Translations under genes and position numbers: made by a program | Origin: Anaerolineales bacterium | GTDB taxonomy: Bacteria; Chloroflexota; Anaerolineae; Anaerolineales; UBA11579 | Direction: 5' to 3' | Assembly (NCBI GenBank): GCA_021463845.1 | Contig: JAJTXV010000001.1 | Coordinates: 124,001-188,000 of the forward strand | Length of the DNA stretch: 64,000 bases | In this document: in pieces, positions 1 to 64,000 of the stretch | How the letters are laid out: every line of letters begins with the position of its first letter | Numbering within the stretch: position 1 is the stretch's first letter | Notes under the pieces: model-generated | Database searches by the model: none | Told to the model about the DNA's origin: nothing | What the model saw: only the letters and a program-made list of their open reading frames with translations

Positions 1-342
1 CGGGGCAATATAGATGTACTTCAGCATCCGGTAGATCTCGCGGTCATCGATCACCGTCCACGAGACTCCGGTCAGCACGGCGGCTACATATATATAGAAG
101 GCGTTGCCTAGATAGATATAGGCGAACATGGGATCGTCAAAATTGCCGTTGGTGATGACGCTGTACATCACCACCAGGATCGCCGCGCCAGACAGTGGCT
201 TGATGACTGAGTAAATAAAGAAGATCAGCGGGTCAGCCCAGTTGGACTCGATCTGCCAACCCAGCCAGGCCGCGGCGCGGAAGGTGCGCCCGGAAACGCC
301 GCGCTCCTTGACCGGCTTGCGAATGTCTTGCGTAGCCTGCAT
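1..342 (-). CDS. ABC-2 type exporter permease, C-terminus cut by window edge
   Basis: The reading frame starts with ATG at 342 and runs off the left edge without a stop (114 codons visible). It begins with a charged cytoplasmic segment (MQATQDIRKPVKERG), followed by hydrophobic stretches with the look of an ABC-2 permease (IFFIYSVIKPLSGAAILVVM and AYIYLGNAFYIYVAAVLTG). It starts 1 nt before the stop of the upstream permease gene, with a GAGGAG ribosome site inside that gene, so the two are translationally coupled. With the neighbouring permease and ATPase it would form a three-gene exporter with a heterodimeric membrane part. The substrate cannot be told from the sequence. Confidence 0.8.
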   Translation of the reverse strand, partial: MQATQDIRKPVKERGVSGRTFRAAAWLGWQIESNWADPLIFFIYSVIKPLSGAAILVVMYSVITNGNFDDPMFAYIYLGNAFYIYVAAVLTGVSWTVIDDREIYRMLKYIYIAP

Positions 343-343
343 G

Positions 344-1186
344 CTATCTCCTCGACTCCGTAAGGCGTCCTTCGCGCACCGCCAGGCGCTCCATGTAGCC
401 CAGCAGCCAGCGCGCCCCGATCAGAAACACCACGCACAACCCAGCCAGAATGGCCAGCTCGGTTTGCACCGGCAGAAAGCCTAGCTCTGTGCCGCCGCTG
501 AACGAGAGCTGGCGCATGGCGTCCATACCTAGCGTCAACGGGATGAACGAGGCCCCGGCCGCGATCCAGAAGTCCAGACTCTTGATCGGGAAGTAAAAGC
601 CGGAGGCCAGATACACCGGCTCCTGGGCCAGGTTGGCATAGTGCCAGGCCTCGCGGTTGAGCAGCAGGAACAGCGAAGCGGTCATCATGCCCAGGCCGTA
701 CAAGGCCACCATGGTGAGCATGAACACCGCGAACAGCAGCAGGTAATTGCTCACTTCAAAGCTGACGTCAAACAGCAGTGTGCCCACCAGCGTGATCACC
801 AGGGCGCGCAGCCCAGTGGAAAACAGACCGCCGAAGGCCATGCCGAGCAGGATCGCCATCAGCGAATTGGGGGCCATGATGTAGAGCGCCAGGTTGCCGG
901 TCTGCTTCTCCCAATACATCTGGCTGCTCATCGACCACAGGATATTGAGCCAGAAGGCGGTCATGGCGCCACCCATGACCACAAAGCCAATATAGACATC
1001 CGGTGCGCCAATGGCACGATAAATGAAGACGTAGGCCGCCACCGAGAGCACCGGCAGAAAGACTTCGAAGAAGAACCAGCTCAGCTCACGCAGCAGGCCA
1101 ATGATGCGCGGGTAGGCGCGGCCCACCACCGTCTGCAAAAACAGGCGCCAGCCGCTGTTCTTAGGAACTCGATCCGTCAGCGCCAC
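344..1186 (-). CDS. ABC-2 type exporter permease
   Basis: A 280-residue integral membrane protein with about six hydrophobic segments. These include a first pair near residues 35-80 and a run of Leu/Val-rich helices at 105-190, the usual plan of ABC-2/DrrB-type permeases. It overlaps the upstream ATPase gene by 26 bp and abuts the next permease by 1 bp, so all three genes are one operon. The permease pair plus one ATPase is typical of drug, lipid or polysaccharide exporters of the DrrAB/NodIJ type. The substrate is unknown. The start at 1186 lies inside the ATPase coding region, as expected for coupled translation. Confidence 0.85.
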   Translation of the reverse strand: MALTDRVPKNSGWRLFLQTVVGRAYPRIIGLLRELSWFFFEVFLPVLSVAAYVFIYRAIGAPDVYIGFVVMGGAMTAFWLNILWSMSSQMYWEKQTGNLALYIMAPNSLMAILLGMAFGGLFSTGLRALVITLVGTLLFDVSFEVSNYLLLFAVFMLTMVALYGLGMMTASLFLLLNREAWHYANLAQEPVYLASGFYFPIKSLDFWIAAGASFIPLTLGMDAMRQLSFSGGTELGFLPVQTELAILAGLCVVFLIGARWLLGYMERLAVREGRLTESRR

Positions 1187-2177
1187 TCTCGGCCTCCTTC
1201 ATGCTGTGCCCCACCAGATTGACAAACACATCCTCAAGTGAAGGTTCGCGCTTCTGCAAATTGAGAATATGGATGTCTTTGCCGGTCAGCGTATTCACCA
1301 CGGAGCCCAGCGCGTCATCTTCGGCCAATATCAGCTCCAGCACCGCCGCGCCGTCCTTGGGCTCGTGGCTCACCTTGCGCACGCCGCCCAGCGCCTCCAG
1401 GGCTTCGGGCTGCAGGCCGTTGAGCGGGCTGACCTCCATGCGGTAGATCACATCGCGCTGCAGCTGGCGCTTCAGGTTGGCCGGGGTATCGCAGGCCAGC
1501 ACCTGGCCGCCGTTAATGATCGCTACCCGGTCACACAGCTCATCCGCTTCCACCATGTAGTGGGTGGTCAGCAGCAGGGTGCGGTCGCGGTTTCCTTCCA
1601 TCCAGCCGCGCACAAAATTGCGCACATCCATGCTGGCTTCCACGTCCAGCCCCAGGGTCGGCTCATCCAGGAACAGCACCTCGGGGTCGGTCAGGAAGCC
1701 GCGCACAATGTTCATCTTCTGGCGCAAGCCGGTCGAAAGGTCAGATGACTTGGTGTTCATGCGGTCACTCATGCGCACGATCTCGAGCAACTGCTTGATG
1801 CGCTCGTTGGCCAGCTTGCTGGGGATGCCGTAGAACTGGGCGAACATCCACAGGTTCTCGCGCACGGTCAGCAAGCCGTAGCCGGAGGATTCGCCGCCCG
1901 AGACCATGTTGATACGCGGGCGCACCTTCTCCGGCTCGGCGGCCACATCGTAGCCCGCCACCCGCGCCACGCCGGAGCTGGGCGCCAGCAGGGTGGTGAG
2001 GATCTTGATCAGGGTGGTCTTGCCTGCACCGTTTGGCCCCAGCAGGCCGAACAGCTCTCCACGGCGCACATCCAGGTTGATATCACGCAGGGCCACCAGT
2101 TCCTTGGCTTCTTCTTTTTTGCTGCCGCGCAGCTTGTATACGCGGGCCAGTTTTTCAGTGTGAATTGCCAGATCCAT
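1161..2177 (-). CDS. ABC-2 exporter ATP-binding protein (DrrA/CcmA-like)
   Basis: ATPase subunit of the exporter encoded by the next two genes. From the chosen start (MDLAIHTEKLARVYKLRG) it shows a Walker A (GPNGAGKTTL), an atypical signature (LSTGLRQKM instead of LSGGQ, common in the DrrA class), a Walker B with Glu (VLFLDEPTLGLD) and the switch His (LLTTHYM). A C-terminal domain of about 90 residues follows, as in DrrA-type ATPases. The frame is open upstream to 2255, but 2177 is preferred because AAGGA lies just before this ATG and homologues begin here. It is the first gene of the operon, with a TATAAT box about 100 nt upstream. Confidence 0.9.
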   Translation of the reverse strand: MDLAIHTEKLARVYKLRGSKKEEAKELVALRDINLDVRRGELFGLLGPNGAGKTTLIKILTTLLAPSSGVARVAGYDVAAEPEKVRPRINMVSGGESSGYGLLTVRENLWMFAQFYGIPSKLANERIKQLLEIVRMSDRMNTKSSDLSTGLRQKMNIVRGFLTDPEVLFLDEPTLGLDVEASMDVRNFVRGWMEGNRDRTLLLTTHYMVEADELCDRVAIINGGQVLACDTPANLKRQLQRDVIYRMEVSPLNGLQPEALEALGGVRKVSHEPKDGAAVLELILAEDDALGSVVNTLTGKDIHILNLQKREPSLEDVFVNLVGHSMKEAESGADGSSS

Positions 2178-2273
2178 ATAGTCCTTTTTTCCTAGATGCA
2201 GCGCGGGGTAAGTGAGCAGGGAGAGTAGGGTAATCGTAGGGTAAGCGTCAAGCACTCCATGTATAGACCGCCT

Positions 2274-2279
2274 ATTATA
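2274..2279 (-). promoter_or_regulatory. Possible -10 box for the ABC exporter operon
   Basis: A perfect TATAAT on the minus strand about 100 nt upstream of the ATPase start. No convincing -35 hexamer is seen at the right distance, so this is a weak call. Confidence 0.35.
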
Positions 2280-2318
2280 TGTCTCGTAAGGGCGATTTCT
2301 CTCTTCTTCTCCTCCTTA

Positions 2319-2351
2319 GTGAGAGCCGGGCGGCGTACCCGGCTCTCTCAC
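2319..2351. other. Strong hairpin downstream of tag
   Basis: GTGAGAGCCGGG and CCCGGCTCTCTCAC are nearly perfect complements (a 2-nt bulge) around a 7-nt loop. There is no clear T-tract on either side. It could end the tag transcript weakly or be an intergenic palindromic repeat. The rest of 2178-2538 holds the dispersed repeat listed next and no gene. Confidence 0.5.
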
Positions 2352-2391
2352 TTTAACGGCCAAAGTGCCGCTACTGGTATCGCCCAACGCC

Positions 2392-2521
2392 AAAGTTATT
2401 ATGTCCGAATGGGGGAGGGGGTCAAAACTTATTACTAACAACTTTGCCTCCCCAGCCAGCAGACATGCCTTATAGCACAGTATGAGCTTTAGCTAGCTAA
2501 TGGGCGGGGCCTTGTCAAGGT
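2392..2521. repeat. Dispersed repeat of about 130 bp, copy 1 (second copy at 37245-37380)
   Basis: Begins AAAGTTATTATGTC, then a G-rich run followed by GTCAAAA, then TAACAACTTTGCC, and ends with TGTCAAGGT; 37245-37380 repeats this order with many substitutions. The outer AAAGTTATTA (2392-2401) and TAACAACTTT (2436-2445) form an imperfect inverted repeat around the G-rich core. No open reading frame is apparent in it, so it is a non-coding, possibly non-autonomous mobile or structured element. Confidence 0.6.
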
Positions 2522-2538
2522 GGCCAATGCCTGCAACC

Positions 2539-3117
2539 TTAGCCCAAACCACTTACCTGCTTATACCTAAAACATCCTACCAAGTGGTCATTCACCATGC
2601 CCGTGGCCTGCATGTGGGCGTAACATATCGTTGGCCCTACGAAGCGAAAACCGCGCTTTTTGAGGTCTTTGCTCATTGCCTGCGACTCGGCGGTTTCCGC
2701 CGGGATCTCGCGTAGAGTTTTGCGTTTGTTCTGGATGGGCGCCCCGCCTACAAATTGCCATATGTACGTATCGAAGCTGCCGAACTCGTCTTGCACTGCC
2801 AGAAAAGCCTGCGCATTGCCCACGGCCGCGTTTATCTTTGCCCGGTTGCGGATGATGCCTGGGTCGGCCAGCAGTTTGGCGATCTTCTTGGCGTCGTAGC
2901 GGGCCACCTTCTTGGGGTCAAAGTTATCGAAGGCTTTGCGGTAGGCTTCACGCTTGCGCAGCACTGTGATCCAGCTCAGGCCCGCCTGCGCGCCTTCTAG
3001 GATCAGCATCTCGAACAGACGCCGCTCGTCGTGCAGCGGCACGCCCCATTCCTCATCGTGATATTGGATATACAGCGGGTCGGCGCCGTGCCAGCCGCAG
3101 CGGGCCGGCTCGCTCAT
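2539..3117 (-). CDS. tag: DNA-3-methyladenine glycosylase I
   Basis: Excises 3-methyladenine from alkylated DNA as the first step of base excision repair; cytoplasmic. The 192-residue protein matches the Tag family over its whole length: N-terminal CGWHGADPLYIQYHDEEWG, the helix-hairpin region LEGAQAGLSWITVLRKREAY, and C-terminal FVGPTICYAHMQATGMVNDH. The zinc ligands known for the family are present (N-terminal Cys and His, C-terminal His and Cys). Its start overlaps the stop of the upstream small gene by 4 bp (ATGA), so the two are cotranslated. Length is normal for the family. Confidence 0.93.
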   Translation of the reverse strand: MSEPARCGWHGADPLYIQYHDEEWGVPLHDERRLFEMLILEGAQAGLSWITVLRKREAYRKAFDNFDPKKVARYDAKKIAKLLADPGIIRNRAKINAAVGNAQAFLAVQDEFGSFDTYIWQFVGGAPIQNKRKTLREIPAETAESQAMSKDLKKRGFRFVGPTICYAHMQATGMVNDHLVGCFRYKQVSGLG

Positions 3118-3467
3118 GCCAGCGCCTGCAGGGCGGCTTGCAGATCAGCTTCGCTCAGGTAGCTCGCGGCGGGCAGCTTGGCCTGCGTCTTTGCCAGCCC
3201 TTCGCCCTCGCCGCCCACGAACAGCAGCGGGATGTGCGCGGTGGCCTTGGTTTGCGCCAGGTGCTCGGCGGTGGCGCGGCTGTGGGATGGCTTGTGCGTC
3301 AGATACAGCACCACCGCGTCGGGCGGGCTGGCCTTGACCGCCGCGCTGCCGCGGCCGCCATCCTGCCATTCTGTGTCCACCTGCCAGCCCCAGCCGGAGA
3401 TCAGGCGCGCCGCCGCCTCGGCTTCCGCCTGGCTCCATGCGAACAGAAACACGCTTCCCTTGCTCAT
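3114..3467 (-). CDS. Hypothetical protein, receiver-like alpha/beta fold, upstream of tag
   Basis: About 117 residues from the preferred start (MSKGSVFLFAW); the frame also allows a start at 3479. I do not recognise a family with certainty. It alternates short hydrophobic strands (SVFLFAW, PDAVVLYLTH, IPLLFVGG) with helices, like a CheY/receiver-type Rossmann fold, and the sentence-like pattern of IPLLFVGGEG resembles the region where receivers keep a conserved Lys. However, I cannot place a clear phospho-acceptor Asp. It overlaps tag by 4 bp (ATGA), so it is probably co-expressed with it. Confidence 0.6.
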   Translation of the reverse strand: MSKGSVFLFAWSQAEAEAAARLISGWGWQVDTEWQDGGRGSAAVKASPPDAVVLYLTHKPSHSRATAEHLAQTKATAHIPLLFVGGEGEGLAKTQAKLPAASYLSEADLQAALQALA

Positions 3468-3492
3468 CGTATGAATCATAATCTACAACATC

Positions 3493-3570
3493 AACCACAA
3501 AGTCACGAAGGGCACAAAGAATTCAATAAATCTCACCCAAATCTTTGTGTTCTTTGTGCCTTTGTGGTTT
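3493..3570. repeat. Inverted-repeat element, ACCACAAAG family, copy 1
   Basis: AACCACAAAG and GGCACAAAGAA at 3493-3521 face TTCTTTGTGCC and TTTGTGGTT at 3551-3570. A related element lies at 58325-58424. It fills the gap between two divergently transcribed genes. Confidence 0.6.
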
Positions 3571-3587
3571 GCCTTTCCCGTCCGCCG

Positions 3588-3593
3588 TATAAT
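3588..3593 (+). promoter_or_regulatory. -10 box of murJ, very short leader
   Basis: TATAAT ends 8 nt before the murJ ATG, so transcription would start at or 1-2 nt before the start codon. No good -35 hexamer is seen. See the leaderless-start finding. Confidence 0.5.
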
Positions 3594-3601
3594 CAGCGTC
3601 A

Positions 3602-5173
3602 ATGTCCACCGCCACCCGCCAGATCGCCCGCGCCGCCGGCACTGTAATGTTCGCTTTTGTGCTCAACAGCCTCATGGGCCTGTTGCGCCAGGTGCTCATC
3701 ACACGCGCTTTCGGGACGGATGCCGCGCTGGACGCCTTCTACGCCGCCTCGCGCCTGCCCGAGATCCTGTTCAGCCTCATTGCGGGCGGGGCGCTGGCTT
3801 CCGCCTTCATCCCCACCTTCACGGGCTATCTTGAAAAGAAGGCCGGGCAGGCCGCCCCGCACGATGCCTGGCAGCTGGCCTCCTCCGTCGCCAACCTGGT
3901 TGGCCTGGCGCTGGCCCTGGTCTCCGCGCTGGCCTGGCTCTTTGCGCCGCAGCTGGTCAGCGGCGTTCTGGTGCCGCAGTTTGACCCGGCCCAGCAGGCC
4001 CTCACGGTGGAGCTGCTGCGCATACAGCTGCTCACGCCGGTCATCTTTGGCCTCAGCGGTTTACTCATGGGCGTGCTCAATGCCCACCAGCGCTTCTTCT
4101 TGCCGGCTCTGGCGCCCAGCATGCTGTGGCTGGGCATCATCCTCAGCATCTTCATCTTTGTGCCCAGCATGGGCATTCACGGCCTGGCCTGGGGCGCGGT
4201 GCTCGGCTCGCTATTGCATCTCGGCGTGCAGCTGCCGGCGCTGCTGCGCCTGCGGCCGATTTACTCGCCCACGCTGGGGCTGCGTCTGCCCGGCGTGCGC
4301 CAAGTGGCGCGCCTTATGGCGCCGCGCCTGCTAGGCGTGGCCGTGGTGCAACTCAACTTTCTGGTCAACACCATCGTGGCCTCCGGCATGGCCGCTGGCA
4401 GCCTGGCCGCCATCACCGTGGCCTTCTCAGTCATGCTCATGCCGCAGCAGGCCATCGGTCAGGCCATCGCCATCGCCGCGCTGCCCACCTTCTCGGCCCT
4501 GTACGCCCGCGGCGATATTGCCGGGTTGCGCACTGCACTCGTCGGCGCATTACGCGGCATCATCTTCCTAGCCCTTCCGGCCACCATCGGCCTGATCCTG
4601 TTGCGCCAGCCGGTGGTGGCGTTGCTGTTCCAGCGCGGCGAGTTCGGCCCCGACGATACGCAGCTGGTGGCCTGGGCGCTGCTGTGGTACGCCGCCGGCC
4701 TGGTTGGCCATTCTGTTGTGGAGATCGCCTCGCGCGCCTTCTATGCCTTGCAGGATACGCGCACCCCCGTGCTGGTTGGGGTGGGGGCCATGGGCCTCAA
4801 TGTGGCCCTCAGCCTCACGCTGCCCAGCGTCTTCGCCCGCGCCGGCTGGATGCCGCACGGCGGCCTGGCCCTGGCCAACTCGGCCGCCACCTTCATTGAA
4901 ATGCTGGTGCTGCTCTGGCTGATGCGTGGCCGCTTGGCTGGGCTGGAAGAAGGCCGCCTGCTGCGCGGCGCCGGCCAGTCCGCGCTCGCCAGCCTGGCCA
5001 TGCTGGCCGCGCTGTGGGGCTGGCTGGCCGCGGCTGCGGCCCAGCCGCTGTGGCTGCAGGCCGCGGGCGGCATCGCCACTGGCGGCCTGGTGTACGCCGC
5101 GGCGGCCTGGCTGTTGCGCGTGCCGGAACTGGCCGATGTGATCACGCAGTTACGCGCCCGTCTGAAACGCTAA
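3602..5173 (+). CDS. murJ: Lipid II flippase MurJ
   Basis: Moves lipid II across the cytoplasmic membrane for peptidoglycan synthesis. The 523-residue protein is a polytopic MOP-superfamily protein with about 14 hydrophobic segments. The N-terminus (IARAAGTVMFAFVLNSLMGLLRQVLITRAFG) carries the typical MurJ first-helix region, and LFQRGEFGPDDTQLVAWALLWYAAGLVGHS is a family hallmark. Length is usual. The ATG at 3602 sits 8 nt after a TATAAT box and has no ribosome site, fitting leaderless translation. It is monocistronic or followed closely by the HD-GYP gene (26 nt gap). Confidence 0.92.
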   Translation: MSTATRQIARAAGTVMFAFVLNSLMGLLRQVLITRAFGTDAALDAFYAASRLPEILFSLIAGGALASAFIPTFTGYLEKKAGQAAPHDAWQLASSVANLVGLALALVSALAWLFAPQLVSGVLVPQFDPAQQALTVELLRIQLLTPVIFGLSGLLMGVLNAHQRFFLPALAPSMLWLGIILSIFIFVPSMGIHGLAWGAVLGSLLHLGVQLPALLRLRPIYSPTLGLRLPGVRQVARLMAPRLLGVAVVQLNFLVNTIVASGMAAGSLAAITVAFSVMLMPQQAIGQAIAIAALPTFSALYARGDIAGLRTALVGALRGIIFLALPATIGLILLRQPVVALLFQRGEFGPDDTQLVAWALLWYAAGLVGHSVVEIASRAFYALQDTRTPVLVGVGAMGLNVALSLTLPSVFARAGWMPHGGLALANSAATFIEMLVLLWLMRGRLAGLEEGRLLRGAGQSALASLAMLAALWGWLAAAAAQPLWLQAAGGIATGGLVYAAAAWLLRVPELADVITQLRARLKR

Positions 5174-5199
5174 GCGATAAAATTCGTTTACCCTGTGCG

Positions 5200-6579
5200 A
5201 TGGCAAATACAACCGTAGACATCCGCCTGTCCGAGGTCGTTTCTGCGCTTACCTACGCGCTGGATATTACCGAGGGTCAGCCTGAGGGGCACGCCATTCG
5301 CAATTGCATGATCGGCATGACGCTGGCGGATCACATGCCGCTGACTTCATCACAGCGTTCAGCTCTTTTCTACGCACTCTTGCTTAAGGACCTGGGCTGC
5401 TCCAGCAATGCAGCCAAAGTCACCCAGCTTTTTGGCGCAGACGACCGCCAGGCCAAGTTCCGCCTCAAGACGGTGGATTGGTCCGGCCTGCTCAACAGCG
5501 CTACGTATGTAGTCCGCACCGCCGGGCAGGGGGAGCCGCTGCTGCCGCGCCTGCGCCGCCTGATCGGTCTGGGCATGCAAGCCCAGACCGTCTCCAGCGG
5601 GCTGATGCGCACCCGCTGCGAGCGCGGCGCAGAGATCGCCCGCCAGCTTGGCTTCCCCGAGGAAACCGCCCAGGCTATTCTGGATCTTGACGAGCACTGG
5701 GATGGCAAAGGCAACCCGGTTGGCAAAAAAGGTGAGCAGATCTCGCTGCTTGGCCGCGTGCTGGATTTTGCGCAGACGCTGGAGGTCTTCTACAGCGCCC
5801 ATGGTCCCGAAGGCGCCCGCCGCGTGGCGCGCCAGCGCCGCGGGACCTGGTTTGACCCGGCCCTGGTTGATCTGTTCTTCGCCACTTTCGCCCATGACGA
5901 AAGTTTCTGGGCCAAACTGGGCTCCGAGGATTTGATCGCAGACATCAGCGCCTACGAGCCGCCGGACCGCATTTTGCATGCTGACCAGGATAAGTTGGAC
6001 CAGATCGCCGAAGCCTTTGCGCGCGTGATCGACGCCAAGTCGCCCTATACCAGCCGCCACTCCGCCCGCGTGGCCGAGATCGTGCGCCTGATGGCCGCCG
6101 AACTCAACCTGCCGCCCGAGCAGCGCCGCGATCTGTCGCGAGCGGCGCTCCTGCACGACATTGGCAAACTGGCCGTCTCCAATACCATCCTGGACAAGCC
6201 CGGCCAGCTCACGGACGCCGAATGGGCGCAAGTGCGCTCGCATACCGACTACACCTACCGCATCCTCGAACGCGTGCGCGGCTTCCGCCAGCTGGCCCAG
6301 GTGGCCAGCGCCCACCACGAGCGTCTCGACGGCAGCGGCTACCACCGCGGCCTGCCCGGCGGCGAAATGTCGCAGGCGGCCCGCCTGCTCGCCGTGGCTG
6401 ACCAGTACGAAGCGCTCACCGCCCCGCGCCCCTACCGCCAGCCGCTCAGTTCCGCCGAAGCTCTCAAGCTGCTCGAGGGCCAGGTGGGCACGGGCATTGA
6501 CCCTGTTGCCTTTCAGGCTCTGCGCGCCACAGTGGAGAAGGGCGGGGTGCCTGAGCCGGCAGTGGTCGAGAAGATCTAG
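5200..6579 (+). CDS. HD-GYP domain protein (putative cyclic di-GMP phosphodiesterase)
   Basis: 459 residues with two HD-like halves. The second is a canonical HD-GYP domain: HDIGKLAVSNTILDKPGQL with metal-binding His319-Asp320, then SAHHERLDGSGYHRGLPGGE and ADQYEALTAPRPYR. The Pro of the GYP triplet is replaced (GSGYHRG). The first half keeps the helical layout of a HD-like domain (RNCMIGMTLADHMPL, and a later LDEHWDGKGNPVGKKG that looks like a second GYP-type loop) but has lost parts of the metal site. HD-GYP enzymes hydrolyse cyclic di-GMP; with the altered loop, activity is likely but not certain. The start at 5200 is chosen because the longer frame overlaps murJ in another frame. Confidence 0.85.
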   Translation: MANTTVDIRLSEVVSALTYALDITEGQPEGHAIRNCMIGMTLADHMPLTSSQRSALFYALLLKDLGCSSNAAKVTQLFGADDRQAKFRLKTVDWSGLLNSATYVVRTAGQGEPLLPRLRRLIGLGMQAQTVSSGLMRTRCERGAEIARQLGFPEETAQAILDLDEHWDGKGNPVGKKGEQISLLGRVLDFAQTLEVFYSAHGPEGARRVARQRRGTWFDPALVDLFFATFAHDESFWAKLGSEDLIADISAYEPPDRILHADQDKLDQIAEAFARVIDAKSPYTSRHSARVAEIVRLMAAELNLPPEQRRDLSRAALLHDIGKLAVSNTILDKPGQLTDAEWAQVRSHTDYTYRILERVRGFRQLAQVASAHHERLDGSGYHRGLPGGEMSQAARLLAVADQYEALTAPRPYRQPLSSAEALKLLEGQVGTGIDPVAFQALRATVEKGGVPEPAVVEKI

Positions 6580-6598
6580 CCTCGCCAGCCAACCTTCC

Positions 6599-6628
6599 TT
6601 GACAGCCCTTTGAGCCTGCGGGTATAGT
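6599..6628 (+). promoter_or_regulatory. Promoter of the glutamate synthase leader
   Basis: TTGACA at 6599-6604 and TATAGT at 6623-6628, spaced 18 nt: a near-consensus sigma-70 promoter. Transcription should start near 6635, leaving an untranslated leader of about 390 nt before the first gene. Confidence 0.65.
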
Positions 6629-6634
6629 TCCCCC

Positions 6635-7007
6635 GGTTAACAATCGAATAGGAGAACCAGCGGCTGGGCCTTCTACGCTCTGCGGGTGACTACGTCCCCC
6701 CTGGAGCGTTTAAGGTTACGAGGTGGAAGTTGCGCTGAATGGCATGTTTATGCCATTCAGCGCCGGGCGAACAGCAGATGCAGTTATCTGCCACGCGCCT
6801 TGATCGAGCAATCAGCGGATGCTTCCGAAGCCTGACTACGGGCTTCCCTTCTCCTTCCAGAACAAGCAGCGTTGCAAAACCGCCCGGTGACGGGCGAGAC
6901 AAACGGCGCCGCAGTAGTTGCAAGCCCACTTGCTTTTAACGGTGGAGTGTGCCTGCAGTCAACATTGGAAGGTGTGACCTGGATGGGCACGCCATGTGCC
7001 CATTTTT
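6635..7007 (+). ncRNA. Candidate structured leader RNA or independent small RNA before the glutamate synthase operon
   Basis: No protein gene is evident here. A series of hairpins lies between a promoter and an intrinsic terminator. They are 6675-6709 (ACGCTC with GAGCGT), 6732-6763 (14 bp perfect, loop GTTT), 6774-6791 (GCAGAT with ATCTGC), 6827-6846 (GAAGCC with GGCTTC), 6881-6896 (CGCCCG with CGGGCG, GNRA-type loop GTGA), 6920-6933 (GCAAG with CTTGC, then TTTT) and the terminator 6983-7007. I could not match it to RNase P RNA, tmRNA, SRP RNA or the common riboswitch cores by eye. A metabolite-sensing leader or an antitermination target is the favoured reading; a stand-alone RNA is possible. 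Confidence 0.45.
6983..7007 (+). terminator. Intrinsic terminator just upstream of the first glutamate synthase gene
   Basis: ATGGGCAC and GTGCCCAT form a perfect 8-bp stem (loop GCCAT) followed by TTTTT. It ends 21 nt before the ATG at 7029, so readthrough must be controlled or partial. The GTG at 6996 lies inside this stem and is rejected as a start. Confidence 0.75.
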
Positions 7008-7028
7008 GTTGGGCGAGAAAGGGTATTG

Positions 7029-8456
7029 ATGACGCACGCGCCTACAGGCTCACACGCACATACCGGGTATCACCGCTATCACATTCCTACCAAGCCAGCT
7101 CCAGACATCGAAAAGTGGCCCAGCCGCTTCAAGGTCAAAGTGCGCCGCAGCGGACTGGCCAAGCTCCTGCTATCCGAAGTCTTTCATTACCGCGGCCGCA
7201 AGGATGTCATTCTTAGCCGCCCCTGCATGTATGGCGTCTTCTCAGGCCCGGTGGGCGGCTTCATGCCGCGCGAGGAGCACTGCGTGGGCTGCCTGCGCTG
7301 CACCACCGAGTTCCCGGAGTTCGTGCGCATCGAGCACAACCCCGAGCGCCAAAAGCTGGGCGACTCGTACTTCACCTTCAATTATGTAGACCAGATCGCC
7401 TATGAGTCTTCCAGTGGCCTGGTGCCCGTGCGCGGCGCCGGCTACCGCGGCAAATTTGGCGGTGAGGGCTGGGACGGCATGTGGACGGATATGTCCGAGA
7501 TCGTGCGCCCCACGCGTGACGGCATCCACGGCCGTGAGACTATCTCTACTGTCGTAGACATTGGCTACACCCCCAACTTCCTGCAATTTGACGCCGCCGG
7601 CCAACCGGTGGGCAATACCCCGCAGACTCTCTCGATCCAACTCCCCATCCTCTTCGATGGCGGGGATCTGCCCCGTGGCGGCCAGGCCGCAGCCATCTAT
7701 GCCCGCGCCGCCGCCGAGCTGGATACGCTGGCTGTGCTGACCTTTGAGCAGGCCATCGGCCTGGGCCAGTACGCCCGCGCCGTCGTACCCGTGCTGCGTC
7801 CGCAAGACGCAGCACGGCTTGGCCAGCTCGGCTTCGTGCCGCGCGTCGTCGAGATGCACGGCTGGGATGACGCCCTCCATGCCGCCATCACCGCCGCCTT
7901 CCCCGAAGCCATCATTGCCCTGCGCACGGGTTTCGAAGACACGCCAGCCCTGGTTGCTTATGCCCAGCGCGGCGTCAAGGTCTTCCACCTGCTGGCCGAT
8001 TTCCACGGCCGCAGCCCGGAGGGCGGCTTTGTGCTCGACCTGATCCGCGACGCCCACAAGGCCTTCGTGGATGCAGGCATTCGTGAAGAAGTCACCCTGC
8101 TCGGCAGCGGCGGCATGATCGCCGCCGAGCATATGCCCAAGGCCATGATCTGCGGGCTGGATGCTGTGGCCGTAGACACGCCGCTGCTGGTGGCGCTGCA
8201 AGCCCGCTTCGGCGGCGAATGCGCCAGCCGCACCGCCAGTGAGTTCGTATTGCCGGCCCGCCTCAGCGAAGCCTGGGGCGTGCAGCGCCTCAAGAACCTG
8301 GCCGCCTCGTGGCGTGACCAGCTGCTCGAGATCCTCGGCGCCATGGGCCTGCGTGAAGTGCGCCGCCTGCGCGGCGAGATGGGCCGCGCCATGTTCATGA
8401 AAACACTGGAAGCAGATGCCTTCGCCGGCCTGCTGGGTTACACGGAGGCCAACTAA
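7029..8456 (+). CDS. Glutamate synthase-like FMN-domain paralogue with ferredoxin-type Cys motif
   Basis: 475 residues from ATG 7029, preceded by AAAGGG. An N-terminal Cys motif (C85-V-G-C88-L-R-C91) suits an iron-sulphur site. The rest follows the glutamate synthase central barrel (AGYRGKFGGEGWDGMWTDMSE, VKVFHLLADFHG, EEVTLLGSGGMIAAEHMPKA). Compared with the next gene product it has lost the 3Fe-4S cysteine cluster and most barrel catalytic residues, so it may be a structural or electron-transfer partner. The two proteins share the C-terminal layout ending in a GLREVRRLRG-type segment, indicating an old tandem duplication. Stop and next start overlap as TAATG. The exact role is inferred. Confidence 0.75.
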   Translation: MTHAPTGSHAHTGYHRYHIPTKPAPDIEKWPSRFKVKVRRSGLAKLLLSEVFHYRGRKDVILSRPCMYGVFSGPVGGFMPREEHCVGCLRCTTEFPEFVRIEHNPERQKLGDSYFTFNYVDQIAYESSSGLVPVRGAGYRGKFGGEGWDGMWTDMSEIVRPTRDGIHGRETISTVVDIGYTPNFLQFDAAGQPVGNTPQTLSIQLPILFDGGDLPRGGQAAAIYARAAAELDTLAVLTFEQAIGLGQYARAVVPVLRPQDAARLGQLGFVPRVVEMHGWDDALHAAITAAFPEAIIALRTGFEDTPALVAYAQRGVKVFHLLADFHGRSPEGGFVLDLIRDAHKAFVDAGIREEVTLLGSGGMIAAEHMPKAMICGLDAVAVDTPLLVALQARFGGECASRTASEFVLPARLSEAWGVQRLKNLAASWRDQLLEILGAMGLREVRRLRGEMGRAMFMKTLEADAFAGLLGYTEAN

Positions 8457-9757
8457 TGGCTAGCATCGCCAACAAGACCGACGAGCAGCTCATCGTCGAG
8501 AAGCACATTACCAATCTGCACAATGGCTTCGCTCACTGGCCGCGGGCCGAAGAGGCGCCGCCCGCCCTGGGCGACAGCCGCTGGACGCAGGACCTGATCC
8601 TCGCCACCTGGCTGATGGCCGAGACCGGCCAGGTGCCGGACAACGGCTTGGAGTACAAGATTGGAGCCTCCGGCGGCGGCTTTGACGTGCTCGATTTCAA
8701 CATCCCCAGCCAGGACAAGTGGCTGCCGGCGGACACCGAGATCGACCTGTCCATTCCGCTCAACCGCCGCGACGACGGCGCGCAGCTCAAAATAGACCTG
8801 CCGATGTACGGTGGCGGCATGTCATACGGCTCCATCAGCGAGCACGTTATGCAGGCTCGCGCCCGCGCCGCGCAGCAGCTAGGCACCTTCACCAGCACGG
8901 GGGAGGGTGGCTATCCGCCGTCGCTCGTGCCCTATAAGGACCACATCATCACCCAGGTGGCCACCGGCATGTTCGGCGTGCGCGAGGAAACCATCCAGTA
9001 CGCGCCGATCGTCGAATTCAAGTATGCCCAGGGCGCCAAGCCTGGCCTCGGCGGCCACCTGCTGGGCGACAAGGCCACCGATGTGGTCGCCGCTATGCGC
9101 GAGAGCGTGCCCTGGGTCAGCCTGTTCTCGCCGTTCCCGTTCCACTCCGTCTACTCCGTCGAAGACCACCGCAAGCATGTGGATTGGATCCGCACCACCA
9201 ACCCGCGCGCCCTGGTCTCGGTCAAAGTGTCCACGCCCACGGATGTGGATATGGTGGCGGTTGGCTCGTACTTCGCCGGCGCACACATCGTCCACCTGGA
9301 TGGCTCGTATGGCGGCACCGGCGCTGCGCCAGAAATTGCCAAGAAGAACATCGCTATGCCGATCGAGTTTGCCATCCCCAAGGTGCACAAGTATCTGGTC
9401 AGCGAGAATGTGCGCGAGGAAGTGACCCTGATGGCCAGCGGTGGAGTGCGCACCGCTTACGATGTCGCCAAGGCCATCGCCCTCGGCGCGGATGGCTGCG
9501 TCATGGGCACGGCCGAACTGATCGCGATTGGCTGCACGCGCTGCAGCAATTGCGAGCGCGGCCGCGGCTGCCCCTTCGGCCTCACCACCACTGACCCGCT
9601 GCTGCAGCAGCTCATGCCCGCTGACTGGGGCCAGCAGCGCATCGTCAATATGTACACCGCGTACGCCACCCAGCTGCGTGACCTGCTGCGCAAGCTGGGC
9701 TTGCGCAGCATTCGTGAGCTGCGCGGCAGAAGAGACCTACTGCGCTATGTGGGCTAA
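8456..9757 (+). CDS. Glutamate synthase FMN-binding domain protein
   Basis: 433 residues corresponding to the FMN/3Fe-4S synthase domain of ferredoxin- or NADPH-dependent glutamate synthase, which converts 2-oxoglutarate and ammonia (from glutamine) to glutamate. Seen here: GGMSYGSISEHVMQARARAA and STGEGGYPPSL of the substrate/FMN site, HLDGSYGGTGAAPEIAKKN, VTLMASGGVRTAYDVAKAIALGA of the phosphate-binding loop, and the 3Fe-4S cluster loop CTRCSNCERGRGCPFG near residues 360-371. The domain is encoded as its own gene instead of being fused to the amidotransferase. It overlaps the preceding gene by one base (TAATG). No NADPH-linked beta subunit is in the window. Confidence 0.88.
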   Translation: MASIANKTDEQLIVEKHITNLHNGFAHWPRAEEAPPALGDSRWTQDLILATWLMAETGQVPDNGLEYKIGASGGGFDVLDFNIPSQDKWLPADTEIDLSIPLNRRDDGAQLKIDLPMYGGGMSYGSISEHVMQARARAAQQLGTFTSTGEGGYPPSLVPYKDHIITQVATGMFGVREETIQYAPIVEFKYAQGAKPGLGGHLLGDKATDVVAAMRESVPWVSLFSPFPFHSVYSVEDHRKHVDWIRTTNPRALVSVKVSTPTDVDMVAVGSYFAGAHIVHLDGSYGGTGAAPEIAKKNIAMPIEFAIPKVHKYLVSENVREEVTLMASGGVRTAYDVAKAIALGADGCVMGTAELIAIGCTRCSNCERGRGCPFGLTTTDPLLQQLMPADWGQQRIVNMYTAYATQLRDLLRKLGLRSIRELRGRRDLLRYVG

Positions 9758-9770
9758 ATCACCCTATGCG

Positions 9771-9829
9771 TCTTTGCGAGGTGCCGAAAGTTGCATGAAC
9801 CATGCAACTTTCGGCCCGAAGCAATCCCC
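9771..9829 (+). repeat. Palindromic repeat family 1, copy a
   Basis: TCTTTGCGAGG, then a 15-bp perfect palindrome with loop AAC (9783-9815; arm GCCGAAAGTTGCATG), then CCGAAGCAATCCCC. Same orientation as the copy at 9861. Confidence 0.85.
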
Positions 9830-9860
9830 AAGTCAGCGGTCGACGACTCCGGCCATTGCT

Positions 9861-9922
9861 GTCTTTGCGAGGAGTGCTACAAGTTGCATGCGTATGCAAC
9901 TTGTAGCTGACGAAGCAACCCC
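9861..9922 (+). repeat. Palindromic repeat family 1, copy b, left flank of the GIY-YIG gene
   Basis: GTCTTTGCGAGGAGT, then a 14-bp perfect palindrome with loop GCGT (9876-9907; arm GCTACAAGTTGCAT), then TGACGAAGCAACCCC. It ends 14 nt before the GIY-YIG ATG and is the inverted counterpart of 10246-10310. Confidence 0.88.
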
Positions 9923-9936
9923 AAACTCGGTTTGCA

Positions 9937-10239
9937 ATGGCAAAGTATGAAAAGCGTCCCTGCGTGTACATAATGACGAACGCCCACAACACTGTTCTCT
10001 ATACCGGAGTCACCAGCGATTTATCAACTCGCCTGTTTCAGCACCAAGGCAACCCAGGCGTTGGCTTCACGGCTCGCTATCGTACGAAAAAGCTGGTGTA
10101 CGTCGAGGCACTTGAGGATATGGAACAGGCTATTTTGCGTGAGAAGCAGATCAAAGGCGGTTCGCGCCAAAAGAAGATTGACCTGATTAAGTCGCTCAAT
10201 CCGGAATGGAAAGACCTTTCGGAGGAATTCCTTAGCTAA
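9937..10239 (+). CDS. GIY-YIG nuclease superfamily protein (YhbQ/UPF0213-like)
   Basis: 100 residues, a minimal single-domain GIY-YIG protein. The N-terminal YIM...LYTGVTSDLSTRLFQHQG carries the variant GIY/YIG strands (VYIM and YTGVT), the conserved Arg (STRLFQH) and a downstream Glu (EALEDMEQAILREKQIKGG) that usually binds the metal. The C-terminus RQKKIDLIKSLNPEWKDLS is typical of this small family. It lies between two inverted copies of palindromic repeat family 1 and interrupts the glutamate synthase operon, so it looks like a mobile insertion rather than an operon member. Its cellular role is unknown; a link to repeat movement is speculation, treated in the findings. Confidence 0.9.
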   Translation: MAKYEKRPCVYIMTNAHNTVLYTGVTSDLSTRLFQHQGNPGVGFTARYRTKKLVYVEALEDMEQAILREKQIKGGSRQKKIDLIKSLNPEWKDLSEEFLS

Positions 10240-10245
10240 TAGCGT

Positions 10246-10310
10246 GGGGATTGCTTCGTCGGCTGGTAGTTGCATGTTCATGCAACTACCAGCACTCCTC
10301 GCAAAGACGG
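10246..10310 (-). repeat. Palindromic repeat family 1, copy c, right flank of the GIY-YIG gene
   Basis: Inverted relative to copy b: GGGGATTGCTTCGTC, a 14-bp perfect palindrome with loop GTTC (10262-10293; arm GCTGGTAGTTGCAT), then ACTCCTCGCAAAGACGG. It ends about 13 nt before the next gene. Confidence 0.88.
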
Positions 10311-10322
10311 TCGGAGAATAGT

Positions 10323-12959
10323 ATGAATAATGATGATTTGATTCGATTGTTAAACAGCCGCAGCAAACTGCCGCGCACCGACCTGGCCCAATTCAACCGC
10401 GATGAAGCCGCCGAAGGCGGCTGTGGCGTGATCGGCATGGCCAGCAGCGAGCGGGTGGCCGCCCGCCATATGCTGGCCGCCCTGGCGCAGATGAGCAACC
10501 GCGGCAACGGCAAGGGTGGCGGAATCGCCGCCGTGGGCCTGGACGCGGCCGAGTTCGGCGTCAGCCCAGACCTGCTGCACAATGACTACTTGCTCGCCAT
10601 GGCCTACATGGACCCAGCGGCCCGTGCCGAGGTGGAAGCGCAATACATCCACCCGGTCTTCGAGATCGATCACGTGCGCGAGCAGCCCCACATGGCTGAC
10701 TACACCCAGATCGCCGGGCTGGATGTGCGCCCGCCGGATGTGGTGCAGTACTTCGTGCGCCCCAAGGCCGCCGCGCTGGCAGCCTTTCGCGCCGAGCACG
10801 ACTTCATGAACTTGCCGGAGCGCGCCGTCGAAGACGAATACGTCTACCAGAACAGCTTCAAGATCAACACCACCTACTACGCCTCGCTGGGTGAGAAGCG
10901 CGCCTTCGTGCTCTCGCACGCCAAGAACCTGCTGGTGCTTAAGATGGTCGGCTACGGCGATGATGTCATCCGCTACTACCAACTGGAAGACATGCACGCC
11001 CATGTGTGGATCGGCCACCACCGCTATCCCACCAAGGGCCGCGTCTGGCACCCTGGCGGCGCCCATCCCTTCATTGGTATGAACGAGGCCCTGGTCCACA
11101 ATGGCGATTTTGCCAACCATGCCTCCATCAGCGAATACCTGGCGCAGCGCAACATCTACCCGCTGTATCTGACCGATACCGAAGTGGCGGTGCAGGTCTT
11201 CGACCTGTTGTATCGCACCTACAACTATCCGCTCGAATACGTCATCGAGGCGCTCGCACCCACCACCGAGCGCGACTTCACCTTGCTCCCTGCTGACAAG
11301 CGGCGCATCTACTCCATGCTGCAGAGCAGCCACATCCACTCTTCGCCGGACGGGCCGTGGTTCTTCCTCATCGCCCAGTCTGATGAGGGCAAGCAGGGCG
11401 AGGCGGTCTATCGCCTCACCGGCATCACCGATACCAGCATGCTGCGCCCGCAGGTATTCGCCTGGCAGGAGAGCGTTGTCGACGGCGAAACCGTCTCGAT
11501 CGCGCTGGCCGCTTCCGAGAAGCAGGGCATCGATGCCGCCATGATCAGCCTGGCGGCCGAAGATTCGCGCTTCTGGTCACGCGCTGACCGCTATTGGAAC
11601 GCCCGCGGCGGCAGCCATACGGATGGCGGCGCCTTCTTGTTCAGTGTGCACGACGACTACAAGACGAAGCCCAGGCTGGTGCTGACCAACAAATTTGGCC
11701 AGCCCGTCAAGCAGCCCACCAGCCGCACGGCCTACGACCGTGCGTTGTACAGCCCGGCTGCCATGACGCTGCCATCCGGCAGCGCCACCGAGCTGTTCAA
11801 CTGGGCGCTGACCCAACTGCCCGGCTGGAGCTACCAGCAGGCCCAAGACTTCCTGGCCGGCGTGGAAGCCAGCGCCAATGGCGAAGCCAACGACGCCGGC
11901 CGCACCCGCGCCATCGAGCTGCTCTCGCTGCTCATGGACCGCCGCTATCCCACCGGCCACCTGCGCCGCAGCAGTCTGGTCTCGCTGGTGGATGCCAGCT
12001 TTGAGCGCGTGATGGCCAGCATCAAAGCCGCACCCAGCGTGGACTACCTGTATCACGCGTACGGCGCCAGCCTGCCCAAAGCGGCCAGCAGCACGCAGAC
12101 GCTGATCCTCGACGCGCAGGGCTACCCGCCGCAGGGCGACGACTCGGTCGGCCGCGAAGTCCAGCGCATCGTCGCGGCCGGCTTCCGCCATATCCTGATC
12201 ATTCACCTGCGCGGCCAGCGCTTCATCGGCAACGGCATCGGCACCAATACGCGGGATGTACATATCCACACCTACGGCTCGGCGGGCGACTATCTCGCCT
12301 CCGGCCTGGATGGCGCCACGATCACCGTGCACAACAACGGGCAGGACCAGTTGGCCCAGATCATGAAAGCCGGCCGCCTGGTCGTGCACGGCGATGTGGG
12401 CCAGACCTTTATGTACGGCGCCAAGGGCGGCAGCGCCTTCATCCTTGGCAACGCCGCCGGCCGCCCGCTCATCAACGCGGTCGGCAAGCCGCGCGTGGTC
12501 ATCAACGGCACTTGCCTCGACTACCTGGCCGAATCCTTCATGGCCGGCGACCCGCTCAACGGCGGCGGCTTCGTGGTGCTCAATGGCGTCATGTTTGACG
12601 AAGATGGCCAGATCGCCGAGCTCGAAACGCCCTATCCGGGCAGCAACCTGTTCTCGCTGGCTTCCGGCGGCGCCATCTATGTGCGTGACCCGCACCAGCG
12701 CGTCGTAGCCGAGCAGCTCAATGGCGGCGAGTTCGTGCCGCTCAGTGAAGCCGACTGGGCGCTGATCCTGCCTTATCTCGAAGAGAATGAGCGCTTGTTC
12801 GGCATCCCGCTCGCCCGCCTGCTTGAGGTCGATGGTATTGCTCGCGCTCCGCACGAGGTCTACCGCAAGATCCAGCCCGGCTCCGTGCGCGCCCTGCAGG
12901 CCGAGGAAGCCTGGGTCACTAAGGCGAAGACGCCCACCGCCAGCGGCGGTGGGCACTAG
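10323..12959 (+). CDS. Glutamate synthase large-subunit part: glutamine amidotransferase plus GXGXG domain
   Basis: 878 residues from ATG 10323. The N-terminal half is a class II glutamine amidotransferase. Cys34 (EGGCGVIGM) would be the catalytic nucleophile after removal of a 33-residue propeptide, as in GltB. HHRYPTKGRVWHPGGAHPF and LVHNGDFANH are the glutamine-site motifs. The C-terminal third (near residues 640-800) is the GXGXG beta-helix (GLDGATITVHNNGQDQLAQI, LVVHGDVGQTFMYGAKGG). The FMN domain normally between these parts is supplied by the gene at 8456. It releases ammonia from glutamine for the synthase. The GIY-YIG insertion separates it from its two operon partners; a strong terminator follows. 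Confidence 0.87.
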   Translation: MNNDDLIRLLNSRSKLPRTDLAQFNRDEAAEGGCGVIGMASSERVAARHMLAALAQMSNRGNGKGGGIAAVGLDAAEFGVSPDLLHNDYLLAMAYMDPAARAEVEAQYIHPVFEIDHVREQPHMADYTQIAGLDVRPPDVVQYFVRPKAAALAAFRAEHDFMNLPERAVEDEYVYQNSFKINTTYYASLGEKRAFVLSHAKNLLVLKMVGYGDDVIRYYQLEDMHAHVWIGHHRYPTKGRVWHPGGAHPFIGMNEALVHNGDFANHASISEYLAQRNIYPLYLTDTEVAVQVFDLLYRTYNYPLEYVIEALAPTTERDFTLLPADKRRIYSMLQSSHIHSSPDGPWFFLIAQSDEGKQGEAVYRLTGITDTSMLRPQVFAWQESVVDGETVSIALAASEKQGIDAAMISLAAEDSRFWSRADRYWNARGGSHTDGGAFLFSVHDDYKTKPRLVLTNKFGQPVKQPTSRTAYDRALYSPAAMTLPSGSATELFNWALTQLPGWSYQQAQDFLAGVEASANGEANDAGRTRAIELLSLLMDRRYPTGHLRRSSLVSLVDASFERVMASIKAAPSVDYLYHAYGASLPKAASSTQTLILDAQGYPPQGDDSVGREVQRIVAAGFRHILIIHLRGQRFIGNGIGTNTRDVHIHTYGSAGDYLASGLDGATITVHNNGQDQLAQIMKAGRLVVHGDVGQTFMYGAKGGSAFILGNAAGRPLINAVGKPRVVINGTCLDYLAESFMAGDPLNGGGFVVLNGVMFDEDGQIAELETPYPGSNLFSLASGGAIYVRDPHQRVVAEQLNGGEFVPLSEADWALILPYLEENERLFGIPLARLLEVDGIARAPHEVYRKIQPGSVRALQAEEAWVTKAKTPTASGGGH

Positions 12960-12967
12960 AAAGCACA

Positions 12968-12999
12968 AAGAGAGCGGCCATGTGGCCGCTCTCTTTTTA
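12968..12999 (+). terminator. Terminator of the glutamate synthase operon
   Basis: 14-bp perfect stem (AAAGAGAGCGGCCA with its complement, loop TG) ending in a T-run, 8 nt after the stop codon. Confidence 0.9.
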
Positions 13000-13005
13000 T
13001 CGCCT

Positions 13006-13110
13006 GTCATTCCGACCGGGTATTCCTCCAGCACCAGACCGCCGAACCCAGACCAGGGAGGAATCCTTGTTCACACGTCTTCTAAAATTGCGTCAATTTT
13101 TGTGGTGCTC
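13006..13110. repeat. Repeat family 2 (GTCATTCCGA / GAGGAATCC), copy 1
   Basis: TGTCATTCCGACCGGGT, a middle part with CCGAACCCAG, then GAGGAATCCTTG. Related copies are at 35101-35405, 37389-37508, 44308-44465 and 63389-63533. The stretch 12960-13433 holds only this and the next two repeats. Confidence 0.65.
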
Positions 13111-13183
13111 TATTCCCTCTGATGGAAGCTAATTGGAAGTCATCTTAACTTGCGACGCGGGACCCTCAGAAATCACCTGAGGT

Positions 13184-13296
13184 TGCACAACCCAGACTGA
13201 ACGCTTTGGAGGGGGCTACGCTACTTCGCAGCGTCGGGGGAACCAACAAAGCGTAGCGTAAGTTCCCCCTGCGGGGTCATAGGGGCGGAGCCCCTA
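13184..13296. repeat. Repeat family 3 (GGAGGGGGCT / CGGGGGAACC), copy 1
   Basis: Shares TGCACAACCCA, GGAGGGGGCT, CGGGGGAACCAAC, GTTCCCCC, GGGGTC and GAGCCCCT in order with 26216-26302. This copy carries an extra small hairpin (ACGCT...AGCGT, 13217-13233) between GGGGGCT and CGGGGG. Confidence 0.7.
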
Positions 13297-13350
13297 AAAA
13301 GAAAAAAAGAGAAGAAGCAAGCTTTTTGAAGAAGAAAGCGAGCATAACCA

Positions 13351-13409
13351 GATTGCTTCGGAGCTGAAAGTTGCATAAGCATGCAACTTTCAGCCCCCTC
13401 GCAATGACA
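13351..13409 (-). repeat. Palindromic repeat family 1, copy d
   Basis: GATTGCTTCGG, a 14-bp palindrome with loop AAGC (13363-13394; arm GCTGAAAGTTGCAT), then CCCTCGCAATGACA. Orientation as copy c. Confidence 0.85.
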
Positions 13410-13421
13410 TTCAACAGGGTC

Positions 13422-13427
13422 TATAAT
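13422..13427 (+). promoter_or_regulatory. -10 box 6 nt before the start codon at 13434
   Basis: TATAAT followed by exactly 6 nt and ATG; the transcript would be leaderless. No ribosome site is present. Confidence 0.6.
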
Positions 13428-13433
13428 TAACTC

Positions 13434-13769
13434 ATGGCCACCAAGCAAGAAACCATCACCACCGAAACTCCGCCACTGGCTGCCTACGGCAGCACCGTCC
13501 TCGGCATCCCCATCATCCTCACTGCCATCCGCTGCACCCTGCAATACATCATCGTGCCGCTGGTGGTGCCGCTGCTGGGCTGGGGAGACACCTTCTCGCC
13601 GCTAGTGAATATTGGGGCAGGCGCGCTGGCGATCGGCGTCATTGGCTACAACCTGGTCACCTTGTGGAACACCAACTGGCGCAAGCGCTACCTGCTCATC
13701 GCCGCCATCTTCGTGCCGTTTATCCTTATCTCGGCGTACTTTGACTTCGTCAAGTACGCCGGCCTTTAG
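13434..13769 (+). CDS. Small membrane protein of unknown function
   Basis: 111 residues with three or so hydrophobic segments (VLGIPIILTAIRCTLQYIIVP, VNIGAGALAIGVIGYNLVTLW, YLLIAAIFVPFILISAYFDFV) separated by a basic loop (NTNWRKRYL). The N-terminal 20 residues are polar and Thr-rich. I do not recognise a family. It is a single gene with its own leaderless-type promoter and a strong downstream terminator, so it is probably really expressed. Orientation rules place the basic loop in the cytoplasm. Confidence 0.75.
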   Translation: MATKQETITTETPPLAAYGSTVLGIPIILTAIRCTLQYIIVPLVVPLLGWGDTFSPLVNIGAGALAIGVIGYNLVTLWNTNWRKRYLLIAAIFVPFILISAYFDFVKYAGL

Positions 13770-13780
13770 CCCGAAAAACA

Positions 13781-13810
13781 AAACAGCCAGGCGTCGCCTG
13801 GCTGTTTTTC
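13781..13810. terminator. Bidirectional terminator between the small membrane protein gene and tRNA-Leu
   Basis: AAAACAGCCAGGCG and its complement with flanking A- and T-tracts. It can serve both converging transcripts. Confidence 0.85.
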
Positions 13811-13813
13811 TGT

Positions 13814-13896
<83 letters not shown>

Positions 13897-13920
13897 GTTA
13901 CTCTGGCCACAGAAGGCAGT

Positions 13921-13948
13921 ATTCTAACTTGAATTAATCGGCTGTCAA
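13921..13948 (-). promoter_or_regulatory. Promoter of tRNA-Leu
   Basis: TTGACA (13948-13943) and TAGAAT (13926-13921), spacing 16 nt, ending 24 nt upstream of the tRNA. Confidence 0.65.
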
Positions 13949-14001
13949 CCGGCAACTGCGCCGCGGCCTGCGCACAGCGCGCAACAGGGGGCTCATTTAT
14001 A

Positions 14002-16500
14002 ATGCTACGAATCAGCATGCTACCTGTTCTTGACAGTCCACTCGGCGGCGCGTTCTACGCGCTCTTTACGCTGTTGCTGCTCTCCACCATCAGCATTTGG
14101 CTGCACAGCCGCGCTGGTGCGGCCGGGCTTGACCGCCGCGTCGCCACCGGGCTGGGCGTGCTGATGGGCCTGCGCCTGATCCAGCTGCCGGTCTACGCGC
14201 TGGCCTGGCTGGGCGAGCCGGCGGCCCAGGCCGCCACCGCGCCGCTGGAGCGCGGCGTGCTGCTGATCAGCATCGCCGTGATCGCCTGGCTGTGGGCGCG
14301 GCCCGCCGCGGCCAGCCGCCGCATTCAAGCCATCCACGCCCTGCCGGTGCTCGGCGCATTTATTCTCACCGCATTCATGGTGCTGTACTGGCTCGGCGTG
14401 CCGGCTGGCAGCGCCTTCAATTACACAGATGTCGATTACGCTTGGGGGGCGGCCGCGGGTCTGCTGGCCTTGCTAGGCCTGCTGCAAGCGGCCGCCAGCC
14501 AGCCGCGCCGTCCGCTGGGCTTGCTGCATCTGGCCGTGCTGCTACTCGGCCAGGTCGCCCATGTGCTGCTGGCGGAGCCCTTTGGCAACCTGCCGTTGCT
14601 GGCCCAGGCGGCCGCGCTGTTTTCGCTGCCCCTGCTGTTCGCGCTGCCTGCCCGAGCGTCCGCCGAAGCCGCGCCAGCTGTTTCTCAGGCCGACCTTTCT
14701 CAGGAGACTGAGCCAGCCGCTGAAACATCTGACCCGCTGGATGAACTGTTCGCCGAGCCATCCCAGGATGGCGACGAAGACGAATTTGATTTCCAGCTTG
14801 GTCCTGAGCTGCCTTCTATAGAAGAGATGGAGCAAGACGAGCAGGCCGCACCCGCCTTGCCGTCCACGCCGGCCTTCATCCTTGATGACCCAGAGCCAGA
14901 GGCTGTCTCTTTGCACCTGAGCCCCGCCGAGGAACTGGCCCATGATCTGGCCGTGCAAATGGGCGCGGATGTGTGCGTGCTGGCCACCTATAACGACTCC
15001 CAGCTCCAGCTTGAGTTCCAGTACGGCTACAACCTGCTGCGCTCGGCGCCGGTGGAGCCGGCCCGCATCTCGCTGCGCCAGGTGCCGCGCCTGGCCGCCG
15101 CGCTGCAACGCGGCCGCATCCTGCGTCTGGAAGTCGACGCAGGTGATACGGAGTTGACCGCGCTCTCGCAGGTATTGCGCTTGTCCTTCCCGGCCAATTT
15201 GCTGATGACGCCCTTCGAGTACCCGCAAGACCTGCGCCAGTGGGCTGTGCTGGCTCTCCACCTTGTCACGCCGTGGGAAATGGCCGACGAGGTGGTGCTG
15301 CAGCACCACACCGAGACCCTCGGTGCCGAACTGGCCGAGGCGCTGGGCGTCAGCGGGCGCAGCACGCCCGCCACCCAGCTGGTCGCCCCGATCGCTCATG
15401 AACTCGAAGAGACCCGCGGCGAGCTGGAAGCCTTGCAGCAGGAGAATGCCCGCTACCGCGCCGATGTCGAGCGCCTGCTGGCTCACATCGACTCGCTGCA
15501 AACCATGCCCGCGGCCGCGCAGGCCGCGGCCGTGACCAGCGGCAGCCAGGAGCTGCTGGCTGCCCTGCAGCAGGAGAATCAGCGCCTCAAGCAATCCCTC
15601 TCAGACCTGCAGGCCGCGCCATCTGCCGCCGCGGCTGCCAGCTTCGTGCCCCCCGCCCAAATAAGCGTGGAGCAGGCCAAAGAGGAGCTGCGCCTGGCCC
15701 TTGAAGAAGTGGCCGCCCTGCACGCCAAACTGCAGGCCGCCCAGCAAGCCATCGTCGACACCGCCGAGCAGCAGCCCGGCGCCAAGATCCCCAGCGAGCA
15801 GGTCGAGCTGGTTGCCTCCATCGCGCAGGAGCTGCGCCAACCGCTCTCCTCCGTCATGGGCTACACCGACCTGCTGCTGGGCGAATCCGTTGGCCTGCTC
15901 GGCGCGCTGCAACGTAAATTCCTCGAGCGTGTGCGCAGCTCGACCGAGCGCATGAACACCCTCATCGATAATCTCATCCGCATCGCCGAGCTCGACCCTG
16001 AGGGCCAGTCCGTCCAGCGTAGCCTGGTCGATCTCAGCGGCGTGATCGACGATGCGCTTAGTCTGCTGCGCGAGCCGCTGCAGGAGAAGCGCATTGCCCT
16101 GCGCGTCAACCTGCCGCGCCAGATGCCCTCGCTCAATACCGATAAAGACGCCCTGCAGCAGATCCTCTACCATCTGCTGCAAAATGCGGATGCCGCTTCG
16201 CCGGCCGGCAGCGCCATCGCTTTGCGCGCCGTGGTGGAGGAAGAGCCCGGCCTCGGCCAGTACGTCCTGGTCCAGGTCACCGACAGCGGCGGCGGCATCC
16301 CCGAGGATGCACTGCCGCGGGTCTTCTCGCGCGTCTACCGCGCCCAGAACCCGGTCATCCCCGGGGTGGGCGACAGCGGCGTGGGCCTCACCATCGCCGA
16401 GACCCTCACCAAGGCCCTCGGCGGCCGCATCTGGGTCGAAAGCCAGGCTGGGGTGGGGGCCACCTTCAGCGTGCTGCTGCCCCTGGCGCCTGTTTCCTAG
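14002..16500 (+). CDS. Orphan membrane histidine kinase-like protein without the phospho-acceptor His
   Basis: 832 residues: six or seven membrane helices (about 8-215), an acidic linker, a GAF-like domain (about 310-450), a long coiled coil (about 460-600), a HisKA-like dimerisation helix and a HATPase domain. The ATPase part keeps its N box (LLQNADAASP), G1 (DSGGGIPEDA) and G2 (GDSGVGLTIAETL). The H box reads SIAQELRQPLSSV: Gln609 (codon CAG at 15826) replaces the His normally phosphorylated. It may be a pseudokinase or phosphatase-type regulator. No response regulator is adjacent. A TATAAT overlaps the ATG at 14002, so ATG 14020 may be the true start. Confidence 0.85.
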   Translation: MLRISMLPVLDSPLGGAFYALFTLLLLSTISIWLHSRAGAAGLDRRVATGLGVLMGLRLIQLPVYALAWLGEPAAQAATAPLERGVLLISIAVIAWLWARPAAASRRIQAIHALPVLGAFILTAFMVLYWLGVPAGSAFNYTDVDYAWGAAAGLLALLGLLQAAASQPRRPLGLLHLAVLLLGQVAHVLLAEPFGNLPLLAQAAALFSLPLLFALPARASAEAAPAVSQADLSQETEPAAETSDPLDELFAEPSQDGDEDEFDFQLGPELPSIEEMEQDEQAAPALPSTPAFILDDPEPEAVSLHLSPAEELAHDLAVQMGADVCVLATYNDSQLQLEFQYGYNLLRSAPVEPARISLRQVPRLAAALQRGRILRLEVDAGDTELTALSQVLRLSFPANLLMTPFEYPQDLRQWAVLALHLVTPWEMADEVVLQHHTETLGAELAEALGVSGRSTPATQLVAPIAHELEETRGELEALQQENARYRADVERLLAHIDSLQTMPAAAQAAAVTSGSQELLAALQQENQRLKQSLSDLQAAPSAAAAASFVPPAQISVEQAKEELRLALEEVAALHAKLQAAQQAIVDTAEQQPGAKIPSEQVELVASIAQELRQPLSSVMGYTDLLLGESVGLLGALQRKFLERVRSSTERMNTLIDNLIRIAELDPEGQSVQRSLVDLSGVIDDALSLLREPLQEKRIALRVNLPRQMPSLNTDKDALQQILYHLLQNADAASPAGSAIALRAVVEEEPGLGQYVLVQVTDSGGGIPEDALPRVFSRVYRAQNPVIPGVGDSGVGLTIAETLTKALGGRIWVESQAGVGATFSVLLPLAPVS

Positions 16501-16598
16501 GGAACAAACCCGCTTACCCTGCGTTAACTCAGTGTGTCTGAAAGCGGCTATCCTATAGTTGCGCCCCGGCACAAGTCTTGCACGCGGAAGCGTATAGT

Positions 16599-17645
16599 AT
16601 GAAGCGTTCACTCCTCTTTCTCACACTTATCGTCGCCCTGCTGCTGGGCGCTTGCCAGCCGGCTGGCCCCCAGAGCACCGCTTCGGCGCTCGGCACGCCT
16701 ACTCCTACGCCGTTCCTGCCCGCAGGCCCGGTGACGGATCCGCCGACCCCGGAGCCGCAGGTCACCCTTGACCTGCCCATGGCGGACCTGGGTTTTGGTG
16801 AGTTCCCTGGCCCCACCCAGCAATCAGACATCGATATCCCGCCCCAGATGGGCAAGCTGCCCCAGCCGGAAGGCCAGATCAACATTCTCATCATGGGCAG
16901 TGACCAGCGCCCGACCGATGGCGGTTTCCGCACCGACGTGATCGAGCTGCTCACCATCAACACAGCCGATAAAACCGTCAGTATCACATCCTTCCCGCGT
17001 GACCTGTACGTCTATCACCCCGGCTGGTACATCACCCGCATCAATGCCGGCATGCAGCGCGGCGGCTTTGAGATGATCGCCAACACCTTTGCCTACAACT
17101 TCGGCGTCAAGCCGGATTACTTCGTCCTGGTCAATTTCAACGGCTTTATGCGCATGGTTGATGCGCTGGGCGGCGTGGATGTGCAGGTGGCTCGTCCGCT
17201 GTGGGATGAACGCGAAGGCCCGGGTGACTTCAGCGTGCCCTCCGGTCTTGTCCACATGGACGGCGAGACCGCCCTCTGGTATGCGCGCTCGCGCGGCACC
17301 AGCAGCGATTACGACCGCGGCCGCCGCCACCAGGAGTTGATCGCCGCCATCGTCTATCGCCTGCTCAGCCTGGATGCGATTGCCCGCGCCCCTGAGCTGT
17401 ATTCGCAGTACCAGCAGATGCTCACCACCAACATGGGTCTGGTGGACATCCTGCCACTGCTGCCGCTGGCCAACACCATCCGCGACTCGCAGGCCATCAA
17501 CCGCTATTTCATTGGGCCGGATGATGTCATCTCTTACCGAAACATCAATGGCAGCGCCGTCCTTATTCCCAATCAGGAGCGCGTGCGCCGCATCATGCTC
17601 CAGGCGCTCAGCTCGCCCGAATCCAGCGCGGCTGGCGGGCCGTAG
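16599..17645 (+). CDS. LytR-CpsA-Psr (LCP) family lipoprotein
   Basis: 348 residues from ATG 16599 (an in-frame TTG lies upstream). An N-terminal lipoprotein signal ends in LLLGAC, followed by a Thr/Pro-rich linker (SALGTPTPTPF). The LCP domain (about 90-330) shows NILIMGSDQRPTDGGFRTDV, SFPRDLYVYHP, RINAGMQRGG, FNGFMRMVDALGGVDVQV and ALWYARSRGTSSDYDRGRRH with the conserved Arg and Asp residues that hold the polyprenyl-phosphate. LCP enzymes attach glycopolymers to peptidoglycan or protein outside the membrane. Its neighbours are a kinase-like sensor and a divisome-like protein, in keeping with an envelope role. Confidence 0.92.
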   Translation: MKRSLLFLTLIVALLLGACQPAGPQSTASALGTPTPTPFLPAGPVTDPPTPEPQVTLDLPMADLGFGEFPGPTQQSDIDIPPQMGKLPQPEGQINILIMGSDQRPTDGGFRTDVIELLTINTADKTVSITSFPRDLYVYHPGWYITRINAGMQRGGFEMIANTFAYNFGVKPDYFVLVNFNGFMRMVDALGGVDVQVARPLWDEREGPGDFSVPSGLVHMDGETALWYARSRGTSSDYDRGRRHQELIAAIVYRLLSLDAIARAPELYSQYQQMLTTNMGLVDILPLLPLANTIRDSQAINRYFIGPDDVISYRNINGSAVLIPNQERVRRIMLQALSSPESSAAGGP

Positions 17646-17672
17646 CGGCTTGCGCCTGCATTTTCATACAGG

Positions 17673-17678
17673 TACACT
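17673..17678 (+). promoter_or_regulatory. -10 box 6 nt before the start codon at 17685
   Basis: TACACT, 6 nt, ATG. Leaderless architecture. Confidence 0.5.
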
Positions 17679-17684
17679 CGAGCC

Positions 17685-18071
17685 ATGTTGCGCAACCTCA
17701 GCCTTGACATGCGCCGTTTGTGGATCGGCATTGGCATCATCGCCTTGTTGATCGTGTTGTTCGGCTTCAGCCGCCGCATTGCCGAGTTCTCGCGCCTGTC
17801 TGACCAGCTCGACCGCGAGCAGGCCGTCATCACCCAGATGGTTTCCACCCAGCAGGCGTTGCAAGACCGCATCACCTACGCCAACTCTGACGCCGCCGTC
17901 GAGGCCTGGGCGCGCGAGCAGGGCCGCTGGGCGCGCCCGGGTGACTTCCCCGTCATCCCGCTGCCGCCGGCTGACTTCACGCCCGTGGCGCCAACCCCTG
18001 AAGCGCAATTTGATTCCGCCTCGAGCAACTTTGATACATGGTGGAATTGGTTTTTTTACAACGGGCCTTGA
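17685..18071 (+). CDS. Septum formation initiator family protein (FtsB/DivIC-like)
   Basis: 128 residues: a short cytoplasmic N-terminus, one membrane helix (LWIGIGIIALLIVLFGF), then a coiled coil (RIAEFSRLSDQLDREQAVITQMVSTQQALQDRITYA) with heptad spacing, and the segment EAWAREQGRWARPGD that matches the conserved ARE...RPGE motif of FtsB/DivIC proteins. These proteins bridge early and late divisome components. The C-terminal 30 residues (Pro-rich, then Trp-rich) are not part of the family core. It lies between the LCP gene and initiator tRNA. Confidence 0.8.
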   Translation: MLRNLSLDMRRLWIGIGIIALLIVLFGFSRRIAEFSRLSDQLDREQAVITQMVSTQQALQDRITYANSDAAVEAWAREQGRWARPGDFPVIPLPPADFTPVAPTPEAQFDSASSNFDTWWNWFFYNGP

Positions 18072-18095
18072 CGTTTGCTTTGCCGGTGTGATACT
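18068..18095 (+). promoter_or_regulatory. Promoter of initiator tRNA
   Basis: TTGACG (18068-18073), 16 nt, GATACT (18090-18095); start of transcription expected just before the tRNA at 18108. Confidence 0.55.
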
Positions 18096-18107
18096 ATCTC
18101 GCTTCAT

Positions 18108-18179
18108 CGCGGGGTGGAGCAGTGGCAGCTCGTCGGGCTCATAACCCGAAGGTCCCAGGTTCGAGTCCTGGCCCCGCTA
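18108..18179 (+). tRNA. Initiator tRNA-Met (anticodon CAT)
   Basis: Begins CGCGGGGTGGAGCAG and has the three G-C pairs in the anticodon stem (CGGG/CCCG) around CTCATAA, a hallmark of initiator tRNA. The first base C is not paired to a G (C1 faces T72), also an initiator trait. The T-arm is GGTTCGAGTCC. No encoded CCA. Confidence 0.93.
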
Positions 18180-18182
18180 CTA

Positions 18183-18212
18183 AAAAACAGCCAGCATTCG
18201 CTGGCTGTTTTT
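18183..18212 (+). terminator. Terminator of initiator tRNA
   Basis: AAAAACAGCCAGC, loop ATTC, perfect complement ending in TTTTT. Confidence 0.9.
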
Positions 18213-18222
18213 GATTCCGGAT

Positions 18223-18263
18223 CTCGTCGGACGCATAACCCGAAGGTCCCTGGTTCGAGTCCT
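18223..18263 (+). pseudogene. Partial copy of the initiator tRNA (anticodon and T arms)
   Basis: 41 nt starting CTCGTCGG and ending GTTCGAGTCCT match 18129-18169 of the intact tRNA with three mismatches. The acceptor stem and D arm are missing, so it cannot fold as a tRNA. It looks like a remnant of a duplication or of an element that recombined at the tRNA. Confidence 0.75.
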
Positions 18264-18306
18264 CGTTACCAAGACTGCCAGCAACCGCGAATTCTTTTGT
18301 TCGGCT

Positions 18307-18363
18307 ACTAATCTCAAATCTCAAATCTCTAGTCTCCAGTCTTAAATCCCCAATCTCCAATCA
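18307..18363. repeat. Simple AATCTC-type repeat
   Basis: Irregular iteration of AATCTCAAATCTC-like units. Similar tracts lie at 37555-37605, 40843-40878, 55620-55650 and 58358-58380, always in intergenic DNA. Confidence 0.55.
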
Positions 18364-18378
18364 CCTCCCTACCTGCCT

Positions 18379-18384
18379 TACAAT
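18379..18384 (+). promoter_or_regulatory. -10 box 6 nt before hyuA start
   Basis: TACAAT, 6 nt, ATG at 18391; leaderless architecture. Confidence 0.55.
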
Positions 18385-18390
18385 CTGCGC

Positions 18391-20367
18391 ATGCGCATCG
18401 GCATTGATACTGGCGGCACATTTACTGATTTTGTGGTCTACGACCCTGCCACCGGCCAGCTCGACACCTTCAAGCTCCTCTCCACGCCGCAAGACCCGGC
18501 CGCCGCGATCCTCGCTGGCCTGGGCCGCCTGCAAGCTGCCGGCCCGCGCCACATTGTGCATGGCAGCACGGTGGCCACCAACGCCGTGCTGGAGCGCAAG
18601 GGCGCCAAAGTCGCCCTGATCAATACCGAGGGCTTTCGTGACCTGCTCCACATCGGCCGCCAGAACCGCCCCTCGCTCTACGATTTCTTTGCAGACCCGC
18701 CAGCGCCGCTAGTACCGCGCCAGCATCGCCTCGAAGTACGCGAGCGGGTCGCCGCCGACGGGCGCGTCCAGGTTCCCCTGGATGAGGGTGCCTTGGATGC
18801 CCTGATAGCTCACTGCCAGCGCGAGAACATCGAGGCTGTTGCTATCTGTTTGCTATTCTCTTTCGCCCACCCGGCCCATGAGCAGGCCATCGCCGCCCGC
18901 TTTGCCGCTGCGGGTTTCAACGTCTCGGCTTCACACCAGATCTTGCCTGAGTTTCGCGAGTATGAGCGCGCCAGCACCACTGTGCTGAACGCCTACGTCT
19001 CCCCCGTGATGAGCCGCTATCTCACCAAGCTGGCCGCCTCATTGCCCGGCGACCATTTGCAGGTCATGCAATCCAATGGCGGCATGGCCGGGCCGCAGCT
19101 TGCCGGCCAGCAGGCCGTGCGCTGCATCCTCAGCGGGCCGGCCGGCGGCCTGGTTGGCGCCCAGGCTGTCGCCAACGCCGCCGGGTACCCGGCCGTGCTT
19201 ACTTTTGATATGGGCGGCACTTCAACCGATGTCGCCCTCATCCAGGGTGGCGCGCAGCTCAGCCGCAATTCCAGCATCGGCGGGCTGCCCGTGCATGTGC
19301 CCATGCTTGCCATCCACACCGTCGGCTCGGGCGGTGGCTCCATCGCCTGGCGTGACGCCGGCGGCGGCCTGCAGGTTGGCCCGCACAGCGCCGGGGCCGA
19401 CCCTGGCCCGGCCGCCTACGGCCGCGGTACGCTGCCCACCGTCACCGATGCCAACCTGCTGCTAGGCCGCATCCAGCCGCACCTGTTCTTCGGCGGCCAG
19501 ATGCCGTTGGATGCAGGCCGAGCCGGCGCGGCCTTTGAAGCCCTTGCCGCCGAACTTGACCTCTCGGCTCAAGACTGTGCCCTCGGCGCGCTGCAAATTG
19601 CCAACGCCCACATGGCGCGCGCCCTGCGCGTGATCTCGGTCGAGAAAGGCCATGACCCGCGCGATTTCACTCTGCTGGCCTTCGGTGGGGCGGGCGGCTT
19701 GCATGCGACCGACCTGGCGCGTGCGCTGGGCATGCCGCGCGTCCTGGTGCCGCGCCACGCCGCCACACTGTCCGCCCTGGGCATGCTGCTGGCGGATGTG
19801 GTCAAAGACCACAGCCGCACCGTCATGCTGCCCGGTGATACACCTCACGCCGAGCTCGAAGCCGGCCTGGCTCCGCTGCTCGCGGCCGGCCGCGCTGACC
19901 TGGCGGCCGAGAGCGTGACAGCTGCAGACATGCAGCTGCTTGCCAGCGCAGACCTGCGCTATGCGGGCCAATCCTTCGAACTGAATCTGCCGCTTACGCC
20001 GCGCCTGCTGGCGGATTTCCACCGCGCCCATCAGGACGCCTACGGCTATCAGGATGAGAGTGCGCGTGTCGAGATCGTCAATCTGCGCGTCCAGGCCATC
20101 GGCCAAACGCAACGGCCAGCATTGCCAATGTTTGAGCCTGACAACTCCCCGCTCGAAGCAAGCCTGCTGGGCCGCTTCCCGGTCCAATTCGCCAGCGGCC
20201 CGGTGCAGACGCCCTTCTACGACGGCGCTCGTCTCGGCGCCCGCCAGCGCTTTGCTGGCCCGGCCATCGTCGTCCGGCCTGACACGACCATCCTGGTGGG
20301 GCAGGGCGACACGGCGGAAGTGGATCGCTTCCTCAACCTGGTAATCACGATCGGCGGCTCCGCATGA
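18391..20367 (+). CDS. hyuA: Hydantoinase/oxoprolinase subunit A
   Basis: 658 residues of the ATP-dependent hydantoinase/5-oxoprolinase A family, which with subunit B opens hydantoin, 5-oxoproline or related lactam rings (some relatives carboxylate acetone). Seen: the N-terminal ASKHA nucleotide motif RIGIDTGGTFTDFVVYD, the HGSTVATNAVLERKGAKVA segment, GLVGAQAVANAAG, the second phosphate loop LTFDMGGTSTDVALIQGG, and TLLAFGGAGGLHATDLARALG near residue 430. Length is usual. It overlaps the B subunit gene by 4 bp (ATGA). The substrate cannot be read from sequence. Confidence 0.9.
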   Translation: MRIGIDTGGTFTDFVVYDPATGQLDTFKLLSTPQDPAAAILAGLGRLQAAGPRHIVHGSTVATNAVLERKGAKVALINTEGFRDLLHIGRQNRPSLYDFFADPPAPLVPRQHRLEVRERVAADGRVQVPLDEGALDALIAHCQRENIEAVAICLLFSFAHPAHEQAIAARFAAAGFNVSASHQILPEFREYERASTTVLNAYVSPVMSRYLTKLAASLPGDHLQVMQSNGGMAGPQLAGQQAVRCILSGPAGGLVGAQAVANAAGYPAVLTFDMGGTSTDVALIQGGAQLSRNSSIGGLPVHVPMLAIHTVGSGGGSIAWRDAGGGLQVGPHSAGADPGPAAYGRGTLPTVTDANLLLGRIQPHLFFGGQMPLDAGRAGAAFEALAAELDLSAQDCALGALQIANAHMARALRVISVEKGHDPRDFTLLAFGGAGGLHATDLARALGMPRVLVPRHAATLSALGMLLADVVKDHSRTVMLPGDTPHAELEAGLAPLLAAGRADLAAESVTAADMQLLASADLRYAGQSFELNLPLTPRLLADFHRAHQDAYGYQDESARVEIVNLRVQAIGQTQRPALPMFEPDNSPLEASLLGRFPVQFASGPVQTPFYDGARLGARQRFAGPAIVVRPDTTILVGQGDTAEVDRFLNLVITIGGSA

Positions 20368-21932
20368 AGACGGATCTGGTACGCCTCGAAATTTTCAAGC
20401 ATTTGTTCGCCAGCATCCCTGAGGAGATGGGCGCCGCGCTGCAGCGCGCCAGCTTCTCGCCCAATATCAAAGAGCGCCGAGACTTTTCGTGTGCGCTCTT
20501 TGACCCGAACGGCGAGATGATCGCCCAGGCCGCCCACATCCCCGTCCACCTCGGCGCAATGCCCCTCTCCGTTCAGGCTGTCATTCGCGGCATGCACTTT
20601 GCTGAAGGCGACATGGCCATCCTCAACGATCCCTATCAGGGCGGCACCCACCTGCCGGACATTACCCTCATCGCACCCGTCTTCGTCGCCGGGCAGCTGG
20701 CCGGCTTCGTTGCCAACCGTGCCCACCATGCAGACATCGGCGGCATCGCCCCAGGCTCCATGCCGATCGCGCGTGAGCTGGTGCAGGAAGGGCTGATCCT
20801 GCCGCCGGTCAAGCTGCTGGCGGCCGGTCACCTGCAGCAGGGCGTGTGGGACATCATCCTGCGCAACACCCGCTCGCCCCACGAACGCGCCGGCGACCTG
20901 CGCGCCCAGATCGCCGCCAATCAGCGCGGCGTGCGCCGCTTGGGAGAGCTGGTGGCCGCCTACGGCGCGCAGGAAGTCCAGCACTACGCCGCGGCCCTGC
21001 TGGATTACACCGAGCGCCTGACCCGCGCTCTCATCGCCCGCCTGCCGGATGGCCGCTTTGAGTTTGCCGACGCTCTGGATGATGACGGCCTCGGCAGCGG
21101 CCGGCTGCCCATCCGCGTCAGCGTCAGCATTCATAACGATGAGGCCACGGTGGATTTTGAAGGCACGGCGCGGCAGGCCCAGGGCAGCGTCAACGCCGTC
21201 TACGCCATCACTCTCTCGGCCGTCTATTACGTTTTCCGCTGCTTGGTGAATGCCGAAGTGCCCAATAACACGGGTTCGCTGCGCGCCATCCGCGTGCTGG
21301 CGCCGGAGGGCAGCCTGGTGAACGCATTGCCGCCCGCCCCGGTGGCCGGCGGCAATGTGGAGACCTCCCAGCGCATCGTGGATGTGCTGCTGGGAGCCTT
21401 GGCCAAAGCCTTGCCTGCCCACATTCCCGCCGCAAGTCAGGGCACGATGAACAACACCCTCATCGGCGGCTGGGACTCTGCTCGCGGCCGCGCCTTCACC
21501 TACTACGAAACCATCGCCGGTGGCATGGGCGCTCGTCCTACGGCAGATGGCCCCAGCGGCTTGCATAGTCACATGACCAATACGCTCAATACGCCCGCCG
21601 AGGCGATGGAATATGCCTATCCCATCCAGGTGCTGCGTTATGAGTTGCGCGAGGGCACTGGCGGGGCAGGCATGCATCGCGGCGGTGATGGCCTGCGCCG
21701 CGATTTGCTGCTGCAAACCGATGCCACCGCCAGTTTGCTGAGCGATCGCCGTCACGGCCGGCCGTATGGGTTGGCCGGTGGGGAGAGGGGTGCGCCGGGT
21801 GAGAACTTGCTCATCCGTGACGGGCAGGCTCAGCGGCTGCCCGCCAAGGGCGAGGTCCAGCTGCGCGCCGGCGATGTGCTCAGCATCCGCACGCCGGGTG
21901 GCGGTGGCTGGGGCGAGTCCGGCGCCATATAG
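20364..21932 (+). CDS. hyuB: Hydantoinase/oxoprolinase subunit B
   Basis: 522 residues, HyuB family: N-terminal LFASIPEEMGAALQRASFSPNIKERRDFSCALFD, the metal-site region NDPYQGGTHLPDITL and NRAHHADIGGIAPGSMP, and the C-terminal GGAGMHRGGDGLRRDL and LSIRTPGGGGWG. It forms a complex with HyuA; start and stop overlap by 4 bp. The next gene, 66 nt downstream, is a peptide-type ABC permease, hinting that the substrate may be an imported cyclic peptide-like compound; this is inference. Confidence 0.9.
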   Translation: MKTDLVRLEIFKHLFASIPEEMGAALQRASFSPNIKERRDFSCALFDPNGEMIAQAAHIPVHLGAMPLSVQAVIRGMHFAEGDMAILNDPYQGGTHLPDITLIAPVFVAGQLAGFVANRAHHADIGGIAPGSMPIARELVQEGLILPPVKLLAAGHLQQGVWDIILRNTRSPHERAGDLRAQIAANQRGVRRLGELVAAYGAQEVQHYAAALLDYTERLTRALIARLPDGRFEFADALDDDGLGSGRLPIRVSVSIHNDEATVDFEGTARQAQGSVNAVYAITLSAVYYVFRCLVNAEVPNNTGSLRAIRVLAPEGSLVNALPPAPVAGGNVETSQRIVDVLLGALAKALPAHIPAASQGTMNNTLIGGWDSARGRAFTYYETIAGGMGARPTADGPSGLHSHMTNTLNTPAEAMEYAYPIQVLRYELREGTGGAGMHRGGDGLRRDLLLQTDATASLLSDRRHGRPYGLAGGERGAPGENLLIRDGQAQRLPAKGEVQLRAGDVLSIRTPGGGGWGESGAI

Positions 21933-21998
21933 GTTGTTTTTTAACCAATCTGCTGGAGTTTGTCTTATACTTTTCTTTTCCATTTTCGAGAAAGAACA

Positions 21999-24656
21999 AT
22001 GCAGATAGCTTCCATCAAAGACCATCCGCTTTACAACATTGCCCTGTTTGTGTTGCGCCGCAGCCTGATGGTGGGCCTGACCGTGCTGATCGGTGTGTGC
22101 CTCACTGTGATGATCGTCAACACCGACGGCACGCTGGAAGACGGCATGGCCAGGCAGATCTACAACCAGGCCGTGCGCGAGTACCGCGACCAATCGCCCA
22201 ACCTGCCGGATGACCAGCGCCAGAGCGTGGCTCAGATCGAGGAGCGTTTGCTGGATGAGGCCGGCTTCAATGACCCCTATATCGTGCGCCAGATCCGCCT
22301 GGCTTTGCGCGCCCTCAGCTTCGATTGGGGTCAGATCACTCATCGCCAGCTGCGCGCCCAGCTGCCTGTCGCCGCGCAAGCCACCTCGGTCAATGCAATT
22401 GTGCTGGCGGCCTTGCCTAATACGCTGTTATTGGTTGGGATTGCCAGCCTGATCGTCTTTGTTGTCGGTTTGCCGCTGGCGCTCAACCTTTCACGCAAGC
22501 CCGGCTCGCGGCTTGACCGGCTCATATCCTTCCTGGCCCCGCTGTCCACCTTCCCCAGCTGGGTCATTGGCCTGGTTTTGGTGCTCATCTTTGCCATCCA
22601 ACTGCGCTGGCTGCCGGCCTCCGGCATGCGTAGCGTCCTGCCCACCGCTACCCAGTGGGAGAGCTTGCTGCATAATGCGCGCTATTTTGTGCTGCCGGTG
22701 GCTGCCATTGTGCTCAACTTGTTCTTCCAGTTCGTCTACACCTGGCGTTCGTACCTGATCTCTTTTGCCGAAGAAGATTACGTAGAACTGGCCAAGGCTC
22801 GCGGCATCCCCAACCGCCTGCTGGAGCGCCGCCACATTCTGCGCCCCTCGCTGTCCTTCATCGTCACCAGCTTCATGCTCACTTTGGTGGGCTTTTGGCA
22901 AATGGCCATCGCCCTTGAGGTCGTCTTCGAATGGCCGGGCATCGGTCTGCTGTATGTCGACTCGCTGCCCAACTTCTGGGGCGAGTCCATGTTCGAGGGC
23001 GATATGGTCATCACCGTTGCCCTGGTGACCACCTTTGCTTACCTGCTGGGTATCACCGTCGTGGCGCTCGAGGTCATGTACGCGCTGATCGACCCGCGCG
23101 TCCGTGTGGATGAGCCTCTGCGCTCACACCTGGTGCGCCCGCGCCGTTCCGCCGTGCCGGCCGAACTGCGCCAGGCCGCCCGCCGTGAGCGGGCAGGGGC
23201 GGCCTTGGGCCTGGGCGCGCAAGTCGTCCAGGCCATCCAGGGGCTGCCTGCCGCCTTGCGCCGCGGCTTGCAAGGCCTGTGGGCCGTCCTCGTGCAGTTC
23301 CAGCGCTATCCGGCCGCCATGGCCGGCCTGGTCATCATCTCGCTCATGGTAGTCGGCTCGCTGTATGCAGCCATCGCCCTGCCGCTCAACAAGATCGGCG
23401 TGGAGTGGTACAGCAACTCCGTCACCGGCCGCACCTATCGGCCCAAGGTGGCCATGCCCAGCTGGCTCAACTGGTTCTCTGAGCGACCCTATCTCTCCAC
23501 TGTGATCATGGACAGCCAGGACCCGGCCTCAGGCGCCATCAAGACCGTCAGCATCGATTCCAACGGCAACCGCCGCGTCAACATCACCTTTAACTTTGAC
23601 TATCCGTATCAGGATGTGCCGCAGGAGATCTTCCTGTATTTCACTCCTGACTATTCCGCCAAGCGCCCCTTTATTCTGTGGACCTGGCGCACGCCCGAAG
23701 GCCGCTCGGTCGAGCTGGTCTCCATGGGTGACCCCGGCTATCTGAAAGTTCCCCTGACCGATAAGGTCTTCACCGGGCCAACTGCAGTGGCCCGCGCCAG
23801 CAATTCGTATCCCGCCCTGGCCGCCCTCAAGCCGGATGCTGTGCCGCTGTATTACCTCTTCACCAATCCAGAGAACGAAGGCAACCGCCTGGTCACCGGC
23901 AGCTACCAGCTGGATATCGAGGCCATGCTGTTTGAGCCGGACGCCGATATTGATGCTGAGCTGATCATGCTCGGCCAGGTCTACGGCGCCGGCGGCACGG
24001 ATGGCTACCGCCGTGATCTGCTCGTGCCGCTGGTGTGGGGCATGCCCTTCGCGCTGCTGTTCGGCATCGGCGCAGCCGTCTTCGCTGTCTTCGTGGCCCT
24101 GGCCCTCGGGGCCGCCTCGGTTTGGTACGGCGGCATCGTGGACTGGGTCACCCAGCGCCTGTCTGACCTGAACATGGTCATGCCCGTGCTGGCCATCGGC
24201 GTGCTGTTCTTCGCTTTTTATGGTCTCAGTATCTGGGGAGTCCTGTTTGTGATCGTGCTGTTCAGCTCCTTCGGCAGCCCGGTCAAAACTTTCCGCTCCG
24301 CCTTCCTGCAGGTCAAAGCCTCTTCATACATCGAGGCCGCCCGCAGTTACGGCGCTTCGGATTGGCGCATCATCTTCAAGTACATGATCCCCAAGATCAT
24401 GCCGCTGCTCATTCCCCAGCTCATCTATCTCATCCCCACCTATATCTTCCTGGAAGCTACGCTGGGCATGTTCAACATCCGCATGATCTATCCCACCTGG
24501 GGCCGTATTATCTACGAGGCGCTCAACTCCGGCCTCGTGTATGGCTCGCGCTTCTGGGTGCTGCAGCCGCTGACTCTGGTGTTCCTCACCGGCCTGGCCT
24601 TCTCGATGGTGGGTTTTGCGCTCGACAAGATCTTGAACCCCAAGCTCAACGTCTGA
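21999..24656 (+). CDS. Fused DppB-DppC peptide ABC transporter permease
   Basis: 885 residues that join two permeases usually made by separate genes. Residues 1-370 are DppB-like: N-terminal helix, extracytoplasmic loop, core helices and the EAA loop EEDYVELAKARGIPNRLL near 257. A basic linker (about 370-430) follows. Residues 430-885 are DppC-like, with a first helix (AAMAGLVIISLMVVGSLYA), a large extracytoplasmic insert (about 460-665) and the core with a second EAA loop SSYIEAARSYGASDWRII near 777. The ORF is uninterrupted, so this is a true fusion. No binding protein or ATPase is nearby; they must be encoded elsewhere. ATG 21999 is chosen over the upstream in-frame start as it begins the conserved N-terminus. 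Confidence 0.88.
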   Translation: MQIASIKDHPLYNIALFVLRRSLMVGLTVLIGVCLTVMIVNTDGTLEDGMARQIYNQAVREYRDQSPNLPDDQRQSVAQIEERLLDEAGFNDPYIVRQIRLALRALSFDWGQITHRQLRAQLPVAAQATSVNAIVLAALPNTLLLVGIASLIVFVVGLPLALNLSRKPGSRLDRLISFLAPLSTFPSWVIGLVLVLIFAIQLRWLPASGMRSVLPTATQWESLLHNARYFVLPVAAIVLNLFFQFVYTWRSYLISFAEEDYVELAKARGIPNRLLERRHILRPSLSFIVTSFMLTLVGFWQMAIALEVVFEWPGIGLLYVDSLPNFWGESMFEGDMVITVALVTTFAYLLGITVVALEVMYALIDPRVRVDEPLRSHLVRPRRSAVPAELRQAARRERAGAALGLGAQVVQAIQGLPAALRRGLQGLWAVLVQFQRYPAAMAGLVIISLMVVGSLYAAIALPLNKIGVEWYSNSVTGRTYRPKVAMPSWLNWFSERPYLSTVIMDSQDPASGAIKTVSIDSNGNRRVNITFNFDYPYQDVPQEIFLYFTPDYSAKRPFILWTWRTPEGRSVELVSMGDPGYLKVPLTDKVFTGPTAVARASNSYPALAALKPDAVPLYYLFTNPENEGNRLVTGSYQLDIEAMLFEPDADIDAELIMLGQVYGAGGTDGYRRDLLVPLVWGMPFALLFGIGAAVFAVFVALALGAASVWYGGIVDWVTQRLSDLNMVMPVLAIGVLFFAFYGLSIWGVLFVIVLFSSFGSPVKTFRSAFLQVKASSYIEAARSYGASDWRIIFKYMIPKIMPLLIPQLIYLIPTYIFLEATLGMFNIRMIYPTWGRIIYEALNSGLVYGSRFWVLQPLTLVFLTGLAFSMVGFALDKILNPKLNV

Positions 24657-24665
24657 TGACCGCCC

Positions 24666-25625
24666 ATGCACCCACCGGCTGGCACTCCAAAAGTTAGCGT
24701 AATCATCCCCACCTTCAACCGGGCCGCGCTCGTCCAACAGGCGATTGCCAGCGTGCTGGCTCAAACCTATACGGACTTCGAATGCATCGTCGTGGACGAT
24801 GGCTCCACTGACCAAACAAAGGCTGCGTTGCAGCCTTTGTTTGCATCCGCCCGCATTCGCTACGTGCACCAGCCCAATGCCGGTCTCTCCGCTGCCCGCA
24901 ATCACGGCTTGCGCCTGGCCCGCGGCGCCTACATCAGCTTCCTTGATGACGACGACCTCTACGAGCCGAACAAGCTCGCCCGCCAGGTCGAGTACCTCGA
25001 CGCCCATCCGGATGCGATGCTTGTGCACTGTTGGTTCACTAAGTTCAACGAGCACAACCCAGACCTCGGCCTGCGCAAGCCCGACTGGTTCCAGGGCTGG
25101 CTGTACCCGGACATTCTGTCGTATTGGCGCATGCTCATGGCCACACCCTGTCTCATGTTCCGCCGTGAAGTCTTCGATACCGTCGGCGTATTTGATGAGA
25201 GCCTGCGCTACGCCGAGGACTTCGACATGTGGCGGCGCATTGCGCGCAAGTACGCCTTCCACCGGGTGCCGGAGAGCCTGGTGCGCATCCGCCAGCAGGC
25301 CACCAGCATGTCCAGCCACAAGGCTGGCTCGGCCGCCCACTTCCGCACCGTGCTTGAAAAAGCCTTCGCAGATGACCCGCAGCTCTCGCCGCGCCTGAGG
25401 TCCAATGCGCTGGCGGCCATGTACACCTCGGTCGCCCAGAACTTGCTGGGCGAGGGCAGCCCGGCCGATATCCGCGCCGCCCGCCAGCACCTCCGCACCG
25501 CCCTGTGCCTGCGCCCGCTGGCGCCGGCCGCCTGGCTTACGCTGGCGGCCAGCCTGCTGCCGCTGGGCCTGCGCGGCGCCCTGGCTGGCGCCGTGCGCCG
25601 TTTGCGCTTTCGCCGCCAAGGCTAG
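24666..25625 (+). CDS. Family 2 glycosyltransferase
   Basis: 319 residues. GT-A fold with VSVIIPTFNRAALVQQAIAS, the nucleotide-binding IVVDDGSTDQT, PNAGLSAARNHGLRLARGAYISFLDDDDLY (DDD metal site) and a C-terminal acceptor region with RYAEDFDMWRRIA, whose ED pair is typical of the catalytic base. Soluble, probably acting on the inner face of the membrane. It starts 10 nt after the permease stop and is followed within 3 nt by the gluconokinase gene. Donor and acceptor are unknown. Confidence 0.88.
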   Translation: MHPPAGTPKVSVIIPTFNRAALVQQAIASVLAQTYTDFECIVVDDGSTDQTKAALQPLFASARIRYVHQPNAGLSAARNHGLRLARGAYISFLDDDDLYEPNKLARQVEYLDAHPDAMLVHCWFTKFNEHNPDLGLRKPDWFQGWLYPDILSYWRMLMATPCLMFRREVFDTVGVFDESLRYAEDFDMWRRIARKYAFHRVPESLVRIRQQATSMSSHKAGSAAHFRTVLEKAFADDPQLSPRLRSNALAAMYTSVAQNLLGEGSPADIRAARQHLRTALCLRPLAPAAWLTLAASLLPLGLRGALAGAVRRLRFRRQG

Positions 25626-25627
25626 AT

Positions 25628-26134
25628 ATGCCAGCCAGCATCGTTGTCATGGGCGTATCCGGCTCCGGCAAGACCCGCATTGGGCGGGCGCTGGCCCGCT
25701 CGCTCGGCGTGCCGTTCCTGGAGGGCGACAAGTTCCATCCCCCCGCCAATATTGCCAAAATGCGCAGCGGCCAGCCGTTGGATGACGCCGACCGCCGTCC
25801 CTGGCTGGCCGCTCTCAACGCCGCCTTACACCAGCACGCCGCCAGCGGCCAGCGCTTCGTGCTGGCCTGCTCCGCCCTGAAACAAGACTACCGAAAGCAG
25901 CTGGGGCAGGGCGGGCTGCCCCTGCACTTTGTGTATCTTAAGGGCACGCCGGAGCTCATCGCCCGCCGCGTGCAAGGCCGCAAGCGCCACTTCATGCCCG
26001 CTTCGCTGGTGGACAGCCAGTTTGGGGCGCTCGAAGAACCGGCCGATGCCATCGTTGTGGACGCGGCCCAAAGCGTGGGCCGCACCGTCCGCCAGATCCT
26101 GGCCGCCCTCGGCGAAGATACTTCTAAAGACTAA
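25628..26134 (+). CDS. gntK: Gluconokinase
   Basis: 168 residues matching the GntK/IdnK family, which phosphorylates D-gluconate to 6-phosphogluconate at the entry of the pentose phosphate pathway. The P-loop is VVMGVSGSGKTRIG. Family marks are FLEGDKFHPPANIAKMRSGQPLDDADRRPWL, VLACSALKQDYR and FVYLKGTPELIARRVQGRKRHFMPASLVDSQFGALEEP. Start at 25628 (the longer frame overlaps the glycosyltransferase). It follows that gene by 2 nt, so both are likely cotranscribed although functionally unrelated. Confidence 0.92.
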   Translation: MPASIVVMGVSGSGKTRIGRALARSLGVPFLEGDKFHPPANIAKMRSGQPLDDADRRPWLAALNAALHQHAASGQRFVLACSALKQDYRKQLGQGGLPLHFVYLKGTPELIARRVQGRKRHFMPASLVDSQFGALEEPADAIVVDAAQSVGRTVRQILAALGEDTSKD

Positions 26135-26215
26135 GCTCTCATCCACTAATAGGTCTAAAACCTTTGTGAGCACCCTCAATCATCCAACGCGGGTCGCAGA
26201 GGAATCCCCACAGAA

Positions 26216-26302
26216 TGCACAACCCACACGAGCGTCTGCGGAGGGGGCTCGGGGGAACCAACTTTGGTTCCCCCGACGGGGTCGCAGGGGCAGAGCCCCT
26301 GC
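26216..26302. repeat. Repeat family 3, copy 2
   Basis: Same order of blocks as 13184-13296 (TGCACAACCCA, GGAGGGGGCT, CGGGGGAACCAAC, GTTCCCCC, GAGCCCCT) without the extra hairpin. It lies with family 1 in the 376-nt gap 26135-26510, which has no gene. Confidence 0.7.
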
Positions 26303-26364
26303 AAAGGGCATACGATTGCAAACACCCGCAATTCATCACCGCGCGCCTTGCCCCCTCACTTACC

Positions 26365-26482
26365 CGTCATTGCGAGGGCTGCTGAAAGGTGCATATTCAT
26401 GTACCTTTCAGCCCGAAGCAATCTGGTTTGATCTCCATGCATACAAAAAAGACAGATTGCTTCGCTGCGCTCGCAATGACGG
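26365..26482 (+). repeat. Palindromic repeat family 1, copy e plus a half-element
   Basis: CGTCATTGCGAGG, a palindrome with loop ATTC (26381-26412; arms GCTGAAAGGTGCAT and ATGTACCTTTCAGC, one G-T pair), then CCGAAGCAATCTGG. A short inverted piece, AGATTGCTTCGCTGCG then CTCGCAATGACGG, follows at 26455-26482. Confidence 0.85.
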
Positions 26483-26510
26483 CAGACGCCAGGGTAACAG
26501 CTCTTCCGCC

Positions 26511-27065
26511 CTAAGCCTCACTATAGGCTCGCTTCAGCCAGTCCTTCACTTCCTTGTCAAACTCCTTGGCGCTGCCCAACCGCACCCGGTGTGTGCACAT
26601 GCCGTCCCAGGCTTCCAACCGCCCGCCGGCGGGCACGCCCTTCAGGATCAGCCCCAGGTCCACCCGGTCCTTGCTGCTCACCTGCACGATCCCGAATTGC
26701 TTCTTGCGCCGCAGGCTCATATAGGTCTTCTTCGGCGCCAGCTCCACGTCCGCGCCCAGCGCCTGGGCCGCCTTGATGATCTGCGCGTACAGCGGCTGCA
26801 TCGCCGCCTTGGCCCCGCCAAAATAGCCCGCCTCCAGCTCGCCGCCGCTGCTCGGGCCGCCGGCGGCCTGCTGGCGATACATGATCGCGATCGTATTGGC
26901 AAAGCCGTGCGATACGCCATGCTCGCCCTTCAGCAGCTTCATGATCTCGCCGTGCGTCTCCAACCTCTTCGACTTGATCAGCTTGAACCATTGCTCCAGG
27001 CTCTTGCCGGTCTTCTCCGGCATGTTCTTGACCATTGTTTGCAGTTGCTCTTCTGGGCTCGCCAT
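26511..27065 (-). CDS. DUF4287/DUF5655 domain protein
   Basis: 184 residues from ATG 27065. The N-terminal part (about 1-65: SPEEQLQTMVKNMPEKTGKS, LKGEHGVSHGFANTIA) matches the DUF4287 helical domain. The C-terminal part (about 85-184: VELAPKKTYMSLRRKKQFG, GLILKGVPAGGRL, HRVRLGSAKEFDKEVKDWLK) matches DUF5655. Proteins with this pair are widespread; their role is not known and they are often annotated near DNA- or nucleotide-related functions only by association. Single gene; a TAGACT box lies about 30 nt upstream and an AGGAG site precedes the start. Confidence 0.8.
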   Translation of the reverse strand: MASPEEQLQTMVKNMPEKTGKSLEQWFKLIKSKRLETHGEIMKLLKGEHGVSHGFANTIAIMYRQQAAGGPSSGGELEAGYFGGAKAAMQPLYAQIIKAAQALGADVELAPKKTYMSLRRKKQFGIVQVSSKDRVDLGLILKGVPAGGRLEAWDGMCTHRVRLGSAKEFDKEVKDWLKRAYSEA

Positions 27066-27160
27066 CACTCGTCTCCTGATTGCCCAGTCTAGCACAGCTG
27101 ACGCGGGCTGGATTGCAAAAAATTTACCAGCCACAGCCCATAACTCGCGGCAGAAGCGTT

Positions 27161-27246
27161 ACTCGGCGAAGCCGAGTAGCTTCTGCCCGCGTGCGCAGCA
27201 CGCACGGAGCCGAGTAGCTTCTGCCCGCGTGCGCAGCACGCACGCA
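27161..27246. repeat. GNA-loop hairpins with a 38-bp tandem duplication
   Basis: ACTCGGC-GAA-GCCGAGT (27161-27177), then GCGTGC-GCA-GCACGC at 27189-27203 and again at 27227-27241. The unit 27171-27208 is repeated at 27209-27246 with one mismatch. Confidence 0.8.
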
Positions 27247-27328
27247 GCACGCACATTCCCAAAAACACGAGTACATTTGCCCCTAGAGCCTCTGATGCTC
27301 TATGCCTATACTGTCACAAGGAGGCAGC

Positions 27329-28126
27329 ATGAAAATTCACGGCAAAGTATTCGTAGTGACCGGCGGCGGCAGCGGCATTGGCCGCGCCCTGAGCCTGGCC
27401 TTATTGCAGCGCGGCGCCCGCGTGGCCGCGGTGGATGTCAACACCACCACCCTGGCCGAGACGGCCCAGCTCGCCAGCAGCGCGGCCCTCTCCACCCACA
27501 TTGTTGACATCTCAAATAAGGCTCAGGTGGAAGCCCTGCTGCCCCAAGTGGTCGAGAAGCACGGCACGGTGGATGGCCTGGTCAACAACGCCGGTATCAT
27601 CCAGCCCTTCGTCAAGTTGGCTGACCTTGACTACCCGTCCATCGAACGCGTCCTCAACATCAACCTGTATGGCACCATCTACATGCTCAAAACCTTTCTG
27701 CCCGCGCTGCTCAAACGCCCCGAAGCCCACGTCGTCAACATCTCCAGCATGGGTGGTTTCTTCCCCTTCCCGGGCCAGACCCTGTACGGCGCCTCGAAAG
27801 CCGCCGTCAAGATCCTGACCGAGGGCCTCTACGCCGAGCTGATCGGCACCAATGTCGGCGTCAGCGTGGTGTTCCCCGGCGCCATCGCCACCAACATCAG
27901 CCAGAATTCCGGCCTGGCCATGCCCGAGACGGACGCCGAATCGGCTCGCATCAAGCCCACTTCGCCCGAGGTGGCTGCCCAGACCATCATCACCGCCATC
28001 GAGAAGAACAAGCTGCAAGCCTACATTGGCAGAGACGCGGCCATGATGAACATCTTCTACAAGCTCAACCCGCGCGGCGCCATCCACTTCATCACGAAAC
28101 AAATGGAGTCACTGCTGCCTAAGTAG
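27329..28126 (+). CDS. Short-chain dehydrogenase/reductase
   Basis: 265 residues. Classical SDR: cofactor loop VVTGGGSGIGRALS, an Asp at the end of the second strand (AAVDVN) that favours NAD, NNAG motif, catalytic Ser in NISSMGGFF and the YGASK Tyr/Lys pair. The C-terminal part (KLNPRGAIHFITKQMESL) is usual for SDRs of lipid or secondary metabolism. AAGGAGG ends 4 nt before ATG 27329, a strong ribosome site that decides the start against 27302. The substrate is unknown. Single gene followed by a terminator. Confidence 0.9.
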   Translation: MKIHGKVFVVTGGGSGIGRALSLALLQRGARVAAVDVNTTTLAETAQLASSAALSTHIVDISNKAQVEALLPQVVEKHGTVDGLVNNAGIIQPFVKLADLDYPSIERVLNINLYGTIYMLKTFLPALLKRPEAHVVNISSMGGFFPFPGQTLYGASKAAVKILTEGLYAELIGTNVGVSVVFPGAIATNISQNSGLAMPETDAESARIKPTSPEVAAQTIITAIEKNKLQAYIGRDAAMMNIFYKLNPRGAIHFITKQMESLLPK

Positions 28127-28137
28127 GTGAGGTGTCG

Positions 28138-28156
28138 CCCTTCGCGTAGCGAAGGG
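28138..28156. other. GNA-loop hairpin
   Basis: CCCTTCGC-GTA-GCGAAGGG, 8-bp perfect stem. Same loop class as the hairpins at 27161, 35496, 40676 and 43285. Confidence 0.75.
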
Positions 28157-28181
28157 AACCAAGCTCGCGGATAGAAGCACA

Positions 28182-28210
28182 TAAAGCGCCCACGAACAGT
28201 GGGCGCTTTA
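28182..28210 (+). terminator. Terminator of the SDR gene
   Basis: TAAAGCGCCCAC, loop GAACA, perfect complement ending GCTTTA; short T-tract. Confidence 0.7.
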
Positions 28211-28273
28211 TCATCACGGCTTAATCCCCAGCCAGTATAGTCAGTCAACTTAATCGCCCTTTTTTGGAGAGAT

Positions 28274-28996
28274 ATGGATCGCCGAACCCTTACGATCGTT
28301 GCAGTCATTGGTGTAGTTGCCTTGGCCCTGTTCGCCGCGGTGGCCGCCTACGCCCTGCGCCCCACCGCCGCGCCCAGCGGTGAGCTCACCGCCATCCCCG
28401 TCCTGCCCTCGCCCGAGGTCCAGCAGGCCACCGATGCGCCCAGCCAGCCCGCCGCAGCGGGCAGCCTGGTCTTCGAAGTCGATGGCGACCAGAGCGAAGC
28501 GCGCTTCCTCATCAATGAAGTCCTCAACGGCGCAGATAAGACCGTGGTCGGCGTTACCAACGCCGTGGCCGCCCAGATCGTGATCGATCCGGCCAGCCCG
28601 TCCGGTGTCCAGGTCGGCACGGTGCAGGTCAATGCGCGCACCTTCATCACCGATAGCGGCAGCCGCAACCGCGCCATCCAGAACCTGATCCTGGAAACCA
28701 ACACCTACGAGTTCGTCACCTTTACCCCCACCGCCTACAGCGGCCTGCCCGCCAGCATCGCCGTCGGCGACACCTTCAGCTTCCAGATCACGGGTGACCT
28801 GACCATTCGTGACATCACCAGCCAAGTCACCTTTGACGTCACCGTCACCGTGGAGTCTGACAGCCGCATCAGCGGCCTGGCCAGCACCAGCATTGACCGC
28901 GCCACCTATGACCTGCAGATCCCCAGCGTTCCGCAGGTCGCCTCGGTGGAGCCGACCCTGATCCTCGAGCTTGAGTTCGTCGCCCTGGCGCAGTAG
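28274..28996 (+). CDS. YceI family protein, membrane-anchored
   Basis: 240 residues: an N-terminal signal anchor (TLTIVAVIGVVALALFAAVAAYAL), a Pro/Ala-rich linker to about 60, and a YceI lipocalin-like beta-barrel: LVFEVDGDQSEARFLINEVL, GTVQVNARTFITDSGSRNRAIQ, YEFVTFTPTAYSGLP, FSFQITGDLTIRDITSQVTFDVTV. YceI domains bind isoprenoid or other amphiphilic ligands; the ligand here is unknown. GGAGAG precedes ATG 28274. It ends in a strong bidirectional terminator shared with mfd. Confidence 0.9.
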   Translation: MDRRTLTIVAVIGVVALALFAAVAAYALRPTAAPSGELTAIPVLPSPEVQQATDAPSQPAAAGSLVFEVDGDQSEARFLINEVLNGADKTVVGVTNAVAAQIVIDPASPSGVQVGTVQVNARTFITDSGSRNRAIQNLILETNTYEFVTFTPTAYSGLPASIAVGDTFSFQITGDLTIRDITSQVTFDVTVTVESDSRISGLASTSIDRATYDLQIPSVPQVASVEPTLILELEFVALAQ

Positions 28997-29014
28997 CGCC
29001 ATGGCGCTCGCAAC

Positions 29015-29045
29015 AAAAAAAGCAGCCCGAACGGGCTGCTTTTTT
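29015..29045. terminator. Bidirectional terminator between yceI-like gene and mfd
   Basis: A-tract, GCAGCCC, loop GAAC, GGGCTGC, T-tract. The T-tract overlaps the mfd stop codon. Confidence 0.92.
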
Positions 29046-32000
29046 ATTCCGCTTCGGCCGGCAATGGGGCGCCGGCTTTCTGGGCATGCAGCTCCACTAG
29101 CGCCTCCAGCAGGCTCAACAGTCGCTGGCGCCAGTCCACGCCCTCCAGCCCGCTCAGCCACACCGTGTTCTTGCTGGTGCGCGTGCCGGCCGGCAACGTA
29201 GTGAACTCCATCGGCTGGTCCTTCTTGCGCGGCGGGGGAAAGCGCAGCGCCAGCTGTTTGTTCTCCACATTGATGGCGGTCAGCCCAGTGCGCTCCGCCA
29301 GCACGCGCACATGCAGCTGGAATAGCAGGTTCTGCACCTCGGCGGGTGGGGGGCCAAAGCGGTCACGGAACTCTTCCTCCAGCGCCTCGATCTCGCTCGC
29401 ATCATGAATATCGGCCAGGCGGCGGTACAGCTTCAGGCGCATCGCCTTGTCACTCACATAACTGGCCGGGATGCCCACCTCGATCGGCAGGTCCACGTTG
29501 ATCAGCGGGTGATACAGCGTGATGTGCACCGCCCCGGCCTCAGCCCCAAAGCCGCCCACGCGCTTCAGATCATCCACCGCCTTGGACAGCAGACGTGTAT
29601 ACAAATGAAAGCCCACCGCCGCGATCAGCCCGTGCTGGCGCACGCCCAGCAGGTCGCCCGCTCCGCGGATCTCGAGGTCGCGCATCGCCACCGAGAAGCC
29701 CGCGCCGTGCTGCGTGTTCTCGGCGATCGTCTCCAGGCGCTGGCGGCCCTCGTCGGTCATGCCGTTCTGCGCATGGCGGAAGAAGTAGGCATACGCCCGC
29801 TGCGCCCCACGGCCCACCCGGCCGCGCAGCTGGTACAGCTGCGCCAGGCCGAACGCGTCGGCCCGGTCGACGATCAGCGTATTGGCGTTGGGAATATCCA
29901 GGCCCGATTCAATGATGGTGGTGGTCAGCAGCAGGTCGATCTCGCCGCGTGAGAACTCGTTCATGCGCTCGGCCAGCTCGCGCTCGGCCATCTGGCCGTG
30001 CGCCACGCCGATGCGCACTTCAGGCACCACCCGCTGCAGGTGGCTGCGCATGGCGTCAATGCTGTGCACCCGGTTGTGTACGAAGAAGATCTGCCCACCG
30101 CGGTCCAGCTCGCGCAGCACCGCTCGCCGCACCAGCTGCTCAGAGTACGGGCCGACATGCGTCACGATCGGCAAGCGCTCCTCCGGTGGAGTATTGATCG
30201 TGGAAATATCGCGCACGCCGGTCAGCGCCATATACAGCGTGCGCGGGATCGGCGTGGCTGTCATGGTCAGCACGTCCACTTCGGTGCGCAGCTTCTTCAG
30301 ATGTTCCTTGTGCGCCACGCCGAAGCGCTGCTCTTCGTCAATGATCACCAGGCCCAGGTCCTTGAACTTGACGTCGGCCTGCACCAGGCGGTGCGTGCCG
30401 ATCACAATGTCCATTTCGCCCGCCGCCAGCTTGCGGATGGTATCCTGCTGCTGCTTAGCATCCCGAAAGCGCGAGAGCATCTCGATCCGCACCGGGAAGG
30501 CTGCCAGCCGCTGGCGGAAGGTCTCGTAGTGCTGCTGGGCCAGCACCGTGGTCGGCACCAGCATCGCCACCTGCTTGCCATCCATCACGGCCTTGAACGC
30601 CGCCCGCAGCGCGATCTCGGTCTTGCCATAACCCGCGTCGCCGCACACCAGTCGGTCCATCGGGCGTGTGTTCTGCATATCCTGCTTCACTTCGGCCAGC
30701 ACACGCAGTTGGTCCTCAGTTTCCACGTATGGAAAACTGGCTTCCAGCTCGTGCTGCCAGGGTACATCCGGCGGGTAGGCGTGCCCCTGCGCCATCTCAC
30801 GCTTTGCGTACAGCTCCAGCAGGTCTTCGGCGATCGCTTCCACCGCCCGCCGCACGCGGGACTTGGTGCTGCGCCACTCCTGCCCGCCCAGGCGGCTCAG
30901 GGTCGGCGTCTCGCCGCGCGAGCCGATATAGCGGCTCAGCCGGTCAGCTTGGTGCACCGGCACATACAGCTGGTCGCCTCCGGCGTACTCCACTCGCAGA
31001 AACTCACGCGTCGTGCCTTCGATCTTGGCTTCCACCAGGCCGCGGAAGATGCCGATGCCGTGGTCAATATGCACCACCAGCTCTTCGTTCTGCAGGTCCA
31101 CATATGGCGTTTCCGGCGCCTGGCTCTCCGGCCGCGGCTGGCGGCGCGGCTGCGGCCGCTCCCAGCCAAACACCTCGCCATCCGTCAGCAGGTGCAGGCG
31201 CGGCTCCTTGGCCGCTTCCAAACTCCAGCCCTCGGCCAGGCTGCCCTCGGCGAACTGCGGGTCGGCCAGGTTGCCGGCGCCGTAATTGCGCTCAGCCCAC
31301 ATATCGCTCAGGCGCGGCGTCTGGCGCGAGACGATCAGCACTTCGTCGCCCGCATCCAGGTAACGCTCCACCTGGTCCAGCATCGGTTTCAACTGGCCGC
31401 CGAAGCGCGGCCCGGGCCGGAACAGGCCGCTGATGCTGTGCGCATCTTCTATCGCCAGCGCCGGCCCCAGTTCGATTACGCCGCGCTCGGCCAATAGCTC
31501 TTCCAGTTCAGATAGCGAGAGATACGGGGCAGGGTACTCGGCCGCCAGGCTGCCGGCTTCGAGGTTCTCCTGGCGCAGTTGCAGCGCCTGCGTCTCCAGC
31601 TCGCTCATCTGGTCGCGCAGCGCGTCCAGGTCGTCCACCAGCACCAGCGCATCGGCTGGCAAATAGTCCAGCAGGCCGGCTGGCTCGGGGTGGAGCAGGG
31701 GGATGTGGAATTCGTTCAGTGCCCGTGCTTCCAAACCTTCCGGCAGCGGCTCCTGTACTAAATATTCGCGCGCCGGCGGGATCAGCAGCTCGTCGATGGC
31801 GTGTATCGTCCGCTGGGTGGCCGGGTCAAAGCGGCGCAGGCTGTCCAGCTCGTCGCCAAAATATTCCAGCCGCGCCGGCAGCTCGTCGTGCATCGGCCAC
31901 AGGTCCAGAATGCCGCCGCGCCGCGCAAATTGGCCGGCCGCCACCACGTTCTGGGCAGCCTCGTAGCCCAGGCGCGCCAACTGGGCAGCCAGCTCGGCCG

Positions 32001-32451
32001 GCTGGCTGCGCGCCCCGCGCTGCACGCGCTGGGCCGCCGCCCTGAACTCTGCTGGCGCCAGCGTTCGTGACATCAGCGCCCGCGCGCTGGCCGTGATGAA
32101 CACCGCGCCGCTCTCGGGGGGCAAAGCCAGCCGCGCCAACGCCGCTAGCCGCTCGCGCCGCGCCGTTTCACTCCACGGCGCGTTCTCATAGAACAGCGAG
32201 CTTGGCTCGGGGAAGTACAGCCGCTCCAGCGCCGGTGCCCAGAAGCCGAGCTCCTCAAAGTGGGCCAGCGCCCGATCCCGGCGGTGGCTCAGTAGCAGCG
32301 TAGGTTGCTGAGTAGCAACCGCTATAGCGGCTGCTACTGGCAACCTTGCCGAGCGGATCAGCCCCAGTTGCCCTGGGCTGCCGTCACGGGTATTCGCCAG
32401 CAGCTGCTGGAAAGCAGGCTGGCGTTGGATGCGCTGCAGGATTTCGGTCAT
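29044..32451 (-). CDS. mfd: Transcription-repair coupling factor Mfd
   Basis: 1135 residues. Removes RNA polymerase stalled at DNA lesions and recruits UvrA. Domains: UvrB-like damage-recruitment module (about 1-350), the polymerase-interacting RID/CarD-like domain (about 450-520: NEELVVHIDHGIGIFRGL), a RecG-type helicase with Walker A GDAGYGKTE near 604, DEEQRFG, TATPIPRTL, QLRGRVGR, and the C-terminal TRCF domain (about 1000-1100). All helicase motifs are intact and length is normal. It overlaps pth by 4 bp (ATGA), an order seen in several phyla, so the two are cotranslated. Confidence 0.95.
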   Translation of the reverse strand: MTEILQRIQRQPAFQQLLANTRDGSPGQLGLIRSARLPVAAAIAVATQQPTLLLSHRRDRALAHFEELGFWAPALERLYFPEPSSLFYENAPWSETARRERLAALARLALPPESGAVFITASARALMSRTLAPAEFRAAAQRVQRGARSQPAELAAQLARLGYEAAQNVVAAGQFARRGGILDLWPMHDELPARLEYFGDELDSLRRFDPATQRTIHAIDELLIPPAREYLVQEPLPEGLEARALNEFHIPLLHPEPAGLLDYLPADALVLVDDLDALRDQMSELETQALQLRQENLEAGSLAAEYPAPYLSLSELEELLAERGVIELGPALAIEDAHSISGLFRPGPRFGGQLKPMLDQVERYLDAGDEVLIVSRQTPRLSDMWAERNYGAGNLADPQFAEGSLAEGWSLEAAKEPRLHLLTDGEVFGWERPQPRRQPRPESQAPETPYVDLQNEELVVHIDHGIGIFRGLVEAKIEGTTREFLRVEYAGGDQLYVPVHQADRLSRYIGSRGETPTLSRLGGQEWRSTKSRVRRAVEAIAEDLLELYAKREMAQGHAYPPDVPWQHELEASFPYVETEDQLRVLAEVKQDMQNTRPMDRLVCGDAGYGKTEIALRAAFKAVMDGKQVAMLVPTTVLAQQHYETFRQRLAAFPVRIEMLSRFRDAKQQQDTIRKLAAGEMDIVIGTHRLVQADVKFKDLGLVIIDEEQRFGVAHKEHLKKLRTEVDVLTMTATPIPRTLYMALTGVRDISTINTPPEERLPIVTHVGPYSEQLVRRAVLRELDRGGQIFFVHNRVHSIDAMRSHLQRVVPEVRIGVAHGQMAERELAERMNEFSRGEIDLLLTTTIIESGLDIPNANTLIVDRADAFGLAQLYQLRGRVGRGAQRAYAYFFRHAQNGMTDEGRQRLETIAENTQHGAGFSVAMRDLEIRGAGDLLGVRQHGLIAAVGFHLYTRLLSKAVDDLKRVGGFGAEAGAVHITLYHPLINVDLPIEVGIPASYVSDKAMRLKLYRRLADIHDASEIEALEEEFRDRFGPPPAEVQNLLFQLHVRVLAERTGLTAINVENKQLALRFPPPRKKDQPMEFTTLPAGTRTSKNTVWLSGLEGVDWRQRLLSLLEALVELHAQKAGAPLPAEAE

Positions 32452-33059
32452 TCCGTCCCGTTGAACTTGTTCATTGCCGCCACGATCCCCTCGGCGGTAA
32501 AGGTCTGGATGGCGTCGCTGGCCCGTTTCAGCACGAACGCCAGTGCCTGCTGCTCGGCCCGCGAGAAGTCTTGCAGTACATGGTTGGGCGTGCTCATCCG
32601 CCCCTTGGGGCGGCTCACGCCGACCCGCAGGCGCGCAAACGCCTGCGAGCCCAGCTTCTCGATGATCGATTTCATCCCGTTCTGCCCGCCCGAGCTGCCT
32701 TCGCTGCGCAAGCGCAGCGTCTCGAACGGCAGGTCCACATCGTCGTACACCACCAGCAATTTATCCAGTGGCACTTTGTAGAAGCGCACCAGCTGGCTCA
32801 CCGAAACGCCCGAGTTGTTCATGTACGTGCGCGGCTTGGCCAGCACGATCCGGCCTTCGCCCGCGCCGGCCTGGGCCACCATGGCTTCGTTCTGCACCTT
32901 GGCAAACTTCACCCCCAGCTCTTCGGCCAGTTTGTCCACCACCATAAAGCCCACGTTGTGGCGGTTCTCGCGGTATTCCGGGCCGGGGTTGCCCAGGCCC
33001 ACGATCAGGTGGGGTGGGTTGCTGCCCTCGTGCTCTTTGGGTTTGCGCTTTCGAAACAT
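32448..33059 (-). CDS. pth: Peptidyl-tRNA hydrolase
   Basis: 203 residues. Releases tRNA from stalled peptidyl-tRNA. Family marks: LIVGLGNPGPEYRENRHNVGFMVVD with the catalytic His, KPRTYMNNSGVSV with the conserved Asn, VVYDDVDLPFETLRLRSEGSSGGQNGMKSI and FARLRVGVSRP. An N-terminal stretch of about 16 polar residues (MFRKRKPKEHEGSNPP) precedes the usual start; it may be a real extension because no other start is close. GAGGG lies upstream of the ATG. It overlaps mfd by 4 bp. Confidence 0.94.
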   Translation of the reverse strand: MFRKRKPKEHEGSNPPHLIVGLGNPGPEYRENRHNVGFMVVDKLAEELGVKFAKVQNEAMVAQAGAGEGRIVLAKPRTYMNNSGVSVSQLVRFYKVPLDKLLVVYDDVDLPFETLRLRSEGSSGGQNGMKSIIEKLGSQAFARLRVGVSRPKGRMSTPNHVLQDFSRAEQQALAFVLKRASDAIQTFTAEGIVAAMNKFNGTE

Positions 33060-33152
33060 GTGCCCTCTTAAACCACACTAGCCACCACAGCGTCTGCTGG
33101 GGTGGTTAAATTCGTCGCTATTCTAGCATTTTTGTTCGAGAAACCGCCACAA

Positions 33153-33289
33153 TCCGTCTTTGCGAGAGAGTGTAACTAGCGAAGCAATCCCCATGCCAAT
33201 GGGGGAACAGTGGCCAGCCGTTACGAGTCCGTCATTGCGAGGACTGCTGAAAGTTGCATATTCATGCAACTTTCAGCCCGAAGCAATCT
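33153..33289 (+). repeat. Palindromic repeat family 1, degenerate copy plus copy f
   Basis: 33153-33192 has CCGTCTTTGCGAGAG and GCGAAGCAATCCCC without the palindrome. 33230-33289 is complete: CGTCATTGCGAGGA, a 14-bp palindrome with loop ATTC (33246-33277; arm GCTGAAAGTTGCAT) and CCGAAGCAATCTGG. Confidence 0.85.
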
Positions 33290-33300
33290 GGTTTCAAAGC

Positions 33301-33330
33301 AAAAGCCCAGCCATACGGCTGGGCTTTTTT
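33301..33330 (-). terminator. Terminator of the small membrane protein gene at 33348
   Basis: AAAAGCCCAGCC, loop ATAC, perfect complement with TTTTTT; A- and T-tracts on both sides. Confidence 0.85.
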
Positions 33331-33347
33331 ACAACAATGATGCAGGA

Positions 33348-33548
33348 CTAGATGCCCTTCAGGGCGGTAGCCAGCGCCAGGATCACGAAACCGATCGCAA
33401 CCAGCGCAAAGGCCGAAACGCCAATGGCGAACACGCCAAAGTGAGCCAGCAGGCCCAGGCCGCCGAAAATCACAGCAACAACCCAAGTCACTTCTTTCGG
33501 GGCGGAAAGCACCAGCCCCTTGTTGGTGGAACGCTTCTTTTTAGCCAT
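33348..33548 (-). CDS. Small two-helix membrane protein of unknown function
   Basis: 66 residues from ATG 33548, preceded by AGGAGAG. The N-terminus is strongly basic (MAKKKRSTNKG), followed by two hydrophobic segments (VTWVVAVIFGGLGLLAHFGVF and VSAFALVAIGFVILALATAL) with a short turn. I recognise no family by name; the layout is that of a small inner-membrane protein with its Lys-rich end in the cytoplasm. TACAAT about 35 nt upstream and a perfect terminator downstream make it a complete single-gene unit. The longer frame to 33581 starts inside the -10 box and is rejected. Confidence 0.75.
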   Translation of the reverse strand: MAKKKRSTNKGLVLSAPKEVTWVVAVIFGGLGLLAHFGVFAIGVSAFALVAIGFVILALATALKGI

Positions 33549-33606
33549 TTCTTCTCTCCTTGGTACGGCGAATGGCTTCATTGTAGCACCGGCTCACTCC
33601 GCGGAT

Positions 33607-33612
33607 TACAAT
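33607..33612 (+). promoter_or_regulatory. -10 box 6 nt before the exonuclease start
   Basis: TACAAT, 6 nt, ATG at 33619; leaderless architecture. Confidence 0.55.
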
Positions 33613-33618
33613 CCCCGC

Positions 33619-34494
33619 ATGCACATTCACCTGGTCGACGGCACCTACGAGCTCTACCGCAACTACTTCGGCGCGCCGCCTAAGAAGGATCCCAGCGGCC
33701 GCGAGGTCGGCGCCGCCCTCGGCCTGTTGCGCAGCCTGATGGCCATGCTCGAGCGCCCCGAGGTCACCCACGTGGCCTACGCCTTCGACCACGTCATCGA
33801 ATCCTTCCGCAACGGCCTCTACACCGGCTACAAGACCGGCGAGGGCATCGAGCCAGAGCTCTGGAACCAGTTCCAGCTCGCCGAGGACCTGGTGGCCGCT
33901 TTCGGCGTCACCGTCTGGTCCATGGTCGAGTTCGAGGCCGACGACGCCCTGGCGGCCGGCGCCGCCCGCTGGGCGCCCGACCCGGCCGTCGAGCGCATCC
34001 TGCTCTGCTCGCCGGACAAGGACCTCATGCAAATGGTCGGCGGCAAGATCGTCGCTTGGGACCGCCGCCGTGACCTCATTTTGGATGCTGACGCCGTGCA
34101 GGCCAAGTTCGGCGTGCCGCCCGCCAGCATCCCCGACTATCTCGCCCTGGTCGGCGACTCTGCGGATGGCTACCCCGGCCTGCCCGGCTGGGGCGCCAAG
34201 TCCGCCGCCGGCGTGCTGGCCGTCTACGGCAGCATCGATGCCATCCCGCCCGTGGCCACGCAGTGGCAGGTGCCGGGGCTCAGCGGCACGCGGGCGGCCA
34301 AGCTGGCCGCCACCCTGGAAGCCCAGCGCGCCGATGCGTTGCTGTATCGCACCCTGGCCACCTTGCGCACGGATGTACCCCTGCCCGAAACCCTGGCCGA
34401 TCTCGAATGGCGTGGCGCCCACCCGCACCTGCGCACTCTCCTCGCTGAGCTCGACGCCAGCTCCATCGCCGAGCGCATCACCCGCTGGCGATAG
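33619..34494 (+). CDS. 5'-3' exonuclease (FEN/ExoIX-like)
   Basis: 291 residues, the stand-alone relative of the DNA polymerase I N-terminal nuclease. Seen: IHLVDGTYELYRNYF with the first Asp, YAFDHVIESFRNGLYTGYKTGEG, FEADDALAAGAARWA with the metal-binding Glu/Asp cluster, LCSPDKDLMQMVGG, and the helix-hairpin-helix ALVGDSADGYPGLPGWGAKSAA. The usual AFD...FR pattern is complete, so activity is expected in Okazaki-fragment processing or repair. The frame upstream to 33520 is rejected since TACAAT lies 6 nt before this ATG. Confidence 0.9.
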   Translation: MHIHLVDGTYELYRNYFGAPPKKDPSGREVGAALGLLRSLMAMLERPEVTHVAYAFDHVIESFRNGLYTGYKTGEGIEPELWNQFQLAEDLVAAFGVTVWSMVEFEADDALAAGAARWAPDPAVERILLCSPDKDLMQMVGGKIVAWDRRRDLILDADAVQAKFGVPPASIPDYLALVGDSADGYPGLPGWGAKSAAGVLAVYGSIDAIPPVATQWQVPGLSGTRAAKLAATLEAQRADALLYRTLATLRTDVPLPETLADLEWRGAHPHLRTLLAELDASSIAERITRWR

Positions 34495-34500
34495 TAGTTT

Positions 34501-34550
34501 CGTCATTGCGAGGAAGTGAGGGGGCGTAGCCACCGAGCGACGAAGCAATC
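34501..34550 (+). repeat. Palindromic repeat family 1, copy g (without the GCAT palindrome)
   Basis: CGTCATTGCGAGGAAGTG, then GGC-GTA-GCC, then CGACGAAGCAATCTAC. The central palindrome is replaced by a short GTA-loop hairpin. Confidence 0.75.
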
Positions 34551-34637
34551 TACTTGCAGTTGCTTTTTTCTCATCCTTCATCCCTCATCCTTGCTTTCAT
34601 TGCTCTTCCATATGGTATAGTCTCTTGCAGTATTGAT

Positions 34638-35012
34638 ATGGCCGATACGCGTTCGAACCTCATCAAGAACCGCCTTCGGGATCTGCAATCCACAGCCCCA
34701 GATATCATCGCCTCCGCAGTCGTCACCGCTGACGGGCTTTCGCTCGCCTCGGCTCTGCCCTCAGACGTTGAGGAAGAGCGCGTCGCCGCCATGAGCGCCG
34801 CCATGCTCAGCCTGGGTGAGCGCATCGCCCAGGAGCTGCAGCGCGGCAACATGGAAGAGGTCTACATCCGTGGCGAGGAAGGCCTGGTGCTGCTCACCGC
34901 CATCGGGCGCGATGCGGTGCTCACCACTCTCGCCCGCAGCGAGGCCAAGCTCGGCCTCATGCTGATGGAGATGCGCCGCGCCGCCGCCGACCTGGAGCCG
35001 TATGTCGCATAA
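34638..35012 (+). CDS. Roadblock/LC7 domain protein
   Basis: 124 residues from ATG 34638. A single roadblock/longin-type fold: RDLQSTAPDIIASAVVTADGLSLASALP with the typical ADGL turn, then the long helix EEERVAAMSAAMLSLGERIAQEL, and VYIRGEEGLVLLTAIGRDAVLTTLA. Bacterial roadblock proteins dimerise and often partner small Ras-like GTPases or regulate motility and polarity. No GTPase gene is in the window. A terminator follows within 40 nt. Confidence 0.88.
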   Translation: MADTRSNLIKNRLRDLQSTAPDIIASAVVTADGLSLASALPSDVEEERVAAMSAAMLSLGERIAQELQRGNMEEVYIRGEEGLVLLTAIGRDAVLTTLARSEAKLGLMLMEMRRAAADLEPYVA

Positions 35013-35050
35013 ATACGCAAGCGCCAATGCCTCCACTGCTTCGCCACTCT

Positions 35051-35083
35051 ACGGAGAGGGGCTCATTCAAGACCCCTCTCCGT
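35051..35083 (+). terminator. Terminator of the roadblock gene
   Basis: ACGGAGAGGGG and CCCCTCTCCGT with an 11-nt loop, then TTCGTTT. Confidence 0.7.
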
Positions 35084-35100
35084 TTCGTTTAACACTCCTG

Positions 35101-35405
35101 TGTCATTCCGAGCGGGTGTTGGTATCCACACCAGAATCGCCGAACCCGTCTCAGCGAGGAATCCTTAGCAGCACATCTTCCAAACTGCGCTTGTTTCAAA
35201 CAAACACCGCAGATATCCTTCGCTGCGCTCAGGATGACACACCAGGCGTGCCATTCCTTCCTCCGTGTCATTCTGACCGGGTTTGTACATCTACATCAGA
35301 ACTGCCGATGCTCGACCAGGGAAGAATCCTTCGCTCCCTATCTTCCACATTGCGCCTGTTTCAAATAAACGCCGCAGATATCCTTCGCTTCGCTCAGGAT
35401 GACAA
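35101..35405. repeat. Repeat family 2, two tandem copies
   Basis: Two related blocks, about 35101-35240 and 35267-35405. Each has GTCATTC(C/T)GA at one end, CCGAACCCG- or CCGATGCTCG-like DNA with GA(A)GAATCCTT inside, and ATATCCTTCGCT followed by CTCAGGATGACA at the other. Much of the gene-free 35013-35566 is made of these and the hairpins next listed. Confidence 0.75.
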
Positions 35406-35465
35406 AAGAGTCGTGCCCTCCAGCTCCCGTCTCATTCTGAGCAGGCAGAAACGCGGCGTTGCGTT

Positions 35466-35514
35466 ACTCGGCGTCAGCCGAGTAGCAAGGCCAACGCGTG
35501 GGCGCAGCCCACGC
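35466..35514. other. Two hairpins of the GNA-loop class
   Basis: ACTCGGC-GTCA-GCCGAGT (35466-35483) and GCGTGGGC-GCA-GCCCACGC (35496-35514), both perfect. They lie 50-100 nt upstream of pyrG. Confidence 0.75.
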
Positions 35515-35566
35515 AACACGCTTCGCCACATCAACTCGTTAGCCTAATACTCACAGGAGTCGTGCC

Positions 35567-37213
35567 ATGACGATCAAGTACATATTTGTTACCGGGGGCG
35601 TTGTAAGCTCCGTTGGCAAAGGCGTCACCACCGCTGCCATTGGCCGCCTCCTGAAAGAGCGCGGCTTCACCGTGGCCGTCCAGAAGCTCGACCCCTACAT
35701 CAACGTCGACCCCGGCACCATGAGCCCGTACCAGCACGGCGAGGTCTACGTCCTCAATGACGGTTCCGAGACCGATCTCGACCTCGGCCACTACGAGCGC
35801 TTCGTCGACATCAACCTCTCCAAGGTCAGCACACTCACCACCGGCCAGGTGTATGCCGAAGTCATCGCCAAGGAGCGCCGGGGCGACTACCTCGGCGGCA
35901 CCATCCAGGTCATCCCGCAGATCACCGATGAGATCAAGCGCCGGGTCGGCATGGTGCCTGAGAGCACCGGCGCCGAGATCGTCCTCGTCGAGGTCGGCGG
36001 CACCGTCGGCGATATCGAATCGCTGCCCTTCATCGAAGCCCTGCGCCAGATCCGTTCTGACGTCGGGCGTGAGAACGTCTTCTACATCCACACTACCTGG
36101 CTGCCGCACATCGGCGCCACCAACGAGCTCAAGACCAAGCCCACCCAGCACTCCGTGCGTGAGCTGCGTTCGCTCGGCATCTCGCCGCAGATGATCATCG
36201 CCCGCGCCGACAAGACCATCACGCCCGACCTCACCGAGAAGATCGCCAAGTTCTGCGATGTCGACCGCCGCGGCGTGGTGCCGGTGCCCACTATCGACGT
36301 GATGTACGAGATCCCGCTGCTGCTCGAACGCCTGGGCGTGGCCGACTACATCGTTGATACCCTCGGCCTGCAGGCTCGCCAGCAGCCAGACCTCGCTGCC
36401 TGGGAGGCCATCAGCCGGTCGGCCCACAAAGACAAGCCCACCGTGCGCATCGCCCTCGTCGGCAAATATGTTGAGCTGCATGATGCGTACCTCAGCGTCA
36501 AGGAGGCCTTGCAGCACGCCGGCCTGGCCCTCGGCGTGGAAGTTGAAATTGACTGGATCCACGCCAGCGAGGTGGAGAAGGGCCGCGGCTGGGATGAGAT
36601 CCATGCCGCCGACGGCATCCTGGTGCCTGGCGGCTTCGACAGCCGCGGCATCGAGGGCAAGATCGCGGCCGCCAAGTACGCCCGTGAGAACAAGGTGCCG
36701 TACTTCGGCCTGTGCCTCGGCATGCAGATCATGGCCATCGAGTTCGCCCGCAATGTCCTCGGATACGGCGAAGCCAACTCCACCGAGTTCGACCCGGCCT
36801 CGCCATATCCGGTGATCGACCTGATGCCTGATCAGCGCGGCATCGCCGAGAAGGGCGCTACGATGCGCCTGGGCGTGTACCCCTGCCAGCTGGAGCCCGG
36901 CAGCGTGGCGGCTGCCGCCTACGGCCAGCCCGTCATTGAAGAGCGCCACCGCCACCGCTACGAGTTCAACAATACCGCCCGCGAGGCCTTCGCCGAGCAC
37001 GGCATGCGCTTCTCCGGCACCTCGCCGGACGACCGCCTGGTCGAGATCATCGAGGTGGCCGGCCACCCGTACATGCTCGGCACCCAGTTCCACCCGGAGT
37101 TCCTCTCGCGCCCCACGCGCCCGCACCCGCTGTTCGCCGCCTTCGTGCGCGCCGCCGCCGAGCGGGCCGGCGCCCAGGTCCAGCTGCCCGCCGCAGTAGC
37201 GAATAGCAGTTAG
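35567..37213 (+). CDS. pyrG: CTP synthase
   Basis: 548 residues. Makes CTP from UTP, ATP and glutamine. The N-terminal synthase domain shows KYIFVTGGVVSSVGKGVTTAAIGRLLKERG, QKLDPYINVDPGTMSPYQHGEVYVL and VGGTVGDIESLPFIEA. The C-terminal class I amidotransferase shows GILVPGGFDSRGIEGKI, the nucleophile Cys in YFGLCLGMQIM, and the His/Glu pair in GTQFHPEFLSRP. Length is normal and all catalytic residues are present. AGGAG precedes ATG 35567. Nothing unusual. Confidence 0.97.
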   Translation: MTIKYIFVTGGVVSSVGKGVTTAAIGRLLKERGFTVAVQKLDPYINVDPGTMSPYQHGEVYVLNDGSETDLDLGHYERFVDINLSKVSTLTTGQVYAEVIAKERRGDYLGGTIQVIPQITDEIKRRVGMVPESTGAEIVLVEVGGTVGDIESLPFIEALRQIRSDVGRENVFYIHTTWLPHIGATNELKTKPTQHSVRELRSLGISPQMIIARADKTITPDLTEKIAKFCDVDRRGVVPVPTIDVMYEIPLLLERLGVADYIVDTLGLQARQQPDLAAWEAISRSAHKDKPTVRIALVGKYVELHDAYLSVKEALQHAGLALGVEVEIDWIHASEVEKGRGWDEIHAADGILVPGGFDSRGIEGKIAAAKYARENKVPYFGLCLGMQIMAIEFARNVLGYGEANSTEFDPASPYPVIDLMPDQRGIAEKGATMRLGVYPCQLEPGSVAAAAYGQPVIEERHRHRYEFNNTAREAFAEHGMRFSGTSPDDRLVEIIEVAGHPYMLGTQFHPEFLSRPTRPHPLFAAFVRAAAERAGAQVQLPAAVANSS

Positions 37214-37244
37214 CTTTCAGCGTTCAGCTAACCGCACCAGGCGG

Positions 37245-37380
37245 AAAGTTATTATGTCTGCAAGGGGTGGGGGGTCAAAATATATTAGTAACAACTTTGC
37301 CCTTTGTCCCCGCGTAGCATGTGAACGGGTTTGTAGCACACGTACTTGCCTCATGGGCAGAGTGGGGCAGGGTGTCAAGG
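37245..37380. repeat. Dispersed repeat of about 130 bp, copy 2
   Basis: AAAGTTATTATGTCTG, a G-rich core, GTCAAAA, TAACAACTTTGCC, TAGCACA, ATGGGC and TGTCAAGGT in the same order as 2392-2521. The gap 37214-37607 holds this, a family 2 repeat and an AATCT-type tract, and no gene. Confidence 0.6.
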
Positions 37381-37388
37381 TATTCGCG

Positions 37389-37508
37389 TGTCATTCCGAA
37401 CGAGCGGCGTAGCCGTGAGGAGGAATCCTTTAGGCCAGAAGCAACCAACTTGACTTTGATTGCCCTAAAGGATTCCTCACCTTCGCTGCGCTCAGGTTCG
37501 GAATGACA
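37389..37508. repeat. Repeat family 2, full copy with terminal inverted repeats
   Basis: GTGTCATTCCGAACGAG, CGGC-GTA-GCCG, GAGGAGGAATCCTT, then inverted AAGGATTCCTCACC and TTCGGAATGACA. The outer ends are exact complements. Confidence 0.8.
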
Positions 37509-37595
37509 TAGGCTTCGGGTACTGGCTCAGGATGACACGCGGTCTGGTGTTGGTTCTAAATCTAAAATCTGAAATCAAAAATCCAAAATTGGATT

Positions 37596-38900
<1,305 letters not shown>

Positions 38901-38907
38901 GGTAGAT

Positions 38908-39131
38908 ATGCAGCGTTACCTGATTGTCATTGAGAAAGCAGGTAACGGTTACTCAGCCTACGCGCCCGATATTGATGGCGTTGTTGCCGTGGGTGAGCCC
39001 CCGAAGAAGCGATCAAGAATATGCAGGAAGCCATCCAGTTTCATTTCGATCGAATGCGAGAAGACGGCCTGCCTCTGCCTGAAGGCTACGCCAGCGCAGA
39101 GTACATACCCTTAATGTGGAACTTACTTTGA
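38908..39131 (+). pseudogene. hicB: HicB-family antitoxin gene with a one-base deletion
   Basis: The first frame reads MQRYLIVIEKAGNGYSAYAP DIDGVVAVGE, the HicB N-terminus, then turns into nonsense. From about 39002 the next frame reads EEAIKNMQEAIQFHFDRMRE, then DGLPLPEGYASAEYIPLMW, the HicB C-terminus, and stops at 39129-39131. Total length is 224 nt, one short of 75 codons. The break is at GAGCCCCCGAAG, where adding one base (GAGACCCCCGAAG) restores ETPEEA. No hicA toxin gene is adjacent. It is a decayed solitary antitoxin or an assembly error in a C-run. Confidence 0.85.
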
Positions 39132-39144
39132 TTTTGTGGTGTCG

Positions 39145-39173
39145 TTGACACAGATTAGACCAAAGCATATACT
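39145..39173 (+). promoter_or_regulatory. Consensus promoter, leaderless, of the zinc-ribbon gene
   Basis: TTGACA (39145-39150), 17 nt, TATACT (39168-39173), 6 nt, ATG 39180. Confidence 0.75.
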
Positions 39174-39179
39174 TGCCGA

Positions 39180-39644
39180 ATGGTTCTAATTTGGGGATCT
39201 AAAGGTAAAGCAAAGGAAATTGGCGCCGGAATCTTTTACTGCCCAAACTGTAATTCGTCGCAAAACTACAAGCACTATGAGTTAGGCAAATACTTTACTC
39301 TCTATTTTATTCCCTTGTTTCAAACCAGTAAAATTACTGAGTATATTGATTGTCAGAGATGCAAAACTAGCTTCAAGACTGAAGTGTTGAGCTATAACCT
39401 AGGCGCGCAGCAGCGTATTCGTGAGATGCTTGGGGGAATTAAACGAGAACTTGATAATGGTGTTTCGGCAAATATACTTTACCAATTCCTACTTACAAGC
39501 GGTCTTCCGCAAGGGGAAGCAGAGAATCTAATTAGCATGGCTGCGGGAGGTTCTTTTTCTGCTTGCCACAATTGTAAGCAGGTTTATTCAGCACATATGA
39601 ATTTTTGTTCAAATTGTGGAAATGGTCTTTCGACTTCAGTGTAA
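39180..39644 (+). CDS. Zinc-ribbon protein of unknown function (AT-rich islet)
   Basis: 154 residues. Two treble-clef or ribbon-type knuckle pairs: FYCPNC with YIDCQRC in the N-terminal half, and FSACHNC with MNFCSNCG at the C-terminus. Between them a helical part (QQRIREMLGGIKREL) and an aromatic segment (YFTLYFIPLF) typical of the zinc-ribbon family where the ribbon precedes a membrane-associated strand. Zinc binding is likely; the function is unknown. Base composition is much more AT-rich than its neighbours. With the next gene (17 nt downstream) it forms a two-gene unit whose members both carry zinc ribbons. Confidence 0.8.
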   Translation: MVLIWGSKGKAKEIGAGIFYCPNCNSSQNYKHYELGKYFTLYFIPLFQTSKITEYIDCQRCKTSFKTEVLSYNLGAQQRIREMLGGIKRELDNGVSANILYQFLLTSGLPQGEAENLISMAAGGSFSACHNCKQVYSAHMNFCSNCGNGLSTSV

Positions 39645-39661
39645 AGAAAGTTTAGTTGCAT

Positions 39662-40570
39662 ATGCCCGGGGATACACGAACTTGCGAAAATTGCGGTTTT
39701 GAAAGTCGAAGCGGTCTTCGTTTTTGCCCTAACTGCGGGGCAAGTTTGAATAAAGTTCAATCACAAACTGAAACTCGTAACCCGTACCGAATTTTACAAA
39801 TTTCAAATGATGCTGAAGCAGAGGTTATATCAGCTGCGTATAGATCACTGGCTAAGAAATATCATCCGGACCAGAATAAATCTTTTCAAGCAGAAACCAG
39901 GATGCGAGATTTAAACTGGGCATATGATTTGCTATCCGATTCTATTCGTCGCAAAGCCTGGGATATGGAAGCTTCTAATAGAAATAGACGAGAAGGGCAG
40001 GACGGTACATTTAGGCAGCAGGCCTCGCGGCAGAGTAGGCATAGTGCTCAGACGCCAGACCCAAAGCCGAAAGAACATGAGAGGCAAAAGAAAGAATCGA
40101 ATGGCTTTAATATCCTGGCACTGCTTTTTATTCTTGTATTCCTTGCCTTTGTTTGCGCCAACAGTCAGTCAGATCGACAAACGAGTTCAAGCCCTGCCTC
40201 GAATTGGGTCGCTCCAACTTCAACCCTCATTCCAACTAGCGTGCCGACTGCTAGACCAACATCTAGCCCCTTTGTTAGTTATAAGGACCCTGCTTGTCTT
40301 AGTGCGTTTGCTGTCACTCAAACTTACGTTGGCAGAGTAATCTGTGTTTACGGAGTTGTTGATAAGGTAAATCAAACGCCTGAGTACTCAACAATCATTA
40401 GACTAAGAAATTCTGGCGCTGGTCAAAATGAAATTCTCTTTCTTAGTCAATCTTGGGTATGGCCAGATTTAAAACGAGGTGATTGTATTCAGGCAAGTGG
40501 GCGTGTTTTTCTTACAGCTTCCTACATGTACATATCATTGCAAGACTTGTACCTTTCAAACTCTTGCTAA
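39662..40570 (+). CDS. Zinc-ribbon/J-domain membrane protein (AT-rich islet)
   Basis: 302 residues from ATG 39662. Order: an N-terminal zinc ribbon (CENCGFESRSGLRFCPNCG), a J domain (about 40-105) with the HPD triplet intact in KKYHPDQNK, a polar linker, one membrane helix (FNILALLFILVFLAFVCA, about 160-180), a Ser/Thr/Pro-rich stretch, and a C-terminal globular part (VGRVICVYGVVDKV...GDCIQASGRVFL) that looks like an OB-fold. The J domain would call a DnaK partner to the membrane; the OB-like domain would lie outside. AT-rich like the gene before it, so both were probably acquired together. The role is unknown. Confidence 0.82.
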   Translation: MPGDTRTCENCGFESRSGLRFCPNCGASLNKVQSQTETRNPYRILQISNDAEAEVISAAYRSLAKKYHPDQNKSFQAETRMRDLNWAYDLLSDSIRRKAWDMEASNRNRREGQDGTFRQQASRQSRHSAQTPDPKPKEHERQKKESNGFNILALLFILVFLAFVCANSQSDRQTSSSPASNWVAPTSTLIPTSVPTARPTSSPFVSYKDPACLSAFAVTQTYVGRVICVYGVVDKVNQTPEYSTIIRLRNSGAGQNEILFLSQSWVWPDLKRGDCIQASGRVFLTASYMYISLQDLYLSNSC

Positions 40571-40675
40571 GCGCCAACTCATTGTTTGATCAGATTATCC
40601 CGAGCATTAGTAACTTGACACTGCTCCCCCAATCCGCCTGCAGCCATCGTATTCGTGATACATAGGTTTCGTCGT

Positions 40676-40723
40676 TGGCGTTTTGCGTAGCAAAACGCCA
40701 TTAGCAGCGGCGATAGCCGCTGC
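40676..40723. other. Two tandem perfect hairpins, GNA-loop class
   Basis: TGGCGTTTTGC-GTA-GCAAAACGCCA (11 bp, 40676-40700) and GCAGCGGC-GATA-GCCGCTGC (8 bp, 40704-40723). The stretch 40571-40884 holds these and an AATCC-type tract; I see no gene. Confidence 0.8.
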
Positions 40724-40884
40724 GTAACTCCCCCCGCCGCAGATCATTCTCATCTCAACTTGACAAGGTCAGGTACAGAGCGTGGCGTTTGTCTGCAGCC
40801 GCTGCGTAACAGCCAGCTTGGCACTCAAAGTCACCCCGGCCATAATTCCAAATCCAAAATCTGCATTCAAAAATCTAACTTGCC

Positions 40885-41181
40885 TTAGCCATGTTTCCGT
40901 TCGCTTTCTTCTATCGCCCGCAACAGCGCTTCTTCTTCCAGCGTCAGCAAGTACTCCTCCTCCAGCGTGCGCTGCGGCCGCAGCAGGATGTAGATGAGCA
41001 CCCCCGGGATGAACAGGATCACAGACAGCAGCACCGCCAGCAGCCGGCGGCTGGGCTCCCGCAGCCTGGCGGCCGCGTCCCGGTGGGTCCAATACACCAG
41101 GCTGGCCCACAGGGCCAGAACGAAGGTAGCGCCCCAGATCGTCAGGGCGGTGGCAAGCGTCTGCAGTGTGTTGGCGTCCAT
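40885..41181 (-). CDS. Small membrane protein, PLDc_N-like
   Basis: 98 residues from ATG 41181. Two membrane helices (LTIWGATFVLALWASLVYWTH and LLAVLLSVILFIPGVLIYILLRP) joined by a basic loop, then an acidic tail (TLEEEYLLTLEEEALLRAIEES). The second helix ending in IPGVLIYILLRP resembles the PLDc_N module found at the N-terminus of cardiolipin synthases and as small stand-alone proteins in Chloroflexota. The function is unknown. A TATAAT box ends 7 nt before the ATG. Confidence 0.75.
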   Translation of the reverse strand: MDANTLQTLATALTIWGATFVLALWASLVYWTHRDAAARLREPSRRLLAVLLSVILFIPGVLIYILLRPQRTLEEEYLLTLEEEALLRAIEESERKHG

Positions 41182-41188
41182 GCGTAGA

Positions 41189-41194
41189 ATTATA
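41189..41194 (-). promoter_or_regulatory. -10 box 7 nt before the start at 41181
   Basis: TATAAT, 7 nt, ATG; near-leaderless. Confidence 0.5.
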
Positions 41195-41271
41195 TGGATT
41201 TGGCCTGCACGCACTGCTCACTTCTGCATTCCAACTTCCGCATTCTCACTTGCTTTTGGCTTGCCGCCAAC

Positions 41272-41301
41272 AAAAACGGCCCGCACTGGGCGGGCCGTTT
41301 T
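41272..41301 (-). terminator. Terminator of rpsD
   Basis: AAAACGGCCCGC, loop ACTGG, perfect complement; T-tract on the minus strand. Confidence 0.85.
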
Positions 41302-41320
41302 GAGTTTCTGGGTTTCCGGG

Positions 41321-41920
41321 TTAGCGGGAGTAGTACTCCACCACCTGGTTGACTTCACAGATGATCGGCACTTCCTGCAGCTCCGGCAGGCGCACGTACT
41401 TGGCGGCCATATTCTTCTTGTCCACGTCCAGGTACGGAGGAATGTTGCCAATGCTCTCCAGCGCCTCAGTGAACGCCGGGATCTTGCGGCTCTTCTCGTG
41501 CACGGCGATCACGTCGCCCGGCTTCACCGAGTACGACGGAATGTTGATGCGCTCACCGTTCACCGTGATGTGGCGGTGGCTCACGAACTGGCGCGCCGCA
41601 TAGATCGTGCGGGCGAAGCCAGAGCGCAGCACCAGCGCATCCAGGCGCGATTCCAGCAGGGTGATCAACACCTCAGGCGTACGGCCCATCGAGCGCGAAG
41701 CCTTCTCCATGTAGCCGCGCATCTGCGCTTCACGAATGTTGTACTGGTGGCGCAGGCGCTGCTTCTGCAGCAGCTGCAGCTTATAGTCAGAGCTGCGGCG
41801 CCATTGGTTCTGGCTGCCGTGCTGGCCCGGGGGGTTCGGGCGGCGCTCCATGACTTTGATGGCCTTCGGGGTCAGGGGGATGCCCAGCGCCCGAGAGCGT
41901 TTAACCTTCGATTCCTTCAT
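41321..41920 (-). CDS. rpsD: Ribosomal protein S4
   Basis: 199 residues. Primary 16S rRNA-binding protein of the 30S subunit. Seen: ERRPNPPGQHG, the EAQMRGYMEKASR segment and the S4 RNA-binding domain ESRLDALVLRSGFARTIYAARQFVSHRHITVNGERINIPSY. The N-terminus is of the zinc-free type: the Cys knuckle found in many S4 proteins is absent and the protein begins KESKVKRSRALGIPLT. The gene stands alone, away from the usual rpsM-rpsK-rpoA operon, with its own promoter and terminator. Confidence 0.95.
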   Translation of the reverse strand: MKESKVKRSRALGIPLTPKAIKVMERRPNPPGQHGSQNQWRRSSDYKLQLLQKQRLRHQYNIREAQMRGYMEKASRSMGRTPEVLITLLESRLDALVLRSGFARTIYAARQFVSHRHITVNGERINIPSYSVKPGDVIAVHEKSRKIPAFTEALESIGNIPPYLDVDKKNMAAKYVRLPELQEVPIICEVNQVVEYYSR

Positions 41921-41987
41921 CTGTTTCCTTTACCTTTTCTGAGCCACCAGCCTACCGCGGAGCAGCCAGGCAGCCACACAGCCGCAA

Positions 41988-42016
41988 ATCATAACCAAAA
42001 ACCCCTTATTTGTCAC
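41988..42016 (-). promoter_or_regulatory. Promoter of rpsD
   Basis: GTGACA (42016-42011), 17 nt, TATGAT (41993-41988) on the minus strand, about 65 nt before the start codon. Confidence 0.6.
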
Positions 42017-42023
42017 CCCTTGT

Positions 42024-42100
42024 TTCCACAGATGAACGCAGATGCTTAGAAGAGATAAATCAGATTTCATCGTCTTTTGCATCAGTGTTTATCTGTGGAT
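42024..42100. repeat. CCACAGATGAAC repeat family, copy 1
   Basis: TTCCACAGATGAACGCAGAT and GTTTATCTGTGGA at the ends form an inverted repeat; CATCG and TTTTGCATC lie inside. A close relative is at 58871-58952. Confidence 0.75.
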
Positions 42101-42106
42101 ATGGCC

Positions 42107-42135
42107 TTGACAAATGAACGGATGTTCTATATCAT
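42107..42135 (+). promoter_or_regulatory. recA promoter with an SOS box in the spacer
   Basis: TTGACA (42107-42112), 17 nt, TATCAT (42130-42135). GAAC-GGAT-GTTC at 42116-42127 lies between them and matches the LexA/DinR box type known from Bacillus (GAAC-N4-GTTC). A bound LexA would block the promoter. Confidence 0.75.
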
Positions 42136-42170
42136 GACCTCAATATAGAACAAGAATTCTAGGAGACATA

Positions 42171-43256
42171 ATGGCTGCTGAAAAAGAGCACAACGACGAA
42201 AAGATCAAGGTCCTCCAAAAGACCCTCGGTGAGATCACCAAACGCTACGGCGAAGGCAGCATCATGCGCCTCGGCGAAGCCCACGGCATGGCCGTCGAAG
42301 CCATCCCCACCAGCTCCCTCTCCCTCGATATTGCCCTCGGGGTAGGCGGAATCCCCCGCGGCCGCGTCACCGAGATCTACGGCCCCGAATCCTCCGGCAA
42401 GACCACCCTGTGCCAGCACATCGTCGCCGAGGTGCAGAAGCGCGGCGGCACCGCCGCCTTCATTGACATGGAGCACGCCCTCGATCCCAACTATGCCGCC
42501 AAGTGCGGCGTAGATATCGAGAAGCTGCTCGTCGCCCAGCCTGACACCGGCGAGCAAGCCCTCGAGATCGCCGAAGCCCTCGTGCGCTCCGGCGCCATTG
42601 ACCTCGTCATCATCGACTCCGTCGCCGCCCTCGTCCCCCGTTCCGAGATCGAAGGTGACATGGGCGACGCCACTATGGGCATGCAGGCCCGCCTCATGTC
42701 GCAGGCCCTGCGCAAGATGTCCGGTGTCATCAAGCAGACCAATACCGCGGTCGTCTTCACCAACCAGCTGCGCCAGAAGATCGGCGTCATGTTCGGCAAT
42801 CCGGAGACCACCACCGGCGGCATGGCCCTCAAGTTCTATGCCTCCGTGCGTATGGACGTGCGCCGCATCCAGTCCATCAAGACCGGGCAGGATGTCGTCG
42901 GCAACCGCACCCGCGTGCGCGTCGTCAAGAACAAGGTCGCCGCGCCCTTCCAGGTGGCCGAATTTGACATTATGTATAATGAAGGCATCTCCAAGAGCGG
43001 AGACCTGCTCGATCTCGCCGTCAACTATGAGATCGTCGCCAAGCGTGGCTCCTTCTACAACTACGGAGACGACCGCCTGGGCCAGGGCCGCGAAACCGCC
43101 AAGGATTACTTGCGAGATCACCCCGAAGTAGCCGATGTCATCGAACAGCAGATCCGCGAGAAAGTCCTCAGCCAAGAACCCGTCGCCTATGCCGAGCCGG
43201 ACGAGTCCCTCGCTTTTGAACCCGCTGAAGCCGAACTCGAGGCCGTCGAAGCCTAA
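42171..43256 (+). CDS. recA: Recombinase RecA
   Basis: 361 residues. Strand exchange and LexA co-protease. Walker [11 protein letters not shown], the [12 protein letters not shown] start region, loop L1 and [15 protein letters not shown]-type segment, [20 protein letters not shown] (loop L2), and [22 protein letters not shown] are all present. The C-terminus is acidic as usual ([17 protein letters not shown]). AGGAG precedes ATG 42171. Controlled by the SOS-type promoter just upstream. Length is normal. Confidence 0.97.
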
Positions 43257-43273
43257 TAAGAAAACTCAAGCGC

Positions 43274-43310
43274 GGAGTTTCGTCAGCGTGCGTAGCACGC
43301 TAGAAACTCC
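43274..43310. other. Long imperfect hairpin with GTA loop between recA and the next gene
   Basis: Inner stem AGCGTGC-GTA-GCACGCT (43285-43301); outer arms GGAGTTTC and GAAACTCC. It overlaps the likely start of the NBR1-type lipoprotein gene. Confidence 0.7.
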
Positions 43311-43839
43311 CGCGGCCAGGAAATTTACGGCGATCCGCAGTGCCTTCTGGCTGCTGATCGCCGTATGCTTCCTGGCCGCATGCAGCCGCAGCGTACTCCC
43401 CGCCGACCAGGGCTACTTCATCGCCCCCACCGTCGTGGGCAACTCGCAAGCCATCCTGCTTGAGACGCCCACCGCCATGCCCGCCACCGCCACGCCGGAA
43501 TGCGAGAACAATCTCGTCTTCCTGCGCGATGTCACCGTCCCCGACGGCACCCGCTTTGCCCCTGGCGCCCCGGTCGAAAAGAGCTGGGAGCTGCGCAATG
43601 ATGGCACCTGCGCCTGGATCCAGGGCTACGTCGTCGAGCTGCAGGCGGGCAGCATCGGCCTCGGGGCGGTGCCCCGCCACCCGCTGCCGCCCGCCCAGCC
43701 CGGCGAAAGCGTGGTGCTCACCATCCAGTTCACCGCGCCGAGCGAGCCGGGCAATTACCGCAGCCTGTGGAAGGCGCACGACTTTGCCGGTAACCCCTTC
43801 GGCGTCGGCTTCTATGTAGACATCACCGTTTCGGAATAA
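43288..43839 (+). CDS. Lipoprotein with NBR1-type Ig-like domain
   Basis: About 184 residues if started at GTG 43288; the frame is open further upstream inside recA, and the true start is uncertain because a hairpin repeat has landed here. A lipoprotein signal (FWLLIAVCFLAAC) is followed by a short Thr/Pro/Ala linker (TPTAMPATATPE) and one NBR1-like Ig domain (about 85-184): LVFLRDVTVPDGTRFAPGAP, KSWELRNDGTCAW, VVLTIQFTAPSEPGNYRSLW. This domain, named after eukaryotic NBR1, is very frequent in secreted proteins of Anaerolineae. Its ligand is unknown. The next gene follows after 2 nt. Confidence 0.8.
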   Translation: MRSTLETPAARKFTAIRSAFWLLIAVCFLAACSRSVLPADQGYFIAPTVVGNSQAILLETPTAMPATATPECENNLVFLRDVTVPDGTRFAPGAPVEKSWELRNDGTCAWIQGYVVELQAGSIGLGAVPRHPLPPAQPGESVVLTIQFTAPSEPGNYRSLWKAHDFAGNPFGVGFYVDITVSE

Positions 43840-43841
43840 CC

Positions 43842-44240
43842 ATGCGCGCCCCCACCAACGCCACCGCCATTGCATTCCAGGACACAATTCGCCAGCACGG
43901 CCTGCCCGGCGAAGTGGTCGAATTCGAGATCACCACCCGCACCGCCGCCGATGCGGCCGCCGCCATCGGTTGCCAGCTGGGCCAGATCGTCAAATCGCTC
44001 ATCTTCCGCCTGCCGGATGACGAGGCTGTCATTGTGCTGACCAGCGGCAGCAACCGGGTGGACGAGGCGCTGGTGGCCCAGGCCACCGGCGCCGCCCTCG
44101 GCAAAGCCGACGCGGATTTCGTCCGCAACCTGACCGGCTACGCCATCGGTGGCGTGCCGCCCTTCGGCTACCAGCACCCAGCCCATACGTATATTGACGA
44201 AGACTTGCTGCAATACCCGGAGGTGTGGGCGGCACGGTGA
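43842..44240 (+). CDS. YbaK/EbsC-family aminoacyl-tRNA deacylase, C-terminus short
   Basis: 132 residues of the YbaK/prolyl-tRNA editing family, which hydrolyses misacylated tRNA. Seen: the hydrophobic core AADAAAAIGCQLGQIVKSLIFRL with the conserved Lys, VIVLTSGSNRVDE, the GKADADFVRNLTGYAIGGVPPFGY motif and TYIDEDLLQYPEVWAAR. Family members usually continue for about 20 residues beyond the WAA segment (an AGTP loop and a last strand-helix). Here a stop follows at once and a family 1 repeat begins about 25 nt later, so the end may have been trimmed. Activity is likely but unproven. Confidence 0.82.
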   Translation: MRAPTNATAIAFQDTIRQHGLPGEVVEFEITTRTAADAAAAIGCQLGQIVKSLIFRLPDDEAVIVLTSGSNRVDEALVAQATGAALGKADADFVRNLTGYAIGGVPPFGYQHPAHTYIDEDLLQYPEVWAAR

Positions 44241-44264
44241 TCAAGGTGCATGGGTAACAGGCTT

Positions 44265-44294
44265 GGGGATTGCTTCGCTACGCTCGCAATGACA
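44265..44294 (-). repeat. Palindromic repeat family 1, half-element h
   Basis: GGGGATTGCTTCGC, TACG, CTCGCAATGACAG. No GCAT palindrome. Confidence 0.75.
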
Positions 44295-44307
44295 GACCAC
44301 TAAATTT

Positions 44308-44465
44308 GTCATTCCGAACGGGTTTATCAATCCACACCAGACTGCCGAACCCGGGTCAGTGAGGAATCCGTATAGGCGTATCTTCTGAAATTCACTCAGA
44401 CTGATTGCTGCACAAACCAACTGTTAACGGATTCCTCCTCGGCCTTCGGCCTCGTTCGGAATGAC
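44308..44465. repeat. Repeat family 2, full copy
   Basis: TTGTCATTCCGAACGGG, CCGAACCCGG, GAGGAATCCGT, then inverted ACGGATTCCTCCTC and TTCGGAATGACA. With the half-element and terminator it fills the 298-nt gap before ahcY. Confidence 0.8.
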
Positions 44466-44492
44466 AAGCAAGACACAACATGTAGCGAAAAT

Positions 44493-44522
44493 AAAAAGAC
44501 CGGCTTTTCGCCGGTCTTTTTG
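44493..44522 (-). terminator. Terminator of ahcY
   Basis: AAAAAGACCGGC, loop TTTTC, GCCGGTCTTTTT. Tracts on both sides. Confidence 0.88.
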
Positions 44523-44538
44523 TATTGAGTGAGCTGCT

Positions 44539-45804
<1,266 letters not shown>

Positions 45805-45833
45805 CTAACTCCATTCCTTTATATAGGTGCTAA

Positions 45834-46793
45834 TTATGCCAGTAGTGGTTGCAGCTTGCCGCCATCGTCGTAGTGCTCGCGGTAGCGAGCGACGAAATCG
45901 GTGACGGAGAAGTGGTGGGTTTGGGGGCCGGCCTGCTCGAGGCAATAGGTGGCGGCCAGGGAACCGAGGCGGCCGCTGGTCTCCCAATCGAGGCCGAGGC
46001 GGTAGCCGGTGAGGAAGCCGGCCCGGAAGGCATCGCCGCCACCGGTGGGGTCAACAATGGTGTCGGTCGGCACGGCTTCGACCCAGGCCTTGCCATCCTT
46101 GGTGTAGATGTCGGCGCCCTTGGGGCCGAGAGTGACGACCATGTAATCGAGGTGGGCCAGGATGGCTTTGTCATCCATGCCGGTCTTGTCTTTGACGAGC
46201 TCGAACTCGTACTCGTTCATGAACATGGCGTGGGCGGATTCGACGCCGGTGCGCAGGATGGCGCCGTCAAAGCGCACGATCTGCTGGCTGGGGTCGTAGA
46301 CATACGGGATGCCCAGCTCTTTGCACTCGGCGACGTATTGCTGCATGGCGCCAGGATCGTTGGGGGAGATGATGACCAGCTGGGGCGCGCCGCCTTTGAC
46401 GTTTTTGAGCGAGAGCTCGGTGGCGCGCGCCATGGCGCCGGGGTAGAAGCTGGCGACCTGGGCGTTGGAGCGGTCTGTGGTGGCGAAGTAGGAGGCGGTG
46501 TACAGGCCCTCGATGACTTCCATATTGGTGGTGTCCACACCGTGGTCGTTGAGGAAGGCGCGGTATTCGGCGAAGTCTTCGCCGACGGCGGCCATCACGC
46601 GGGGCTTGCCGCCAAGCAGGGCCATGGTGTAAGCGATGTTGGGGGCGATGCCGCCGCGGCGGCGGTCAAGTTTATCTACGAGGAAAGAAAGACTGATCTT
46701 TTCAAGGTGTTCGGCCAGGAGGTGCTCTTTGAAAAGCCCTGGGAAGGTCATAAGGTAGTCGTACGCTACCGAGCCTGTGATGAGTACATCCAT
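45834..46793 (-). CDS. PfkB-family kinase, probably adenosine kinase
   Basis: 319 residues from ATG 46793. Ribokinase fold: N-terminal MDVLITGSVAYDYLMTFPG, RRRGGIAPNIAYTMALLGG (substrate lid and first signature), and the second signature DPTGGGDAFRAGFL with the catalytic Asp. The DPTGGGDA form is frequent in bacterial adenosine kinases. Since it is cotranscribed with ahcY, whose product is adenosine, phosphorylation of adenosine to AMP is the likely reaction; this is inferred from context, because the family also holds sugar kinases. The longer frame to 46847 is rejected; an AGGT site precedes 46793. Confidence 0.85.
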   Translation of the reverse strand: MDVLITGSVAYDYLMTFPGLFKEHLLAEHLEKISLSFLVDKLDRRRGGIAPNIAYTMALLGGKPRVMAAVGEDFAEYRAFLNDHGVDTTNMEVIEGLYTASYFATTDRSNAQVASFYPGAMARATELSLKNVKGGAPQLVIISPNDPGAMQQYVAECKELGIPYVYDPSQQIVRFDGAILRTGVESAHAMFMNEYEFELVKDKTGMDDKAILAHLDYMVVTLGPKGADIYTKDGKAWVEAVPTDTIVDPTGGGDAFRAGFLTGYRLGLDWETSGRLGSLAATYCLEQAGPQTHHFSVTDFVARYREHYDDGGKLQPLLA

Positions 46794-46845
46794 TGTTACC
46801 TCGCCGGCGACAGGCCAAGGATTTGTGTCATGCGACATAACACAC

Positions 46846-46874
46846 AAAAACGCCCTCGGGTGTTCGAGAGCGTT
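46846..46874 (-). terminator. Terminator-like hairpin between the M23 gene and the kinase gene
   Basis: On the minus strand AACGCTCTCG, a 6-nt loop, CGAGGGCGTT (one G-T pair), then TTTTGTG. It lies about 80 nt after the M23 stop and about 50 nt before the kinase start, so it may end the first unit or act on the second. Confidence 0.65.
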
Positions 46875-46954
46875 CTCCCGCGCGTGGCGTACGCAAGTTT
46901 AGCATGGGGGCAAGGGATTGGGAAGGGTGGAAGGCAGGTGGCCGGGCAAGGAGG

Positions 46955-48070
46955 CTAATCTGGCATGCCTACCAGAGGCGGCTCGGCGGGCAGGTCAAAG
47001 CTATAGCCGTCTCTGCCCATGAAATGGAAGTAGGTCACCGCGCCGGGCTTGATCTCCACTTCAGTGCGCCACCAGATGGAATACAGGGGGATGGCCACCT
47101 CGTAGCGGCCGGCCGGCAGGTTGGTCAGCACCAGGTTCTCTTTGTAATACGGGTCTGAGCGCACACGGAAGCTGGTGAAGTAGGTGTAATTGGTCCACAG
47201 CTGGCCGGTATCCAGTGAGCGCACTTCGGTCAGCCAGTTGAGCAGGAGTTGGTTGCGCTCATTGCCTACGCGACCCACCAATACACCATGCCCTTCAGGC
47301 GGGGCAAGCCACAACTCGGGGTTGTAGGTGAAATTGGTGTTGTTGGTGCCGGCGCGCACCTCAAAATGAAGGTGCGGGCCAGTGGAGAGGCCCGTGTTGC
47401 CGGTAAGGCCGATCAGCTCACCCTGCTGGACGCGTTGGCCCACCTCTACGCTGACGCTGCTCAAGTGAGCATAGACCGTCCATATCCGCTCGCCGTTGTA
47501 GCCAAAATTGTGACGAATGACGATCGAGATGCCGTAGGGATCATCCAGGAAATAGGGTGAGTTATAGGTTTGGCCATAGCTGGCCCACACTATCGTGCCG
47601 TCGCCAGCGGCGCGCACGGGCGTGCCAGAATCCAGACCCACATCCAGACCCACGTGTGGTTCGCGGCGATTAGTGCCTGCTTCCTGCCGCACGCCGTAGC
47701 GCTGGCTGGGCGAATACAGGCCGAGATGGGCATTGGCGATCGGGAAAGTGAAATAGAAATGGTCGAACGGGCTGAGAGCCACCGGCGCCTGGATGGCGGG
47801 GAAACCGTAAGTGGCAGGCTGGGTAGGCTCCTGCAGTTGGCCGAGCGGGAAGGGCGCCAGCGTGGGCGCGATGTAAGTGGGCCACTCGAGCACAGGCAGC
47901 GTGCTTGTTGGCGGCGGGGTGGCGCTGGGCAGCACGATTTCAGTTTGGGTGGGCAGGGGAGTGTTGGTGTCCGCTGCGGCTGGGCTGGCGGTGGGCTGCG
48001 GTGTAGCCACGCAGCCCGCCAGCGTGAGGGCAGCCAGTGCCGCAAGGCGGAGAAGGCGGGCCGCGCTCAT
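46955..48070 (-). CDS. M23-family peptidase lipoprotein
   Basis: 371 residues: a lipoprotein signal ending LTLAGC, a long Thr/Pro-rich linker (about 22-60), and a LytM-type M23 domain (about 120-260) with HVGLDVGLD (metal His and Asp), HLSSVSVEVGQRVQQGELIG and GPHLHFEVR (HxH). All metal ligands are present, so it is probably an active peptidoglycan endopeptidase, or an activator of one, at the outer face of the membrane. The last 110 residues form an extra beta-rich domain of unknown type. It overlaps the PD40 gene upstream by 4 bp. Confidence 0.9.
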   Translation of the reverse strand: MSAARLLRLAALAALTLAGCVATPQPTASPAAADTNTPLPTQTEIVLPSATPPPTSTLPVLEWPTYIAPTLAPFPLGQLQEPTQPATYGFPAIQAPVALSPFDHFYFTFPIANAHLGLYSPSQRYGVRQEAGTNRREPHVGLDVGLDSGTPVRAAGDGTIVWASYGQTYNSPYFLDDPYGISIVIRHNFGYNGERIWTVYAHLSSVSVEVGQRVQQGELIGLTGNTGLSTGPHLHFEVRAGTNNTNFTYNPELWLAPPEGHGVLVGRVGNERNQLLLNWLTEVRSLDTGQLWTNYTYFTSFRVRSDPYYKENLVLTNLPAGRYEVAIPLYSIWWRTEVEIKPGAVTYFHFMGRDGYSFDLPAEPPLVGMPD

Positions 48071-49821
48071 GGCCGCGGGGCGCTGACCTGCTCTGCGCTG
48101 TAGAGCTGCAGCATGGCCTCGTTCCAGCTTAAGCCTTCACGCAGCGCGAATTGGTTGAACAGCGTGGCTGGGAAAAAACTGCGCCAGTTGGCCTGGGCGG
48201 GCAGCCGCTCAAAGCCGTAGTCTGCAGCCAGGGCGGTAAAGTCGATCCAATAACCTGAAGGCACATCTTCAGCAATCTGGCCGCCAGCTTGATAGCTGCT
48301 CTCCACGCCCGAATATCGCGCCGTGAAATCCCAGGGAGCATTGGTGAGCGGCTGCCCAAGCCCACCACTGGGCGCAGCCGTGCGCAGGTAGATGCGCCAA
48401 TAGGTTTGCCCGGCAACATCTTCTCTGACAGCAGACAACCAGCCCGCATTCAGCAGACCCGTGCGCAGGGCAAAGGCGCGGCCGGTAAGCAGCCAACTGT
48501 CGTATTGGCCGGGGGGCAGCGGTGTGCTGAGTGGCACGAGCGCGTTCTCAAGACTTGAGAGGGCATCCCAGCCCAGCAGGTGCGCAGTGCGCTGGCGCAG
48601 CGCCTCGAAACGAGCCGCAGCGGCGGAGCTGAGCGAAGGGTTGGGTGCAAAGGCATTGCTGAGCGGCACGGGCTGGAAAGACTCGACGGGTTGCGCCCAG
48701 GCCGCGTCTGGCTGGGCGGCCGCGGCGGCTTGCAGCAGCCCAGCCAGCGGGCTGGGCCATTCGCCGGCGGCCCAGGCGGCGCCGTGCAAGCCACCAGGCA
48801 GCGCTTGCGGCGCCAGGGCCAGCTCGCCTTCCAGCGTGTAGGCCGTCAAATAGTGCTCGGTTTCAGTGCTGACCGTGCCCATCAGTACATCGCCAGCCGG
48901 GCTCCATTGCGGCGCCTGGCCGCTGCCGACATAGCGCGGGGCGTTGAGCATGTCGCTGACATAGATGCCCCACACACCGGTTGAGTCCTGCTCGGCCCAA
49001 GCCAGCCAGCGGCCATCTGGCGACCAGGCGGGCGAAGCCTGCACGCCGCGCTCAGGCGCCAGCTGCGCAAAGCGGGCGGCGCCTTCCTGCTCCAGGTACA
49101 GCAGCCAGATGGCCGGCGCGCCGCCGCGGTCCGATACGAAGGCCAGCTGCTGGGCGTGCGGGCGCCAGGCGGGCGAATGATCGCGGGCAGGCGACAAGCT
49201 GACATACACAGGCTCCACTGAACCATCCAGCGGGCGGATGGCGATCTCCAGATTGCCGCCGTTGTCATGCGTATAGGCCAGCCAGCCATTGTCTGACCAG
49301 GTGGGTGAGCCGTCATAGGCGCTGTCATCTGTCAGCTGGCTAGTGATGCCGGTGGCGAGTTCCAGCAGGTACAGGTCCCAGTTGCCGCTGCGGTTGGAAG
49401 CGAAAGCCAGCAGGCCGGTTTGGGATGAGAAGGCTGGCGAAACATCATCCCACTGGCCATAGGTCAGGCGAGTGAGAGTTTGGCCGATGAGTTGGTGACT
49501 GAAGAGCCGCGCATAGCCGTATTCACTGAGGCTCAGCACTCGCAATCCATCCAGCGAGCGCCCGGCGCCGACCACCAGCGGCGCCGGCGGCACTGTGGGT
49601 TGAGGCGTATAGGTTGGCAGTGGCGTGGGCTCGGTTGCGGATTGCGTGGGTGTTGTAGTGAGCGCGGCGGCCAGGCCGGTTTGCGGCGCGCCGCCCGCGT
49701 CCAGCCAGCCGTTGGCGAAGATGTAGAGCAGGACAATGCCGAGCAGCACGCCGGCGGCGATGAGGCGCAGCCAGTAGCCCAGCGTGCGGCGCAGGGATGG
49801 AGGGGCGGGGTCAGAAAGCAT
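48067..49821 (-). CDS. Membrane-anchored PD40 (WD40-like) beta-propeller protein
   Basis: 584 residues: a cytoplasmic N-terminus, one membrane helix (LIAAGVLLGIVLLYIFANG), a Thr/Pro linker, then PD40/TolB-type repeats such as VSPAFSSQTGLLAFASNRSG NWDLYLL, GSPTWSDNGWLAYTHDNGG, HSPAWRPHAQQLAFVSDRGG and ASPAWSPDGRWLAWAEQD (about 110-330). The C-terminal 200 residues are different and not recognised. Propellers of this kind bind proteins or glycans outside the cell. Cotranslated with the M23 peptidase (4-bp overlap), so the two may act on the same envelope substrate. Confidence 0.82.
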   Translation of the reverse strand: MLSDPAPPSLRRTLGYWLRLIAAGVLLGIVLLYIFANGWLDAGGAPQTGLAAALTTTPTQSATEPTPLPTYTPQPTVPPAPLVVGAGRSLDGLRVLSLSEYGYARLFSHQLIGQTLTRLTYGQWDDVSPAFSSQTGLLAFASNRSGNWDLYLLELATGITSQLTDDSAYDGSPTWSDNGWLAYTHDNGGNLEIAIRPLDGSVEPVYVSLSPARDHSPAWRPHAQQLAFVSDRGGAPAIWLLYLEQEGAARFAQLAPERGVQASPAWSPDGRWLAWAEQDSTGVWGIYVSDMLNAPRYVGSGQAPQWSPAGDVLMGTVSTETEHYLTAYTLEGELALAPQALPGGLHGAAWAAGEWPSPLAGLLQAAAAAQPDAAWAQPVESFQPVPLSNAFAPNPSLSSAAAARFEALRQRTAHLLGWDALSSLENALVPLSTPLPPGQYDSWLLTGRAFALRTGLLNAGWLSAVREDVAGQTYWRIYLRTAAPSGGLGQPLTNAPWDFTARYSGVESSYQAGGQIAEDVPSGYWIDFTALAADYGFERLPAQANWRSFFPATLFNQFALREGLSWNEAMLQLYSAEQVSAPRP

Positions 49822-49855
49822 GGAAGTGTATTAAATCAAGAAACGGGCTGGCGGG

Positions 49856-50269
49856 CTATGCTTCGGGAATGGTGAAATCAACCGCATGCTCGTGAATAAT
49901 CTGCTTGGCTTTGTTGAGCAAGTCGCCCGAGCTGGCTTCGAGCGGGTTCTCGGTCTGCTGCGACTCAACATCGGCGTAGAACACGCGCGCCTTGAGGGTG
50001 TAGCGGCCGGGCGTGCGTGGCTGGCGCAGGTGCATAACAAATTCCATGATGTTGTCGATGGCCTCAACGACGCTGACGGTAGCCAGCGGCTGCCCGTCAG
50101 CGTTCACGATCAGGGCTTCTACATTGGGGCGGCGCTGGAAAGGGGTGATGTCCACGCGCACCTGGATGCGCTGGCCGTCGGGCCTCGGGTGGGCTTCAAG
50201 CTCGCGGATGCGCACTTCGTTGGGCGGCACGGGAGCTTCGCCGGCTTCGGTGAAGAAGATATCAGACAT
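49856..50269 (-). CDS. Hypothetical beta-sandwich protein
   Basis: 137 residues without signal or membrane segment. The sequence alternates strand-like stretches (IQVRVDITPF, VEALIVNADGQPLATVSVVE, FVMHLRQPRTPGRYTLKARVFY) that suggest an Ig-like or transthyretin-like sandwich, then a helical end with an acidic tail. I do not recognise the family. A TATAAT lies 10 nt before the ATG and the gene stands alone. The next gene upstream on the same strand is the copper ATPase, ending 36 nt away, so readthrough from it is possible. Confidence 0.65.
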   Translation of the reverse strand: MSDIFFTEAGEAPVPPNEVRIRELEAHPRPDGQRIQVRVDITPFQRRPNVEALIVNADGQPLATVSVVEAIDNIMEFVMHLRQPRTPGRYTLKARVFYADVESQQTENPLEASSGDLLNKAKQIIHEHAVDFTIPEA

Positions 50270-50304
50270 GATGGGCTGGATTATAGCGGGTGGAGGATTG
50301 CTCC

Positions 50305-52386
50305 TTACAACTTCGCCCGCCGCAGCAGCTGGGCGTTAAGAGCTACAATGATCGTGCTGACAGACATCAGCACCGCTCCAAGTGCGGGCGAGAGCAGGAT
50401 GCCGCGGCTGGCGAATACGCCAGCTGCCAACGGAATGGCAAGTACGTTATAGCCAGTGGCCCATAATAGGTTTTGGACCATCTTGGTGTAACTGGCACGA
50501 CTGAGACGAAACACCTTGAGCACATCTTGCGGGTCATTGTCCACCAGGATGATGCCAGCAGACTCCACCGCTACGTCCGTGCCGCTGCCGATGGCAATAC
50601 CCACATCAGCACGCGCCAGGGCCGGCGCATCATTTACGCCATCTCCCACCATGGCAACCTTGCGGCCCTGGGCTTGTAAATTAGCGATCTTCTTTTCTTT
50701 GTCAGCCGGCAGCACTTCGGCGAAGAATTCGGTCATGCCAAGTTCCGCAGCCACGGCCGCGGCCACCGGGGCGCTGTCGCCAGTGATCATCGCCGTTCGG
50801 ATGCCCAACTTATGCAGGCTCTCGATCACAGCTTTGCTCTGAGGGCGCACTTCATCTGCGATGGCAAAGACCGCCACCGGTTGTGCACCTGCGAGCAGAT
50901 ATATGGCACTTTGGCCCTTGTGGCCTGCCTGTTCCGCAAAAGCAGCCAATGCTTGCGGTGGTTTGGCCTCTAAGGCCTCTAACAGGCGCGGGCCGCCCAG
51001 ATGATAGAGCTGCCGGCCCACCTGGGCCTTTACGCCCAAGCCCTTCATGGCCTGGAACTCGGTTGCGGCAGCCGGGGTCAGCTGGCGCTGAGCAGCAGCG
51101 GCGCGTATGGCACGCGCCAGGCTGTGCTCTGAATCGCCTTCGAGGCCTGCGGCCAGGCGCAGAGCTTCATCTTCACTTTGTCCAGAGAGGGTCTGCACAG
51201 CGATGAAACCCATCTCGCCTTTGGTGAGTGTGCCAGTTTTGTCGAAGACCACCGTATCCACCAGACGGGCTTCTTCCAAGGCTAGGCGGTCTTTCACCAA
51301 CAGTCCATGGCTGGCCGCTTCAGCCGTGCTGATAGCAACGACCAGCGGCACGGCCAGGCCCAGCGCGTGCGGGCAGGCGATGACCAATACGGTCACCACG
51401 CGCTCCAGTACGAAGAGGTCAAACCCGCGCGCCAGGCCCCAAGCCAGCGCCGTCAGCGCGGCGGCCAGCAAGGCGATGGCAAAAAGCCAGCCAGCCGCGC
51501 GGTCTGCCAGGATCTGAGTACGCGATTTGCTGAGCTGGGCTTGCTGCACCAGGCGCATAATGCCGGCCAGCGCTGTGGCGCCACCCACGGCGGTGACGCG
51601 CACGCGCAAGCTGCCCTCGCCGTTGATGGCGCCGGCGATCACTGCATCCCCCGGCGCTTTGTGGACTGGCTTGGATTCGCCGCTGAGCATTGACTCGTTC
51701 ACCTGAGAGCTACCCTCGACCACTTCACCATCGGCAGGGATGCTGGCGCCAGGGCGCACCAAGAACAGATCCCCCGCCGCCAGGGCGCTAGCAGGCACAG
51801 TCTCGATGCGGCCATCAACGCCGATGCGTTCGGCCTGGTCGGGCAGGAGCTTGGCCAGCTCATCCAGGCTGCTCGAGGCACGGCGCACACTACGCATTTC
51901 AATCCAATGGCCCAGCAGCATGATGTCGATCAGGGTAGCCAGCTCCCAGTAGAAGCCCTCGCCCAAGTCGAACAAAAAGGCAGCCGTGCTGTAAAGAAAA
52001 GATACGGAAATGGCCAGGCTGATCAGCATCATCATGCCGGGTTGGCGCGCCCGTAGTTCGGGTACGGCCATTTGCAGGAAGGGCAGGCCGCCATAGATGA
52101 AGATAGCGATGGCGAACAGAGGCGCCACAAACTGCGAGCCAGGGAAAGCTGGCGGCACAATGCCCAGCCAGTGCTGCGTCATCTCGCTGTAGAGGATGAC
52201 GGGGATGGTGAGCACCAATGAAACGAAGAAGCGCGTGCGGAACATGGCCTCATGGCCGCTGTGCTGCGCACCCTCGTGTCTGAGACCGCGAGCCGGTGCA
52301 TGCTGGGCATGCTTTGCGGGTTCAGGCGCGTGACTGGCTTTGTGCGCCTCGGGTTCGTGATGCGCGTGGTGCTGGTGCTTGTCCAT
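50305..52386 (-). CDS. copB: P1B-type copper-transporting ATPase (CopB-like)
   Basis: 693 residues. The N-terminus is a His-rich tail ([20 protein letters not shown]) in place of a Cys-type metal domain. The membrane motif is [12 protein letters not shown] (CPH near 336-338), the P1B-3 type, which favours Cu over Zn/Cd. Phosphorylation site DKTGTLTKG near 382, TGDSAPVA and [18 protein letters not shown] are intact. It would expel copper from the cytoplasm. It lies just downstream of a cupredoxin lipoprotein gene (20 nt gap) in one operon under a likely copper-responsive promoter. ATPases of this subtype are usually called CopB; ligand choice is inferred. Confidence 0.9.
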
Positions 52387-52406
52387 CCCCGCCTCTACTC
52401 TTTAAC

Positions 52407-52862
52407 CTAAGGCACTACGCTGATCTTGGTGTGCATACCGGCCGCATAGTGGCCGGGCAGGTAGCAGCCAAACTCGTACTCACCGGGCTCGGTGAAGGTA
52501 TGCTCGATGGTGACGGTGGCGCCGGGGGTGAGCTGGCTTTCGCCAACGTGCAGCATGTTGCCCATATCGTGATCCTGCTCCTCAGCATGGCCGTGCCCGC
52601 TCTCGGCGGGATCTGCATGGCCGTGTTCGCCTTCGGATCCCATATTGTGCTCCTGGCCCTCGGCTACCAGCACAAACTCATGGTTGATGGCGCCAGGGTT
52701 GCTGATGACGAAACGGTACGGCGTGCCCACCTTGAAGGTGCTGATGGGCGAGTCGATGGCGAATTCGGTGAGCTCGACAGGCACTACCTGGGCTGCGGTG
52801 GGGCGGTTGCCACAGGCGCTGGCCAGCAGGGCGAGAACCAAAATTGCTGCCATTCTGTACAT
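52407..52862 (-). CDS. Cupredoxin-domain lipoprotein with a His-rich insert
   Basis: 151 residues from the preferred ATG at 52862, 9 nt after AAAGGAG (the ATG at 52871 would touch the ribosome site). A lipoprotein signal ends LLASAC. The cupredoxin fold shows NHEFVLVAEG and GEYEFGCYLPGHYAAGMHTKI, giving the type 1 copper ligands His, Cys, His and Met. Between them is a loop rich in His, Asp and Glu (HNMGSEGEHGHADPAESGHG) that could bind more copper. As an extracytoplasmic, membrane-tethered copper protein it probably takes over copper expelled by the ATPase encoded next to it. Confidence 0.85.
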   Translation of the reverse strand: MYRMAAILVLALLASACGNRPTAAQVVPVELTEFAIDSPISTFKVGTPYRFVISNPGAINHEFVLVAEGQEHNMGSEGEHGHADPAESGHGHAEEQDHDMGNMLHVGESQLTPGATVTIEHTFTEPGEYEFGCYLPGHYAAGMHTKISVVP

Positions 52863-52880
52863 GAAATACATCTCCTTTAA

Positions 52881-52940
52881 CTACCCTCCCCCTATGGGAG
52901 GGGTTGCCACGACTCTAAAACTTTTGTGAAAAACAGTCAA
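52881..52940 (-). promoter_or_regulatory. Promoter and CsoR-like operator of the copper operon
   Basis: On the minus strand TTGACT (52940-52935), 17 nt, TAGAGT (52917-52912). Just after the expected start of transcription lies CCCTCCC-CCTAT-GGGAGGG (52884-52902), a G/C inverted repeat like the operators of the copper repressor CsoR. No csoR gene is in the window. Confidence 0.5.
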
Positions 52941-53038
52941 TGAAGAGGAAAATGAGAGGAAAATCTTTTAAGTACCGTTCCAACAGACCATTTGCTCATC
53001 CTTCCTTCATGACCAGTACAATCAGGGCAGGAGATAGC

Positions 53039-54184
53039 ATGCCAGACCAATTTGAAACCCTTGCCATTCACGCCGGCCAGCAGCCCGACCCAAGCACCGG
53101 AGCGGTGATGACGCCGATCTACCAGACCAGCACCTTTGTGCAGGATGCGGTGGGCGTGCACAAAGGCTACGAGTATTCGCGCAGCGGCAACCCCACCCGC
53201 ACCGCGCTGCAGGATTGCTTCGCCGCGCTGGAAGGCGCAAAGTATGGGCTGGCGTTTGCCTCCGGCCTGGCGGCCACCGACACCATCGTGCGCCAGTTCG
53301 CGCCGGGTGACCATATTCTGGTGGGCAGCGATGTATACGGCGGCACTTTCCGTTTGTTCGAGCGTGAATACAAGGACTTCGGCATTGAGTTCAGCTATGT
53401 CGATGTGGACGATCTGCCGGCGGTGCAAGCGAGCCTGAAAGCCAACACCAAACTGGTCTGGCTTGAGACCCCTACCAATCCGTACCTGGGCCTGGCTGAT
53501 ATTGCGGCGGTTGCTGATGTTCTCAAAGCGCACAGCAGCAAGCCGCTGTTTGCAGTGGATAACACCTTTGCCTCGCCGTATTTGCAGCAGCCGCTGGCGT
53601 TGGGCGCTGATATCGTGATCCACTCGGCCACCAAGTACCTCGGTGGCCACTCGGATGTGGTGCTGGGCCTGGTGGCGGTGAATGACCAGGCGCTCGCAGA
53701 GCGCCTGGCATTCACCCAGAACGCGGCCGGGGCGGTGCCCGGGCCGATGGACAGCTTCCTGGTGCTGCGCGGCATCAAAACTCTGCACCTGCGCATGGAC
53801 CGCCACGGCGAAAACGCGGCGGCGATCGCTGATCACCTGGCCGCGCATCCCAAGGTGAGCCAGATCTATTACCCCTTCCACGCCTCGCATCCGCAGCAGG
53901 CCCTGGCCCGCAAACAGATGCGCAACGGCGGCGGCATGCTTTCGTTTGAGCTCAAGGGTGGCGAAGCCGCCGCCCGCAGCGTGGCTGAGGGCACGCGGCT
54001 GTTCGCCCTGGCGGAGTCGCTGGGCGGGGTCGAGTCGCTGATCGAGGTGCCGGCGGTGATGACCCACCTCTCGGTGGCCAATTCGCCGCTGGCGGTGGAC
54101 CCGGGCTTGGTGCGGCTCTCTGTGGGCGTGGAGAATGTGGACGACTTGATCGCAGACCTGGAACAAGCGTTGGCCAAGGCCTAA
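53039..54184 (+). CDS. Cystathionine gamma-synthase/gamma-lyase family enzyme
   Basis: 381 residues of the Cys/Met PLP-dependent family. Seen: the N-terminal FETLAIHAGQQPDPSTGAVMTPIYQTSTF, YSRSGNPTRTALQ, FASGLAATDTI, ETPTNPYLGLADIAAVA, and the PLP Lys199 in HSATKYLGGHSDVVLG. Members are gamma-lyases (cystathionine to cysteine) or gamma-synthases; sequence alone does not settle which, but a CBS-type synthase and AhcY nearby favour gamma-lyase and reverse transsulfuration. AGGAG precedes ATG 53039; the in-frame starts further upstream are rejected. A small gene follows after 14 nt. Confidence 0.9.
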   Translation: MPDQFETLAIHAGQQPDPSTGAVMTPIYQTSTFVQDAVGVHKGYEYSRSGNPTRTALQDCFAALEGAKYGLAFASGLAATDTIVRQFAPGDHILVGSDVYGGTFRLFEREYKDFGIEFSYVDVDDLPAVQASLKANTKLVWLETPTNPYLGLADIAAVADVLKAHSSKPLFAVDNTFASPYLQQPLALGADIVIHSATKYLGGHSDVVLGLVAVNDQALAERLAFTQNAAGAVPGPMDSFLVLRGIKTLHLRMDRHGENAAAIADHLAAHPKVSQIYYPFHASHPQQALARKQMRNGGGMLSFELKGGEAAARSVAEGTRLFALAESLGGVESLIEVPAVMTHLSVANSPLAVDPGLVRLSVGVENVDDLIADLEQALAKA

Positions 54185-54198
54185 CGTAGGAGGTTGTG

Positions 54199-54552
54199 AT
54201 GGCTAAGAACAAGAACAAACGTGACAAGAGCCCGGATGCCATGGACGCCGCGGCCGAGGGCATGGGCTATTCCATCGGCGGGCTGGAGACCAGCTCGGCT
54301 GAGTTCACTGACTTTCTGGCCAAAGTCATCAAGGAATTCAAGGAAGATTCGCCGGGCCTTACGCTGCGCGACGCGGCGCGGATCGTGATCGAGCGCGAAG
54401 GGCTGGAGCAGTTCAACGAGCGCGTGGCCGATATCCAGGTGTTTCTCAAAGCCTTTCTGGGTGGCAAGAACACCGAGTGGGATGAGTTGATCGAGGAGGA
54501 TACGCGTCGCCGCCTGGAGATCGACAAAACCTTGGGCGGTACGCCGGGCTGA
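54199..54552 (+). CDS. Hypothetical protein, helical, cotranscribed with the gamma-lyase
   Basis: 117 residues, no membrane segment. Lys-rich start (MAKNKNKRDKSPD), then mostly helix-forming DNA (EFTDFLAKVIKEFKEDSPGL, RDAARIVIEREGLEQFNERV, DIQVFLKAFLGG). The family is not recognised. GTAGGAGG lies before ATG 54199. It follows the PLP enzyme by 14 nt and ends in a perfect terminator, so it is the last gene of that operon; whether it acts in the same pathway is unknown. Confidence 0.7.
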   Translation: MAKNKNKRDKSPDAMDAAAEGMGYSIGGLETSSAEFTDFLAKVIKEFKEDSPGLTLRDAARIVIEREGLEQFNERVADIQVFLKAFLGGKNTEWDELIEEDTRRRLEIDKTLGGTPG

Positions 54553-54555
54553 TGC

Positions 54556-54586
54556 AAAAAAGAGCGTGCTATGCACGCTCTTTTTT
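54556..54586 (+). terminator. Terminator of the gamma-lyase operon
   Basis: AAAAAAGAGCGTGC, loop TAT, perfect complement with TTTTTT. Confidence 0.92.
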
Positions 54587-54624
54587 GTTTAGTCGATTGG
54601 TCAGCTAGTCAATTCTCGCCAAGG

Positions 54625-54747
54625 CCGTCTTTGCGAGTGGCCGCATGCAATGCGGCCAACGAAGCAATCCTCAACATATGAAACCGGGAGCAAGCTCGGG
54701 GATTGCTTCGCTCGCGCTACTTCGTAGCGCATCGCTCGCAATGACGA
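54625..54747. repeat. Palindromic repeat family 1, composite copy i
   Basis: CCGTCTTTGCGAG, a palindrome TGGCCGCAT-GCA-ATGCGGCCA, CGAAGCAATCC; then inverted GGGGATTGCTTCGC, GCGCTAC-TTC-GTAGCGC, CTCGCAATGACG. Two elements face each other. Confidence 0.8.
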
Positions 54748-54765
54748 GGAATGGCCGTGACTAGC

Positions 54766-55602
54766 TTATTCGTCGTAGAGCACCGTCGGTTCGGCGTAGT
54801 AGCGCACGCCCTTGCGGGCGGTGCGCTCGTTGACCCAGCGCTGCAGCGCTTCGTTCTTCTCTTCCAATGATTTATTGGCCGAGAGCTCGTCCAGCGGGTA
54901 GTTGACCCGCAAGGCGCGCGGTGAAACGGTGAAGCGGGTGATGCCGGGTGGCAGCAGCACGCCGGCGGCGCACAGCTCCAGCACCTCGCTGACTTTGAAG
55001 GGTGGATAGACCACGATGGCGGTTAAGTTGTCGTACTTGCCGTGCAGCTCGCGCACTTGCTGGGCCGTGGTGCGGTCCACCACGGCTCGCTTGGCATACA
55101 GCTCGGCGATCTTGTTGAGCGCCTGCGTGCGGCTGGCCAGATCGCCGGGTACGCTGCGGGCGATGTGAGCCTTGCCGTCGCGTGTCTGTACCCACACCAG
55201 GGTCTTGATCGGCCAGCGGGTTTGCGGGCGCCTGACGCCCGGGTCTATGTCCTTCAGCGTCACGTCTGGCAGGCTGCGCAGCGCTTGCAGAAATTCGGCG
55301 CCGTCCCAATCCCACAGCACATGGTTCCAGGTGTGAAGATCCAGCCCTTCGTAATCCGCTTCCACGACCTGTACCAGGGCGTGGGGGATGCCCATGTGGT
55401 TGAGGGCGCTGGTGCGGTTGGCGCCATCCAGCACCATGTAACGCCCGCTGCCATCCGGCAGCGGCGTGACCATGGGCGGGTTACGCAGCACGCCGCTGGC
55501 GCGCAGCCGCTCGATGAGCGGCTGGCTGCGCTGGTCGTCGTGCCACTCGTGCGGCACAAGGTCAGGCGAGGGGACGATGCGGAGGGTGGGGAGAGAGGAC
55601 AT
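54766..55602 (-). CDS. ParB-fold protein, possible free-serine kinase (SbnI/SerK-like)
   Basis: 278 residues with an N-terminal ParB/Srx-type domain: RIVPSPDLVPHEWHDDQRSQ PLIERLR, PPMVTPLPDGSGRYMVLDGANRTSALNHMGIPH (the DGxxR loop that binds nucleotide in this fold) and VQVVEADYEGLDLHTWNHVL. There is no helix-turn-helix, so a partition role is unlikely. ParB-fold proteins SbnI and SerK phosphorylate free L-serine to O-phosphoserine and sit beside cysteine-synthase-like genes. Here the next gene upstream on the same strand is a CBS-type synthase, 144 nt away. The kinase role is inference from fold and context. Confidence 0.6.
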   Translation of the reverse strand: MSSLPTLRIVPSPDLVPHEWHDDQRSQPLIERLRASGVLRNPPMVTPLPDGSGRYMVLDGANRTSALNHMGIPHALVQVVEADYEGLDLHTWNHVLWDWDGAEFLQALRSLPDVTLKDIDPGVRRPQTRWPIKTLVWVQTRDGKAHIARSVPGDLASRTQALNKIAELYAKRAVVDRTTAQQVRELHGKYDNLTAIVVYPPFKVSEVLELCAAGVLLPPGITRFTVSPRALRVNYPLDELSANKSLEEKNEALQRWVNERTARKGVRYYAEPTVLYDE

Positions 55603-55746
55603 GTTAGAAAGACAGCAAGAGATTCGAGATTGGAGATTCTGAATTCAAGTAAGTGGCAAATGGTAAGTGCTTGGTCAAATGGTCGTTTGTCGCCTGTTCA
55701 CCCATCACTGCTCATTTTCTGTAAGCTGTCAACTGTAGGCTGTTAA
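55603..55746. other. Spacer with AATCTC-type tract
   Basis: Short GAGATTCGAGATTGGAGATT-like iteration near 55620-55650; otherwise no promoter, hairpin or gene is apparent. Confidence 0.4.
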
Positions 55747-57153
55747 CTAACCGTTGATGAAGTCGAGTACGTCGATCTTGGTGAGGATGCCTACTACCCG
55801 GCCGGCATCGTTGACAAGCACGGCGTTGTTGCGCACGATCTCCTGCATCGCATCCGGCAGCAGGGTGCTGGCCGGCAGGCTGTTGGGCGCCGGCTGCAGC
55901 AGGGCGGCCACACTGTCCTCGCCCGGGCGGCCGTTCTTGGATTCGAGCAGGTGGGTCAGCAGGTCGCCTTCGCGCACAATGCCATTCACCTGGCCGTCCG
56001 CATCCACCACCGGAAGCTGCGAGATGCCGTATTGTTTCATCTTGCTGACCACGTCAGCAATGCGGTCATCGGCGGAGGCAGAGATGAGCTCGCTCATGCT
56101 CTTGCCGCCCAGCACCTCGCGCAGGGTAGCCTCGCTCCATTCGGAGTCCAGGAAGCCGTTCTCGCGCATCCACTTGTCGTCGAACAATTTGGTGAGGTAA
56201 CGGTTGCCCGAGTCGGGCAGAATGACGACTGCCACGCGGTCAGCCGGCAAATCCTTCAAATATTTGAGCGCCCCGGCCACGGCCGCGCCGGAGGAGCCGC
56301 CGGCGAAGATGCCTTCCTGGCTGACCAGCTGGCGGGTGAGGATGAAGCACTCCTTGTCGGTCACGCGGATGATGTCATCCACCACGCTCATGTCGGTGGT
56401 GCCGGGCAGGAAGTCCTCGCCGATGCCTTCGACCTTATAGGTGATGGCTTCGACACCTGGCGGGATCTTGCCTTTGTTCTCCCAGATCTCTTTGAGGATC
56501 GAGCCCACCGGGTCGACACCAATGATGCGGATGTTTGGGTTCTTTTCCTTCAAGTACTTGCCCACGCCACTGATGGTGCCGCCGGTGCCCATCGAGATGA
56601 TCACATCGGTCACCTTGCCGCCGGTTTGCTCCCAGATCTCGGGGCCGGTGGTGAGGTAGTGGCTGCGCGGGTTCTCCGGGTTGTAGTACTGGTTGGCCAG
56701 GATGGTGTTGGGGGTCTCGGCCGCCAGGCGGTTGGCGACTTTGTAGTACGAGCGGGGGTCCTCAGGAGCTACGGCGGTGGGGGTGATGACCACTTTGGCG
56801 CCAAAGGCTCGCAGCAGCTGGATCTTCTCCTGGCTCATCTTGTCTGGCATGACGAAGATGCACTTGTAGCCGCGGATGGCGGCCACGATGGCCAGACCCA
56901 CGCCGGTATTGCCGGAGGTGGCCTCGACGATGGTGCCGCCCGGCTTCAGGCGGCCGCTGGCTTCGGCCTCGTCAATGATGTTCTTACCGATGCGGTCTTT
57001 GACCGAGCCGCCGGGGTTGAAGAATTCCACCTTGGCGTATAGCGGGGCTTTGACGCCCTTGGTGACTTTGTTCAGGCGCACCAGCGGGGTTTGGCCCATA
57101 GTGCCAATGATGTCGTTATAAACGCGCAGGTCTTGGGATTCAGGCAGGCTCAT
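55747..57153 (-). CDS. Cystathionine beta-synthase / cysteine synthase with CBS-domain pair
   Basis: 468 residues. The PLP fold type II core (1-330) shows MGQTPLVRLNKV, NPGGSVKDRIG with Lys52, EATSGNTGVGLA, and GTGGTISGVGKYLKEKNP. The C-terminal 130 residues hold two CBS motifs (MKQYGISQLPVVDADGQVNG and VRNNAVLVNDAGRVVGILTK), which in relatives bind S-adenosylmethionine or adenylates and tune activity. Beta-synthase, making cystathionine from homocysteine and serine (or O-phosphoserine), is most likely, as the window holds ahcY and a gamma-lyase gene. Cysteine synthase is the alternative. TACACT lies 6 nt before the ATG. Confidence 0.88.
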   Translation of the reverse strand: MSLPESQDLRVYNDIIGTMGQTPLVRLNKVTKGVKAPLYAKVEFFNPGGSVKDRIGKNIIDEAEASGRLKPGGTIVEATSGNTGVGLAIVAAIRGYKCIFVMPDKMSQEKIQLLRAFGAKVVITPTAVAPEDPRSYYKVANRLAAETPNTILANQYYNPENPRSHYLTTGPEIWEQTGGKVTDVIISMGTGGTISGVGKYLKEKNPNIRIIGVDPVGSILKEIWENKGKIPPGVEAITYKVEGIGEDFLPGTTDMSVVDDIIRVTDKECFILTRQLVSQEGIFAGGSSGAAVAGALKYLKDLPADRVAVVILPDSGNRYLTKLFDDKWMRENGFLDSEWSEATLREVLGGKSMSELISASADDRIADVVSKMKQYGISQLPVVDADGQVNGIVREGDLLTHLLESKNGRPGEDSVAALLQPAPNSLPASTLLPDAMQEIVRNNAVLVNDAGRVVGILTKIDVLDFING

Positions 57154-57159
57154 GGATTA

Positions 57160-57165
57160 AGTGTA
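57160..57165 (-). promoter_or_regulatory. -10 box 6 nt before the CBS-type synthase start
   Basis: TACACT, 6 nt, ATG at 57153; leaderless architecture. Confidence 0.5.
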
Positions 57166-57198
57166 ACAGAGGCGCATAGGACGAGGTGGTGCGCCCGA

Positions 57199-58314
57199 TT
57201 AATGGCAATTATTGGCCACATGCTCCTCGTACGTGACGGCGAAGACATGCGCACCCGAGCCGTCGCACACGGCCTGGAAGTAATAGTAGGGCGAGGCAGC
57301 GGGGAAGGCCACTGCCTGCAGGGCCTCGGCGCTGGGGGCGGCGATGGGGCTGGGCGGCAGGCCGGCGTATAGGTACGTGTTATAGGGCGAGTCAAACTGC
57401 AGGTCAGCCGCGGTCAGCGGGCTGGGCCACCATTGGCCGCGGCCGTCGTAGCCAACCGCGTACTGCACAGTGGGGTCGGCCTGCAGGCGCATGCCAATAT
57501 CCAGCCGGTTGTGGAACACGGAAGCGATCAGCGGCATCTCGCTGTTGATGACGGCTTCGCGCTCCACGATCGAAGCCAGGATGAGCGCATCGTAGATGCT
57601 GAGCCCCTGGGTTTGGAATCCGGCCAACAGCTCCGGCGTCATGGTGGAGGAGAACACATCACTCTGCAGCAGGGTCAGCAGCAGTGCGATGGCATCAGCT
57701 TCACGCGGGATCTCATAGCTGCCGGGCAGCAGGAAACCCTCCAGCGTGGAGCCGATCGGCATTTCGGCGTACAGCGCCAGTTCGTTGGGCGTGGAGCTGG
57801 CCAGTCGGATGAAGTCCTCCGGCGTTACGTTGACGCCGGCGCTGGGCAGGCTGGCGGCGATCTCCTCCAGCCGCCAGCCGGGCAGGATCACCAGGGTGAC
57901 ATGCTCCGGCGTGGGGTCGAGCAGCGCCTCGGCGATCTCCACCGAACTCATCGCCGCGCTCAGCTGAAAGGTGCCGGCTTGCAGCTGCGTATCCTTGCCG
58001 GTATAGAAGAGATAGTTGCTGAACAGGTGGCCTTCGTGGATCAGGTCGTCTTGCCACAGGCGCGAGACGATCTGGCTGGTGGCCTCACCCTGGGGGATGG
58101 TGAAGCGCACCGGCGCGGCGGCCGGGTCCACCGGGCGGCGTAGCGCTTCGGCGCGCCAGCCCAGCTGCAGGCCAATGCGCACGCGCTGGAAGGTGTTGAG
58201 CTGTGGGGAGGGCGGCCCGAAGGCATCCTCTGCCCGCGCCAGCAGTGTGCTGCCGCCGAGGAAAGCGAGGAAAGCCAGAAGGGCGAGGAAGCCAAGAGCG
58301 AGGACTGCGCGCAT
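57199..58314 (-). CDS. mltG: Endolytic transglycosylase MltG
   Basis: 371 residues from ATG 58314. An N-terminal membrane anchor (AVLALGFLALLAFLAFLGGSTLL), a LysM-like region (about 75-130: VRFTIPQGEATSQIVSRLWQ, IHEGHLFSNYLFYTGKDTQL), and the YceG catalytic domain with LPGWRLEEIAASL, LEGFLLPGSYEIP, the catalytic Glu in LILASIVEREAVINSEMPLI, ASVFHNRLDIGMRLQADPTVQYA and YNTYLYAGLPPSPIAAPS. It cuts nascent glycan strands. Preceded by ruvX on the same strand, an order common in bacteria (ruvX-mltG). The longer frame is rejected because it lies in a repeat. Confidence 0.92.
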   Translation of the reverse strand: MRAVLALGFLALLAFLAFLGGSTLLARAEDAFGPPSPQLNTFQRVRIGLQLGWRAEALRRPVDPAAAPVRFTIPQGEATSQIVSRLWQDDLIHEGHLFSNYLFYTGKDTQLQAGTFQLSAAMSSVEIAEALLDPTPEHVTLVILPGWRLEEIAASLPSAGVNVTPEDFIRLASSTPNELALYAEMPIGSTLEGFLLPGSYEIPREADAIALLLTLLQSDVFSSTMTPELLAGFQTQGLSIYDALILASIVEREAVINSEMPLIASVFHNRLDIGMRLQADPTVQYAVGYDGRGQWWPSPLTAADLQFDSPYNTYLYAGLPPSPIAAPSAEALQAVAFPAASPYYYFQAVCDGSGAHVFAVTYEEHVANNCH

Positions 58315-58324
58315 AAGAAAAGTT

Positions 58325-58424
58325 AACCACAAAGGCACAAAGAGCACAAAGGAACTGATGCGGAGATTGGAGATTGGTAATTGGTCCTTATTCGATCTCT
58401 TTGTGTGCTTCGTGGCTTTGTGGT
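58325..58424. repeat. Inverted-repeat element, ACCACAAAG family, copy 2
   Basis: AACCACAAAGGCACAAAG at one end and CTTTGTG, CTTCGTGG, CTTTGTGGT at the other, with an AATTGG-type tract inside. Related to 3493-3570; it separates ruvX and mltG. Confidence 0.65.
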
Positions 58425-58430
58425 CATGCT

Positions 58431-58844
58431 TTAGTCTTCTGATTGACTGCTTTGACTATCAAGATAGCCCTGCAAGATCACCGCCGCGGCACTGGCGTCA
58501 ATATCCTGCGTCCCTTTGCCTAGCGCGCGGCGGGCGGCGAGCGCTTCCTGCGTGCTGTAACTCTCTTCCCATAATTGCACAGGGATGCTGGTGGCGGCCC
58601 GCAGGGCGCCCGCCAGCCGGGCGGCTTTGCGCCCGCTGAGGTTTGGCTGGCCGTCCTCGCCAAAGGCCTGGCCGACGATGATGCGCTCGGCGGCGTGCTG
58701 GGCCGCCAGGGCGGCGATGTGGGCCGCGTCCGCGGCGCGGCTCTCGTGCGCCAGCACCTGCAAGGGGCTGGCGATGGTGCCGCTGGCGTCGCTTAGGGCG
58801 ATGCCAATGCGCTTATCGCCAGGGTCAACGGCCAGGATTCGCAT
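58431..58844 (-). CDS. ruvX: Holliday junction resolvase-like protein RuvX/YqgF
   Basis: 137 residues. RNase H-like fold: first strand with catalytic Asp in MRILAVDPGDKRIGIALSD, the Glu-containing strand ERIIVGQAFGEDGQPN, and the last Asp in DIDASAAAVILQGYLD. YqgF-type proteins process pre-16S rRNA in E. coli and may resolve DNA junctions. ATG 58844 lies 6 nt after TATACT, so the start is firm and the upstream extension to 58919 is rejected. Followed by mltG after a repeat. Confidence 0.92.
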   Translation of the reverse strand: MRILAVDPGDKRIGIALSDASGTIASPLQVLAHESRAADAAHIAALAAQHAAERIIVGQAFGEDGQPNLSGRKAARLAGALRAATSIPVQLWEESYSTQEALAARRALGKGTQDIDASAAAVILQGYLDSQSSQSED

Positions 58845-58850
58845 GAGGTA

Positions 58851-58856
58851 AGTATA
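58851..58856 (-). promoter_or_regulatory. -10 box 6 nt before ruvX
   Basis: TATACT, 6 nt, ATG at 58844; leaderless architecture. Confidence 0.6.
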
Positions 58857-58870
58857 CAGTCGGGAAAAAC

Positions 58871-58952
58871 TTCCACAGATGAACACGGATAAATTCACAG
58901 ATAAACACAGATACAACATTCATCGGTTTTGCATCTGTGTTTATCTGTGGAC
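58871..58952. repeat. CCACAGATGAAC repeat family, copy 2
   Basis: TTCCACAGATGAACACGGAT and GTTTATCTGTGGA at the ends; CATCGGTTTTGCATC inside, as in 42024-42100. It touches the stop of the next gene. Confidence 0.75.
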
Positions 58953-59335
58953 TATTCCAACCCCGCAAACTTTGCCCGCCGCTCCTCGGCCATGATGCGC
59001 AGGTAAATGCCTTCCATGCTCAGGGCGGACTTGGGTATGCTGACCTTGGGCGGCAGGTCCCAGCTTTCCTTGCGCGCAATGCGGGCATTGGCAAAGGTGG
59101 GGATGCCGAAGGCTTCTGCCAGCAGGCGGATGTCTGCCTTGCTGGTGACCAACGCCAGCGGCACCCGCAGGCGTTGGCAGCGGCGGGCGGCCAGCTGCAG
59201 CACCAGCCGCGGCGCACGCGGCTCGCCGCGCTCCGGCCACAGCAGGATCACGCGGCCCTGCTGGCCGCCGCGGATGCGCGCCAGGGCGCTGCGCCAATCG
59301 CCATTCGAAGCCAGTTGGATCTGTGAGGTCTTCAC
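58952..59335 (-). CDS. Hypothetical protein, possibly a detached N-terminal domain
   Basis: 127 residues starting with GTG 59335, 6 nt after TAGACT. The core RVILLWPERGEPRAPRLVLQ LAARRCQRLRVPLALVTSKA DIRLLAEAFGIPTFANARIA looks like a compact alpha/beta domain that in some Chloroflexota leads larger baseplate-J-like proteins; I recall this only loosely. The C-terminus (LSMEGIYLRIMAEERRAKFAGLE) ends within a repeat, so the gene may be truncated. No function is assigned. Confidence 0.6.
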   Translation of the reverse strand: MKTSQIQLASNGDWRSALARIRGGQQGRVILLWPERGEPRAPRLVLQLAARRCQRLRVPLALVTSKADIRLLAEAFGIPTFANARIARKESWDLPPKVSIPKSALSMEGIYLRIMAEERRAKFAGLE

Positions 59336-59341
59336 CCTCTG

Positions 59342-59347
59342 AGTCTA
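59342..59347 (-). promoter_or_regulatory. -10 box 6 nt before the GTG start at 59335
   Basis: TAGACT, 6 nt, GTG; leaderless architecture. Confidence 0.45.
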
Positions 59348-59392
59348 TTCAAAAAACCCAAACGGGCAAACGCCAGCAAGCAGCATTGAAAG

Positions 59393-59725
59393 CTATTTGA
59401 TTAAGCCAGAAAGCAGGGCTACAAAGAAACAAAGAAAAATAATGCCCGGTAGTAGAAAGAAAACAATAGTGACTATGCCAGAAATGACAGCCGATATACC
59501 AGTCACCGTGGTAGTCAAACCGTTTGATGGCCCCTCTCTTCTTGCAAGATACAGTATTCCAGGCAGACCGAATATCGTAAACATGATGCCTAAATAAAGA
59601 GATGTAAACTCATGTGGCGGCGGTCCACCAAAAAGAAAGTTTGCAACTGGGACTAAACCTAAGAGGAGAATTCCTCCGATTAGACGTGAGATTCGGGCAA
59701 TTTTCAGAGTCGGAATATTATTCAC
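59393..59725 (-). CDS. Hypothetical membrane protein
   Basis: About 110 residues with three hydrophobic segments (LIGGILLLGLVPVANFLFGG, YLGIMFTIFGLPGILYLA, and a long ISAVISGIVTIVFFLLPGIIFLCFFVALL that may be two). The start is uncertain: GTG 59725 is preferred, as GTG 59752 lies inside a terminator stem. The DNA is more AT-rich than its neighbours, like the islet at 39.1-40.6 kb. I do not recognise the family. Probably a recently acquired gene. Confidence 0.6.
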   Translation of the reverse strand: MNNIPTLKIARISRLIGGILLLGLVPVANFLFGGPPPHEFTSLYLGIMFTIFGLPGILYLARREGPSNGLTTTVTGISAVISGIVTIVFFLLPGIIFLCFFVALLSGLIK

Positions 59726-59738
59726 TGACCCGCCTGTA

Positions 59739-59769
59739 ACAAGACTGCCCACAAAGTGGGCAGTCTTGT
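59739..59769 (-). terminator. Terminator of the aminotransferase gene
   Basis: ACAAGACTGCCCAC, loop AAA, perfect 14-bp complement; weak T-tract on the minus strand (TTGTTAC). Confidence 0.75.
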
Positions 59770-59779
59770 ATTGTTTCTG

Positions 59780-60910
59780 CTACTTGGCCTTTTCCAAAAT
59801 CTCACGGATGGCGGCCAGGACCAAGGTCACATATTCCTTGCGGCTGCTGTGGCCCATCAGACCGATGCGCCAGATCTGGCCCTTCAATGGGCCGAGGCCT
59901 GCGCCGACCTCGATGCCGTAATCAGCCAGCAGGTGGTTCTTCACATGGTCGTGTGAGGCGGTGGGCGGCACTTTGACGGCGGTCACGGTGGGCAGGCGGT
60001 GCTCACGCGCCACCAGCATCTCCATATCCAGGTCTTCCACGCCCTTCCACAGGTCCTCGGCGTTCTGCTGGTGGCGAGCAAAGCGCGCCTCCAGCCCTTC
60101 TTCGGCCACGATGCGCAGCGCTTCACGCATGGCGTAATTCAACTGGATGGGGGCGGTGTGGTGATAGGTACGTTCCTTGCCCCAATACTTGTGCACTTCG
60201 TCCAGCGAGAGATACCAGTTGCCCACGCCCACCTTGCGGTCGGCCAGGGCCTTCTCTGCGCGCGGGCCAAAGGTCAGCGGCGCCAGGCCGGGTGAGGCGG
60301 AGATGGCCTTCTGCGAGCCGCTGAAGGCGGCGTCCACATCCCACTCGTCCACCTGCACCGGCACGCCGCCCAGCGAGGCCACCGTATCGAGCACGAACAG
60401 GGCGCCGGCCTCGTGGGCTGCGGCGGCCAGTTCTTTGATGTGCGGCTGTTGCGCGCCACTGGAGGTTTCGCCGTGCACCACCGCGAGCAGCTTGTACTTG
60501 TGTTGCGCCAGCTGCTTCTTGACCGCGTCTACGTCCAGTACTTGGCCCCAGGGGGCCTCGATGCGGTCCACTGTGGCGCCGTAGCGGCCGGCCATGTTGA
60601 ACATGCGCTCACCGAAGTAGCCGATGATGCCGATCAGCACGCGGTCGCCGGGCTCGATCAGGTTGCTGAGCGCGGCCTCCATGCCGGCGCTACCGGTGCC
60701 GGAAACGGGGATGGTGAGGCGGTTCTGGGTTTGAAAGACGAAGCGCAGCAGCTCCTGCACATCATCCATGATCTGCAAAAAGGCCGGGTCCAGGTGGCCG
60801 ATGACCGGCATGGCCATGGCCTGCAGCACGCGGGCCGGCATTTCGCTGGGGCCAGGGCCTAACAGAATTCGTTCGGGAGTATTCAGATCGTGGAAGCGTT
60901 TGGGGTCCAT
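59780..60910 (-). CDS. Class V aminotransferase (alanine-glyoxylate / serine-pyruvate type)
   Basis: 376 residues. PLP fold type [74 protein letters not shown] and the PLP Lys in [16 protein letters not shown]. Matches the alanine-glyoxylate/serine-glyoxylate/ureidoglycine-glyoxylate (PucG-like) group; the true donor and acceptor cannot be told from sequence. It would detoxify glyoxylate or link serine and glycine metabolism. AGGAG precedes ATG 60910; divergent from the pseudo-PBP gene. Confidence 0.92.
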
Positions 60911-61000
60911 GCACTTCTCCTTCTGCGCTTATTTTACACCCCTTGCGATTTGCACCCTGAATCGCCACGCCGGCCAGCCAAATATGCGAGAATCGGCGGC

Positions 61001-63331
61001 GTGTCGCAGCCCCCATTGATCTTACAAGTTGCGCAGTTAGTGAAGCGCCGGCGCGCCCGCCGCCGGGCGGCGCGGCGCAGCCCCAGCGCCCTAGCGCTGC
61101 AGGCTGCGGGTTGGCTGCTGGCCACCGCCAGCCTGCTGTTGGCGCTGCTGGCTACGGCCGCCCTGCCCGCCTATAGCTATCTCACCCATGATCTGCCGGA
61201 TGTTGGCATGCTGCCGGTGTTGATGGACCCCCAGCGCGGCCTGCTGCTGCAGCCCAGCCGCCTGCAGGATCGTACCGGCACGCATACTTTGCTGGAGCTG
61301 GCTCCGTTTGGCGCGGCGCGTGAGTTTATAGAGCTGGGTCAGGCGCCGCTGCTGGAACAGGCCCTGATCGCCAGCAGCGACCCGCGCTTTTGGCAGCACA
61401 GTGGGGCGGCCTGGCTGGAGAGCCAGCCCGTGCCGCATTCCCTGGCTGAGCGCGTGGTGACTGAGCTGCTGCTGGCAGGTGAGCCCGAAGGTTGGCGCAA
61501 GGCGCTGCGTGGACGCGTGTTGGCCAGCGAGGTGACTGCCCGCTACGGCCAGCAGCAGGTCTTGGCCTGGGCGCTGAACAGCGCCCGCTTTGGTCATTGG
61601 ACCTTTGGCGCCGAGAGCGCGGCGCAATTCTATTTTGGCGTACCGGCCAGCCAGCTCACGCTGGCGCAGGCCGCCGCGTTGGCCGCCATGGCCAACGCGC
61701 CTGAGCTGGACGCGCTAAGCTCCCCAGCAGCCATCCAGCCGCTGGCGCATCTGGTGCTGGTGAGCATGCACAGCCAGGGCATACTTGATGATGCCCAGCT
61801 GGCTGCCGCGCTGCTGGAGCCAGTGCAGTTTGCCACCAGCGCCCAGCCGCTGGCGCTGGATGCGTTCGCACAATTGGCGCTGGACCAAGCCGCGCAGGCA
61901 CTCGGCAACGCCCGCCTGGCCCGCGGCGGCCTGACCCTCATCACTACGCAAGATGTGGATATGCAAGCGGCCTTTGCGGGCCAGGGGCAGGCCGCCTTGG
62001 CCCTGGATGCGCTCAACGGACGTGTGCTGGCGCTGGTGGGCGATATGCAGACCGCCCACGCGGCAGGCAACCTGCTGCTGCCGTTTGTTTACTTGGATTC
62101 GTTCGCGGCGGGCAATGCGCCCGCGACGCTAACGTGGAATTTTGACACGGCCGCCGCGGCCGGGTTGCGCGGCCCGTTGAGCATGCGCAGCGCGCTGGCG
62201 AACGGGTTGGCGCAGCCCGCCCAAGCCGCCCTGGAGCAGAACGGCGCCCACCACACCGCCAGTGTGCTGGCTGCGGCAGGCCTGGGCGCCTTCCGCAGCG
62301 CGCTGAGCGCGCCGCAGGCCGCCGAACAGGTATTGGGCGATGCGGCCGCCAGCCCGCTGGAGCTGGCCGCCGCCTACGCCAGCCTGAGCAGCGGCCAGTT
62401 GAGCGGGCAGTGGCTGCAGGGCCGCTTGCAGCCCGCCAGCTTGCTGTTCGTCACCGATGAGACCGGCCAAGTGGTGCTTGATTGGAGCCAGCCGCAGTAT
62501 GAGGCCCTGGCGAGCGCCGAGCTGGCCTTCTTGATCAGCGATACATTGAGCGATGTCAGCGTGCGCCCGGCCCAGGCGCGCCAGCGCATGCTGGCGCTGG
62601 GCCGCCCGGCCGCTTTAGCGCCCGAAGGTGTCTCTGCCGATTGGCAATTAGGTTACACGCCGCAGCGCGTGGTGTTGAGCCTGGGCGCGGCGGATTGGCC
62701 GGCCTTGTTCGCCGCCGCGCATGCCAGCCTGCCCATCCGCGATTGGCAGGCGCCGGGCGGCTTGAGTTCAGTCATGGTGTGTGTCCCCTCCGGCCAGCTG
62801 CCGGATGAAGATTGCCCGCAGACCCGCCGCGAATACTTCGTCAGCGGCACCGAGCCGCGCTTCGCAGATGCGTTGTACGAGCGCCTGGCGGTGAACTCGC
62901 TGAATGGCCGCTTGGCGACCGTGTTCACGCCCGCCGAGTTTGTGCACGAGGAATTATTCGTGCGTGTGCCCGCCGCGCTGCACACCGCCGCCCTGGCGGC
63001 GGGTCTGCCGCTGCCCCCCGAAGACTTTGACAGCGTGCCAGCCTTCCCGGCCGGCAACGCCGTCAGCCTGCTGCAACCTGAGCGCTTCAGCACGGTCAGC
63101 GGTACGCTGACCGTGCGCGGCCAGACGGGTGAGCAGGCCACTGGCTGGGACTTGCAGGTGGGGCAGGGGCTCTATCCGCGCCGCTGGCTGCAGCTGGCCA
63201 GCGGCAGCAGTGCCCAACCGCGGGCGCAGTGGGATACGAGTGGACTCAGTGGGCTGTGGGTGATCCAGCTGCAAGTGTGGGATGAAGACGGCAATGTAAG
63301 CCGTAGTTATACGGTGGTAACTGTTGAATAG
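61001..63331 (+). CDS. Pseudo-class A penicillin-binding protein, all catalytic motifs lost
   Basis: 776 residues from GTG 61001 (an in-frame ATG at 60890 lies inside the divergent aminotransferase gene). A basic N-terminus and one membrane helix precede a GT51-like domain ([20 protein letters not shown]), where Ser126 stands for the catalytic Glu of the ED..F..H.G motif. In the transpeptidase part, [15 protein letters not shown] is typical, but the SxxK motif is GNLLLPFVY (Asn357, Leu360), SxN is replaced by GLA and KTG by [16 protein letters not shown] still aligns. A C-terminal Ig-like domain follows. The reading frame is intact over 2.3 kb, so selection keeps the protein, presumably as a scaffold or regulator. 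Confidence 0.82.
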
Positions 63332-63350
63332 GGCGAGGCATGCCTCGCCC
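63331..63350. repeat. GGGCGAGGCATGCCTCGCCC palindrome, copy 1
   Basis: A perfect 20-bp palindrome overlapping the stop codon of the pseudo-PBP gene. The second copy is at 63580-63605; a family 2 repeat lies between them. Confidence 0.8.
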
Positions 63351-63388
63351 CTACGCTCGACTTACAAGCATGCGTGCTTCTACGATTT

Positions 63389-63533
63389 GTCATTCCGAAC
63401 GAGCCGCGTAGCGGCGAGGAGGAATCCGTATGGGCTAGTTGAGACTTGTGCATATCTGGATAAGCGAGTGCTTTTTGCAGATATGCTGGTTTTGCAAGAT
63501 GAATACGGATTCCTCGCTGCGCTCGGAATGACA
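63389..63533. repeat. Repeat family 2, full copy
   Basis: TTGTCATTCCGAACGAG, CCGC-GTA-GCGG, GAGGAGGAATCCGTAT, then inverted ATACGGATTCCTCGC and CTCGGAATGACAA. Flanked on both sides by the 20-26 bp palindrome. Confidence 0.8.
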
Positions 63534-63579
63534 AAGCTGTGTTAGTAGTGACGATGCGCGGTGCTGTAGGAGAATAATC

Positions 63580-63605
63580 TAGGGGCGAGGCATGCCTCGC
63601 CCCTA
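63580..63605. repeat. GGGCGAGGCATGCCTCGCCC palindrome, copy 2
   Basis: Perfect 26-bp palindrome TAGGGGCGAGGCA and its complement, 18 nt after the end of the ABC gene. Confidence 0.8.
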
Positions 63606-63622
63606 CCTAGATTGCCTGAACC

Positions 63623-64000
63623 CTAGCCCGCCATTTCTTCTTGCTTCTTGAACTGGCTCATGTACAGGTCGTAATAGAAGCCCTTTTTCTCGAGCAGCTC
63701 GGCGTGTTTGCCGCGCTCGATGATCTCACCGGCTTTGAGCACCAGAATGACATCCGCGTTACGGATGGTGCTGAGGCGGTGGGCGATCACAAAGCTGGTG
63801 CGGCCGGCCAACAGCTTCTCCAGCGCACTCTGGATCAGGCGCTCGGTGCGGGTGTCCACGCTGCTGGTGGCCTCGTCCAGGATGAGGATGCGCGGGTCGG
63901 CAAGGGCCGCCCGGGCGATGGCTAGCAGCTGGCGCTGACCCTGGCTCAGGCCGGAGCCGCGCTCGCCCAACACGGTGTTGTACTTCTCCGGCAGGCGCTC
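63623..64000 (-). CDS. ABC exporter ATPase domain, N-terminus beyond window
   Basis: 126 codons visible, entering from the right edge. The nucleotide-binding domain of an MsbA/MdlB-type multidrug exporter: signature [15 protein letters not shown] (Q for G in LSGGQ), Walker [17 protein letters not shown], and switch [34 protein letters not shown]. The Walker A and membrane domain lie outside the window. The stop at 63623 is followed by a 26-bp palindrome. Confidence 0.92.

Follow-up and report, generated by a model that had tools for sequence, protein, structure and literature searches.

A divergent glmS-type ribozyme with an apparent expression platform lies in the leader of a split glutamate synthase operon in Anaerolineales

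The window, a 64,000-nucleotide stretch of an Anaerolineales genome (contig JAJTXV010000001.1 of assembly GCA_021463845.1), encodes a glutamate synthase that is split into two PF01645 proteins and a class II amidotransferase/GXGXG protein. The first of the three genes is preceded by a promoter, a long structured leader and an intrinsic terminator.

6599-6628, + strand: sigma-70-type promoter found by consensus scan (TTGACA 6599-6604, 18-nt spacer, TATAGT 6623-6628)
6635-6659, + strand: 5' leader before the predicted cleavage site, with a conserved AACAA(U/C)(U/C)GAAUA and the P0 5' strand AGGAGAA (6650-6656)
6660-6918, + strand: glmS-type ribozyme, core plus P3/P3.1/P4 (RF00234, 24.7 bits; R1, 132 bits)
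6982-7007, + strand: intrinsic terminator, GATGGGCAC GCCAT GTGCCCAT TTTTG, 21 nt short of the start codon ATG at 7029
7029-8456, + strand: glutamate synthase part 1, 475 aa (PF01645)
8456-9757, + strand: glutamate synthase part 2, FMN domain, 433 aa (PF01645, 304 bits)
10251-12959, + strand: glutamate synthase part 3, glutamine amidotransferase class II plus GXGXG, 902 aa as called (PF13522, PF01493)

A small GIY-YIG-like ORF, recognized by eye, occupies positions 9937-10239 between the second and third of these genes.

The sequence-only reading had described a near-consensus promoter at 6599, an intrinsic terminator just ahead of the first gene and, between them, a structured regulatory leader of glutamate synthase, each of which is borne out here. 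The promoter matches 11 of 12 consensus positions, the scan lists only 2 promoter-like sites over 3 kb where shuffled sequence yields 0.4 +/- 0.7, and the same layout recurs upstream of the ribozymes of relatives. Transcription is predicted to start near 6635, and the AACAA(U/C)(U/C)GAAUA element at the transcript start (6639-6649) is strikingly conserved between the window and the leaders of relatives. The leader (6634-7016) folds at -169.6 kcal/mol (z = -5.07), with an equally stable fold in 0 of 100 shuffles, and is conserved with covariation in relatives. A terminator hairpin of the same kind, changed in sequence, stands before most of the relatives' genes, and the terminator is probably regulated. 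The consensus terminator scan did not list the hairpin at 6982-7007, probably because the stem was allowed to run into the U-tract, and an automatic search did not find a terminator hairpin in L043, L047, L098, L112 and L126. A stand-alone RNA of about 370 nt, the other form suggested earlier, is possible as the terminated product and in no other form. The broader proposal that promoter, ribozyme and terminator constitute a stand-alone small RNA, with occasional read-through into the gene, draws on the strong terminator and on loci linked to an Ada-like gene (below), where at least 150 nt may separate the terminator from the gene. We consider it very improbable given that many genera repeat the unit immediately ahead of a glutamate synthase or glutamine synthetase gene and that the promoter scan found no second promoter between the leader and the gene in the window.

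At the gathering threshold, an Rfam scan of the window returned tRNAs only. The leader had been called unassigned pending an Rfam search, with no known riboswitch core recognized by eye; this assessment did not hold, as a permissive scan of the leader yielded one match to a known family, the glmS ribozyme (RF00234, 6748-6922, 24.7 bits, E = 8e-4). The score lies below the RF00234 gathering score of 37 bits, which is a threshold of the model and not a structural feature, and it is exceeded by the homologous leaders that precede this glutamate synthase gene in L005 (41.4 bits) and L014 (39.2 bits). The alignment start at 6748 was rejected as a false 5' end, since relatives place the 5' half of the core at 6659, and the low score of the window is explained by an insertion (6732-6801) that forces this start. 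A covariance model built from 20 sequences of relatives, R1, matches the window leader at 6648-6923 with 132 bits. Homology of the leader to the glmS (glucosamine-6-phosphate, GlcN6P) ribozymes, as a divergent member, is near certain on these comparisons, and by analogy with the family it is very likely that the leader cleaves itself in dependence on GlcN6P. Neither Rfam scan gave a match of the leader to the glnA RNA or Downstream-peptide glutamine riboswitches, which have in common with it the RNA control of nitrogen-assimilation genes. Among other candidates, tmRNA and tRNA were excluded as the identity of the leader, a minus-strand match in its own genome is merely the self-complementary hairpin 6732-6763, and the glmS matches in L030 and L031 look like chance.

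The ribozyme parts are arranged along the leader as follows, with a slash marking the cut.

6659-6660, + strand: predicted self-cleavage site A(-1)/G(+1), that is A6659/G6660, within A/GCG
6661-6666, + strand: P2.2 5' strand CG(G)CUG, bulge at nt 4, in a pseudoknot with CAGCG 6813-6817
6667-6717, + strand: P1 stem-loop, with two-sided change in 8 of 10 pairs
6718-6723, + strand: ACGAGG core, in which G6723 is the catalytic active-site G (B. subtilis G42)
6725-6729, + strand: P2 5' strand GGAAG, partner CUUCC 6822-6826
6732-6801, + strand: two inserted hairpins that separate P2 from the GAUCGA motif, differing in size and sequence among relatives
6802-6822, + strand: GAUCGAGCAAUCAGCGGAUGC, the ligand pocket and the 3' strands of P2.1 and P2.2
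6827-6846, + strand: P3 hairpin, whose loop ACUAC (6835-6839) forms the P3.1 pseudoknot with GUAGU (6914-6918)
6865-6911, + strand: P4 domain, with hairpin CCGCCCGGUGACGGGCG (6880-6896) and a GACAAA internal loop

All of the catalytic motifs are present in the window (A/GCG 6659-6662, ACGAGG 6718-6723, AUCGA 6803-6807 and GCGGA 6815-6819). As a set they vary little or not at all among 84 aligned ribozymes, and A/GCG, ACGAGG and GCGGA are without variation in 84 of 84. When core residues were mapped by the B. subtilis numbering of PMC11602151, A37, C38, A40, G41 and G42 fell within A6718-G6723, C54/G55 corresponded to C6805/G6806 and G67 to G6818. The same numbering led us to reject a replacement of the catalytic G by U, as the substituted base precedes ACGAGG. 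Judged by these residues, the catalytic core is intact.

The double pseudoknot P2.1/P2.2 and the helices P1, P2, P3, P3.1 and P4 are all found in the leader. The seven hairpins counted previously are roughly right as secondary structure, yet the functional core is this double pseudoknot, which the counting of hairpins cannot show. The conservation in relatives that the earlier reading had proposed to look for is evident, with a covariation score, pseudoknots included, of 0.374; shuffles gave 0.179 +/- 0.010, and sliding the pairing partners gave no more than 0.20. In the alignment of relatives, 47 of 64 pairs have changed on both sides, P3.1 shows compensatory change in three of its five pairs, and the columns of P0, a pairing described below, are 92% paired with compensatory changes; the P2.1 and P2.2 pairs are nearly invariable, so that they are backed by conservation alone. 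A chance resemblance of an unrelated new RNA class to glmS ribozymes, for which one might cite the sub-threshold score in the window, is effectively refuted by homologous leaders that score above the cut-off, by the full set of core motifs and pseudoknots, and by the covarying structure.

The leader resembles the RF00234 ribozymes of Bacillus subtilis, B. anthracis and Thermoanaerobacter tengcongensis in A/GCG, in ACGAGG with the catalytic G, in the AUCGA and GCGGA pocket motifs and in the complete set of helices (P1, P2, P2.1, P2.2, P3, P3.1 and P4 with tetraloop). It differs from them in the two-hairpin insertion between P2 and P2.1, in the bulge of P2.2, which has moved from nt 6 to nt 4, in an additional module made up of P0 and of P5, antiterminator and terminator, and in preceding glutamate synthase rather than glmS. 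Extra stems in the core are reportedly also a feature of Deinococcus-Thermus glmS variants (McCown et al. 2011); those variants are said to lie nearly all before glmS, unlike the leader described here. The same survey is said to have placed all but two of 463 glmS ribozymes in glmS mRNAs.

Searches with RF00234 at E up to 1 detected glmS-type matches in 21 of the 24 genomes of the window's family, with 7 above the cut-off. Of these matches, some precede glmS, many precede the same glutamate synthase gene as in the window, and one precedes glutamine synthetase. R1 matched 22 of these 24 genomes, 248 of 395 genomes of the class and 82 of 251 in a sample of the phylum. At its default threshold the Rfam model therefore overlooks many members, reaching 7 of 24 genomes against 22 of 24 with R1. 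The window's own genome carries two copies, the leader under study and one directly before glmS. At 60 loci examined, the gene that follows the ribozyme is glmS in 37, glutamine synthetase in 7, glutamate synthase in 4 and another gene in 12, most of the latter being an AraC/O6-methylguanine-methyltransferase (Ada-like) gene of one family. Overall, about 25 distinct copies are linked to glutamate synthase, occurring in named relatives across many Anaerolineales, and 8 to glutamine synthetase; in L041, a single ribozyme is followed by glutamine synthetase and then glutamate synthase. Of 14 copies sampled from outside the class, 13 stand before glmS, so that glmS was probably the original target, and the nitrogen genes were probably added as targets within this group. 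A pattern search of glutamate synthase homologues from other phyla did not find a ribozyme upstream, and R1 detected none in L048, L054, L058, L059 and L065, loci that are either truncated or distant.

On alignment, the ribozymes form two subtypes, one mostly before glmS and the other, which we term N-type, before glutamate synthase, glutamine synthetase or the Ada-like gene. The N-type signature AGCG(G/A)CUG occurs in 26 of 28 copies linked to glutamate synthase, in 7/7 linked to glutamine synthetase and in 10/10 linked to the Ada-like gene, and in none of 34 linked to glmS. It reflects a P2.2 in which CG(n)CUG pairs with CAGCG around a bulge at nt 4, the canonical bulge being at nt 6, and many N-type copies carry U or C, not G, immediately before ACGAGG. 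A FastTree phylogeny of the aligned RNAs separates the subtypes but for two misplacements, L112 and L126, both of which precede a different glutamate synthase; support for the split is 0.65, or 0.975 if one further error is allowed. The N-type is apparently an undescribed Anaerolineales branch of the glmS ribozymes. The relocated bulge, the altered base before ACGAGG and the target genes other than glmS could also be taken to mean that the N-type has lost cleavage or now responds to a different ligand, such as a nitrogen signal or an amino sugar phosphate other than GlcN6P, and switches the terminator as a plain aptamer. This appears quite improbable, as the A/G of the cleavage site and the catalytic G are invariant in the N-type and variants of the glmS core with a shifted P2.2 bulge regained activity in vitro in a mutagenesis study (PMC7125110).

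The possible means of control lies in three further segments.

6849-6858, + strand: UUCUCCUUCC, the P0 3' strand (6849-6855) overlapping the P5 5' strand CCUUCC (6853-6858)
6967-6976, + strand: GGAAGGUGUG, the P5 3' strand GGAAGG (6967-6972) overlapping the antiterminator strand GGUGUG (6971-6976)
6988-6993, + strand: antiterminator partner CACGCC, in the 5' arm and loop of the terminator

In both subtypes, the pre-cleavage leader pairs with the pyrimidine stretch after P3 to form P0, with examples including GGAGAA/UUCUCC, GGAAGAG/CUCUUCC and GGAAAAG/CUUUUCC. The downstream partner of P5 is GGAAGGG before the terminator in the N-type and the Shine-Dalgarno sequence UGGAGG in the glmS type. Every leader examined (39 of 39 of the N-type, 34 of 34 of the glmS type) has bases that belong to both P0 and P5, although no GGAAGG strand could be located in L083, L086 and L105. 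N-type leaders have a further pairing, in which the bases that follow GGAA join the 5' arm and loop of the terminator as an antiterminator (GGGUGUG/CACGCCC, GGGUGUA/UACGCCC, GGGUGC/GCACCC and GGGCAU/AUGCCC). The mean energy of this duplex is -12.8 kcal/mol with each leader's own terminator compared to -10.85 +/- 0.27 kcal/mol with swapped terminators, a difference reached in 0 of 10,000 permutations by a statistic that ignores the kinship of the leaders. The antiterminator strand covaries with each leader's own terminator and its pairing overlaps the terminator arm.

By duplex energies, which leave pseudoknots and timing out of account, the antiterminator outweighs P5 in all 36 leaders compared when P0 is present, while in the absence of P0 the full P5 is the stronger in only 23 of 36; in the window without P0, the antiterminator is still the stronger (P5 -10.5 vs antiterminator -12.0 kcal/mol). 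P5 also crosses P3.1, such that the two may not coexist, and P0 is only about 7 bp, so that the cut leader might remain bound.

These pairings bear on whether the leader simply extends ordinary glmS control to a new target, with GlcN6P-dependent cleavage followed by decay of the 5'-OH mRNA, the terminator acting as a constant attenuator, and P0, P5 and antiterminator not switching. The core is intact and cleavage followed by decay (through RNase J1 in Bacillus) is the established glmS mechanism (PMC7125110, PMC10907184). However, a covarying antiterminator and common P0/P5 bases occur in nearly all N-type leaders, and in glmS-linked copies the P5 partner is the Shine-Dalgarno sequence and not a terminator, which suggests a built-in switch; we regard ordinary control as unlikely, though well worth entertaining.

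Instead, we moderately favor a model in which a GlcN6P-dependent N-type ribozyme controls the glutamate synthase operon through a leader-release switch, with the ligand, the cleavage and the direction of control inferred from the ribozyme family and the pairing logic and the order of events proposed on the same grounds. At low GlcN6P, the RNA would be uncut and the pre-cleavage leader would pair with UUCUCC (P0), masking two or three bases of the neighboring CCUUCC; the downstream GGAAGG would then pair only weakly, GGUGUG would pair with CACGCC, and transcription would read through into glutamate synthase. At high GlcN6P, the ribozyme would be cut at A6659/G6660, the leader of about 25 nt would depart and the full P5 (CCUUCC:GGAAGG) would form, with the loss of the antiterminator and a halt of transcription at the terminator. 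Decay of the 5'-OH cleavage product may add to this, as it does in Bacillus, and in the glmS type the freed segment would cover the Shine-Dalgarno sequence at the same step. GlcN6P is made from glutamine, and a high level can thereby report sufficient nitrogen. The nitrogen-status control first suggested for this leader is accordingly plausible in its link to nitrogen, while the core points to GlcN6P as the ligand, not to glutamine or ammonium directly. That a strand-release ribozyme switch operates with GlcN6P as the common signal of a glmS/glutamate synthase/glutamine synthetase regulon is a wider proposal, to which we give even chances.

Mutually exclusive pairings that end in an intrinsic terminator are shared with transcription-attenuating riboswitches, in which the trigger is a ligand-stabilized fold rather than, as proposed here, the loss of a strand by self-cleavage. 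In the literature, glmS ribozymes are described as lying in the 5' UTR of glmS and working by mRNA decay (PMC2258182, PMC7125110, PMC10907184), and as feedback devices for a single gene; a 2024 review holds that they are not riboswitches, as the expression machinery is not instructed, and that further biological examples are needed (PMC10907184). Searches of the open-access literature turned up no glmS ribozyme described ahead of glutamate synthase or glutamine synthetase, and none from this class. As judged from that literature, the novelty lies in the target genes, which for the N-type include glutamine synthetase, and in what appears to be an expression platform, which glmS ribozymes are not known to carry. 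With an N-type before nitrogen genes and a seeming expression platform, both the view of one-gene feedback and the view that these ribozymes are not riboswitches become testable. If the model is true, GlcN6P would signal nitrogen status in a large group of bacteria, most of them uncultured, and the leader would show that strand release can drive a switch in nature.

Several less common gene arrangements were also observed. An N-type ribozyme and terminator are conserved before the Ada-like gene in L085, L107, L109, L110, L114, L116, L118, L121, L123, L125, L148, L150, L152 and L153, loci of one Anaerolineales family, some of which have an EamA-like transporter ORF after that gene. In L045, L046 and L047, the ribozyme is followed by a MOSC-like gene (Pfam-confirmed in L047) and then glutamate synthase. 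A glmS-type ribozyme lies upstream of an FAD-binding oxidase gene in L101 and of a DegT/DnrJ/EryC1-type aminotransferase in L097 and L134 (Pfam-confirmed in L097), the latter plausibly with a role in amino-sugar metabolism. Finally, in L087, L088 and L093, counted among the 37 glmS loci despite the intervening gene, an unusual ORF separates the ribozyme from a glmS about 1.28 kb downstream, and its product in L087 has Pfam matches to both a GTPase and a SIS domain.
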